In this document: positions 1 through 35,140 of the stretch, one piece after another | Numbering within the stretch: the first letter of the stretch is position 1 | How the letters are laid out: each line of letters opens with the position of its first letter | Source of the DNA: Eubacteriaceae bacterium | GTDB taxonomy: Bacteria > Bacillota > Clostridia > Lachnospirales > Lachnospiraceae | Assembly (NCBI GenBank): GCA_910574895.1 | Contig: CAJTDQ010000013.1 | Location: forward strand, 1-35,140 | Direction: 5' to 3' | Length of the DNA: 35,140 nucleotides | The notes under the pieces: model-generated | Told to the model about the DNA's origin: nothing | Seen by the model: the letters and a program-made list of their open reading frames with translations, nothing else | Databases searched by the model: none | Position numbers and translations under genes: made by a program

Positions 1-40
1 TATGCAGCTGACTGATACTAATAGGTCGAGGGCTTATCCA
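1..40 (+). rRNA. 23S rRNA, 3' end only
   Basis: The first bases contain the conserved 3' terminal segment of bacterial 23S rRNA (GACTGATACTAATAGGTCGA at 10-29, then GGGCTTATCC). The rest of the gene lies outside the window to the left, and the exact 3' end is approximate. A small hairpin (AGAGGA at 52-57 with TCCTCT at 62-67) follows and may take part in processing. No 5S rRNA follows before the first tRNA. Confidence 0.9.
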
Positions 41-118
41 TAAAGGAAGGAAGAGGAGTTATCCTCTGGATGTAAGAGATTTCAGTATGTGGTTTTGAGT
101 GTACAATACATTCATGAT

Positions 119-192
119 GGCCCGGTGGCTCAGCTGGTTAGAGCGCCGCCCTGTCACGGCGGAGGTCGTGGGTTCGAACCCCATCCGGGTCG
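119..192 (+). tRNA. tRNA-Asp (GTC)
   Basis: The cloverleaf is complete. Acceptor arms GGCCCGG (119-125) and CCGGGTC (185-191) pair, anticodon GTC is at 153-155, and the T-loop GGTTCGAACC is present. The discriminator is G192 and CCA is not encoded. It is the first of six tRNAs behind the 23S gene and probably belongs to the same transcript. Confidence 0.97.
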
Positions 193-267
193 CTTTCTTA
201 ATATATTTATTTTATACTGAGGAGGTCGAAAGCAAAAAGGCTTTCTCATCCTCTTTTTTAGAATTTT

Positions 268-340
268 GGGATCTTAGCTCAGCTGGGAGAGCATCTGCCT
301 TACAAGCAGGGGGTCACAGGTTCGAGCCCTGTAGGTCCCA
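268..340 (+). tRNA. tRNA-Val (TAC)
   Basis: Acceptor GGGATCT (268-274) pairs with AGGTCCC (333-339), anticodon TAC is at 301-303, the discriminator is A340, and there is no encoded CCA. D- and T-arms are canonical. Confidence 0.97.
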
Positions 341-378
341 CTCGTACATGAAAATGTGCAGTGATAATAAGTGAATAT

Positions 379-451
379 GCCGATGTGGCTCAATTGGCAG
401 AGCAGCTGATTTGTAATCAGCAGGTTAACGGTTCGAGTCCGTTCATCGGCT
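379..451 (+). tRNA. tRNA-Thr (TGT)
   Basis: Acceptor GCCGATG (379-385) pairs perfectly with CATCGGC (444-450). The anticodon stem GCTGA/TCAGC encloses the loop with anticodon TGT at 412-414. The discriminator is T451 and CCA is not encoded. Confidence 0.97.
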
Positions 452-505
452 TTAACATGAGAAAGCAGTCTTTTTTGTTTAAGAGAGTAGTTATTACTAC
501 TGTCT

Positions 506-635
506 AAATAAGAAAGCAGTTCGCAAACAAGTTTGCTCACTGTCATTTGCTTTGCAAATGATTTCTGCATTAAATATAATCTCATTCGAGCAAGCTCGAC
601 TCGATTATTTTAACGCATTAATCGCTTTCTTAGTT
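506..635 (+). repeat. Inverted-repeat-bounded insert carrying three mini-hairpins
   Basis: A 12-base arm at 506-517 and its near-complement at 624-635 (11 of 12 match) bound about 130 bases between tRNA-Thr and tRNA-Tyr. Inside are three small perfect hairpins: GCAAAC/GTTTGC (523-536), CATTTGC/GCAAATG (544-560) and TCGAGC/GCTCGA (586-599). It has no coding capacity. It could be a MITE-like element or a processing structure between tRNAs. The function is unknown. Confidence 0.5.
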
Positions 636-640
636 ATTAT

Positions 641-722
641 GGGCAGATTCCCGAGTGGCCAAAGGGGGCAGACTGTAAATCTGTTGGCACCGCCTTCGAA
701 GGTTCGAATCCTTCTCTGCCCA
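641..722 (+). tRNA. tRNA-Tyr (GTA)
   Basis: This is a class II tRNA of 82 nt with a long variable arm. Acceptor GGGCAGA (641-647) pairs with TCTGCCC (715-721), anticodon GTA is at 675-677, and the discriminator is A722. Confidence 0.97.
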
Positions 723-771
723 TTATCTTTTTAGAATATTTTTCTAAAAAGTGAATATAATTTAATATCAT

Positions 772-845
772 CGCGGGGTGGAGCAGTCTGGAAGCTCGCC
801 GGGCTCATAACCCGGAGGTCATAGGTTCAAATCCTATTCCCGCAA
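772..845 (+). tRNA. Initiator tRNA-fMet (CAT)
   Basis: Anticodon CAT is at 806-808. Two hallmarks mark it as initiator rather than elongator Met: the first acceptor pair is a C772-A844 mismatch, and the anticodon stem has three G-C pairs (GGG/CCC) next to the loop. The discriminator is A845. Confidence 0.95.
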
Positions 846-851
846 CTCAAT

Positions 852-924
<73 letters not shown>

Positions 925-993
925 CTGTCTTTACCTTAAAATAAGAAAATGTAAAGATATAAGTTAGTTTTTGAGATAAAATAGATTGAAAAG

Positions 994-1024
994 AAGGATT
1001 ATTTATCGTAATCCTTTTTTTTTT
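994..1024 (+). terminator. Intrinsic terminator of the rRNA/tRNA transcript
   Basis: AAGGATTA (994-1001) pairs with TAATCCTT (1009-1016) around a 7-base loop, followed by an unbroken T tract to 1024. The next gene's promoter begins immediately after it. Confidence 0.9.
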
Positions 1025-1025
1025 A

Positions 1026-1034
1026 TGCTATAAT
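1026..1034 (+). promoter_or_regulatory. Extended -10 promoter of the decarboxylase gene
   Basis: TGCTATAAT (1026-1034) is a perfect extended -10 element. No good -35 is seen at the expected distance because that position lies in the terminator hairpin. The ATG at 1042 begins 8 bases after the last base of the -10, so transcription would start at or within a base of the start codon. Confidence 0.65.
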
Positions 1035-1041
1035 CAAGCCT

Positions 1042-2499
1042 ATGAGTGATAAAGGATTGTATACAAAACTAATTGAATATAGAAAATGTGGAAAGTATCC
1101 ATTTCATATGCCAGGACATAAGAGAGAGGATAAATTATTGGTTGACCCATATGAAATTGATATTACGGAGATAAGTGAATTTGACAATCTTCATCATCCG
1201 GAGGGAATTATTAAAAAATCAATGGATAATGCCAGTAGATTTTTTGGAACGGATAAAACATGGTTTTTAGTAAATGGGAGTTCTTGTGGTTTGTTAGCGG
1301 CGATTCATGCTGTGACGGGTATTGGAGACAGTATTATTATAGGAAGGAATTGTCACAAAGCAGTATACAATGCGATAGAACTTAGGAATTTAAAAGCAGA
1401 ATATATTTATCCACAATTTATAAAAGAATATGGCATACATGGAGGATATAATCCAAAAGATATAGAAGAACAACTAAAAAAGGCAAAGGATTCCGGAGAG
1501 AAGATTAAGGCAGTAGTAATTACCAGTCCAACATATGAGGGTATTGTTTCTGATATTGAGAGTATTGCGCAAATTGTACATAGATATGATAGTATGTTGA
1601 TTGTTGATGAGGCTCATGGTGCACATTTGGGAATTCATGAGCAATTACCAAAACCGGCATATAAGTTAGGTGCAGATATTGTTATTGAAAGTGCACATAA
1701 AACTTTGCCCGCAATGACGCAGACCGCTTTGCTGCATTTATGTGGGAACATGGTAGAGGCAAATAGGATACAGGATACTCTTGCAATATATCAATCCAGC
1801 AGCCCTTCTTATGTATTAATGGCAAGTCTTGATAAATGTATCAGGGAATTACAACATAATGGAAGAATAAAGCTAGAAAAATTGTTAATAACATTAGACA
1901 GATTTTATACGAAAGTTAATAATTTAGAAAATATAAAAGTTCTTGGAAAAGAATGTGTTGGGGAAAATGGTGTTTTTGATTTTGATATATGTAAACTTTC
2001 AATATTTTTAAATACATATAAAATGGACGGGAAGGAATTTGAGGAAGAACTGAGACAAAAATATGGTTTTGAAATGGAGATGACTTCTGCAAAGTATGTA
2101 CTGGGAATGACGACGATGTGCGATGATTTGGATCAAATTTTAAAATTGGCAGAAGCTTTAGAAGAAATAGATAGAAAATTGAAAGATTCGATGCAGGAGA
2201 GTTTATCAGTAAAAGAAAAAATTATTATCAATAGCAGAAGTTCAGAAAAAAAAGATATATCGGTGATGTCTATATATGAGGCAAAAAACAAAAAATCAGT
2301 AGAAGAGTTTTTTGAAACGTCAGAAGGTAAAATTTCAGCACAGTATGTGTATGTATATCCACCGGAGATTCCATTGATCGTTCCGGGAGAGATAATTACG
2401 AAAAAAGTAATAGAGCAGATAAAATATTACAAAGAAGCAAAATTAAATGTTAAGGGAATAGAGAAAGATAAAATTAAAGTTGTCACAGAGGACAAATAG
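1042..2499 (+). CDS. Orn/Lys/Arg decarboxylase family protein (YaaO-like)
   Basis: This is a PLP-dependent fold-type I basic amino acid decarboxylase of 485 residues, the short Gram-positive form without the N-terminal wing domain of the enterobacterial enzymes. The entry motif PFHMPGHKR is at about residues 20-28, VDEAHGAHLG is typical of the cofactor pocket, and SAHKTLPAMTQ contains the Schiff-base lysine. The C-terminal domain has VYPPEIPLIVPGE. Whether the substrate is lysine, arginine or ornithine cannot be told. ATG 1042 is the only start ahead of the conserved motif, and no Shine-Dalgarno is present; with the -10 box ending at 1034 the mRNA looks leaderless. The gene heads the set that continues into holB, as yaaO does in Bacillus. 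Confidence 0.9.
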   Translation: MSDKGLYTKLIEYRKCGKYPFHMPGHKREDKLLVDPYEIDITEISEFDNLHHPEGIIKKSMDNASRFFGTDKTWFLVNGSSCGLLAAIHAVTGIGDSIIIGRNCHKAVYNAIELRNLKAEYIYPQFIKEYGIHGGYNPKDIEEQLKKAKDSGEKIKAVVITSPTYEGIVSDIESIAQIVHRYDSMLIVDEAHGAHLGIHEQLPKPAYKLGADIVIESAHKTLPAMTQTALLHLCGNMVEANRIQDTLAIYQSSSPSYVLMASLDKCIRELQHNGRIKLEKLLITLDRFYTKVNNLENIKVLGKECVGENGVFDFDICKLSIFLNTYKMDGKEFEEELRQKYGFEMEMTSAKYVLGMTTMCDDLDQILKLAEALEEIDRKLKDSMQESLSVKEKIIINSRSSEKKDISVMSIYEAKNKKSVEEFFETSEGKISAQYVYVYPPEIPLIVPGEIITKKVIEQIKYYKEAKLNVKGIEKDKIKVVTEDK

Positions 2500-2512
2500 A
2501 ATTGGAGTTATT

Positions 2513-3097
2513 ATGTCAAAAATATTTTTTGTTTTGGGTAAAAGTTGCAGTGGAAAGGACACAATTTTTCGATATTTAAAAGACAATAAGGAATTAAATT
2601 TAAGAACAGTAGTAGGATATACAACCAGACCAATGCGTGTGGGAGAAACAGAGGGAGTAGAATATCACTTTGTATCAGAAGACAGGCTCGATGAGATGAA
2701 AGAAAAGGGAATGGTTATAGAGTGCAGAGATTATAACACGGTTCATGGAAAGTGGAGTTACTTTACGGCAGATGATGGGCAGATTGACTTAGGGAAGGGA
2801 AATTATCTATATATTGGAACATTGGAATCTTACAATGATATGGTAAAATATTATGGAACGGATGTAGTTGTTCCTATTTATATAGAGGTGGAGAGTGGTG
2901 AAAGACTTGAGAGGGCAGTAAAGAGAGAAAGACAGCAAAGTGAGCCAAAATATGCAGAACTTTGCAGACGTTTTCTGGCTGACGAGGAAGATTTCAAAGA
3001 AGAAAATATTGTGGGAGCAGGAATTTGCAAAAGATACAGGAATCAGGATTTAGGTAAGTGCATTGCTGAAATTGTGGAAACAATGAAAGAAATATGA
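2513..3097 (+). CDS. Guanylate-kinase-like P-loop protein
   Basis: This 194-residue protein has Walker A GKSCSGKD at residues 9-16 and the guanylate-kinase signature TTRPMRVGETEGVEYHFV. It should therefore phosphorylate a nucleoside monophosphate, but the usual GMP-lid segment (WAEVHGNYYGT-like) is replaced by ECRDYNTVHGKWSYFT, so the substrate may differ. ATG 2513 is preferred over 2480 because TTGGAG (2502-2507) sits 5 bases before it and because 2480 would overlap the decarboxylase. It follows the decarboxylase by 13 bases and is likely co-transcribed. In Bacillus the same slot after yaaO holds tmk, though this protein does not look like a dTMP kinase. A housekeeping gmk is expected elsewhere. 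Confidence 0.75.
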   Translation: MSKIFFVLGKSCSGKDTIFRYLKDNKELNLRTVVGYTTRPMRVGETEGVEYHFVSEDRLDEMKEKGMVIECRDYNTVHGKWSYFTADDGQIDLGKGNYLYIGTLESYNDMVKYYGTDVVVPIYIEVESGERLERAVKRERQQSEPKYAELCRRFLADEEDFKEENIVGAGICKRYRNQDLGKCIAEIVETMKEI

Positions 3098-3196
3098 TAT
3101 TATTAAAGATGGCAATGTTGAAAACGAGAAAGCACATTTTGTATTTATAAGCAATTAGTAGATTTCATTATTGTATATAAATTGTGAAAGGTTATT

Positions 3197-4258
3197 ATGG
3201 AATCAGCAAGAGTTTTAGGTCAAAACCATATAACGAAGCATTTTGAAAATGCAATTAAGATGGGAAAGATTTCTCATGCTTACATTATTAATGGAGAAGA
3301 GGGCACAGGAAAGATGCGATTAGCGGTATCGTTTGCGAAAGCGTTACAGTGCGTGGAAAATAATCCGGAATTTTATGCTGACAATGATCTGCAATTTGAT
3401 TTTGGTATGGAAGATTCAAATAAAGTTGTAACAGGAAGAGCCTGTGGGGAATGTAAGTCCTGTAAACAGACAGACTCAAAAAATCAACCGGATATTAAAT
3501 ATGTTACTTATGAAAAGTCAGGAATCGGTGTTGATGAAATCAGAGAACAGATTAATGATGATATTGATATAAAGCCATATAGCAGCAGATATAAAATTTA
3601 TATTGTTGATGACAGTGAAAAGATGACAGTGCAGGCACAGAATGCGTTATTAAAGACGATTGAAGAACCACCGGAATATGCTATTATTATTTTGCTTACG
3701 ACGAATGCGGACATGTTTCTTCCAACGATATTGTCCAGATGTGTTCTTTTGAATATGCGGCCTGTAAAGGAAGAAATTATTAAAAATCAACTGATGTCAC
3801 AGTACAATGTGAGTAATTATGAAGCGAATGTCGCAGCAGTTTTTAGTGGAGGAAATCCTGGGAAAGCAATTAAACTTGCCACTTCGGAAGATTTTAAGGA
3901 GTTAAAGCAGCATGTGACAGGAATGTTAGGAGCTCTTGAGCGCGCAGGTATGGATATTATTTCAAACTATGTGAAAGAAGCGGCTTCTTTTAAAAAGCAG
4001 ATAGAAGAATATTTTAGTCTTATGAGAATCTGGTTTCGGGACGTTCTTTTGTATAAGGCAATAAAGGATATCGACAGCCTGATATTCCAAGACGATTACA
4101 AACTTATTGAGGAGATGTCAGGGAAAATAGATTATTCGGGTTTAAATAAGATTTTAAAAGCGATAGATGTTTCACAAAACAGAATAAAGTCAAATGTAAA
4201 TTTTGACGTGACAATGGAAGTTCTGTTTTTGACGATAAAGGAAAGGATTAAGAAATGA
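3197..4258 (+). CDS. holB: DNA polymerase III delta' subunit
   Basis: This 353-residue clamp-loader subunit helps load the sliding clamp onto primed DNA. It has the N-terminal AAA+ domain with HAYIINGEEGTGKM (P-loop), a zinc module with CGECKSC preceded by an upstream Cys (ALQC), the Walker-B-like YIVDDSEKM, then AQNALLKTIEEPP and the sensor/SRC region TILSRC. The P-loop ends GKM rather than GKT/S, so nucleotide binding may be weak or lost, as known for some delta' proteins. AAAGG precedes the ATG by 5 bases. The stop overlaps the ricT start (ATGA). Confidence 0.93.
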   Translation: MESARVLGQNHITKHFENAIKMGKISHAYIINGEEGTGKMRLAVSFAKALQCVENNPEFYADNDLQFDFGMEDSNKVVTGRACGECKSCKQTDSKNQPDIKYVTYEKSGIGVDEIREQINDDIDIKPYSSRYKIYIVDDSEKMTVQAQNALLKTIEEPPEYAIIILLTTNADMFLPTILSRCVLLNMRPVKEEIIKNQLMSQYNVSNYEANVAAVFSGGNPGKAIKLATSEDFKELKQHVTGMLGALERAGMDIISNYVKEAASFKKQIEEYFSLMRIWFRDVLLYKAIKDIDSLIFQDDYKLIEEMSGKIDYSGLNKILKAIDVSQNRIKSNVNFDVTMEVLFLTIKERIKK

Positions 4259-5148
4259 TAAAAGTAATTGGAGTAAGATTCAGACAGGCAGGAAAAATTT
4301 ATAATTTCGACCCGGCTGAATTGGATATAAAAAAGGGAGACCATGTTATTGTTGAAACTGCCAGAGGCGTAGAATATGGTTACGTGGTGGAAGATATAAA
4401 AGAAGTTACAGAAGAAGATGTGATTATGCCTTTAAAACCTGTAATGAGAGTGGCAACACCGGAAGATGATAAAAAGGCAGAGGAGAATATAGAAAAAGAA
4501 AAAAAAGCATTCAAGATATGTAAAGAAAAGATTGTGAAACATGGTCTTGAAATGAAATTAATTGATACAGAGTATACGTTTGACAATAATAAAGTTTTAT
4601 TTTATTTTACAGCAGATGGAAGAATTGATTTTAGAGAGTTAGTTAAGGACTTGGCAGCTGTATTTAAAACAAGAATTGAGTTGAGACAGGTTGGTGTCAG
4701 AGATGAGACAAAAATGTTAGGCGGAATGGGCATTTGTGGAAGACCATTGTGTTGTAACACATATTTGTCAGAATTTATTCCGGTATCTATTAAAATGGCA
4801 AAAGAGCAGAATCTGTCATTAAATCCGACAAAGATTTCAGGAATATGCGGCAGATTAATGTGCTGTCTAAAAAATGAGCAGGAAGCGTACGAGCACTTAA
4901 ATTCAAATCTACCGGATGTAGGTGAGTTTGTAAAAACTTTTGATGGATTTAAGGGTGAAGTAGTTAGTGTTAATGTACTTCGTCAGAAAGTTAAGATTGT
5001 TATTGAACAGAATGACGAAAGGGAAGTAAAAGAATACGCTATTAAGGAATTGAAGTTTAAGCCAAAGAAAAAGAAGTTTGATTTGGCCGCAGAGGAGCTG
5101 AAAGAGTTAAAAGGACTAGAGGATTCTGAAGGTTCTAAATTAGACTAA
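4255..5148 (+). CDS. ricT: RicT/YaaT PSP1-domain regulatory protein
   Basis: This 297-residue PSP1 C-terminal-domain protein carries the cysteine-rich core of the family: GICGRPLCC and GICGRLMCC at about residues 160-205. In Bacillus, RicT forms an Fe-S complex with RicA and RicF that steers RNase Y and supports sporulation, competence and biofilm formation. The N-terminus (IGVRFRQAGKIYNFDP) and the loop ETARGVEYGYVV are typical. It overlaps holB by four bases, as in the Bacillus order holB-yaaT. The C-terminus is Lys/Glu-rich and probably disordered. No ricA or ricF is nearby. Confidence 0.93.
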   Translation: MIKVIGVRFRQAGKIYNFDPAELDIKKGDHVIVETARGVEYGYVVEDIKEVTEEDVIMPLKPVMRVATPEDDKKAEENIEKEKKAFKICKEKIVKHGLEMKLIDTEYTFDNNKVLFYFTADGRIDFRELVKDLAAVFKTRIELRQVGVRDETKMLGGMGICGRPLCCNTYLSEFIPVSIKMAKEQNLSLNPTKISGICGRLMCCLKNEQEAYEHLNSNLPDVGEFVKTFDGFKGEVVSVNVLRQKVKIVIEQNDEREVKEYAIKELKFKPKKKKFDLAAEELKELKGLEDSEGSKLD

Positions 5149-5188
5149 TTGAGATTAGGATAAATAGATTTCTATTGAGGAAATAATT

Positions 5189-5929
5189 GTGGAAGTGAAA
5201 ATAAAAGATGGAGAGCGCATTGATGAACTTGAGCGCAAGGGATATAAGATAATACAGGACAAAAATAGGTTTTGTTTTGGTATGGATGCCGTGCTTTTGA
5301 CAGGATTTGCAGAGGTGAGGGAAGGAGAAAAGGTCCTTGATCTTGGTACAGGAACAGGAGTTATACCGTTACTGTTAGAGGCGAAGACTGAGGGAGAGCA
5401 TTTTACCGGACTTGAGATTCAGGAAGAAAGTGCCGATATGGCGGAGAGAAGCGTTCTTCTCAATGATTTGCAGGATAAAATAGATATTGTAAAAGGTGAT
5501 ATAAAAGAGGCTTCGAATATTTTTGGCGGAGCCGCTTTTGATATTGTAACTTGTAATCCACCCTATATGACAGAACATCATGGATTGAAAAACTTAGAAG
5601 AGCCAAAAGCGATTGCAAGGCATGAAATAAAGTGTAATTTAGAGGATGTTATCCGGGAGACAGCAAAAGTCTTAAAGCCTGGTGGAAGATTCTACATGGT
5701 ACATAGACCGAGGAGATTGGTTGAGATTATCCGTTTCATGCATGAGTATAAAATAGAGCCCAAACGTCTCAGAATGGTGCATCCATTTGAGAATAAAGAC
5801 GCCAATATGATTTTAGTAGAGGGACGACGTGGAGGCGGGTCAATGATGAAAGTAGAAGCTCCATTAATTGTTTATCAGTCACAGGGAGAATATACGGAAG
5901 AAATTTTGAGAATATATGGAAAGATATAA
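5189..5929 (+). CDS. tRNA1(Val) (adenine(37)-N6)-methyltransferase family protein (YabB/TrmN6-like)
   Basis: This 246-residue Rossmann-fold, SAM-dependent methyltransferase has FGMDAVLLTGFA, motif I VLDLGTGTGVIPLLL (around residues 51-65) and the N6-adenine methylase motif NPPY followed by the basic stretch typical of the TrmN6 group. It presumably methylates adenine 37 of a tRNA. The start is GTG 5189 with GAGG (5177-5180) 8 bases upstream. Position between ricT and rsmI matches Bacillus yabB. The Bacillus neighbours yabA and yazA are absent here. Confidence 0.9.
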   Translation: MEVKIKDGERIDELERKGYKIIQDKNRFCFGMDAVLLTGFAEVREGEKVLDLGTGTGVIPLLLEAKTEGEHFTGLEIQEESADMAERSVLLNDLQDKIDIVKGDIKEASNIFGGAAFDIVTCNPPYMTEHHGLKNLEEPKAIARHEIKCNLEDVIRETAKVLKPGGRFYMVHRPRRLVEIIRFMHEYKIEPKRLRMVHPFENKDANMILVEGRRGGGSMMKVEAPLIVYQSQGEYTEEILRIYGKI

Positions 5930-5983
5930 AAGTCTTTGTACGCTTAAGAAGTAGTTTGATTTGAAGTAGAGCAGGGAAGAAAT

Positions 5984-6823
5984 ATGGCAGGAAAATTGTA
6001 TTTATGTGCTACCCCAATAGGAAATTTGGAAGATATTACATATAGGGTAGTAAGAACATTAAAAGAAGTTGATTTAATCGGAGCAGAAGATACAAGAAAT
6101 AGTATCAAGCTGTTAAATCATTTTAATATAAGTACTCCAATGACCAGTTATCATGAGTTTAATAAATATGATAAGGCAAAGGCATTGGTAGAAGAAATGC
6201 TACAGGGTAAAAATATTGCTTTGATTACAGATGCAGGAACACCTGGAATTTCTGATCCGGGAGAGGAGCTGGTGCGGCAGTGTTTCGAAGCGGGTGTAGA
6301 AGTGACATCACTTCCAGGGGCAGCAGCCTGTGTTACGGCACTTACGATGTCCGGGCAGAAGACGAGACGTTTTGTTTTTGAGGCTTTTCTGCCAAAGGAT
6401 AAAAAGGAAAAAGCAAAGGTGTTGGAGAATCTCGAGAAAGAAACAAGGACAATTATCATTTATGAGGCACCACACAGATTGACAAAGACTCTAAAAGAAC
6501 TGGAAAGAGTTCTGGGTGACAGACCGATAACGATATGCAGAGAGCTTACGAAGAAATTTGAGGAAGCGTTTCAGACTACAATCACAGAAGCAATAGAATT
6601 GTATCAGGAGAAAGAGCCTAAGGGTGAGTATGTGCTGGTTATTGCCGGAAAGCCGGAGGAAGAGTTAGAAGAGGAAAAGCGAAAACAGTGGGAAGAGATG
6701 ACCATAAAAGAACATGTAAACTATTATATTGAGCAGGGTAACGACAAAAAGGAAGCGATGAAACTGACTGCAAAAGACAGAGGAGTATCTAAGCGGGATA
6801 TTTATAATCAGTTGATTGAGTAA
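5984..6823 (+). CDS. rsmI: 16S rRNA (cytidine(1402)-2'-O)-methyltransferase
   Basis: This 279-residue tetrapyrrole-methylase-fold enzyme methylates the ribose of C1402 in the decoding centre. Family motifs are LYLCATPIGNLEDIT at the start, GAEDTRNS, ITDAGTPGISDPGE, the SAM-binding SLPGAAACVTAL and the C-terminal EHVNYYIEQGNDKKEAMK extension. Length is normal. It is the last gene of the holB-ricT-rsmI run and is followed by a terminator. Confidence 0.95.
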   Translation: MAGKLYLCATPIGNLEDITYRVVRTLKEVDLIGAEDTRNSIKLLNHFNISTPMTSYHEFNKYDKAKALVEEMLQGKNIALITDAGTPGISDPGEELVRQCFEAGVEVTSLPGAAACVTALTMSGQKTRRFVFEAFLPKDKKEKAKVLENLEKETRTIIIYEAPHRLTKTLKELERVLGDRPITICRELTKKFEEAFQTTITEAIELYQEKEPKGEYVLVIAGKPEEELEEEKRKQWEEMTIKEHVNYYIEQGNDKKEAMKLTAKDRGVSKRDIYNQLIE

Positions 6824-6834
6824 AAAGGAAAAGA

Positions 6835-6876
6835 GGGAAGTATAGGACAACATATGTTGATATATACTTCCCTTTT
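6835..6876. terminator. Bidirectional intrinsic terminator
   Basis: GGGAAGTATA (6835-6844) pairs with TATACTTCCC (6863-6872), with TTTT after it. The A-rich stretch before it serves as a T tract on the other strand. It lies between the convergent ends of rsmI and the Crh-like gene. A short GC-rich palindrome, GCGGCC-T-GGCCGC, follows at 6890-6902. Confidence 0.8.
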
Positions 6877-6922
6877 CTCGTAGGGGTGTGCGGCCTGGCC
6901 GCTTTATAAATTCAATTGATAG

Positions 6923-7153
6923 TTAGCAAATATAATCTTTTAGTTCCTCAGCAATTTTATCACCATGATTTTGTGAGTGAATGTTGAGCTGCAATGGTTT
7001 TGATAAATCAAGAGCAAAAATTCCCATAACAGATTTTGCATCAATTAAGTTACGCCCGGAAACTAAATCAAAATCATTATCATATTTTGTAATGTCCTTT
7101 ACGAAGGACTTTACTTTTTCAATTGAATTCAAGTTTACAGTAACGGTTTTCAT
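6923..7153 (-). CDS. Crh-like HPr-family protein lacking the active-site histidine
   Basis: This 76-residue protein aligns with HPr. It has KYDNDFDLVSGRNLIDAKSVMGIFALDL at 23-50, which matches the HPr strand-helix region with the regulatory serine (Ser41 here, Ser46 in HPr) inside KSVMG. The active-site loop that should read GLHARPA is shortened and reads NSIEKVKS, with no histidine, so it cannot accept phosphate from enzyme I. This resembles Bacillus Crh, an HPr kinase target and CcpA cofactor. A similar role is inference. AAGGAGGT lies 7 bases before its ATG. A real HPr is encoded at 22815. Confidence 0.8.
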   Translation of the reverse strand: MKTVTVNLNSIEKVKSFVKDITKYDNDFDLVSGRNLIDAKSVMGIFALDLSKPLQLNIHSQNHGDKIAEELKDYIC

Positions 7154-7223
7154 TTTAAATACCTCCTTAATTTGAAAATGCTACTCCTTGAATAGGATAT
7201 GTGTCATCCTTCATTCGGGTATC

Positions 7224-7252
7224 ATATTAAAACGAATGGAAATTTTAGTCAA
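7224..7252 (-). promoter_or_regulatory. Promoter of the Crh-like gene
   Basis: On the minus strand TTGACT (7252-7247) and TAATAT (7229-7224) are separated by exactly 17 bases, a good vegetative sigma promoter. The predicted leader is about 65 bases. Confidence 0.65.
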
Positions 7253-7436
7253 GAAAAGAGAGGAATGAAAAATTAACAAACTTTTTTTATAAAAACAAAA
7301 AAGTACAGGCATATTTTTGTGTTTTAAATAAGGTTATTAACAAGATTGGGTAAAAGTAAAGCAAATATTGCATTTTTACATGAATATATAGCAATATTTA
7401 CTAAAAATAACAGAAAAAAACTATAAAAAAATTTTT

Positions 7437-7465
7437 TTGTCATAGGACAAATTGATACGTAATAT
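7437..7465 (+). promoter_or_regulatory. Candidate promoter of spmA
   Basis: TTGTCA (7437-7442), a 17-base spacer and TAATAT (7460-7465) lie 32 bases before the spmA start. This fits a vegetative promoter moderately well. I could not make a convincing sporulation-sigma match, although SpmA would be expected under sigma-E-type control. Confidence 0.4.
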
Positions 7466-7497
7466 GATGTTAGCAAATAGTATATAAAGAGGATAAT

Positions 7498-8109
7498 ATG
7501 CTTAATTATATCTGGGCGTTTATGATTGTTATCGGAGTAATATATGGTGTAGCGACAGGAACAATAGAACAGGTGGGTAACGGTGCAATAGAGTCAGCGG
7601 AAGAAGCAGTAAAACTTTGCATTACAATGCTGGGAATCATGAGTATGTGGATGGGTTTTATGAAAGTGGCGGAAAACTCGGGATTGATAAGGAAAGCAGA
7701 AAAGGGATTAGAACCTGTTGTAAGATGGTTATTTCCTAATATGCCAAAAGAACATAAAGCAAGACCACATATTACGACGAATATTATTGCAAACCTGTTA
7801 GGTCTGGGGTGGGCTGCTACTCCGGCAGGTTTAAAAGCTATGGAGGAATTGTCAAAGGATCCAATTCCTCAAAATGGGAAAGTTATCCCCGGTCACATAT
7901 CGACAAATGAAATGTGTACTTTTTTAGTAATAAATATATCTTCTCTGCAGCTGATTCCTGTTAATATGATTGCATATAGAAGCCAGTATCATTCCCAAAG
8001 TCCTGCATCGATTGTAGCGCCGGCGATATTGGCAACAACAATTAGTACTTTGGCAGGGGTAATTTTTTGTAAAATAATGTGCAGAAGAAAAGTAAAAGTC
8101 AGGGAATAG
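7498..8109 (+). CDS. spmA: Spore maturation protein A
   Basis: This 203-residue polytopic membrane protein has a nucleoside-recognition (Gate) domain. The SpmA hallmarks are GAIESAEEAVKLCITMLGIMSMWMG near the N-terminus, IIANLLGLGWAATPAGLKAMEEL in the middle and FLVINISSLQLIPVNMIAYR toward the end. In Bacillus SpmA and SpmB act together in spore core dehydration. SD AGAGG lies 5-6 bases before the ATG. Its usual partner spmB is not next to it but 8 kb away at 16138, beyond the B12 block. Confidence 0.95.
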   Translation: MLNYIWAFMIVIGVIYGVATGTIEQVGNGAIESAEEAVKLCITMLGIMSMWMGFMKVAENSGLIRKAEKGLEPVVRWLFPNMPKEHKARPHITTNIIANLLGLGWAATPAGLKAMEELSKDPIPQNGKVIPGHISTNEMCTFLVINISSLQLIPVNMIAYRSQYHSQSPASIVAPAILATTISTLAGVIFCKIMCRRKVKVRE

Positions 8110-8139
8110 ATGGAAACAAAATACATGAGAATAATAAAT

Positions 8140-8168
8140 TTGACATCAAATGTCACATAAGTTACAAT
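8140..8168 (+). promoter_or_regulatory. Promoter of the B12-controlled operon, with overlapping inverted repeat
   Basis: TTGACA (8140-8145), a 17-base spacer and TACAAT (8163-8168) form a strong vegetative promoter. A perfect inverted repeat, TGACAT-CAA-ATGTCA (8141-8155), overlaps the -35 box and could be an operator, though no regulator is identified. Confidence 0.75.
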
Positions 8169-8189
8169 AATTAGGTCAATTTGATATAA

Positions 8190-8360
8190 ATTGTTGTGGT
8201 CTGGGATAAGAAAAATAATCTGTCGCCAGTTTAAGGGAAGTCCGGTGTGAATCCGGCACAGTCTTTCTCTACTGTATGAGGGACGAACAAAGCAAAATGC
8301 CACGGGAGAGTCCTGGAAGGCGCTTTTAGTAGAATGAACTTAAGTCAGGATATGTCAACA
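8190..8360 (+). ncRNA. Cobalamin riboswitch
   Basis: Conserved elements of the B12 riboswitch appear in order: GGGAA with CCGGTGTGAATCCGG (around 8235-8256), ACTGT (8271-8275), GCCAC (8299-8303), TGGAAGGC (8314-8321) and the B12 box AGTCAGGATA (8343-8352). It lies just downstream of the promoter and upstream of an intrinsic terminator, so it should act by transcription termination when cobalamin is bound, shutting off the transport operon. Outer boundaries are approximate. Confidence 0.9.
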
Positions 8361-8406
8361 CAACAAACCAGAATTCGCAGGCAAGGCGAAGAGGATATAT
8401 ATGTTA

Positions 8407-8443
8407 TCTGACAGATTATGAAGGTCTGTCAGACAGCTTTTTT
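8407..8443 (+). terminator. Riboswitch expression-platform terminator
   Basis: TCTGACAGA (8407-8415) is perfectly complementary to TCTGTCAGA (8425-8433), followed closely by a run of T (8438-8443). It sits between the riboswitch and the first gene, which begins 71 bases later, so it is the likely OFF structure. Confidence 0.85.
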
Positions 8444-8513
8444 AGTCTTGCAATTTTGCAGGGCTTTTCTTTTATTCATTTCTGGAAATTATCAATGGCA
8501 GAAGGAGGATAAA

Positions 8514-9626
8514 ATGAACAGAATTACAAAAAAGGTTTTGTCAGCAGTGATTGTATTGGCGATGGTTTTATCTACAATTACTGTTACATTTGCAGAAGAA
8601 GCAAAAACAATTAAGGTTACTATGAGTATTGAGAGATTTACAATTGGACAAGGTTTCTTAGTAGAACCGATGATAGTAGAACTTAATGAAGGGGCGTCTG
8701 TACAGGATGTATTAGAAAAAGCAGCAGAGGAAAAGAACATCAAACTAAATGGAACAACAAGTGAATATGGATATTATTTAGAGAGCATCAGCAATGCAGA
8801 TACAGGTGCTATAAATATTCCACAGACGATTCAGGATATGGCAAGTATTGATGTTGATTATGGAAGCGGTTATGTTTATCATTATGATGCACCAACAAAT
8901 ACCAGTACAAATAAATTATTTGAGGATGAACAGAAATTAGGAACTGGTTCTTATACAGAATTGTCCGGCTGGTTGTATAGCATTAATAATAAAGAATCGA
9001 GTAATGGAATGAGTTCTCAGCCTGTGAAAGATGGTGATGTTGTAAGAATACAGTTTAGTGTATATGCAGGAGGGGCTGATTTAGGATTTCACAGTTGGTA
9101 TGATAATATTGAAAGTGCAAAGTTAGCTGATAAGGATAAGCTGATGAAGCAGGCAGCAGGTGTTGATGCGGAAGGAGAATTGAAAGAGGCAAGAGCAGAG
9201 GCAGTCAGAGTTCTTGAAAAGTATGATGCTACACAGGAAGAAGTAGATAAAGCATTGCTAAATCTGGGTTATGTAGAGGAAACAACAGAGCCGGAGACAA
9301 CCACTGCAGCACCAACAACACCGGAAACTACTACGATTGCACCATTAAAAAGAGTAACAATAAAAAAATTAACGAATGTTAAAAAGTATAAAGTAAAAAT
9401 AAAGATTAATAAAGTAACCGGAGCAAAAGGTTATCAGTACCGGTATGCAACAAATAAGAAATTTAAAAAGAGCAAAGTGAAAACGACTACAAAGACTACT
9501 TATACAACGAAGAAACTTTCAAAAAAAGTTCGGTGTTATGTGAAAGTCAGAGCCTACAGAATAATAAAAGGAAAAAAGAGTTTTGGCAGGTGGAGTAAAG
9601 TAAAATCTTTGAAAGTAAAAAAATAA
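8514..9626 (+). CDS. Secreted DUF4430 (transcobalamin-like C-terminal) protein with Fn3-like tail
   Basis: This 370-residue exported protein has a signal peptide at 1-28 (ending VTFA-EE). A DUF4430 domain spans about 31-187 and contains the signature SGWLYSINN (151-159) followed by VKDGDVVRIQFSVY. A short helical segment lies at about 215-252, a Thr/Pro linker at 255-277, and a basic Fn3-like domain at 278-370 of a kind common at the C-terminus of Lachnospiraceae surface proteins. DUF4430 is the fold of the cobalamin-binding beta-domain of intrinsic factor/transcobalamin, and the gene lies directly under a B12 riboswitch, so surface corrinoid capture is inferred. GGAGG at 8504-8508 fixes ATG 8514; an in-frame ATG at 8418 lies in the terminator hairpin. 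Confidence 0.85.
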   Translation: MNRITKKVLSAVIVLAMVLSTITVTFAEEAKTIKVTMSIERFTIGQGFLVEPMIVELNEGASVQDVLEKAAEEKNIKLNGTTSEYGYYLESISNADTGAINIPQTIQDMASIDVDYGSGYVYHYDAPTNTSTNKLFEDEQKLGTGSYTELSGWLYSINNKESSNGMSSQPVKDGDVVRIQFSVYAGGADLGFHSWYDNIESAKLADKDKLMKQAAGVDAEGELKEARAEAVRVLEKYDATQEEVDKALLNLGYVEETTEPETTTAAPTTPETTTIAPLKRVTIKKLTNVKKYKVKIKINKVTGAKGYQYRYATNKKFKKSKVKTTTKTTYTTKKLSKKVRCYVKVRAYRIIKGKKSFGRWSKVKSLKVKK

Positions 9627-9644
9627 AAAGAAAGCAGGCGAAAG

Positions 9645-11504
9645 ATGAGCAGATGTTGGAACAAGTTAATTCAATATATTTCCGTAGTAGGTATAGCGTT
9701 TATATGCCTATTGGTATTTGCTGTGCCTGCACAGGGAAGTACGATTCTGACGAAATCACAGACGAAGAATTATCTTGATAAAATATCTGAATATGAAATA
9801 AGTAAAGTAGCCAGTCCCACCTATGGCAGCGTAGGTGGGGAGTGGCTTATTATGGGGCTTGCCAGATATGGGACATTGACGGAATCTTATTTAAATATAT
9901 ATTTGAATAATCTGAAATCTGAAGTGGAGAAATGTCATGGTGTTTTATCAAAAAATAAGTATACGGAATATGCAAGGGTAGTATTGGCACTGACATCTGT
10001 AAATACTGCACCGGATAATTTTGCAGGATATAATCTGCTTAGGCCATTAGCAGAATTAGATCATGTTGTAAAAACGGGAATGAATAGTGTGGCGTTTTGT
10101 CTGCTGGCATTTGATTGTGGAAATTATGAAATTCCGGATACAGCAAAAGAATATACAGGAGAAAAAACAACACGGGAAAAATTGATTTCTATATTGCTGG
10201 ATAATCAGTTAAATGATGGTGGATGGGCGATTACAGGAAAAAAATCAGAAGCAGATGTGACTGCAATGGTATTACAGGCACTGTCAAAGTATCGTAAGCA
10301 GAAAAAGGTGGAGAATGCTATTGAGAGTGGTGTGAAAATGTTATCAGCCAGACAAAATAAATCCGGGGCTTTTTCTAGTGGAGGAAGTGAAAATTGTGAA
10401 AGTATCGCTCAGGTATTAGCAGCTTTGACAGCATTGGATATTAAGGTATCAGATAATCGTTTTATAAAAGATAATCATACAGTATTGGATGGATTGTTAC
10501 AATATTATCAGGATGGTGGTTTTAAACATACAGAAGACAGTTTTGTAAATCAGATGTCGACGGAACAGGCAATGTACTCACTGACGGCATACTATAGAAG
10601 TTTGTCAGATGAAAATGGTTTATATAACATGAACGACAATAAAAATTCGTTTAAGAACAAGACAAAAGAGAAGAAACGAAAAGATAATATTTCCTTAAAT
10701 CAGAAAAGTAATAAAAAGAGAGCATCAAGAAAGATTGATATAACAGGACAAAACAAAACAGGTGATTCCTTACAGAAGAATACAGATACGAGTGTGAAGG
10801 AAACACAAGAAGGTTTGGCGGAAAATAATAAAGCAAAAAAGAAATTGAAGAGAAAGAATAAAAAAACACCAGAAACGCTGATAGAAGAGACTGAAGAGAA
10901 AAACAGTCAGGAAAATATGACAAAAGAAAAAATGATGCAGAATAACAAACCAGCGAAGAATTATAAATGGCTTGGAATAATTTTAGGAGTTTTGGGATTA
11001 ACTGCAGCAGGAATATTTTTGAAAAGAAAAAATAATTTTTTTATTATGCTTATCACAGTCTGTCTGATTTTTGGCGGATGCACAAAAGGTAAGTCAGAAG
11101 ATGAGATAAAGGAGACTGCAGGAAACTGCACAATATTAGTAGAATGTTCTACAATTTATGATAATTTAGACGATCTGGATGATGGATTAAAAGCGCATAT
11201 TCCGAAAGATGGCGTTATATTGAAGGAACAAGAGGTTTCTTTCAAAAAAGATGACAGTGTTTATGATGTTCTTTCCAGAGAATTAAAAAAGAACAATATA
11301 TTAATGGAAGCATCTTTCACAGGAACGAATGCCTATATAGAAGGAATTGATAATATTTACGAATTTTCCTGTGGAGGACAGTCAGGGTGGCTGTATTGTG
11401 TGAATGGGGAGTATCAGCAAAAAAGCTGCAGTGAGTATAAGGTAAAAGCCGGTGACAAAATAGAATGGCACTATACGTGCGATTTAGGTGAGGACGTAAG
11501 ATAA
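9645..11504 (+). CDS. Intrinsic factor/transcobalamin-like surface protein: alpha-barrel repeats plus DUF4430
   Basis: This protein has 619 residues. A signal peptide (1-31, VPAQG) precedes prenyltransferase/squalene-oxidase-type helical repeats at about 35-322, with motifs TYGSVGGEWLIMGLARYG, DGGWAITGKKSEADVTAMVL, KSGAFSSGG and DGGFKHT. A Lys/Glu-rich linker (330-440) leads to a membrane helix (442-459), a KRKNN turn, and a second hydrophobic helix (465-478) ending GGC at Cys479, a possible lipobox. A DUF4430 domain at about 494-612 includes QSGWLYCVNGEY (579-590). Alpha-barrel plus beta-domain is the layout of animal cobalamin carriers. The predicted topology puts both domains outside. Its stop overlaps the EcfT start by one base, tying it to the transporter. 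Cobalamin binding is inferred. Confidence 0.8.
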   Translation: MSRCWNKLIQYISVVGIAFICLLVFAVPAQGSTILTKSQTKNYLDKISEYEISKVASPTYGSVGGEWLIMGLARYGTLTESYLNIYLNNLKSEVEKCHGVLSKNKYTEYARVVLALTSVNTAPDNFAGYNLLRPLAELDHVVKTGMNSVAFCLLAFDCGNYEIPDTAKEYTGEKTTREKLISILLDNQLNDGGWAITGKKSEADVTAMVLQALSKYRKQKKVENAIESGVKMLSARQNKSGAFSSGGSENCESIAQVLAALTALDIKVSDNRFIKDNHTVLDGLLQYYQDGGFKHTEDSFVNQMSTEQAMYSLTAYYRSLSDENGLYNMNDNKNSFKNKTKEKKRKDNISLNQKSNKKRASRKIDITGQNKTGDSLQKNTDTSVKETQEGLAENNKAKKKLKRKNKKTPETLIEETEEKNSQENMTKEKMMQNNKPAKNYKWLGIILGVLGLTAAGIFLKRKNNFFIMLITVCLIFGGCTKGKSEDEIKETAGNCTILVECSTIYDNLDDLDDGLKAHIPKDGVILKEQEVSFKKDDSVYDVLSRELKKNNILMEASFTGTNAYIEGIDNIYEFSCGGQSGWLYCVNGEYQQKSCSEYKVKAGDKIEWHYTCDLGEDVR

Positions 11505-12364
11505 TGAAAGATGAGTTTTCAAGATTTCATCCGTTAGTAAATTTAATATTTTATTTGGTAGTATTAGGGCTTACTATGTTTCAGATGCAGTTAGGGCTGG
11601 TGCTGATTTCTATATTTTCAGCATTGGCTTATTACTTTTGTTTAAAAGGACGGGAAGGAGTAAAGTATCTGTTGATAGTAAGTTTCGTTTTTTTAGTTTC
11701 GTCCTTTATAAATCCATTATTTTCTCATAGAGGAGGAACATTGTTATTCTATTTGTTTACCGGTAATCCGGTAACTTTGGAGTCGATTATATATGGTATT
11801 GTGTCTTCTGCGATTATATGCAGTATGCTTATATGGTTTTCTACGTTTTATCAGATAATGGGGATAGAAAGATTTTTTGGAGCAGTGGGAAAATTTGTGC
11901 CTCATGTGGCATTACTTGTTTCTATGATATTGAGATTTATACCAAAATACATGAAACACTATAAAGAGGTTTCTTCGGTCAATGGAGATGAAGGAGAAAA
12001 ATTTATTAGAAAAATAAAGAGAGGCAGCAAAGTTTTTTCTATAACAACAACATGGGCATTGGAAAATTCAATTGATACAGCAGACTCGATGAAAGCCAGA
12101 GGGTTTGGAGTAAGGAAAAGGACAAACTACAGTAATTACAAAATAGAAAAACGGGATATTGGTGTGATGATATGGATTATTGTATTAGCAGGTATTATTT
12201 TATGGGCATCATGCAAAGATATGGTTTTTACATATTACTATCCATATATCGTTTATAAAGGAAATATTTTTGTTTATATTCTTTATGCATTGTTATGTTT
12301 GACACCGGTTTTTATTAATATCAGGGAGGGATTAAGATGGCGCAGATTGAAATCAAAGATTTAA
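11504..12364 (+). CDS. ecfT: ECF transporter T component (CbiQ/EcfT family)
   Basis: This 286-residue membrane protein is the coupling subunit of an energy-coupling-factor transporter. It has about five or six hydrophobic segments, including HPLVNLIFYLVVLGLTMFQM near the start, RFIPKYMKHYKEV, and the EcfT coupling-helix signature ADSMKARGFGVRKRTNY, whose Ala-Arg-Gly contacts the ATPases. TAATG overlap joins it to the preceding surface-protein gene, and its end overlaps the ATPase gene by 28 bases. With the riboswitch upstream, cobalamin is the likely substrate of the whole transporter. Confidence 0.92.
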   Translation: MKDEFSRFHPLVNLIFYLVVLGLTMFQMQLGLVLISIFSALAYYFCLKGREGVKYLLIVSFVFLVSSFINPLFSHRGGTLLFYLFTGNPVTLESIIYGIVSSAIICSMLIWFSTFYQIMGIERFFGAVGKFVPHVALLVSMILRFIPKYMKHYKEVSSVNGDEGEKFIRKIKRGSKVFSITTTWALENSIDTADSMKARGFGVRKRTNYSNYKIEKRDIGVMIWIIVLAGIILWASCKDMVFTYYYPYIVYKGNIFVYILYALLCLTPVFINIREGLRWRRLKSKI

Positions 12365-13908
12365 GTTTCAAATATAAAGTATCTGATAAACAAAGTCTGA
12401 AGAACGTCTCTCTAAGTATTGAAAAAGGGCAGTTCATTGTTGTGTGTGGAAAGTCCGGCTGTGGCAAAACGACATTTCTGCGATGTTTGAAACCACAAAT
12501 CAGACCGGCAGGAAATATTGAAGGGACAGTAAGCTTTGACGGTCTGAAGATAGAGGAAATGACAGATGAAGAGCAGGCAAAAAAAATAGGTTATGTCATG
12601 CAGAATCCGGAACATCAGATTGTGACAGATAAGGTGTGGCATGAACTGGCATTTGGATTAGAGAATTTTGGAGACAAAAGTGAATATATACGTGCTAAGA
12701 CAGCAGAAATTGCAGAGTATTTTGATATTACCGGCTGGTACAATGAAGATACGGACTCGTTGTCAGGAGGGCAGAAACAACTATTGAATCTGGCAGCAGT
12801 TATGGTAATGGGTCCGGAGGTGCTTGTCTTAGATGAACCAACAGCTCAGTTAGATCCGATTGCAGCAGAAAGATTCTTAGATATATTAAAGAAAATAAAT
12901 GAAGATTTTGGCATTACTGTAATTATTTCAGAACATCGTCTGAATTATGTTTTAAAAAAGGCAGACAAAGTGCTGGTGTTAGAAAAAGGTGAAGTAAGTG
13001 ATTATGGTAAAATAAGAGAAGTAGTGAAAAAAGGTCTGTCTATGGATATAGAGCCTTTAATGCCTGTGCCAAGCAGGACTTTTGGGCAGAGTGAGGGAGA
13101 AGTCCCTATATCTGTAGCTGAGGGGCGAAGATGGCTGGAAAACAATTGGAATCGTAAGAGAAAAAAAGAGTTAAACGGGATAGATTCTGAAAAGAATAAA
13201 GATAAAGAAATACGAAAAAAACAATATAGTGTTTTATGTAATAATATTTGGTTTCGTTATGAAAAAAATGGTTGTGATATTGTTCAGGGATTAAATCTGC
13301 AAGTTGAAAAAGGAGAAATCTTTGCGATTCTCGGAGGAAACGGAACAGGGAAGACAACCACGCTTCTTTTGTTGTCTAAAATTTTGAAGGCATACAGAGG
13401 TAAATTGAAAATGGACGGAAAGGCAGTGTTACTGCCGCAGAATGTACAGATTTTATTTGAGAGGGAGACTGTTTCAGAGGAGTTGGAAAATGTTTCTGAT
13501 AAAATGATAAAGGAAATGAAATTGGAAGCACTTATGAAGATGCATCCTTATGATTTAAGCGGTGGTGAACAGCAGAAAGCAGCGCTTGCAAAAATATTGT
13601 CTAAAGAGCCGGATATTTTACTATTGGATGAGCCGACAAAGGGGATGGATAATATTTTTAAAGAAGAGTTGGGAAGATTTTTAAAATGTCTGGCAGCAAG
13701 TGGAAAAACGATTATCATAGTTAGTCATGATTTAGATTTCTGTGGAGAGTTTGTGGACCGGTGCGGGCTTTTTGCCAATGGCAGTCTTATCTCAGAATCA
13801 GATGTTAGGGAGTTTTTTGTAAATAACAGGTTTTATACAACGACAGTGGCAAAAATGTCAAAGGGAATTGTAGAGAATGCTTATAAAATGGAGGATATTA
13901 TATGTTAA
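12337..13908 (+). CDS. Fused ECF transporter ATPase (EcfA-EcfA')
   Basis: This 523-residue protein carries two complete ABC ATPase domains. Domain 1 has Walker A GKSGCGKTT (38-46), Q-loop MQNPEHQ, signature LSGGQ (142-146), Walker B VLVLDEP and switch SEHR. A charged linker lies at about 245-295. Domain 2 has Walker A GGNGTGKTT (333-341), signature LSGGE (407-411), Walker B LLLLDEP and SHD. Both sites look intact. It powers the ECF transporter with the T protein encoded upstream and the S protein downstream. AGGGAGGG precedes ATG 12337. The gene overlaps both neighbours, showing tight translational coupling. In many Firmicutes the two ATPases are separate genes. Confidence 0.92.
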   Translation: MAQIEIKDLSFKYKVSDKQSLKNVSLSIEKGQFIVVCGKSGCGKTTFLRCLKPQIRPAGNIEGTVSFDGLKIEEMTDEEQAKKIGYVMQNPEHQIVTDKVWHELAFGLENFGDKSEYIRAKTAEIAEYFDITGWYNEDTDSLSGGQKQLLNLAAVMVMGPEVLVLDEPTAQLDPIAAERFLDILKKINEDFGITVIISEHRLNYVLKKADKVLVLEKGEVSDYGKIREVVKKGLSMDIEPLMPVPSRTFGQSEGEVPISVAEGRRWLENNWNRKRKKELNGIDSEKNKDKEIRKKQYSVLCNNIWFRYEKNGCDIVQGLNLQVEKGEIFAILGGNGTGKTTTLLLLSKILKAYRGKLKMDGKAVLLPQNVQILFERETVSEELENVSDKMIKEMKLEALMKMHPYDLSGGEQQKAALAKILSKEPDILLLDEPTKGMDNIFKEELGRFLKCLAASGKTIIIVSHDLDFCGEFVDRCGLFANGSLISESDVREFFVNNRFYTTTVAKMSKGIVENAYKMEDIIC

Positions 13909-14519
13909 AGGAGTATTATCTCATATCCATTTTAATAATTCTGATATCTATTGTAGTTTTTGCGTGGTCTTTTGAAAAAAGAAAACCAAAGACAAGGGAA
14001 ATTGTATTGCTGGCAGTTTTGACGAGCATGGCGATTGCAGGCAGGTTGATGTTTTTTATGACACCACAGTTTAAACCCAGTGTTGCAGTTATTATTATTA
14101 CAGCGGTAATGTTAGGGCAAGAAGCAGGTTTCTTAAGTGGATGTCTGACAGCATTTATTTCTGATTTCTTTTTTGGGCAGGGTCCGTGGACGCCATGGCA
14201 GATGATTGCACTGGGACTTATCGGGGTTATTTCGGCGTGGATTTTTCAGGGAGCAGGGCAAAAGTTTATTAATAACAGATGGATACTCAGTATGTATGGA
14301 TTTCTTATAACATTTGTATTGTATGGACTGATAATGGATACGGCGACTGTTGTAATGTATACAGACAAACCAAGGTTTTCTGCCTTTCTTGCAGCATATG
14401 CCACCGGATTTGTATTTAATCTGATACATGGAGCATCGACATTTATTTTCCTGTTTTTTATTTCAAGACAAATGTTTCAAAAAATTAACAGAATAAAGTT
14501 AAAGTTTAATATGTTTTAG
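13902..14519 (+). CDS. ECF transporter substrate-binding S component, probably cobalamin (CbrT-like)
   Basis: This 205-residue protein is almost wholly hydrophobic with about six membrane segments. The segment after the first helix, REIVLLAVLTSMAIAGRLMFF, and FFFGQGPWTPWQM are typical of a family of ECF S subunits. The S subunit gives substrate specificity. Here that is assigned to cobalamin or a corrinoid precursor because the operon starts with a B12 riboswitch and encodes transcobalamin-like proteins; sequence alone does not prove it. It overlaps the ATPase gene by 7 bases and ends the operon, and the next gene has its own promoter. Confidence 0.82.
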   Translation: MLKEYYLISILIILISIVVFAWSFEKRKPKTREIVLLAVLTSMAIAGRLMFFMTPQFKPSVAVIIITAVMLGQEAGFLSGCLTAFISDFFFGQGPWTPWQMIALGLIGVISAWIFQGAGQKFINNRWILSMYGFLITFVLYGLIMDTATVVMYTDKPRFSAFLAAYATGFVFNLIHGASTFIFLFFISRQMFQKINRIKLKFNMF

Positions 14520-14549
14520 AAAAACAAAGATAAAGCTGAATAAAATTAA

Positions 14550-14578
14550 TTGAATTTGGGGTAAGATGGTGCTATTAT
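14550..14578 (+). promoter_or_regulatory. Promoter of the antiporter gene
   Basis: TTGAAT (14550-14555), a 17-base spacer and TATTAT (14573-14578) with an upstream TG (extended -10) give a good vegetative promoter. The leader before the ATG is about 90 bases. It suggests that the antiporter can be expressed independently of the riboswitch. Confidence 0.6.
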
Positions 14579-14673
14579 GAATCGGGCTGTGAAAAAAGAA
14601 ACTATCTGTAAACATTTTATTATTTATGCATTTAATATAAGGACAGCAGGGTACATAGAAAGAGGAAAACATC

Positions 14674-16020
14674 ATGGAAAAGTATGGATATTTGTGGCAG
14701 CTTGCATTGATTTTAGCCAGTACTAAAGTTTTTGGACTGGTAACAAAGAGGTTTCATATGCCGCAGGTTGTTGGAGCATTGTTGGCAGGACTGGTTTTAG
14801 GACCGGCGATACTGGGAAATCTATTATCGGGAGTTCATATTGGCAGTTTTCAATTAGTGGATTTGACACTTTATCAGACATCTTTTATTAATAACCTGGC
14901 AGAGATAGGGGTTATTGTATTGATGTTCTGTGCCGGTCTGGAGACAGATATAAAGGAATTGAAGAAGTGCGGATTAGCATCATTTATTATTGCAGTATCA
15001 GGTGTTATTGTACCATTGATAGGCGGAGCAGCGTTTACTTACTGGTTTCTTCAGGCAGGATGGATACAGCAGGCAGATACTTCTTCCGTATTTATGCAGG
15101 CGGTGTTTGTAGGTGTAATACTGACAGCAACATCCGTAAGTATTACTGTTGAAACATTGCAGGAGATGGGAAAATTAAAGACCGCATCTGGTAATGCGAT
15201 ACTGGGAGCGGCAATTATTGATGATATTCTTGGCATCGTAGCATTAACGATTGTAATTAGTTTAGGTGGAAGTCCGAAAGATGGGGCAGAGACAACGCCT
15301 CTTGGAATGGTGCTATTAAAGATATTATTGTTTTTTGTCTTTGTCGGCGTTTTTGGATTTGTTATATACAAATTATATAAGACGTGGTGTGAGCATGACG
15401 GAAAAGGAAAACACAGACATGCGATTATGGCATTTGTTATTTGTCTGATTATGGCTTTTGCAGCGGAAAGCCTCTTTGGTGTGGCAGATATCACAGGAGC
15501 TTTTTTTGCAGGTGTCATTATTTCCATGACACAGAAAGATCAGTTTGTGGCATCAAAATTTGATGTAATTGCTTATATGCTTTTAAGTCCGATATTTTTT
15601 GCAAGCATTGGTTTGAAAGTAGATGGAGAGGCAGTCATGCATATGGGACTTTTGGTAGTAATTTATGCAGTGGTTTTGACAATCGTTGCGATTTTAACAA
15701 AAGTGGTTGGCTGTGGACTGGGTGCAAAGGCATGTGGATATAAAAATTACCAATGTCTCAGAATCGGTGTAGGAATGGTATCCCGTGGTGAGGTTGCTTT
15801 GATTGTGGCGAATAAAGGAATAGAGGCGGGGCTGATGAGTTCAGAGATTGTCGCACCGGTAATTATTGTCGTAATTGTCACTACGATATTAACACCAATT
15901 ATTTTAAAACCGGTGTTTATGAGAAAGGGACCAAACGGTGCAGATATTACAATTGAAAGTAAGCTGGTAAATAACTACGAAGAAAGAGCAGAGTATAATA
16001 AATATAAACCTAAAAAATAG
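14674..16020 (+). CDS. Cation:proton antiporter (CPA2/Kef family)
   Basis: This 448-residue membrane protein has about 12-13 hydrophobic segments. Family features are MPQVVGALLAGLVLGPAILG near the N-terminus, NLAEIGVIVLMFCAGLETD, the ion-binding region LGAAIIDDILGIVAL with the paired Asp residues, and FFASIGLKVD. It should exchange Na+ or K+ for protons across the membrane. There is no C-terminal TrkA-N domain, so it is the short form. SD GAGG lies 8 bases before the ATG. It lies between the B12 operon and spmB with its own promoter and terminator. A role linked to B12 uptake or to sporulation is not evident. Confidence 0.88.
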   Translation: MEKYGYLWQLALILASTKVFGLVTKRFHMPQVVGALLAGLVLGPAILGNLLSGVHIGSFQLVDLTLYQTSFINNLAEIGVIVLMFCAGLETDIKELKKCGLASFIIAVSGVIVPLIGGAAFTYWFLQAGWIQQADTSSVFMQAVFVGVILTATSVSITVETLQEMGKLKTASGNAILGAAIIDDILGIVALTIVISLGGSPKDGAETTPLGMVLLKILLFFVFVGVFGFVIYKLYKTWCEHDGKGKHRHAIMAFVICLIMAFAAESLFGVADITGAFFAGVIISMTQKDQFVASKFDVIAYMLLSPIFFASIGLKVDGEAVMHMGLLVVIYAVVLTIVAILTKVVGCGLGAKACGYKNYQCLRIGVGMVSRGEVALIVANKGIEAGLMSSEIVAPVIIVVIVTTILTPIILKPVFMRKGPNGADITIESKLVNNYEERAEYNKYKPKK

Positions 16021-16024
16021 AGAG

Positions 16025-16060
16025 AAAAGAACCTGTGTAAAGTCATAGGTTCTTTTTTTT
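16025..16060 (+). terminator. Intrinsic terminator after the antiporter gene
   Basis: AAAAGAACCT (16025-16034) pairs with AGGTTCTTTT (16047-16056) around a 12-base loop, with eight T residues (16053-16060). Confidence 0.9.
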
Positions 16061-16137
16061 CACCATATATTTGTAATAGCGGTTGTGTTTGTTTTTTAAT
16101 GTGCAGGCACTATTTATCCAAATATCAGGGGGAAAGT

Positions 16138-16662
16138 ATGTCAGTATTTGTGACAATATCGTCTTTTATTATACCGGGAATTATGTTGTTTATTGTAATA
16201 TACGGTGTTGCAAAGAAAAGAAATGTATATGATGATTTCGTTGAAGGTGCAACAGGGGGATTAAAGACTGTTATAAAGGTAATGCCTACATTAATTGGAT
16301 TAATGGTAGCAGTGGGAGTACTCAGGGAATCAGGGTTTATGGAATTTCTAGGACAGCAGGTGGGAAAGGTAACAGACCAGATAGGGTTTCCGGGAGAGTT
16401 AATGCCGGTAACTATTGTTAAAATTTTTTCATCTTCAGCAGCGACAGGTATGGTATTAGATATTTTTAAGTCTTATGGTCCGGACTCATACTTAGGAAAA
16501 GTTACATCTTTAATGATGAGTTGTACGGAGACGGTGTTTTATACAATGTCTGTTTATTATCTGACAGCAAAGGTGACGAGAACACGATGGACACTTCCTG
16601 GTGCAATTTTGGCGACAATTGCAGGCACAGCAGCCAGTGTAATACTTGCAAATTTAATATAA
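16138..16662 (+). CDS. spmB: Spore maturation protein B
   Basis: This 174-residue membrane protein has a nucleoside-recognition domain. SpmB signatures are VYDDFVEGATGGLKTVIKVMP, MVAVGVLRESGFMEFL, KIFSSSAATGMVLDIF and MMSCTETVFYTMSVYY. It acts with SpmA in spore core dehydration. CAGGGGGAAAGT directly before ATG 16138 fixes the start; the longer reading from 16099 has no SD. It is separated from spmA by the B12 block and the antiporter, and a clear promoter of its own was not seen. Confidence 0.95.
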   Translation: MSVFVTISSFIIPGIMLFIVIYGVAKKRNVYDDFVEGATGGLKTVIKVMPTLIGLMVAVGVLRESGFMEFLGQQVGKVTDQIGFPGELMPVTIVKIFSSSAATGMVLDIFKSYGPDSYLGKVTSLMMSCTETVFYTMSVYYLTAKVTRTRWTLPGAILATIAGTAASVILANLI

Positions 16663-16742
16663 TTATTTTATATTTTGAATAGAGATTAAGATTTAAAGAA
16701 ACTATATAAATAAATGATTATAAAAAGACGTTAGGAGGCAGG

Positions 16743-17654
16743 ATGATATACACAGTTACCTTTAACCCCTCAATTGATTATATTGTTACCGTGGAGGACT
16801 TTCAACAGGGGAGGGTTAATAGATCATCGAAAGAGTTGATGTTTCCCGGAGGAAAAGGTATTAATGTATCTATGGTCCTTAGTAATCTGGGATTTCAAAA
16901 TACGGCGCTGGGTTTTCTGGCAGGGTTTACCGGAGAGCATATTCAGGAAATGTTAGAGAAGAATGGTGTGAATGCTGATTTTATAAAAGTGAAACAGGGA
17001 ATCAGCAGAATAAATATTAAGGTTCGTTCAAAACAGGAGAGCGAAATTAATGGTATGGGTCCGGTAATTAAGAACGAAGATATTGACCGTCTTTATAGCA
17101 AGCTGGATAAATTACAGAATGGAGATATTTTAGTGCTCGCAGGAAGTATTCCAAGTGTTTTGCCGGAGAATATGTATAGCGATATTATGAATTATCTTCA
17201 AAACAAAGAAATTAAAATTGCTGTGGATGCTACAAAGGATCTATTGGTAAATGTATTAAAATATAAACCATTTTTTATAAAACCAAATAATTATGAATTG
17301 GGTGAGATTTATGGTGTAGAGTTAAAAACAAGGGAAGAGGTAGTACCTTATGCAAAGAAAATGCAACAGAAGGGGGCAAGGAATGTGCTTGTCTCTATGG
17401 CGGGAGAAGGTGCTGTGCTTGTTGCAGAAGATGGACAGGTTTATATGAGTCCGTCTCCAGATGGACAAGTTAAAAACTCTGTGGGTGCCGGTGATTCTAT
17501 GGTAGCAGGATTTATTGCAGGATATTTAGAAACAGGAGACTATAAAGAAGCGTTTAGAAGAGGACTTCTTACAGGAAGTGCCAGTGCATTTCATGAAGGA
17601 TTAGCAACCAAAAAAGATGTACAGGATTTGGGGAAGGTGTTTCAGTTAGATTAG
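16743..17654 (+). CDS. fruK: 1-phosphofructokinase (PfkB family)
   Basis: This 303-residue ribokinase-fold sugar-phosphate kinase starts MIYTVTFNPSIDYIV, has FPGGKGINVSMVL (substrate and phosphate binding) and ends with the catalytic motif NSVGAGDSMVAGF, where the Asp is the general base. It fits fructose-1-phosphate kinase best; tagatose-6-phosphate kinase (LacC) belongs to the same group and cannot be excluded. TAGGAGG precedes the ATG. There is no fructose PTS permease or FruR next to it, but manA and the general PTS genes lie within 7 kb. Confidence 0.85.
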   Translation: MIYTVTFNPSIDYIVTVEDFQQGRVNRSSKELMFPGGKGINVSMVLSNLGFQNTALGFLAGFTGEHIQEMLEKNGVNADFIKVKQGISRINIKVRSKQESEINGMGPVIKNEDIDRLYSKLDKLQNGDILVLAGSIPSVLPENMYSDIMNYLQNKEIKIAVDATKDLLVNVLKYKPFFIKPNNYELGEIYGVELKTREEVVPYAKKMQQKGARNVLVSMAGEGAVLVAEDGQVYMSPSPDGQVKNSVGAGDSMVAGFIAGYLETGDYKEAFRRGLLTGSASAFHEGLATKKDVQDLGKVFQLD

Positions 17655-17678
17655 AATATGAATTGTGATATTTTAAAG

Positions 17679-17703
17679 GCGGAATACCTTTAAGGTATTC
17701 CGC
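17679..17703. terminator. Hairpin between convergent fruK and DUF885 genes
   Basis: GCGGAATACCT (17679-17689) pairs perfectly with AGGTATTCCGC (17693-17703) around a 3-base loop. The T tracts on either side are weak. Its last base coincides with the stop codon of the minus-strand gene. It probably terminates both transcripts. Confidence 0.65.
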
Positions 17704-19511
17704 TATTTATATTGTTCATAGAAGAAACAGATCCACTTTTCTGCTACGTCGAAAGATGTAGGTCCCATGGCCAAAAATGCAGTGTGAAATCTTTTTAGAT
17801 TAAAGTGAGAACCATATTTCTCCATAACTTTGTTTTTTAATTCTACAATTTCCAGATACCCAACATAGTATTGGAGATAATTGGCAGGTTCCTCAATAAC
17901 AGCTTCGTAAATAGAATTGCATACATTTTCATCTTCTATGCTGTAGTGTGATAAAAATTTAATTGTGTCTTTTCTGCTCCAGCCTTCAAAGTTTACTCCG
18001 ATATCGCACAAAGAGTATAATGCTAAAGAGTATGAAGAATTGCAGGCTTGGGCGTTTGCCAGCTGGTTATCGTCATATTCATAGTGATATGATAAGAGTT
18101 CTGTATATGTTGCCCATCCTTCAGAATAACCACCAAAGTTTAATAGATGGCGGATAGGTAAAGGATCTGTGTCAGCAAAAAAGTTTGACTGGAACATATG
18201 TCCGGGGATGCCTTCATGTGCGAGTGTTGTAAAAAGACTCTGGCTTGAATTTGGAGAGGCATTATTAATGTAAATCATATTCTTACTGTCACTGTCGATA
18301 GGAGGGGACATGTAGAATGCCGGACTTAAATGTTTTTCCAGACTTTTATCAACATACTTTACATGAAATGGATAGTTTTCTTCCACAGGGAAATCTTTTG
18401 CGGCTTTTTTACTCAACCGGTTTAGTATGTCTTCCGGTTTGTCTTTGTTTTCTTTTATGGATGACAGTTTTTCTTCTATTTCCGGAGAGACATTCAGTAA
18501 AGAATACATTGTCCGCATATCTTTAGCCAACTGGTTCTGTATCATTGCTTTTTGTTCCAGAACATTTTTGGAACTTCCTGTATATGAGCGTACAAGATAT
18601 TCGTAGTAGGCTTTTCCATTCTCCAATTTACAAAGACCTTCTTCATTTTTGCAGAATCCTTTTAGTTTCAGGTCTGATAATGTGGAAATAATTAGCTGGT
18701 AAGCAGGAATAACACTGCTCTCCAATAAGGCAGCGTTCTTATTAATGTATTCGTCTTTTTCGCTGCCGGATAAAAAGTCTGTAGAAGAAATTCGGCTTTC
18801 AAAAGAGGAATAAAGAAGATTATTCTTTATATTCTTTTCGGCAATAAAGTCGGAACATTGATTAATAATTTTGTCACAACAAAATGTACTGATAAAACTG
18901 TTGTTTTGGGCTTTTAATATTTGAAAATTACAAATCTTTTCAAAATAGCCCTTTAATTGAGATAAAAGAATTAGATAATTTTCTATATCTTTTTGTGTGT
19001 TAAAAGCGTATTCAGATAATAATATTGGAAGTTGTGCCTGCAGTCCGGTTGTTGGGCTTAATGTCTGGGAGCAGAGACACAGGTCACCAAAATCCAGTTG
19101 TGAAGAAAAAGAACTCATAAGTGTATCATATGTTAATTGCTGACTAGGATAAAGCTCTTTATAATTCAATGACTTTAAATAATTGATTTGGTTTATGTAA
19201 TAATTCTGACTTTCCTGCATAGACTGATAGTTATATTCTCCGAGAGTAGGAGTGGATGTATCCAGGTCCCAGTCTTCAGGATGTTCTAAATAAAAATGCA
19301 GGCTTAACCAGTCCCCGGAAAGTTGTGATGAAAACAATTCGTTGGAATATTGGTCAAAGCTATATTGTGTGTTATTTGTGTAATTTCTTGTTGCAGGTTT
19401 ATTAGAAGATGATAAAACAAGTGCTAAAACAGAGAAAGCAAAAATAACCAGAAAAGAAATTAATAATAAAATTCTTTTGTTGATTTTTGAAATAAAAGCA
19501 AAACGATTCAT
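17703..19511 (-). CDS. Membrane-anchored DUF885 family protein (putative metallopeptidase)
   Basis: This 602-residue protein has a single N-terminal membrane helix (ILLLISFLVIFAFSVLALVL, about residues 14-33), then an extracellular part that ends without an anchor. The DUF885 signature region is TTLAHEGIPGHMFQSNFF, followed by LNFGGYSEGWATYTELLSY. The His-Glu...His and downstream Glu residues resemble a zinc peptidase site, and the family is often described as dipeptidyl-carboxypeptidase-like, but its substrate is unknown. On the minus strand TTTGGAG lies 7 bases before the ATG. It is the only large minus-strand gene here and separates fruK from manA. Confidence 0.8.
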   Translation of the reverse strand: MNRFAFISKINKRILLLISFLVIFAFSVLALVLSSSNKPATRNYTNNTQYSFDQYSNELFSSQLSGDWLSLHFYLEHPEDWDLDTSTPTLGEYNYQSMQESQNYYINQINYLKSLNYKELYPSQQLTYDTLMSSFSSQLDFGDLCLCSQTLSPTTGLQAQLPILLSEYAFNTQKDIENYLILLSQLKGYFEKICNFQILKAQNNSFISTFCCDKIINQCSDFIAEKNIKNNLLYSSFESRISSTDFLSGSEKDEYINKNAALLESSVIPAYQLIISTLSDLKLKGFCKNEEGLCKLENGKAYYEYLVRSYTGSSKNVLEQKAMIQNQLAKDMRTMYSLLNVSPEIEEKLSSIKENKDKPEDILNRLSKKAAKDFPVEENYPFHVKYVDKSLEKHLSPAFYMSPPIDSDSKNMIYINNASPNSSQSLFTTLAHEGIPGHMFQSNFFADTDPLPIRHLLNFGGYSEGWATYTELLSYHYEYDDNQLANAQACNSSYSLALYSLCDIGVNFEGWSRKDTIKFLSHYSIEDENVCNSIYEAVIEEPANYLQYYVGYLEIVELKNKVMEKYGSHFNLKRFHTAFLAMGPTSFDVAEKWICFFYEQYK

Positions 19512-19673
19512 TGGAAATCTCCAAAAGGTTATTAATATAAAATATAAAGCAAAAAGTAAATGTATGATATTTTCTTTAAATATGTTACAATAATTAAAAT
19601 TTTTGTACGGAAAAATAATGCAAAAGTGTTTAGAGAATAGAGTATTAATCTTTCAAAAAATTAGGAGGCAGAT

Positions 19674-20600
19674 ATGGAAGTATTAATGTTAGAACCTGTT
19701 TTTAAAGATGCAATATGGGGAGGAAAACTCTTAAAAAAATTTGGGTATGAAAATGCAGGAGATAAGGCTGGTGAGTGCTGGGGAATCAGTGCACATAAAA
19801 ATGGGGATTGCAAAATAATAAATGGTGCATATAAGGGAAAGACATTATCCTGGTGTTTTGAGAATCATAGAGAGTTATTTGGCAATATAAAGGGACAGGT
19901 TTTTCCTCTTTTAGTAAAGATTTTAGGTGCAGAGGATGATTTAAGTATTCAGGTTCATCCAGATGATAAATATGCAGCAGAACATGAAAATGGTTCATTG
20001 GGAAAAACAGAGTGTTGGTATATTTTGGGCTGCAAAGAAGATGCCACAATAGTAATTGGTCACAATGCACAGAATAATGAGGAACTAAAAGATATGATTA
20101 TAAATGCGAGATGGAAGGAATTAATTAGAGAAATTCCAATTAAAAAGGGAGATTTTTTCCAGATTAATCCAGGATGTCTGCATGCAATAAAAGGTGGAAC
20201 ATTGTTAATTGAGACACAACAGAGCAGTGATGTGACATATCGTGTCTATGATTATGACAGACGGCAGGAAGGAAAGCCAAGAGAGCTTCATATTCAGCAG
20301 AGTATTGATTGTATTGCTGCTCCCCATATAGATTATGAGCAGAAAATTGTTGTTAATAAGTACCCGGGAATGACTAGTGAGAGGCTTGTGGATTGTGATT
20401 TTTATAGTTTAGAAAAATGGGATATTCATGGAAGTTATTGTTATAAAATGAAAAAGCCATTTGTAAATGTCAGTGTTATAGAGGGACGGGGAAAAGTACA
20501 GGATATGGTATTAAAAAAAGGCGACCATTTTATAATACCGGCACCATTAAAAGAATGCCTTTTTGAAGGAGATATGACAGTAATAGTATCTTACTGTTAA
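19674..20600 (+). CDS. manA: Mannose-6-phosphate isomerase, class I
   Basis: This 308-residue cupin enzyme interconverts mannose-6-P and fructose-6-P with zinc. Motifs are EPVFKDAIWGGKLL at the start, SIQVHPDDKYA (metal His), GKTECWYIL (metal Glu) and NPGCLHAIKGGTLLIETQQSSDVTYRVYD. It is the short Firmicutes form. TTAGGAGGCAGAT lies directly before the ATG; a second Met at residue 5 is possible but less well spaced. It is followed after 24 bases by the PRD regulator and fits with the nearby ptsHI genes and phosphofructokinase in feeding hexose phosphates into glycolysis. Confidence 0.94.
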   Translation: MEVLMLEPVFKDAIWGGKLLKKFGYENAGDKAGECWGISAHKNGDCKIINGAYKGKTLSWCFENHRELFGNIKGQVFPLLVKILGAEDDLSIQVHPDDKYAAEHENGSLGKTECWYILGCKEDATIVIGHNAQNNEELKDMIINARWKELIREIPIKKGDFFQINPGCLHAIKGGTLLIETQQSSDVTYRVYDYDRRQEGKPRELHIQQSIDCIAAPHIDYEQKIVVNKYPGMTSERLVDCDFYSLEKWDIHGSYCYKMKKPFVNVSVIEGRGKVQDMVLKKGDHFIIPAPLKECLFEGDMTVIVSYC

Positions 20601-20624
20601 ATTTAAAAGAAAGCAGGAGAAAAA

Positions 20625-22586
20625 ATGTTATCAGAAAGAGGTCTTCAAATTGTTGAGAAGTTAATAGAGAATAACCGGGTTCCAATAACCTCTAAAATGT
20701 TGGCATTGTATTTGGGCGTATCTGAAAGAAGTGTTAAGACATATATCAAAGAGGTGTCAGATTTTTGTCAGGAACAGGGAATGACATTAGAAAGAAAACC
20801 GGGAATCGGATTTGTTGCCGATTTTACGGAGGAGCAGATTCAACAGATTAATACACTCAAACGCAATAAAAAAATAGTCATGTCTAAAAAGCAGCGGATG
20901 GCATATATTATGTATATTCTTCTGAGCGGATGGAATAATTATACATTGTCTTTGTTTTCGGAAGAATTGGATGTCAGCAAAAAAATAATAGGTGATGATA
21001 TAAATACAATCTCTAGAGAATTGAGAAAGTATGGAATTAAAATAAACAGAGTTGCAGGTCACGGAGTCTTTATAACAGGTGATGAGTTTTCAATTCGAAA
21101 AGCAATGAAAAATTATTGTACATATGCTTTAAACAGTGAAGAGGTTAAAAAAGTATACGATTATCGAATAAGAAGCGAGGAAGAGGGGCTTTGGATCAAT
21201 AACTATGGAAAGGAGAACTTTGAGACTGCAGTCGAGGTTATTCATAGTGTGGAGAAAGTTTTTCAAATATCATATGCCGATTATAGCTTTAGAATGTTAA
21301 TGGAGTATTTGTGTATACAATTGTTTCGGATGAAAATGGGAAACTTCATAACAGATGATGTGGTTGGGGTGGAAGTACAGTTAAGCAATTCTTCGATTAT
21401 TGAATTAGTGGAAGACTGCTATTATAAATTAAGAAAAATTACTCTAGATAAATTTGAGAGACAGTATATAGATATATTGTTTGCTTCAGCAGCAGTTCAG
21501 GTAAATGATAATGGTTTTAAGGCTGTTGTAATAGAAGAATATGAAGAAAAGAACAAGAATATATGTATGGAAATGCTGGAATATCTGTCAGAAATACTGA
21601 ATGTTAATTTGACAAATAACGAGTTGTTAAAAACCAGTCTGGAAGGATTTCTGCCCCAGTCCCTTATCAGGACTGCGTATGGTATCCAAGCGGAAAATCC
21701 ATTTTTAGGTGATATCAGAGAGATGTATTCCGGAATTTTTGCTACATGTTTTACATTAGACAAGTTTTATGCACAATACAGCCGGAAAATTCCTACGGAT
21801 CACGAGATTTCCTTTATAGCATTATTTTTAGGAGGTGCATTACATAGAAATATTAAATGTGTTAAAGCTGTTTTAATAGGAACCAGTGGTATTGCTGCAG
21901 CAAATATTGTTGCCAGGAAGATTGAGAGGGTTGTTGATGATGTACAAATTACTGCGATAATTCCTGCAGAAAAATTAAAGCATATTGATGACTATGAATT
22001 TGATATAATCTTATCGATGTTACCGGATTATGAATATCAGGATAAAGTCGTACATATCTCTCCAATGGTCAGTAAAGCAGATCAAAAAAACATTAAAGAT
22101 GCCTGCTTTGAGGTGCTAACACAGTCCAACTCGGAAAGAAATGATTTTGTGGAAATGATTGACAGGGATCATATTATGTTGGTAAGGCATAAGACGGACA
22201 GAGAGTCTATTTTGCAGGAAGCTTGTAGAAAGTTATCGACAGACGGATATGTTACAGAGGAATTTTATAAGGATGTATTAAAAAGGGAAAATATAGAACC
22301 AACAACAATTGGAAATGGGGTGGCAATACCTCACGGAATGCCAGAGAATGTTATTCAGCCAAAGATTTTTGTTATAAAGTTGACTTACCCGGTCAATTGG
22401 GGAGGAAAAATGGTTAACGTTATATTTTTACTAGCCTTAAATTTTAATAATATCGAAACAACAAAAGCATTTTTTTCTGATTTTTTAAGAATAGTAAGTT
22501 CGGAAGAAAAGCTTGATAAGATAAGAAATACAGACAGTGCAGAGCAGTTGGAATTGATTATAAAAGAAGAACTTCACTGGATATAA
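20625..22586 (+). CDS. BglG/MtlR-type PRD transcription regulator with PTS EIIA domain
   Basis: This 653-residue protein starts with an HTH domain (ALYLGVSERSVKTYIKEV), followed by a second winged-helix segment (about 85-150), two PRD domains (about 180-290 and 305-405), an EIIB-like domain near 410-485 and a C-terminal EIIA domain (about 510-650) with active His570 in AIPHG. The EIIB-like domain reads VLIGTSGIAAAN where a phosphorylatable Cys would be expected, so that site is lost. It should sense PTS phosphorylation and control a sugar operon, perhaps manA or ptsHI. No PTS permease lies adjacent. SD AGGAG precedes the ATG. Confidence 0.85.
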   Translation: MLSERGLQIVEKLIENNRVPITSKMLALYLGVSERSVKTYIKEVSDFCQEQGMTLERKPGIGFVADFTEEQIQQINTLKRNKKIVMSKKQRMAYIMYILLSGWNNYTLSLFSEELDVSKKIIGDDINTISRELRKYGIKINRVAGHGVFITGDEFSIRKAMKNYCTYALNSEEVKKVYDYRIRSEEEGLWINNYGKENFETAVEVIHSVEKVFQISYADYSFRMLMEYLCIQLFRMKMGNFITDDVVGVEVQLSNSSIIELVEDCYYKLRKITLDKFERQYIDILFASAAVQVNDNGFKAVVIEEYEEKNKNICMEMLEYLSEILNVNLTNNELLKTSLEGFLPQSLIRTAYGIQAENPFLGDIREMYSGIFATCFTLDKFYAQYSRKIPTDHEISFIALFLGGALHRNIKCVKAVLIGTSGIAAANIVARKIERVVDDVQITAIIPAEKLKHIDDYEFDIILSMLPDYEYQDKVVHISPMVSKADQKNIKDACFEVLTQSNSERNDFVEMIDRDHIMLVRHKTDRESILQEACRKLSTDGYVTEEFYKDVLKRENIEPTTIGNGVAIPHGMPENVIQPKIFVIKLTYPVNWGGKMVNVIFLLALNFNNIETTKAFFSDFLRIVSSEEKLDKIRNTDSAEQLELIIKEELHWI

Positions 22587-22631
22587 TTGTGCAATTGTTT
22601 TTTATCATATTCTCTGAATAAATACGTTGTT

Positions 22632-22668
22632 GGAAATTGCACTAGGTTTAGTGCAATTTTCCTGTTTT
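22632..22668 (+). terminator. Intrinsic terminator after the PRD regulator
   Basis: GGAAATTGCACT (22632-22643) pairs with AGTGCAATTTTCC (22650-22662, one base bulged), followed by TGTTTT. It separates manA-regulator from ptsHI. Confidence 0.8.
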
Positions 22669-22675
22669 GGTACAG

Positions 22676-22704
22676 TTGAAATTAACAATATATATAGATA
22701 AAAT
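22676..22704 (+). promoter_or_regulatory. Promoter of ptsHI
   Basis: TTGAAA (22676-22681), a 17-base spacer and TAAAAT (22699-22704) give a vegetative promoter just downstream of the terminator and about 110 bases before HPr. The leader is AT-rich, and I saw no catabolite-response element or antiterminator there. Confidence 0.5.
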
Positions 22705-22814
22705 AAAATTAGTTCACAAAAATGGAAAAAGTATATATTTCTATAGAATAAAATTGATTAATATTGAAAAAATAAATTCTATGTAAATGAATGCATAGTG
22801 AAAGGAGAATTAAG

Positions 22815-23078
22815 ATGGTAAGCAGAACATTAATAGTAAATAATCCGGAGGGATTACACATGAGACCGGCAGGAGTTGTTGCAAAGGAAATGGGAAAGTT
22901 TTCGTGTGAGGTCTCAATTGTATTTGGAGACAGAAAGATTAATGCAAAAAGCCTGATCAATATTATTTCAGCATGTATTAAAAAAGGTGCAGAGATAACT
23001 TTTGAATGTGACGGTGAAGACGAAGAAGAGGCTATGGCAAAGATTGTTGAATTAGAAAGTCAGAATTTCGGAGAATAA
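22815..23078 (+). CDS. ptsH: Phosphocarrier protein HPr
   Basis: This 87-residue protein carries phosphate from enzyme I to the sugar-specific EIIA proteins. The active histidine is His15 in EGLHMRPAG, and the regulatory serine is Ser46 in NAKSLINIIS. The latter region deviates from the usual KSIMGVMSL, which may alter contacts with HPr kinase or CcpA. AAAGGAG before ATG 22815 fixes the start; an in-frame ATG at 22791 has no SD. It is followed after 12 bases by enzyme I. Confidence 0.95.
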   Translation: MVSRTLIVNNPEGLHMRPAGVVAKEMGKFSCEVSIVFGDRKINAKSLINIISACIKKGAEITFECDGEDEEEAMAKIVELESQNFGE

Positions 23079-23090
23079 GAGGTAATGCCA

Positions 23091-24785
23091 ATGTACAAGG
23101 GAATTGCCGGTTCTGAGGGAATCGGAATTGGAAATGTCGTTATAATTGAAGAACATCAAATTAATATTGAAACAAAAACAGTTACAGATACTGGGGAAGA
23201 AATAAAAAAACTGCAGTCTGCTATTGAGAAGTTTGTGATCGCAACAAATGAAATGGCCGAAAAAATGGAAGAAACAGTTGGCAGAAAAGATGCGGACATT
23301 TTAAGAGGCCATATTCAGATGCTGCAGGATCCTATGATTGAGGAACAGATATCTGCATTAATTGTGGCTGAAAAGGTGACAGCAGAAATGGCAATGGATC
23401 AGGTATTAGAACAGACAGCAGAAATGTTTTCACAGATACCGGACGAGTTGCTGCAGCAAAGAGCTACAGATTTTAGAGACATAAAAATAAGAATGATTAA
23501 ACTGTTACAGGGAGTAAAGGATGTTGATATCTCACAAGTGCCGGCAGATACGGTTTTAGTAGCAAGGGATTTAACACCATCTATGACAGCGGGAATTAAT
23601 CCTGATAGTATTGTAGGTATTTTGACAGAAACAGGGGGGAAAACATCCCATTCAGCCATTCTTGCCAGAGCGATGGAGATTCCGGCGGTTCTCAGTATTC
23701 CAGAAATATGCAGTATAGTTAAAAATGGTGATAAAGTAGTTTTAGACGGGGCAAGTGGAGAAGCGATGGTAAATCCTGATAACACGGTTATAAAGCAGTT
23801 TGAAGAAAAGTTAAGTGCTTATCAGAAAGAAAAAGAACTGCTGGCTGAATATGCCGGAAAACCTTCAGTAACAAAAGATGGGACAAAGGTAGAACTGGTA
23901 TGTAATATCGGGAAACCGGAAGAGGCAAAAAAAGCAGCAGAGTGTGATGGTGAAGGCATTGGACTGTTCCGAACAGAATTTTTGTTTATGGATAGGGACA
24001 GCATTCCTACCGAGGAGGAGCAGTTTGAGGCTTATAAAACAGTTGCCGAATCAATGAAAGGGAAACCTGTTATTATCAGAACACTTGATATTGGAGGAGA
24101 TAAGGCGATTCCTTATTTAGGACTAAAAGAAGAGGAGAATCCGTTTCTTGGTTTCAGAGCGATTCGCTTTTGTCTGCAGAGAGAAGATATTTATAAAATT
24201 CAGTTGAGAGCTTTAATCAGAGCCAGTGCCTTTGGGAAAATTAAAATTATGGTGCCGTTAGTTACTTGTGTAGATGAATTGCGCAGAGTGAAAGAAATGG
24301 CTGCTGAAATTATGCAGGATTTAGATCATGAGGGGATTACTTACAACAAAAATCTTGAGATTGGTGTTATGATGGAAACATCAGCAGCATGTATGATAGC
24401 AGATATTTTAGCAAAAGAGGCAGCATTTTTCAGTATCGGTACCAATGATCTGACAGGATATACTATGGCAGTTGACAGGGGAAATGCAAAAGTTGCATAC
24501 CTTTATTCAACATATCAGCCAGCCGTTTTAAGATCCATAAAGAGAATCATTGAATGTGGAAAAAGAGAAGGTATTATGGTAGGTATGTGTGGTGAAGCAG
24601 CGGCAGACCCAAAACTAATACCATTGCTGCTGGCTTTTGGGCTTGATGAATTCAGTGTTAGTGCTACCAGTGTATTAAAGACCAGAAAAATAATATCAGG
24701 TTGTGATGTCAGCGAATGTCAGGAATTGGCTGATAAGGTGATGAAATGCACAACGGAAGAAGAGATTTTAAATATTTTAAAATAG
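23091..24785 (+). CDS. ptsI: PTS enzyme I (phosphoenolpyruvate-protein phosphotransferase)
   Basis: This 564-residue enzyme takes phosphate from PEP and passes it to HPr. The phospho-His is His187 in GGKTSHSAILARAM. PEP-binding motifs of the C-terminal barrel are LFRTEFLFMDR, IIRTLDIGGDKAIPYL and GMCGEAAADP with Cys500. SD AAGAGG (23077-23082) is 8 bases before ATG 23091, so I prefer this to ATG 23085. It is co-transcribed with HPr, and both are separate from any sugar permease, the usual arrangement for the general PTS proteins. Confidence 0.96.
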   Translation: MYKGIAGSEGIGIGNVVIIEEHQINIETKTVTDTGEEIKKLQSAIEKFVIATNEMAEKMEETVGRKDADILRGHIQMLQDPMIEEQISALIVAEKVTAEMAMDQVLEQTAEMFSQIPDELLQQRATDFRDIKIRMIKLLQGVKDVDISQVPADTVLVARDLTPSMTAGINPDSIVGILTETGGKTSHSAILARAMEIPAVLSIPEICSIVKNGDKVVLDGASGEAMVNPDNTVIKQFEEKLSAYQKEKELLAEYAGKPSVTKDGTKVELVCNIGKPEEAKKAAECDGEGIGLFRTEFLFMDRDSIPTEEEQFEAYKTVAESMKGKPVIIRTLDIGGDKAIPYLGLKEEENPFLGFRAIRFCLQREDIYKIQLRALIRASAFGKIKIMVPLVTCVDELRRVKEMAAEIMQDLDHEGITYNKNLEIGVMMETSAACMIADILAKEAAFFSIGTNDLTGYTMAVDRGNAKVAYLYSTYQPAVLRSIKRIIECGKREGIMVGMCGEAAADPKLIPLLLAFGLDEFSVSATSVLKTRKIISGCDVSECQELADKVMKCTTEEEILNILK

Positions 24786-24812
24786 AACAGCATCAGAGTA
24801 TCGGAGGAAAAA

Positions 24813-25643
24813 ATGGATATTGAACTTATAGCAACAGATGTAGATGGAACCTTAGTAGCAGACAATCATTTGACGATACCAGAGGAAAATGTTCAGGCAT
24901 TTGAAAAGGCGAAGAAAGAGGGCATTATTACAGTTATAAGCACAGGAAGACCATTTTCTTTAGCAATAAAAGAGAACGATACGTTAAAAGGTGTAGATTA
25001 CATGATTGTATCTAATGGAGCAGTTGTTGTTGACATGAGAACCCAAAAAGTTATCAATAGCTGCTGCATTCCTTATGAATCAGTAAAAAGAATTGTAGAA
25101 ATATTTGAAAAATATCCACTTGTATATGAGATTTACGCAGATTGTAAAGGATTTATTACTCAGTATACGTATGATCATTATCTTGACGGGGAATTGCCTG
25201 TTGAGTTTATGAGAGAGTATAGAAAATTAATGATAGTATGTGATAGTCCTTGGGATGTGGTTAGAAAATATGATATTGAGAAGATGAATATTGATTATAT
25301 GCCGGAAGAATGTATTGCATCGTTAAAAGAAGAATTGAGCCATATACCTGATCTGGTTTATTCTGCAGGATTTGAGGGTAATTTGGAGATTACTGCAAAA
25401 GGAGCGGATAAGGGAAGAGCTTTGAAATGGTTATGTGATAGTCTTGGTGTTTCTCAGAAAAATGTTATGGCATTCGGTGATTCGGGAAATGACATTACAA
25501 TGCTGAAAACAGCAGGATGTTCCTATGCGATGTCATCCGGAAGTGAACTGGCAAAGGAAGCAGCGAAGTTTGTTACAAAGCATGGAAATAATGAAGGCGG
25601 AGTCGGTGAAATAATAATAGAATATTTAGAGAAGTGCAGATAA
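24813..25643 (+). CDS. Cof-type HAD-IIB family hydrolase
   Basis: This 276-residue haloacid-dehalogenase phosphatase has motif I IATDVDGTLVADN (nucleophile Asp8 region), motif II VISTGRPFSLA and motif III/IV near the C-terminus, VMAFGDSGNDITMLKTAG. The C2B cap between them is typical of sugar-phosphate or flavin-phosphate phosphatases, and the substrate is not predictable. It follows ptsI by 27 bases with a GGAGG SD and probably shares its transcript, suggesting sugar phosphate turnover. Confidence 0.92.
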   Translation: MDIELIATDVDGTLVADNHLTIPEENVQAFEKAKKEGIITVISTGRPFSLAIKENDTLKGVDYMIVSNGAVVVDMRTQKVINSCCIPYESVKRIVEIFEKYPLVYEIYADCKGFITQYTYDHYLDGELPVEFMREYRKLMIVCDSPWDVVRKYDIEKMNIDYMPEECIASLKEELSHIPDLVYSAGFEGNLEITAKGADKGRALKWLCDSLGVSQKNVMAFGDSGNDITMLKTAGCSYAMSSGSELAKEAAKFVTKHGNNEGGVGEIIIEYLEKCR

Positions 25644-25743
25644 ATAAAATATAAAATTGGGAAATTTATTTACATGCAATATTTTCCTAAATTCTTTCGT
25701 TTCATATATATAATAATACAGATATATGAAGTCAGGAGGAGTT

Positions 25744-27603
25744 ATGAGAAAAATATTTAAAAGAACAAGTTTATTGTTAGTGGTTTTCATTTTTATTTTG
25801 GCAATTTCGGTAACTGCAATGGGAGCAGAGAAAAAGAAAGTAATTGAAGGAACTTGTGGGAAAGAAGCAACGTGGAAATACAATAAAGAATTGAAAACTC
25901 TTACTATCGAAGGAAGAGGCACGATATCAGGAGATGAAGAGTGGTGGTATCTGGATATTGAGGAAGTAAAAATTAAAGACGGAATTAAAAAAATAGGAGC
26001 ATATGCTTTTAGTGAAATGGAGCAGGTAAAAATGGTTACCATTCCTGATTCCGTAAAAGTTATTGGAAACGGGGCATTCAATGAAAGCAGCATTACTCGT
26101 GTTACCATTGGAAAAAATGTAAAAAAGATAGGCCAATCTGTATTTGCATATTGTAATAAATTAAAGGAAGTAAACTGGTCAGCTAAAACAATACCTGATG
26201 ACACCTTTTATCATTGTGGAAAGTTAATGCGTTTGAGATTGAAAGGAAATATAAAAAAGATTGGTTCATATGCATTGAGCAAGACAGCTATTAAAACATT
26301 TACTATGCCAAATAGTGTAAAAAGTATTGGCGAAGGTATTTTTGCCGGTAATACAAAAATGGAAAAGGTAAAATTGTCATCACAAATTATCCTAATACCT
26401 AGAAACACATTTCGCAATACACCAAAATTAAAAAGAATTGTTATGAAGGAAGGTATAATTACAATTGGTTCAAATGCCTTTTATGGATGCGGCGTTGAAC
26501 AGATGGTAATTCCCAAAAGTGTTACAGATATAAAGAAAAAAGCTTTTTCTAATGCAAAAAATCTCAAAGAAATAAAATTGTCAGATGAAATGAAAAGTAT
26601 TAAAGAGAAAACATTTGAAAAGTGCATCAATTTAAAATTTATAACGTTTGGTAAAAAAATTGCGGTTATTGGCGAAGAGGCATTTGAAAACTGCAAGTCT
26701 TTATCTATGATAACCATTCCGGGGTCTGTAAAAAGGATTGAATATGAGGCTTTTAAAAATACAGGATGTGAAAAAGTTATTATAGCAGAAGGAGTAAAAA
26801 GCATTGATTATTGGGCATTTGCAAAGTGTAAAAAGCTAAAGGAAATTAATATTAGCAGCAGCGTAACTACGTTGCAGGCAAATGCACTGGCAAATTGTCC
26901 GCGGTTATCTCAAGTTACAGTAAGTAACAGTAATCCAAAATATATGGCAATCGATAATTGTCTGATAGAAAAAGCAACTTCAACATTACTTGTTGTTCCG
27001 GGAGCAAAATCAGGAATATTCTCGCTTCCGGCACAAATTGAAAGAATTTCTCCGGAGGCATGGAAAGGATGCACAAAAATTACAGGATTTAGTGCAGGGA
27101 ACAATGCAAGATTTAAAGTAATAGATGGATTTCTGTGTGATGCAACAGGTACAGTTCTGTTAGCATCTCCACAGGGAAAGACAGGAGTTATTAATATTCC
27201 AAAAGGAATTACAAAAATTGGAGAGTCTGCATTTCAGTCATCTAAAGCAACCTACATAAATATACCAGGTACGGTAACAATCTTAGAAACAAGTGCCTTT
27301 GAATATTGTAACAATATTACAGAGATAACCATTCCGGGTTCTGTATATCAAATATCCGGCGCAAGTTTTTGGGGGTGTAAAAATTTAAAACGGGTAACAA
27401 TAAGCAGTGGTGTAAGCAAAATCTGGAGAAACGCATTTTGTGGCTGTAAAAAGTTAAAAAGAGTGGAACTTCCAAATTCGTTAACACTCATACACAAAAC
27501 TGCATTTTCTGAATGTGGGTATCGGTTGAAACTGTATTGTAAGAAAAATTCATTGGCAATGGCATTTGCAACAAAAAATGATTTTGAGTACCGAATAATA
27601 TAA
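25744..27603 (+). CDS. Secreted BspA-like leucine-rich repeat protein
   Basis: This 619-residue protein has a signal peptide (MRKIFKRTSLLLVVF... ending about AMGA, residue 28). A short N-terminal region, about 35-75, contains TWKYNKELKTLTIEGRG. Many LRR_5 (Treponema pallidum/BspA-type) repeats then run to the C-terminus, with recurring units such as ITIPGSVKRIEYEAFKNT and INIPKGITKIGESAFQSS. There is no LPXTG, Fn3 or membrane anchor, so it is probably released or held by other contacts. AGGAGGAGTT precedes ATG 25744, and a TATAAT at 25709-25714 could be its -10. Members of the family bind host or microbial surfaces. The ligand here is unknown. Confidence 0.87.
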   Translation: MRKIFKRTSLLLVVFIFILAISVTAMGAEKKKVIEGTCGKEATWKYNKELKTLTIEGRGTISGDEEWWYLDIEEVKIKDGIKKIGAYAFSEMEQVKMVTIPDSVKVIGNGAFNESSITRVTIGKNVKKIGQSVFAYCNKLKEVNWSAKTIPDDTFYHCGKLMRLRLKGNIKKIGSYALSKTAIKTFTMPNSVKSIGEGIFAGNTKMEKVKLSSQIILIPRNTFRNTPKLKRIVMKEGIITIGSNAFYGCGVEQMVIPKSVTDIKKKAFSNAKNLKEIKLSDEMKSIKEKTFEKCINLKFITFGKKIAVIGEEAFENCKSLSMITIPGSVKRIEYEAFKNTGCEKVIIAEGVKSIDYWAFAKCKKLKEINISSSVTTLQANALANCPRLSQVTVSNSNPKYMAIDNCLIEKATSTLLVVPGAKSGIFSLPAQIERISPEAWKGCTKITGFSAGNNARFKVIDGFLCDATGTVLLASPQGKTGVINIPKGITKIGESAFQSSKATYINIPGTVTILETSAFEYCNNITEITIPGSVYQISGASFWGCKNLKRVTISSGVSKIWRNAFCGCKKLKRVELPNSLTLIHKTAFSECGYRLKLYCKKNSLAMAFATKNDFEYRII

Positions 27604-27615
27604 GAAATAAATAAT

Positions 27616-27644
27616 TTGACAAAAACAGTATAAAATAATAGAAT
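27616..27644 (+). promoter_or_regulatory. Promoter of the metG T-box transcript
   Basis: TTGACA (27616-27621), a 17-base spacer and TAGAAT (27639-27644) form a strong vegetative promoter. The predicted transcript start, near 27651, falls right at the beginning of the T-box leader. Confidence 0.8.
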
Positions 27645-27650
27645 TAGTGG

Positions 27651-27905
27651 CATAGGTAAACGCATTGAAAGGAAGAGTAAACTGAAGCGAAACTTAAAAG
27701 AGAGCCTGATTGGGTGAAAGCAGGCAGCGGAGTGACAGTTGAAGATGGCCCTGGAGCGGTGGTAATGAGTGTAGAGATTCATCACATAAGTTATCGACGG
27801 GAACACCCGTTATAGTGTCAATGAGGTCTGGGATATCTCAGATAAAGTAAAGTGGTACCACGAAGTTTTTATGCTCTCGTCTTTGCAAAAAGACGGGAGC
27901 TTTCT
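27651..27905 (+). ncRNA. T-box leader (Met) controlling metG
   Basis: The leader has the stem I hallmarks AGAGAG and GGGTGAAAGC (27701-27722), a probable specifier ATG at 27745-27747 in the GAAGATGG context, the T-box core AAAGTGGTACCACG around 27849-27862, and a terminator. Uncharged tRNA-Met should pair at specifier and T-box and favour the antiterminator. Together with MetRS downstream this fits methionyl-tRNA sensing. Boundaries are approximate. Confidence 0.9.
27873..27905 (+). terminator. T-box terminator
   Basis: GCTCTCGTCTTT (27873-27884) pairs with AAAGACGGGAGC (27889-27900) over 12 base pairs with one G-T pair, then TTTCT. This is the regulated terminator ahead of metG. Confidence 0.88.
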
Positions 27906-27929
27906 ATATTATAAAAAAGGAGAACAAAA

Positions 27930-29876
27930 ATGAGTAAAACATATTATTTAACAACAGCAATTGCTTACACATCAGGAAAGCCGCATATTGGAAATACTTA
28001 TGAGGCTATTCTTGCGGACAGTATTGTACGTTTTAAAAGACAGCAGGGATATGATGTGAGATTTCAGACAGGAACAGATGAACATGGACAGAAAATCGAG
28101 TTAAAGGCAGCAGAGGCCGGCATTACTCCAAAAGAATATGTTGATAATGTGGCAGGAGTCATCAAAGAGATATGGGATGCAATGAACACATCATATGATA
28201 AGTTTATCAGAACTACGGATGCGGACCATGAAGCACAGGTTCAGAAGATTTTTAAGAAATTATATGATCAGGGAGATATTTATAAAGGGCATTATGAAGG
28301 AATGTACTGTACACCATGTGAATCATTTTTTACAGAGTCACAGTTAGTAGATGGAAAATGTCCGGATTGCGGAAGAGAATGTACACCGGCACAGGAAGAA
28401 GCATACTTTTTCAGAATGAGTAAGTATGCAGACAGATTGATAGAACATATCAATACCCATCCTGAATTTATTCAGCCGGAGTCCAGAAAGAATGAGATGA
28501 TGAATAATTTCCTTCTTCCGGGATTGCAGGATTTATGTGTTTCCAGAACATCATTTAAGTGGGGCGTTCCCGTAGACTTTGACCCAAACCATGTTGTTTA
28601 TGTATGGATTGATGCTCTGTCAAACTATATTACAGGACTGGGATTTGATTTGGATGGAAACAGCAATCCGATGTTTGAAAAATATTGGCCGGCAGACCTA
28701 CATTTAATAGGAAAAGATATTTTGAGATTCCACACAATTTACTGGCCGATTATGTTGATGGCTCTTGATATTCCACTTCCGAAACAGATATTTGGCCATC
28801 CTTGGTTATTACAGGGGGATGGTAAGATGAGCAAATCCAAAGGAAACGTAATCTATGCTGATGATTTAGCGGGACTGTTTGGAGTGGATGCAGTAAGATA
28901 TTTTGTTCTTCATGAGATGCCATTTGAAAATGATGGAACAATTACATGGGAGCTGATGGTCGAAAGAATGAATTCAGACCTTGCCAATACTCTTGGAAAT
29001 CTTGTGAACAGAACAATTTCTATGTCAAATAAATATTTTGGCGGTGTTGTTGCAGACAAGGGTGTTGTGGAAGATGTGGATGCAGACTTTAAGAAGGTAA
29101 TTTTAGAAGCACCAGTGAAGGCAGCAGAGAAAATGGATAAACTGCGTGTGGCTGATGCAATGACAGAAATTTTTGCATTGTTTAAGAGATGTAATAAGTA
29201 TATTGATGAAACAATGCCTTGGGCATTGGCAAAAGAAGAGGATAAGCAGGACAGACTTGCGACAGTTCTTTATAATCTAATTGAAGGAATTAATATTGGA
29301 GCAAGCCTTCTTGAACCGTTTATGCCGGAGACTTCTAAGAAAGTATTAGAGCAGATCAATGGTACAGCAAGAGCGTTTGATGATATGATGGAATTTGGAA
29401 AATATCTGTCAGGAAACAAGGTGACAGAAAAGCCTGAAATCTTATTTGCCAGAATGGATGTAAAGGAAGTAATGGAGAAGGTAGCAGAAATCGAGGCAGC
29501 ACAGAAGGCAGAAGCAGAAGGTGAGAAATATCCGGAAGTAGAGAAGAAACCTGAGATTTCTATTGACGATTTTGATAAGGTGCAGATTCAGGTAGGTGAA
29601 GTAATTAAATGCGAGCCGGTACCAAAAGCAAAGAAACTTTTAGTTTCACAGATAAAGATTGGTGCTGAAACAAGACAGATTGTGTCCGGTATAGCAAAGT
29701 ACTATAAACCGGAAGAGATGGTTGGAAAGAAAGTGGCAGTTATTACAAATCTGAAACCGTGCAAACTTTGCGGTGTGGAATCACAGGGAATGATTCTTGC
29801 TGCAGGAGATGATGAAGGGAATTTATCCGTTGTAACAGTGGATAAAGATATTGTCGCAGGAAGTGAAATCTGCTAA
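27930..29876 (+). CDS. metG: Methionyl-tRNA synthetase
   Basis: This 648-residue class I synthetase attaches methionine to tRNA-Met. The HIGH-type motif is PHIGN (18-22) and KMSKS is at 299-303. One zinc knuckle is formed by Cys127, Cys130, Cys144 and Cys147. The Met-specific anticodon-binding helical domain follows, and a C-terminal OB-fold tRNA-binding (EMAP-II-like) domain covers about 545-648, with VQIQVGEVIKCEPVPKAKKL and LKPCKLCGVESQGM. AAAAGGAG before the ATG is good. It is regulated by the upstream T-box. The order metG-tatD-rsmA continues downstream. Confidence 0.97.
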   Translation: MSKTYYLTTAIAYTSGKPHIGNTYEAILADSIVRFKRQQGYDVRFQTGTDEHGQKIELKAAEAGITPKEYVDNVAGVIKEIWDAMNTSYDKFIRTTDADHEAQVQKIFKKLYDQGDIYKGHYEGMYCTPCESFFTESQLVDGKCPDCGRECTPAQEEAYFFRMSKYADRLIEHINTHPEFIQPESRKNEMMNNFLLPGLQDLCVSRTSFKWGVPVDFDPNHVVYVWIDALSNYITGLGFDLDGNSNPMFEKYWPADLHLIGKDILRFHTIYWPIMLMALDIPLPKQIFGHPWLLQGDGKMSKSKGNVIYADDLAGLFGVDAVRYFVLHEMPFENDGTITWELMVERMNSDLANTLGNLVNRTISMSNKYFGGVVADKGVVEDVDADFKKVILEAPVKAAEKMDKLRVADAMTEIFALFKRCNKYIDETMPWALAKEEDKQDRLATVLYNLIEGINIGASLLEPFMPETSKKVLEQINGTARAFDDMMEFGKYLSGNKVTEKPEILFARMDVKEVMEKVAEIEAAQKAEAEGEKYPEVEKKPEISIDDFDKVQIQVGEVIKCEPVPKAKKLLVSQIKIGAETRQIVSGIAKYYKPEEMVGKKVAVITNLKPCKLCGVESQGMILAAGDDEGNLSVVTVDKDIVAGSEIC

Positions 29877-29939
29877 TTTTTCAGAGCCGGATGAAAGGTT
29901 TCAAACATTTTTGAACGAATAAATGAAAGGAAAAGCAAA

Positions 29940-30716
29940 ATGATTTTTGATACACATGCTCATTATGATGATGAGGCTTTTGATGAAGATAGAGAACAAT
30001 TGTTAGAGCGGATGCGTAACAGAGGCGTCGAGTACATTGTAAATGTTGGCGCATCTATGGCTTCCTGTAAAAGTACAATAGGTCTGATACGCAGATTTCC
30101 GTATGTGTATGGAGCGCTTGGAATACATCCGGATGAGATTGCAGAGCTGACAGAGGAAGATTATCAGTGGCTGGGAAAAAGTATTTACAAGCCTAAAATT
30201 GTGGCTGTCGGAGAAATCGGACTGGATTATCATTGGAATGATAATAAGGAACAGCAGATTAAAGCGTTTGAGAGACAGATGGATATTGCCAGAGAGGCAG
30301 AACTTCCGATAATTGTTCACAGCAGAGATGCGGCACAGGACACATACGAGGTAATGAAATCAAATCATGCCCATGAAATCGGCGGTGTGGTTCATTGCTT
30401 TTCCTATGCAAAAGAGATGGCGGAAAAGTTTCTGGATATGGGATTTTATCTGGGAATTGGTGGAGTGGTAACCTTTAGTAATGCGAAGAAACTTCGTGAG
30501 GTTGTGGAATATATGCCGATGGAACAGATGGTAATAGAGACAGATTGCCCATATCTTGCTCCGGTTCCAAATAGAGGGAAGAGAAATGATTCATTTAATC
30601 TTCCGTATGTGGTAAATAAGATTGCGGAAATTAAGGGGATTCGTCCGGATGAAGTAATTGACATTACCAGTGCAAATGCAAAGAAACTGTATGGCATTGG
30701 ACAAAACCAGATATAA
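29940..30716 (+). CDS. TatD family metal-dependent hydrolase/DNase
   Basis: This 258-residue amidohydrolase-fold protein has the metal-binding start FDTHAHYDDEAFDEDR, the internal GEIGLDYHWN, PIIVHSRDA and the C-terminal IETDCPYLAPVPNRGKRN. Members act as 3'-5' DNA exonucleases or other phosphodiesterases; the exact role here is not evident. SD AAAGGAA precedes the ATG. It lies directly before rsmA with a 16-base gap. In Bacillus, yabE and rnmV lie between these two genes; neither is here. Confidence 0.93.
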   Translation: MIFDTHAHYDDEAFDEDREQLLERMRNRGVEYIVNVGASMASCKSTIGLIRRFPYVYGALGIHPDEIAELTEEDYQWLGKSIYKPKIVAVGEIGLDYHWNDNKEQQIKAFERQMDIAREAELPIIVHSRDAAQDTYEVMKSNHAHEIGGVVHCFSYAKEMAEKFLDMGFYLGIGGVVTFSNAKKLREVVEYMPMEQMVIETDCPYLAPVPNRGKRNDSFNLPYVVNKIAEIKGIRPDEVIDITSANAKKLYGIGQNQI

Positions 30717-30732
30717 GTTATGAGGTAAATAT

Positions 30733-31596
30733 ATGGCATATTTAGGTTCGCCCAGTGCGACGAAAGAAGTAATAAATAAATATAGTTTTGCATTTCAGAA
30801 GAAATTTGGACAGAATTTTTTAATAGATTCCAACATTCTTGAGAATATTGTCGAGGCGGCCGAGATAACAAAAGATGACTTTGTGCTTGAGATTGGTCCG
30901 GGAATCGGTACGATGACCCAGTATCTGTGTGAAGCAGCAAGACAGGTAACAGCTGTGGAGATAGACAAGATGTTGATACCGATTTTAGAGGATACGCTGT
31001 CAGAGTATGATAATGTGGAAGTAATCAATCAGGATGTGTTGAAGGTTGACATAAAATCTTTGACGAATGAGAAAAATGTCGGTAGACCGATAAAGGTGGT
31101 TGCAAATCTTCCATATTATATAACTACACCGATTATTATGGGATTATTTGAAAGTGGTGTACCAATTGACAGCATTACGATAATGGTGCAGAAGGAAGTG
31201 GCGGAACGAATGCAGACCGGGCCGGGCTCTAAGGAGTATGGCGCATTATCACTGGCAGTACAGTATTACGCAGATGCAAAGGTAATGCTAAATGTATCCG
31301 CATCGTGTTTTATGCCAAGGCCAAATGTAGATTCAGCAGTGATAAAGCTGACGCGCCATAAAGAACCTGTGGTAGAAGTGAAAGATGAGAAGCTGATGTT
31401 TCGGGTCATTCGGGCAAGTTTCAATCAACGAAGAAAAACGCTGGTAAATGGTTTGAAGAATTCTGCAGAACTGGACTTTTCGAAAGAAGAGATTGTTTCT
31501 GCCATTCATCATATAGGAAAAGAAGAGAGTATACGGGGAGAGAAACTTACATTAGAGGAGTTTGCTAAACTTAGTAATTATCTATATAGAGGTTAA
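30733..31596 (+). CDS. rsmA: 16S rRNA dimethyladenosine transferase (KsgA)
   Basis: This 287-residue SAM-dependent enzyme dimethylates two adjacent adenines (A1518/A1519) at the 3' end of 16S rRNA. Features are KKFGQNFLIDSNIL, the SAM loop LEIGPGIGTMTQYL, the catalytic motif NLPYYI at 125-130, and FMPRPNVDSAVI followed by the C-terminal helical domain. SD TGAGG precedes the ATG. It ends at a strong terminator, closing the metG-tatD-rsmA unit. Confidence 0.97.
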   Translation: MAYLGSPSATKEVINKYSFAFQKKFGQNFLIDSNILENIVEAAEITKDDFVLEIGPGIGTMTQYLCEAARQVTAVEIDKMLIPILEDTLSEYDNVEVINQDVLKVDIKSLTNEKNVGRPIKVVANLPYYITTPIIMGLFESGVPIDSITIMVQKEVAERMQTGPGSKEYGALSLAVQYYADAKVMLNVSASCFMPRPNVDSAVIKLTRHKEPVVEVKDEKLMFRVIRASFNQRRKTLVNGLKNSAELDFSKEEIVSAIHHIGKEESIRGEKLTLEEFAKLSNYLYRG

Positions 31597-31622
31597 AGAA
31601 GCAGTTACGGCTGCTTCTTTTT
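31596..31622 (+). terminator. Intrinsic terminator after rsmA
   Basis: AAGAAGCAG (31596-31604) pairs with CTGCTTCTT (31611-31619) around a 6-base loop, with a T run to 31622. The first base is the last base of the rsmA stop codon. Confidence 0.9.
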
Positions 31623-31660
31623 CTATGAATGAACGATTACATTTTTTTTCAATTAGAGCA

Positions 31661-31666
31661 TATAAT
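31661..31666 (+). promoter_or_regulatory. -10 element of the cwlD promoter
   Basis: There is a perfect TATAAT at 31661-31666. A weak -35 (TTACAT, 31637-31642) lies 18 bases upstream. The predicted start is near 31673, giving a leader of only about 19 bases before TTG 31692. Confidence 0.45.
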
Positions 31667-31691
31667 ATAGAAAAAATACTGGGTTTATATC

Positions 31692-32435
31692 TTGGAAAAT
31701 TTATTAATCGCATTGAAAAAAGCAAAGAAACTTGAAATATTTATGTCGGTTGTACTCTTAATAGCAGTTACTTCAATTGCCTGCAATATGGATAAAGTAA
31801 TCGAGACAGAAAATGAAAGTAAAACAGCACAAGCAAAAAAAACAAATGGAAAAGTCGTGGTAATCGATCCAGGGCATGGAGGCGCAGATCCTGGGAAGGT
31901 AGGAATTAATGGAGCAAAAGAGAAAGATGTAAATCTGGCAATTGCAAAGGTACTGCGGACAGTTCTGGAAGATAAAGGTTTTGAAGTAGCTATGACCAGA
32001 ACAGAAGATAAAGTGTTGGGTAACAGCAGTAAATTTTCAAAAATAGGAGATTTAAATGAAAGATGTGAGATAATTAATAATATGTATACAAAGAATAATG
32101 AATGCATCATGATTAGTTTACACCAAAACAGTTTTACACAGGAAAGTGTTCATGGCGCACAAACCTTTTATTATCAACGGTCGGAAAAAAGTAAGTCTTT
32201 AGGAGAAGCAGTTCAACAGGAATTAAACAAAGAAGTGAACAAGGAAAAAGAAAAAAAGGCAAAACCCAACGATAGTTATTACATATTGATAAATTCAAAA
32301 TGTCCAGGAATCATTGTGGAATGTGGATTTTTAAGTAATTTTACCGAAGCCGGAAAACTGGTTGATGAAAGTTATCAAATGCAGCTGGCCGAAATATTAT
32401 GCAGTGGAATTATGAATTATTTCGACATAAAATAA
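31692..32435 (+). CDS. cwlD: N-acetylmuramoyl-L-alanine amidase, CwlD-like
   Basis: This 247-residue protein has an N-terminal membrane helix (about 16-32) and an Amidase_3 zinc domain. DPGHGGADPGK holds the first His, the Glu lies in AKEKDVNLAIA, the second His is in SLHQNSF, and the catalytic Glu is in VECGFLSN. CwlD removes peptide side chains so that muramic delta-lactam can form in spore cortex, which fits spmA/spmB in the window. A vegetative amidase cannot be excluded. The start is uncertain: TTG 31692 has no convincing SD, and the alternative ATG 31743 also lacks one and would begin inside the membrane helix. Confidence 0.82.
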   Translation: MENLLIALKKAKKLEIFMSVVLLIAVTSIACNMDKVIETENESKTAQAKKTNGKVVVIDPGHGGADPGKVGINGAKEKDVNLAIAKVLRTVLEDKGFEVAMTRTEDKVLGNSSKFSKIGDLNERCEIINNMYTKNNECIMISLHQNSFTQESVHGAQTFYYQRSEKSKSLGEAVQQELNKEVNKEKEKKAKPNDSYYILINSKCPGIIVECGFLSNFTEAGKLVDESYQMQLAEILCSGIMNYFDIK

Positions 32436-32476
32436 GTAAAACAGCTGTAAGACTACAAAGTTAGTCGTGTGGAAAG

Positions 32477-32505
32477 TTGTATTTTAAAAGTACATATGAT
32501 AAAAT
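32477..32505 (+). promoter_or_regulatory. Promoter of the tsaC-phosphatase-upp unit
   Basis: TTGTAT (32477-32482), a 17-base spacer and TAAAAT (32500-32505) lie about 30 bases before the tsaC start. Confidence 0.55.
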
Positions 32506-32535
32506 AAGACAGATACAATTTTGATGAGGCGGAAC

Positions 32536-33603
32536 ATGAATACAAAGATTGTAAAGATAGACGTAAAGAATATAGATGAATCTGCTATTCATGAGGCAGG
32601 GAGTATTATTAGAGAGGGAGGATTAGTTGCCTTTCCTACGGAAACTGTCTATGGACTGGGAGCAAATGCATTAGATGAACAGGCTGCAGGGAAAGTTTAT
32701 GCAGCGAAAGGACGCCCATCAGATAATCCGTTAATTGCACATATTTGTGACCGGAAGATGCTGACGTCTTTGGTAAAGGATATACCGGAAAATGCAGAGA
32801 AACTGATGGATGCTTTTTGGCCGGGACCTTTGACTTTGATTTTTAGAAAAAGTGATAATGTACCAAAGGGAACAACGGGAGGATTAGATACTGTGGCAGT
32901 CAGATATCCAAATCATCCTATTGCAGCAAGGCTGATTCAGGCAGCAGGTGTAAGCATTGCGGCACCAAGTGCAAATTTATCAGGAAAGCCAAGTCCGACA
33001 CTTGGTGAACACGTTGTTGATGATATGAATGGTCGTATTGATATGATTATTGATGGTGGAATGGTTGGAATGGGATTAGAATCCACAATTATTGATGTTA
33101 CAGCAGATCCGCCAATAGTTCTTCGGCCAGGATTTATTACATATGAGATGGCGAAAGGTGTAGTTGGTCAGTTGGAAATTGACCAGGCCATCTTGAAAAA
33201 ACCTGAGGAGGGTTTAAAACCAAAAGCTCCGGGTATGAAATACAGACATTATGCACCAACGGCTGATTACAGTATTTATAAAGGAGAAGCAGTAAATGTG
33301 GCAGAGCATATTGCTTCTTTAGCAAATGAAAAAGCAGATGCAGGGATGAAAGTTGGTATTATTACCGCAGACCAGCATTTGAAACTGTACGAAGGAAGAC
33401 TGAATGAGAACATTGAGGTAGTATCGTTGGGTGATTTGGACAAGCCTGAGACTATTGCAGGTAAATTGTTTAAAGCTTTAAGAGACTTTGATAAAAGCAA
33501 TACACAATTTATCTTTGGGGAGGCATTCTCTGAAGATAATGTAGGGTGGGCGATTATGAACAGGCTTACAAAAGCAGCAGGTTATAACATTATGGATGTA
33601 TAA
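32536..33603 (+). CDS. tsaC: L-threonylcarbamoyladenylate synthase (Sua5/YwlC type)
   Basis: This 355-residue enzyme makes threonylcarbamoyl-AMP from threonine, bicarbonate and ATP, the first step of the t6A37 tRNA modification. The YrdC domain covers about 10-210, with GGLVAFPTETVYGLGANA, the KGRPSDNPLIAHI loop and APSANLSGKPSPT. A linker with APGMKYRHYAP leads to the C-terminal Sua5 domain, so this is the long form. GAGG (32526-32529) sits 6 bases before ATG 32536; earlier TTG and ATG codons at 32521 and 32524 overlap that SD and are unlikely starts. The order tsaC, ywlE-like gene, upp resembles Bacillus ywlC-ywlE-upp. Confidence 0.94.
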   Translation: MNTKIVKIDVKNIDESAIHEAGSIIREGGLVAFPTETVYGLGANALDEQAAGKVYAAKGRPSDNPLIAHICDRKMLTSLVKDIPENAEKLMDAFWPGPLTLIFRKSDNVPKGTTGGLDTVAVRYPNHPIAARLIQAAGVSIAAPSANLSGKPSPTLGEHVVDDMNGRIDMIIDGGMVGMGLESTIIDVTADPPIVLRPGFITYEMAKGVVGQLEIDQAILKKPEEGLKPKAPGMKYRHYAPTADYSIYKGEAVNVAEHIASLANEKADAGMKVGIITADQHLKLYEGRLNENIEVVSLGDLDKPETIAGKLFKALRDFDKSNTQFIFGEAFSEDNVGWAIMNRLTKAAGYNIMDV

Positions 33604-33618
33604 CAGTTCGGAGGAAAA

Positions 33619-34059
33619 ATGTTAGAATATTCAAAAATATTATTTATTACAGATGCGGACACATCGCTGGGACCGCTGGCAGCCGCTTTGTTAAAGCACT
33701 ATCTGCCGACAGAGAGGGCTGAAATCAGTTCAAAGGGACTGGTAGTTCTTTTTCCGGAACCAATGAATCCAAAAATTGTTGCCATAGCAGCATCAAAAGG
33801 AATCGAAATTAATCGTACTTCAGTGCAGTTAGAGGGGAGTGATTTTGGACAGGATGTGTTAGTTCTTGTGTTAGATGAAACAAAGAAGCAGGGAATATAT
33901 GATGATTTTGTAGAGGCAGTAAATGTTTACACTTTAAAAGAATACATTAATGAACAGGGAAGTATTACAAATCCGGATGGAGGAGAACTGGCTGATTACG
34001 CAAAGTTGTATGAAACATTGGATGAAGTTATTATTAAGCTGGCGAATAAGCTTAAGTAG
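33619..34059 (+). CDS. Low-molecular-weight protein phosphatase-like protein, catalytic site lost (YwlE position)
   Basis: This 146-residue protein has the length and layout of LMW protein phosphatases. After the first strand (SKILFIT) the family needs the loop C-x5-R-S/T; here the sequence is TDADTSLGPLAAALL, with neither Cys nor Arg. The rest is recognisable: EISSKGLVV, PMNPKIVAIAASKGIEI, DVLVLVLDETKK and the C-terminal NPDGGELADYAKLYETLDEVIIKLANKL. It lies between tsaC and upp, where Bacillus keeps ywlE (protein arginine phosphatase), so it is probably a non-catalytic descendant. The frame is intact with a GGAGG SD, which argues for a maintained binding role. Confidence 0.75.
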   Translation: MLEYSKILFITDADTSLGPLAAALLKHYLPTERAEISSKGLVVLFPEPMNPKIVAIAASKGIEINRTSVQLEGSDFGQDVLVLVLDETKKQGIYDDFVEAVNVYTLKEYINEQGSITNPDGGELADYAKLYETLDEVIIKLANKLK

Positions 34060-34095
34060 AAACGATATAATAAAAAATGCACGGAGGAAGAGGTT

Positions 34096-34725
34096 ATGGC
34101 AAAGACAGTTGTTATGGATCATCCGCTGATCCAGCACAAAATTGGAATTATTAGAAGAACAGAAACAGGAACAAAGGATTTCAGACAGTTAATCAGTGAG
34201 ATTGCAATGTTGATGACTTATGAGGCAACAAGAAACCTTGAATTAAAGGATAGAGAGATTGAGACACCTATTTGCAAGACTACTGTAAAAGAATTGGGAG
34301 GAAAGAAATTAGCAATTATCCCGATACTTAGGGCAGGGCTTGGAATGGTAGAGGGAATGCTGGCAATGATTCCTTCAGCCAAAGTAGGTCATATTGGATT
34401 GTATAGAGATCCTGTAACAGCATTACCTCACGAGTATTATTGTAAACTTCCAGAGGATTGTGATAAGAGAGCTGTTTTTGTAGTAGACCCTATGCTCGCT
34501 ACAGGAGGTTCGGCTGCAGCAGCAATACAGATGCTTAAGGATAAAGGTGTAAAGAATATTACACTTATGTGTATTATTGGAGCACCTGAAGGATTGAAGG
34601 CAATGCAGGAAGCTCATCCGGATGTAGACATTTATATTGGTGCATTAGATGAAAAGTTAAATGATCATAAATATATAGTTCCGGGCTTAGGAGATGCCGG
34701 AGACCGGATATTCGGAACCAAATAA
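34096..34725 (+). CDS. upp: Uracil phosphoribosyltransferase
   Basis: This 209-residue salvage enzyme makes UMP from uracil and PRPP. It shows [22 protein letters not shown] at the start, [14 protein letters not shown], the PRPP-binding loop [16 protein letters not shown] and the uracil-binding C-terminus [29 protein letters not shown] gives a strong SD. It follows the phosphatase-like gene by 36 bases and ends at a terminator. Confidence 0.97.
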
Positions 34726-34740
34726 GCCCGGCATAAATAT

Positions 34741-34785
34741 AAAAAACCATATCTTTTGTGCTTGCACAAAAAGAAATGGTTTTTT
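34741..34785 (+). terminator. Intrinsic terminator after upp
   Basis: AAAAAACCAT (34741-34750) pairs with ATGGTTTTTT (34776-34785), with an inner stem CTTTTGTGC/GCACAAAAAG. The A and T flanks would let it act on both strands. The inner core TTGTGCTTGCACAAA recurs with one change in the hairpin at 34861-34875, linking it to the repeats downstream. Confidence 0.85.
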
Positions 34786-34794
34786 GTATTTATA

Positions 34795-35018
34795 TAGAGC
34801 GCATGGCGCGACCGAGATGGAGCGAAGCGAAATCGAGGTGCAGGGCGCAAGGTATAGAACTTGTGCTCGCACAAAGTTCTATGAGTTTTTGTATTTTTAT
34901 ATGTTGCGCATAGTGCGACTGAGATGGAGCGGAGCGGAATCGAAGTTGGCGTTGCGAAAGAATAGAGCACATGGCGCGACCGAGATGAAGCGAAGCGAAA
35001 TCGAGGTGCAGGGCGCAA
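34795..35018 (+). repeat. GC-rich tandem intergenic repeats (three copies of a 56-base core)
   Basis: Copies lie at 34795-34850, 34904-34960 (diverged) and 34963-35018. The first and third differ at only 2 of 56 positions. The core contains GGCGCGACCGAGATGGAGCG, AGCGAAGCGAAATCGAGG and GGGCGCAA. Between copies 1 and 2 a long hairpin, ATAGAACTTGTGC/GCACAAAGTTCTAT (34854-34882), mirrors the upp terminator core and is followed by the same kind of T-rich spacer. Composition is much richer in GC than the surroundings. All six frames give only low-complexity readings, so it is not coding. It resembles REP-like or non-autonomous repeats of unknown function. Confidence 0.8.
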
Positions 35019-35140
35019 GAAAGACCAACTATCAAAAGTCAATAGGTAAGAGAAAATAAGTTTTTGAATATTAGATGCAAATTTATGCATAACAAAAAGA
35101 CCTGATTTTACAAGCCTGATGACAAATATGGAATTAAAAA
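35019..35140. other. Non-coding end of window
   Basis: AT-rich sequence after the repeats up to the window edge. I see no gene, terminator or RNA in it; it may be the upstream region of a gene outside the window. Confidence 0.5.

Follow-up and report, generated by a model that had tools for sequence, protein, structure and literature searches.

The systems closest to the one considered here were outlined by Burroughs, Balaji, Iyer and Aravind in 2007 (PMC1796856), who predicted, in the relevant passages of their paper, that toroid and transcobalamin-like proteins encoded in CbiO/CbiQ operons act in B12 scavenging. As set out in those passages, an SLBB domain (DUF4430) is joined to a toroid that may lie to either side of it, the operon encodes another SLBB protein along with CbiO/CbiQ-type genes, and the proteins are secreted, all of which is shared by the present locus, an operon in a 35,140-nucleotide stretch of contig CAJTDQ010000013.1 from a Eubacteriaceae bacterium (the window). 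The word riboswitch does not occur in the main text of PMC1796856, and its passages on these systems differ from our findings in that they mention neither an S subunit, nor dockerin or SLH modules, nor a fusion of toroid and DUF4430 through membrane segments. The original prediction for this DNA, made from its letters, had described one of its proteins as a bacterial counterpart of intrinsic factor and transcobalamin under B12 control; the core of that idea is not novel, being the prediction of Burroughs et al.

On the importer side, the relevant system is ECF-CbrT of Lactobacillus delbrueckii (6FNP), whose S subunit is homologous to that of the window; the genes named in part of the paper describing it are nrdJ-cbrS-cbrT-pduO, with no DUF4430 partner named there, while the window operon has a dedicated EcfT and a double EcfA together with extracellular capture proteins (PMC5997447). 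For a lipoprotein of a cobalamin ECF transporter, such as the second DUF4430 domain of our operon (DUF4430-B) would be, a name is already in use: a table of PMC9963975 lists K8Q211 as 'Additional lipoprotein component of putative cobalamin ECF transporter', and the paper notes a DUF4430 protein encoded beside an rtpR gene. To judge from its name, K8Q211 is likely the same as DUF4430-B. Portions of PMC11477304, PMC7478625 and PMC1949818 deal with the SLBB domain or with B12 importers of other kinds and do not name this cassette. In the searchable part of the open-licence PMC literature we found neither experimental work on these proteins nor a connection to riboswitches or dockerins, and no riboswitch counts, fusion, or dockerin/SLH anchors on barrel proteins.

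Animal intrinsic factor, transcobalamin and haptocorrin resemble the window protein in that a single chain has an alpha/alpha barrel and, after it, a beta-grasp domain of the DUF4430 type. In contrast to these carriers, which use a receptor, the window protein adjoins an ECF importer gene, and it has a long linker and hydrophobic segments and is probably membrane-bound.

Results

A five-gene operon behind a cobalamin riboswitch

Five plus-strand genes, for DUF4430-A, the barrel/DUF4430-B protein, EcfT, a double EcfA and a CbrT-like S subunit, lie behind a riboswitch and a terminator (Table 1). Eighteen bases separate the first two, and the last four overlap by 1, 28 and 7 bases, the stop codon of the barrel/DUF4430-B gene having one base in common with the ATG of the next, called EcfT, which agrees with the predicted overlap with an ECF transporter gene. 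That gene does stand behind a cobalamin riboswitch as had been proposed, only as the second of the operon, the DUF4430-A gene being the first. The same gene order recurs in relatives, and we therefore do not regard the arrangement as chance. The terminator is likely the expression platform of the riboswitch; terminator-like sites within 7900-14700 number 6 against a shuffle mean of 2.5, and promoter-like sites, taken together, barely exceed the number in shuffled sequence (31 against a mean of 26.4, sd 5.8). Together with the riboswitches found in relatives (below), the riboswitch and terminator before the operon uphold the proposed B12 control.

Table 1. Features of the operon in the window (position 1 is the first letter of the 35,140-nucleotide stretch)
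Feature	Positions	Strand	Basis
Sigma-70-like promoter, TTGACA-17-TACAAT	8140..8168	+	Consensus scan, 11/12 matches
Cobalamin riboswitch aptamer	8180..8373	+	RF00174, 55.5 bits, E 2.5e-11; gathering score 31.5
Strong intrinsic terminator	8407..8443	+	11-pair stem 8407-8433, then T run; scan and sequence reading
DUF4430-A protein gene	8514..9626 (ORF listed from 8418)	+	PF14478, E 3.7e-8
Barrel/DUF4430-B protein gene, 619 aa	9645..11504	+	ORF, Pfam, predicted structure
Alpha/alpha barrel, about residues 36-322	9750..10610	+	Pfam matches and predicted structure
Lipobox-like Ile-Phe-Gly-Gly-Cys, residues 475-479	11067..11081	+	By eye, after second hydrophobic segment
DUF4430 copy B, residues 494-618	11124..11498	+	PF14478 at 536-611, E=1.5e-15, above cut-off
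EcfT (CbiQ-like) transmembrane subunit	11504..12364	+	Synteny and similarity to annotated EcfT
EcfA, two ATPase domains (CbiO-like)	12337..13908	+	ABC_tran in two stretches, 4e-53
ECF S subunit, CbrT-like, fifth gene	13902..14519	+	PF07155, 7.7e-13

Because the ATG listed for the first gene (8418) sits within the terminator stem, we prefer 8514, behind AAGGAGG, as its likely true start, and an automatic annotation may misplace this start by 96 bases. The PF14478 match of the first gene was obtained on the 370-aa form and covers 35 of the 72 profile positions. From a signal segment and a tail read by eye, the DUF4430-A protein is probably secreted, with a Lys-rich Fn3-like tail that may be a wall-binding module. 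Read by eye, the same Lys-rich C-terminal module recurs in other probably secreted proteins of this genome, encoded at L159:4142-5092 and 5085-6125.

Up to E=1 the third product has no Pfam or NCBIfam match; we call it EcfT because it is placed between DUF4430 and EcfA genes in relatives and is similar to an annotated EcfT of Latilactobacillus curvatus (23% over 220 residues, E 3e-19). Among NCBIfam models the fourth product matches ECF_ATPase_1 (2e-90) and, above its cut-off, the cbiO subfamily. The S subunit has three PDB matches in total, the best being 6fnp_A (E 8.9e-8; alignable over 28-199) and the second 4hzu_S (E 0.01); 6fnp is ECF-CbrT, as stated in part of the eLife paper (PMC5997447). 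The link to an ECF S subunit that had been proposed is supported, the subunit being of CbrT type. With PF14478 in two proteins, a toroid, and CbiO-like and CbiQ-like genes, the operon has features of the systems predicted by Burroughs et al. Elsewhere in the window, a T-box leader (27656-27887, 109 bits) precedes an ORF at 27930.

Barrel and DUF4430-B in one chain

In the second product, the barrel matches SQHop_cyclase_C slightly below the Pfam cut-off (E=7.5e-6, 25.6 bits against 26.1) and Prenyltrans far below it (E=0.0056, 16.6 bits against 26.5), and the predicted structure has confident helices over about residues 37-319; with the Pfam match of DUF4430-B, this confirms that a single ORF joins an alpha/alpha barrel and DUF4430. 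The model also has an N-terminal hydrophobic helix, and a low-confidence linker of ~110 residues plus two hydrophobic segments (441-476) separate the barrel from DUF4430-B. By topology both would lie outside the cell. Phe at position -3 is non-canonical for a lipobox, and the Cys479 motif has Phe there.

Among relatives, the barrel and DUF4430-B are mostly separate genes. In L078 and L079, which are close relatives, a hydrophobic segment and a basic tail (...GYILVRRRKKR in L078) close the barrel gene and a separate lipoprotein-like gene comes next (MKWMRRKQFLLLLIVLTVLLSGC... in L078), and it is to the lipoprotein start of this L078 gene that the lipobox-like site of the window protein corresponds. 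In the window, the same two pieces are continuous with no stop between them (...IFLKRKNNFFIMLITVCLIFGGC...). The same fusion with a lipobox-like cysteine is shared by L076 and L077, and we therefore do not take it for a sequencing slip. Five more distant loci (L060, L061, L062, L070 and L073) also have barrel-first fusions through two hydrophobic segments, and the lipobox cysteine is absent from the examined stretch of these five ORFs. Scored by simple patterns over 80 barrel/DUF4430-B pairs, a lipobox-like pattern occurs in the first 120 residues of DUF4430-B in 30 and an LPXTG-like motif at the barrel end in 2. Since what connects the two parts of the window protein is a pair of hydrophobic segments with a lipobox-like cysteine, the one chain may be cut in two, and a signal peptidase II cut at the internal lipobox may restore two proteins in the window lineage.

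Structural likeness to animal B12 carriers

When the predicted window protein was searched with Foldseek, ranks 1-15 were all chains of transcobalamin, haptocorrin and intrinsic factor (E 4.2e-9 to 3.8e-6), and rank 20 was the isolated transcobalamin beta domain 5no0 (TMt 0.78 to DUF4430-B); the expected resemblance of both parts to intrinsic factor and transcobalamin was thus recovered. The same 15 chains lead (E 4.0e-12 to 3.5e-10) for L114, a Clostridia relative with the animal domain order, in whose natural chain 40 residues lie between barrel and DUF4430. Superposition on the animal carriers, which the original prediction had called for, supported the likeness of both parts but not their placement: whole-chain rmsd is 23-26 Å for the window model and 22-24 Å for the model of L114 residues 255-705 (pTM 0.70), and neither of these models, which as ligand-free AlphaFold2 predictions from few rows holding both domains carry little weight on this point, sets the domains face to face as a vitamin clamp. 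On the L114 match list there is also 3u7z, a structural-genomics entry for R. gnavus 'putative metal binding protein RUMGNA_00854' (TM 0.72, normalised to the target), which may be a solved bacterial DUF4430.

Against the PDB, phmmer with the window protein found no match up to E=10, the DUF4430 profile A1 found none, and the separate DUF4430-B of L078 gave one chance match only. For the barrel, profiles A6 (63 of 67 barrel ORFs, the 4 over 1400 aa being skipped) and A5 (91 rows, after six barrel and two DUF4430 segments of the A4 set had been removed by hand; the structure alignment A4 used 98 of 138 prepared rows) placed squalene-hopene cyclases first, with transcobalamin absent; A6 also matched SLH proteins. 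None of these sequence searches thus led to transcobalamin, and it is the modelled structure and the Pfam DUF4430 match that support a likeness to the animal carriers. Unlike the animal carriers, the window protein has no match to PF01122 (Cobalamin_bind, the animal carrier barrel family) among the 8 Pfam families that it matches up to E=1.

The barrel is nearest by sequence to squalene-hopene cyclases and by VIA Z to terpene cyclases. At the place of D-x-D-D-T, the catalytic motif of squalene-hopene and class II terpene cyclases, residues 202-206 of the window protein read E-A-D-V-T in the family profile alignment, and the cyclase motif is therefore incomplete. The window protein differs in this respect from squalene-hopene cyclase and drimenyl diphosphate synthase, as it does in its very probably extracellular place and its transporter operon, and a terpene-cyclase enzyme was rejected for these reasons. 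Across 98 aligned barrels, six polar positions (E252, S253, Q256, D204, N147 and Q308) show 87-98% conservation.

The cassette in relatives

At E up to 0.001 the window protein has matches in 36 of 150 family genomes, its own included, and 41 stretches were taken, 40 from these genomes and one from a Latilactobacillus curvatus plasmid. DUF4430, EcfT and EcfA lie on one strand in 32 of the 41, with barrel and EcfS as well in 24. The cassette DUF4430 is common: it has at least 581 relatives among the 596 candidate stretches listed, from which 80 named loci, including Ruminococcus bromii, Blautia and Paenibacillus, were kept. All 80 have DUF4430 by design, as they were fetched by it; 68 have EcfT and EcfA too, 54 the barrel in addition, and 50 both barrel and EcfS, while the barrel is missing in 16, some of them short contigs. 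The 5' family neighbour of EcfT, where present, is a DUF4430 ORF in 69/69 cases in the named loci and in 28/31 in the 41 stretches. Two or more DUF4430 ORFs occur in 37 of the 80 loci, and 33 ORFs hold both barrel and DUF4430; in some, such as those of R. bromii (L090, L095), it is DUF4430-A that is joined to the barrel. Large proteins with two or three DUF4430 around one barrel are encoded at L114:5837-9013 and L144:11837-16402, that of L114 also having SLH.

Of the 63 barrel proteins scanned, 19 carry dockerin type I and 17 carry SLH. The order in the R. bromii proteins (L090:5494-7476, L095:5569-7467) is DUF4430, a weak cadherin-like match, barrel and dockerin, and the R. bromii barrel protein is behind an R1 riboswitch match (see below) of 54.8 bits, a site without an Rfam listing.

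Riboswitch linkage and the B12 economy of the host

The Rfam scan covered 39 of the 41 stretches (L041 and L056 were left out), a few of which hold no ECF genes, and RF00174 was found in 20 of the 39 and not in the other 19; the sole match in L063 is on the strand opposite to its own DUF4430 gene. We also used a model, R1, made from 22 riboswitches including that of the window, with a structure of 13 pairs; its E-values are rough. Of the 80 named loci, 41 have a same-strand R1 match at E up to 0.01, and setting aside that of L134, which is downstream of the cassette, leaves 40 in which the match is upstream of or overlaps the mechanical start of the first cassette ORF; where at least 600 nt of room is available, 37 of 58 loci have a match and 21 do not. 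R1 is looser than Rfam, detecting 7 of the nine loci given both against 5. In L077 and L078, close relatives of the window protein, no riboswitch was detected at the R1 and Rfam thresholds. Of the 46 R1 matches within that E limit of 0.01, a single one lies on the opposite strand; it is L122:7039-7241 (-), just ahead of a DUF4430 ORF of at least 2285 aa that is divergent from the ECF cassette. Divergent cobalamin riboswitches also stand back to back in L047, at 8748-8931 (-) and 9435-9638 (+), one facing the ECF cassette and the other an ORF, 3028 aa or longer, that contains DUF4430 and barrel regions.

In a cassette-independent test over the 150 family genomes, at least 23 of 108 DUF4430 places have a same-strand RF00174 upstream within 10 kb, against 3 in the control for the wrong side or strand, which covered threefold the space and drew on a longer list of riboswitches; 85 have no RF00174 nearby among the best 150 matches. 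The 23 are a lower bound, because the best 150 riboswitch matches and stricter filters were used, and adding the matches of the window and of the family-stretch scan gives 42/108, those stretches having been scanned because they hold the cassette. The count of riboswitches beside homologs, which had been proposed as a check, thus shows a linkage that is strong but not general, extending to about half of the loci.

The genome from which the window comes has two B12-binding domains above cut-off and, at 98.87% completeness, no match to CbiD, the sole B12 synthesis enzyme checked, and it therefore probably uses but does not make B12. In lacking CbiD it resembles the hosts of the systems of Burroughs et al., which, according to passages of PMC1796856, are usually without key B12 synthesis enzymes.

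Discussion

We consider it probable, on the combined weight of gene content, regulation and modelled folds, that the operon serves to capture B12 or related corrinoids at the cell surface and to import them. The ligand, the clamp and the hand-off in the following scheme we infer from the parts, their order, the switch and the predicted folds described above. When adenosylcobalamin is scarce, the leader would read through the terminator and the proteins would be made. The barrel, on its flexible linker, would reach into the wall, and the barrel and one or both DUF4430 domains would then enclose the corrinoid at the surface. At the membrane, DUF4430-B, retained there by its hydrophobic segment or by a lipidated Cys479, would pass the corrinoid to the S subunit, and the ECF motor would drive import. 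In the window lineage, the barrel and DUF4430-B would be translated as one chain, perhaps cut before Cys479 by signal peptidase II.

The barrel could instead be a separate surface module, an adhesin or terpene-cyclase-like remnant, with only DUF4430-B and the ECF parts handling B12. Its proximity to squalene-hopene and other terpene cyclases both by sequence and by Z, its absence from some of the named loci, part of them on short contigs, and its occurrence on SLH or dockerin proteins could be understood in this way; however, the barrel adjoins DUF4430 or shares a chain with it, its six polar positions are conserved, it has only part of the cyclase motif and very probably lies outside the cell, and we judge such independence of the barrel improbable. 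Alternatively, the system might take up, in place of cobalamin itself, a precursor of B12 or a corrinoid that is not complete (cobinamide, alpha-ribazole or a lower-ligand base). Cobalamin riboswitches govern salvage genes too, and the genome is without CbiD, both of which would suit a precursor, as would the report, in part of PMC5997447, that ECF-CbrT carries cobalamin and cobinamide. Yet the S subunit is nearest to CbrT, the whole architecture, as modelled, matches animal carriers of complete cobalamin, and a small base hardly needs a barrel plus two DUF4430 domains, which makes a precursor as the ligand quite improbable in our estimation.

In some of the family, namely a branch poor in riboswitches with the window included, the ligand might also be a different vitamin or cofactor. 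The S-subunit group of L055, L057, L058, L060, L062, L070, L072 and L073 has a riboswitch in 1, none in 5 and 2 undecided, and Zhulin's review of the 2007 paper, in the portion bearing on this point, warned that other ligands are likely (PMC1796856). Against this, the window has a riboswitch, its own (starred) S-subunit group of 5 rows has 3, and riboswitch presence is scattered over the tree instead of lying on one side: over the 90 rows of the S-subunit tree the riboswitch label needs 26 changes against a shuffled mean of 29.2, with 51 of 500 shuffles as low. With labels so scattered there is no clean ligand split on the tree, and we regard a ligand unrelated to B12 as highly improbable for the window. 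We retain the reading as corrinoid capture and import: the operon is real, very probably has this function, and is one more case of the type predicted in 2007.

Although the core idea dates from 2007, the counts, the fusion and the anchors make the old prediction directly testable. If it is right, gut Clostridia that depend on B12 bind it by means of a protein akin to the human B12 carriers, which would bear on the competition for B12 among gut organisms and agree with the proposal, made in part of the 2007 paper, that animals took their carriers from such bacteria (PMC1796856).

An extension that we put forward only tentatively, and regard as rather unlikely in its full form, is a two-stage B12 relay in Gram-positive gut bacteria. 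An outer stage of barrel and DUF4430-A, in many species mounted on the S-layer or on a dockerin/cohesin scaffold that also bears glycan-degrading enzymes, as in Ruminococcus bromii, would deliver to an inner DUF4430-B at the CbrT-like S subunit; in the window lineage the barrel and DUF4430-B would be one polypeptide, cut by signal peptidase II at the internal lipobox. R. bromii is said not to make B12 in a passage of PMC6231298, and its starch enzymes carry dockerins building amylosomes, according to part of PMC6118326. From the domain content of the barrel proteins, scaffolds of the cellulosome or amylosome type may bear the B12 capture parts, and a putative B12 receptor on the R. bromii scaffold, for which the dockerin-cohesin pairing is predicted, is to us the most surprising observation here.

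Surface parts may extend beyond the operon. The other of the two cobalamin riboswitch matches in the genome of the window, G000:C1:387594-387784 (-), lies ~110 bases ahead of L159:6545-9481 (-), which encodes a 978-aa protein with GLUG motifs and an Fn3-like tail; this protein is probably secreted and not a B12 enzyme, and may be another surface part of B12 uptake.
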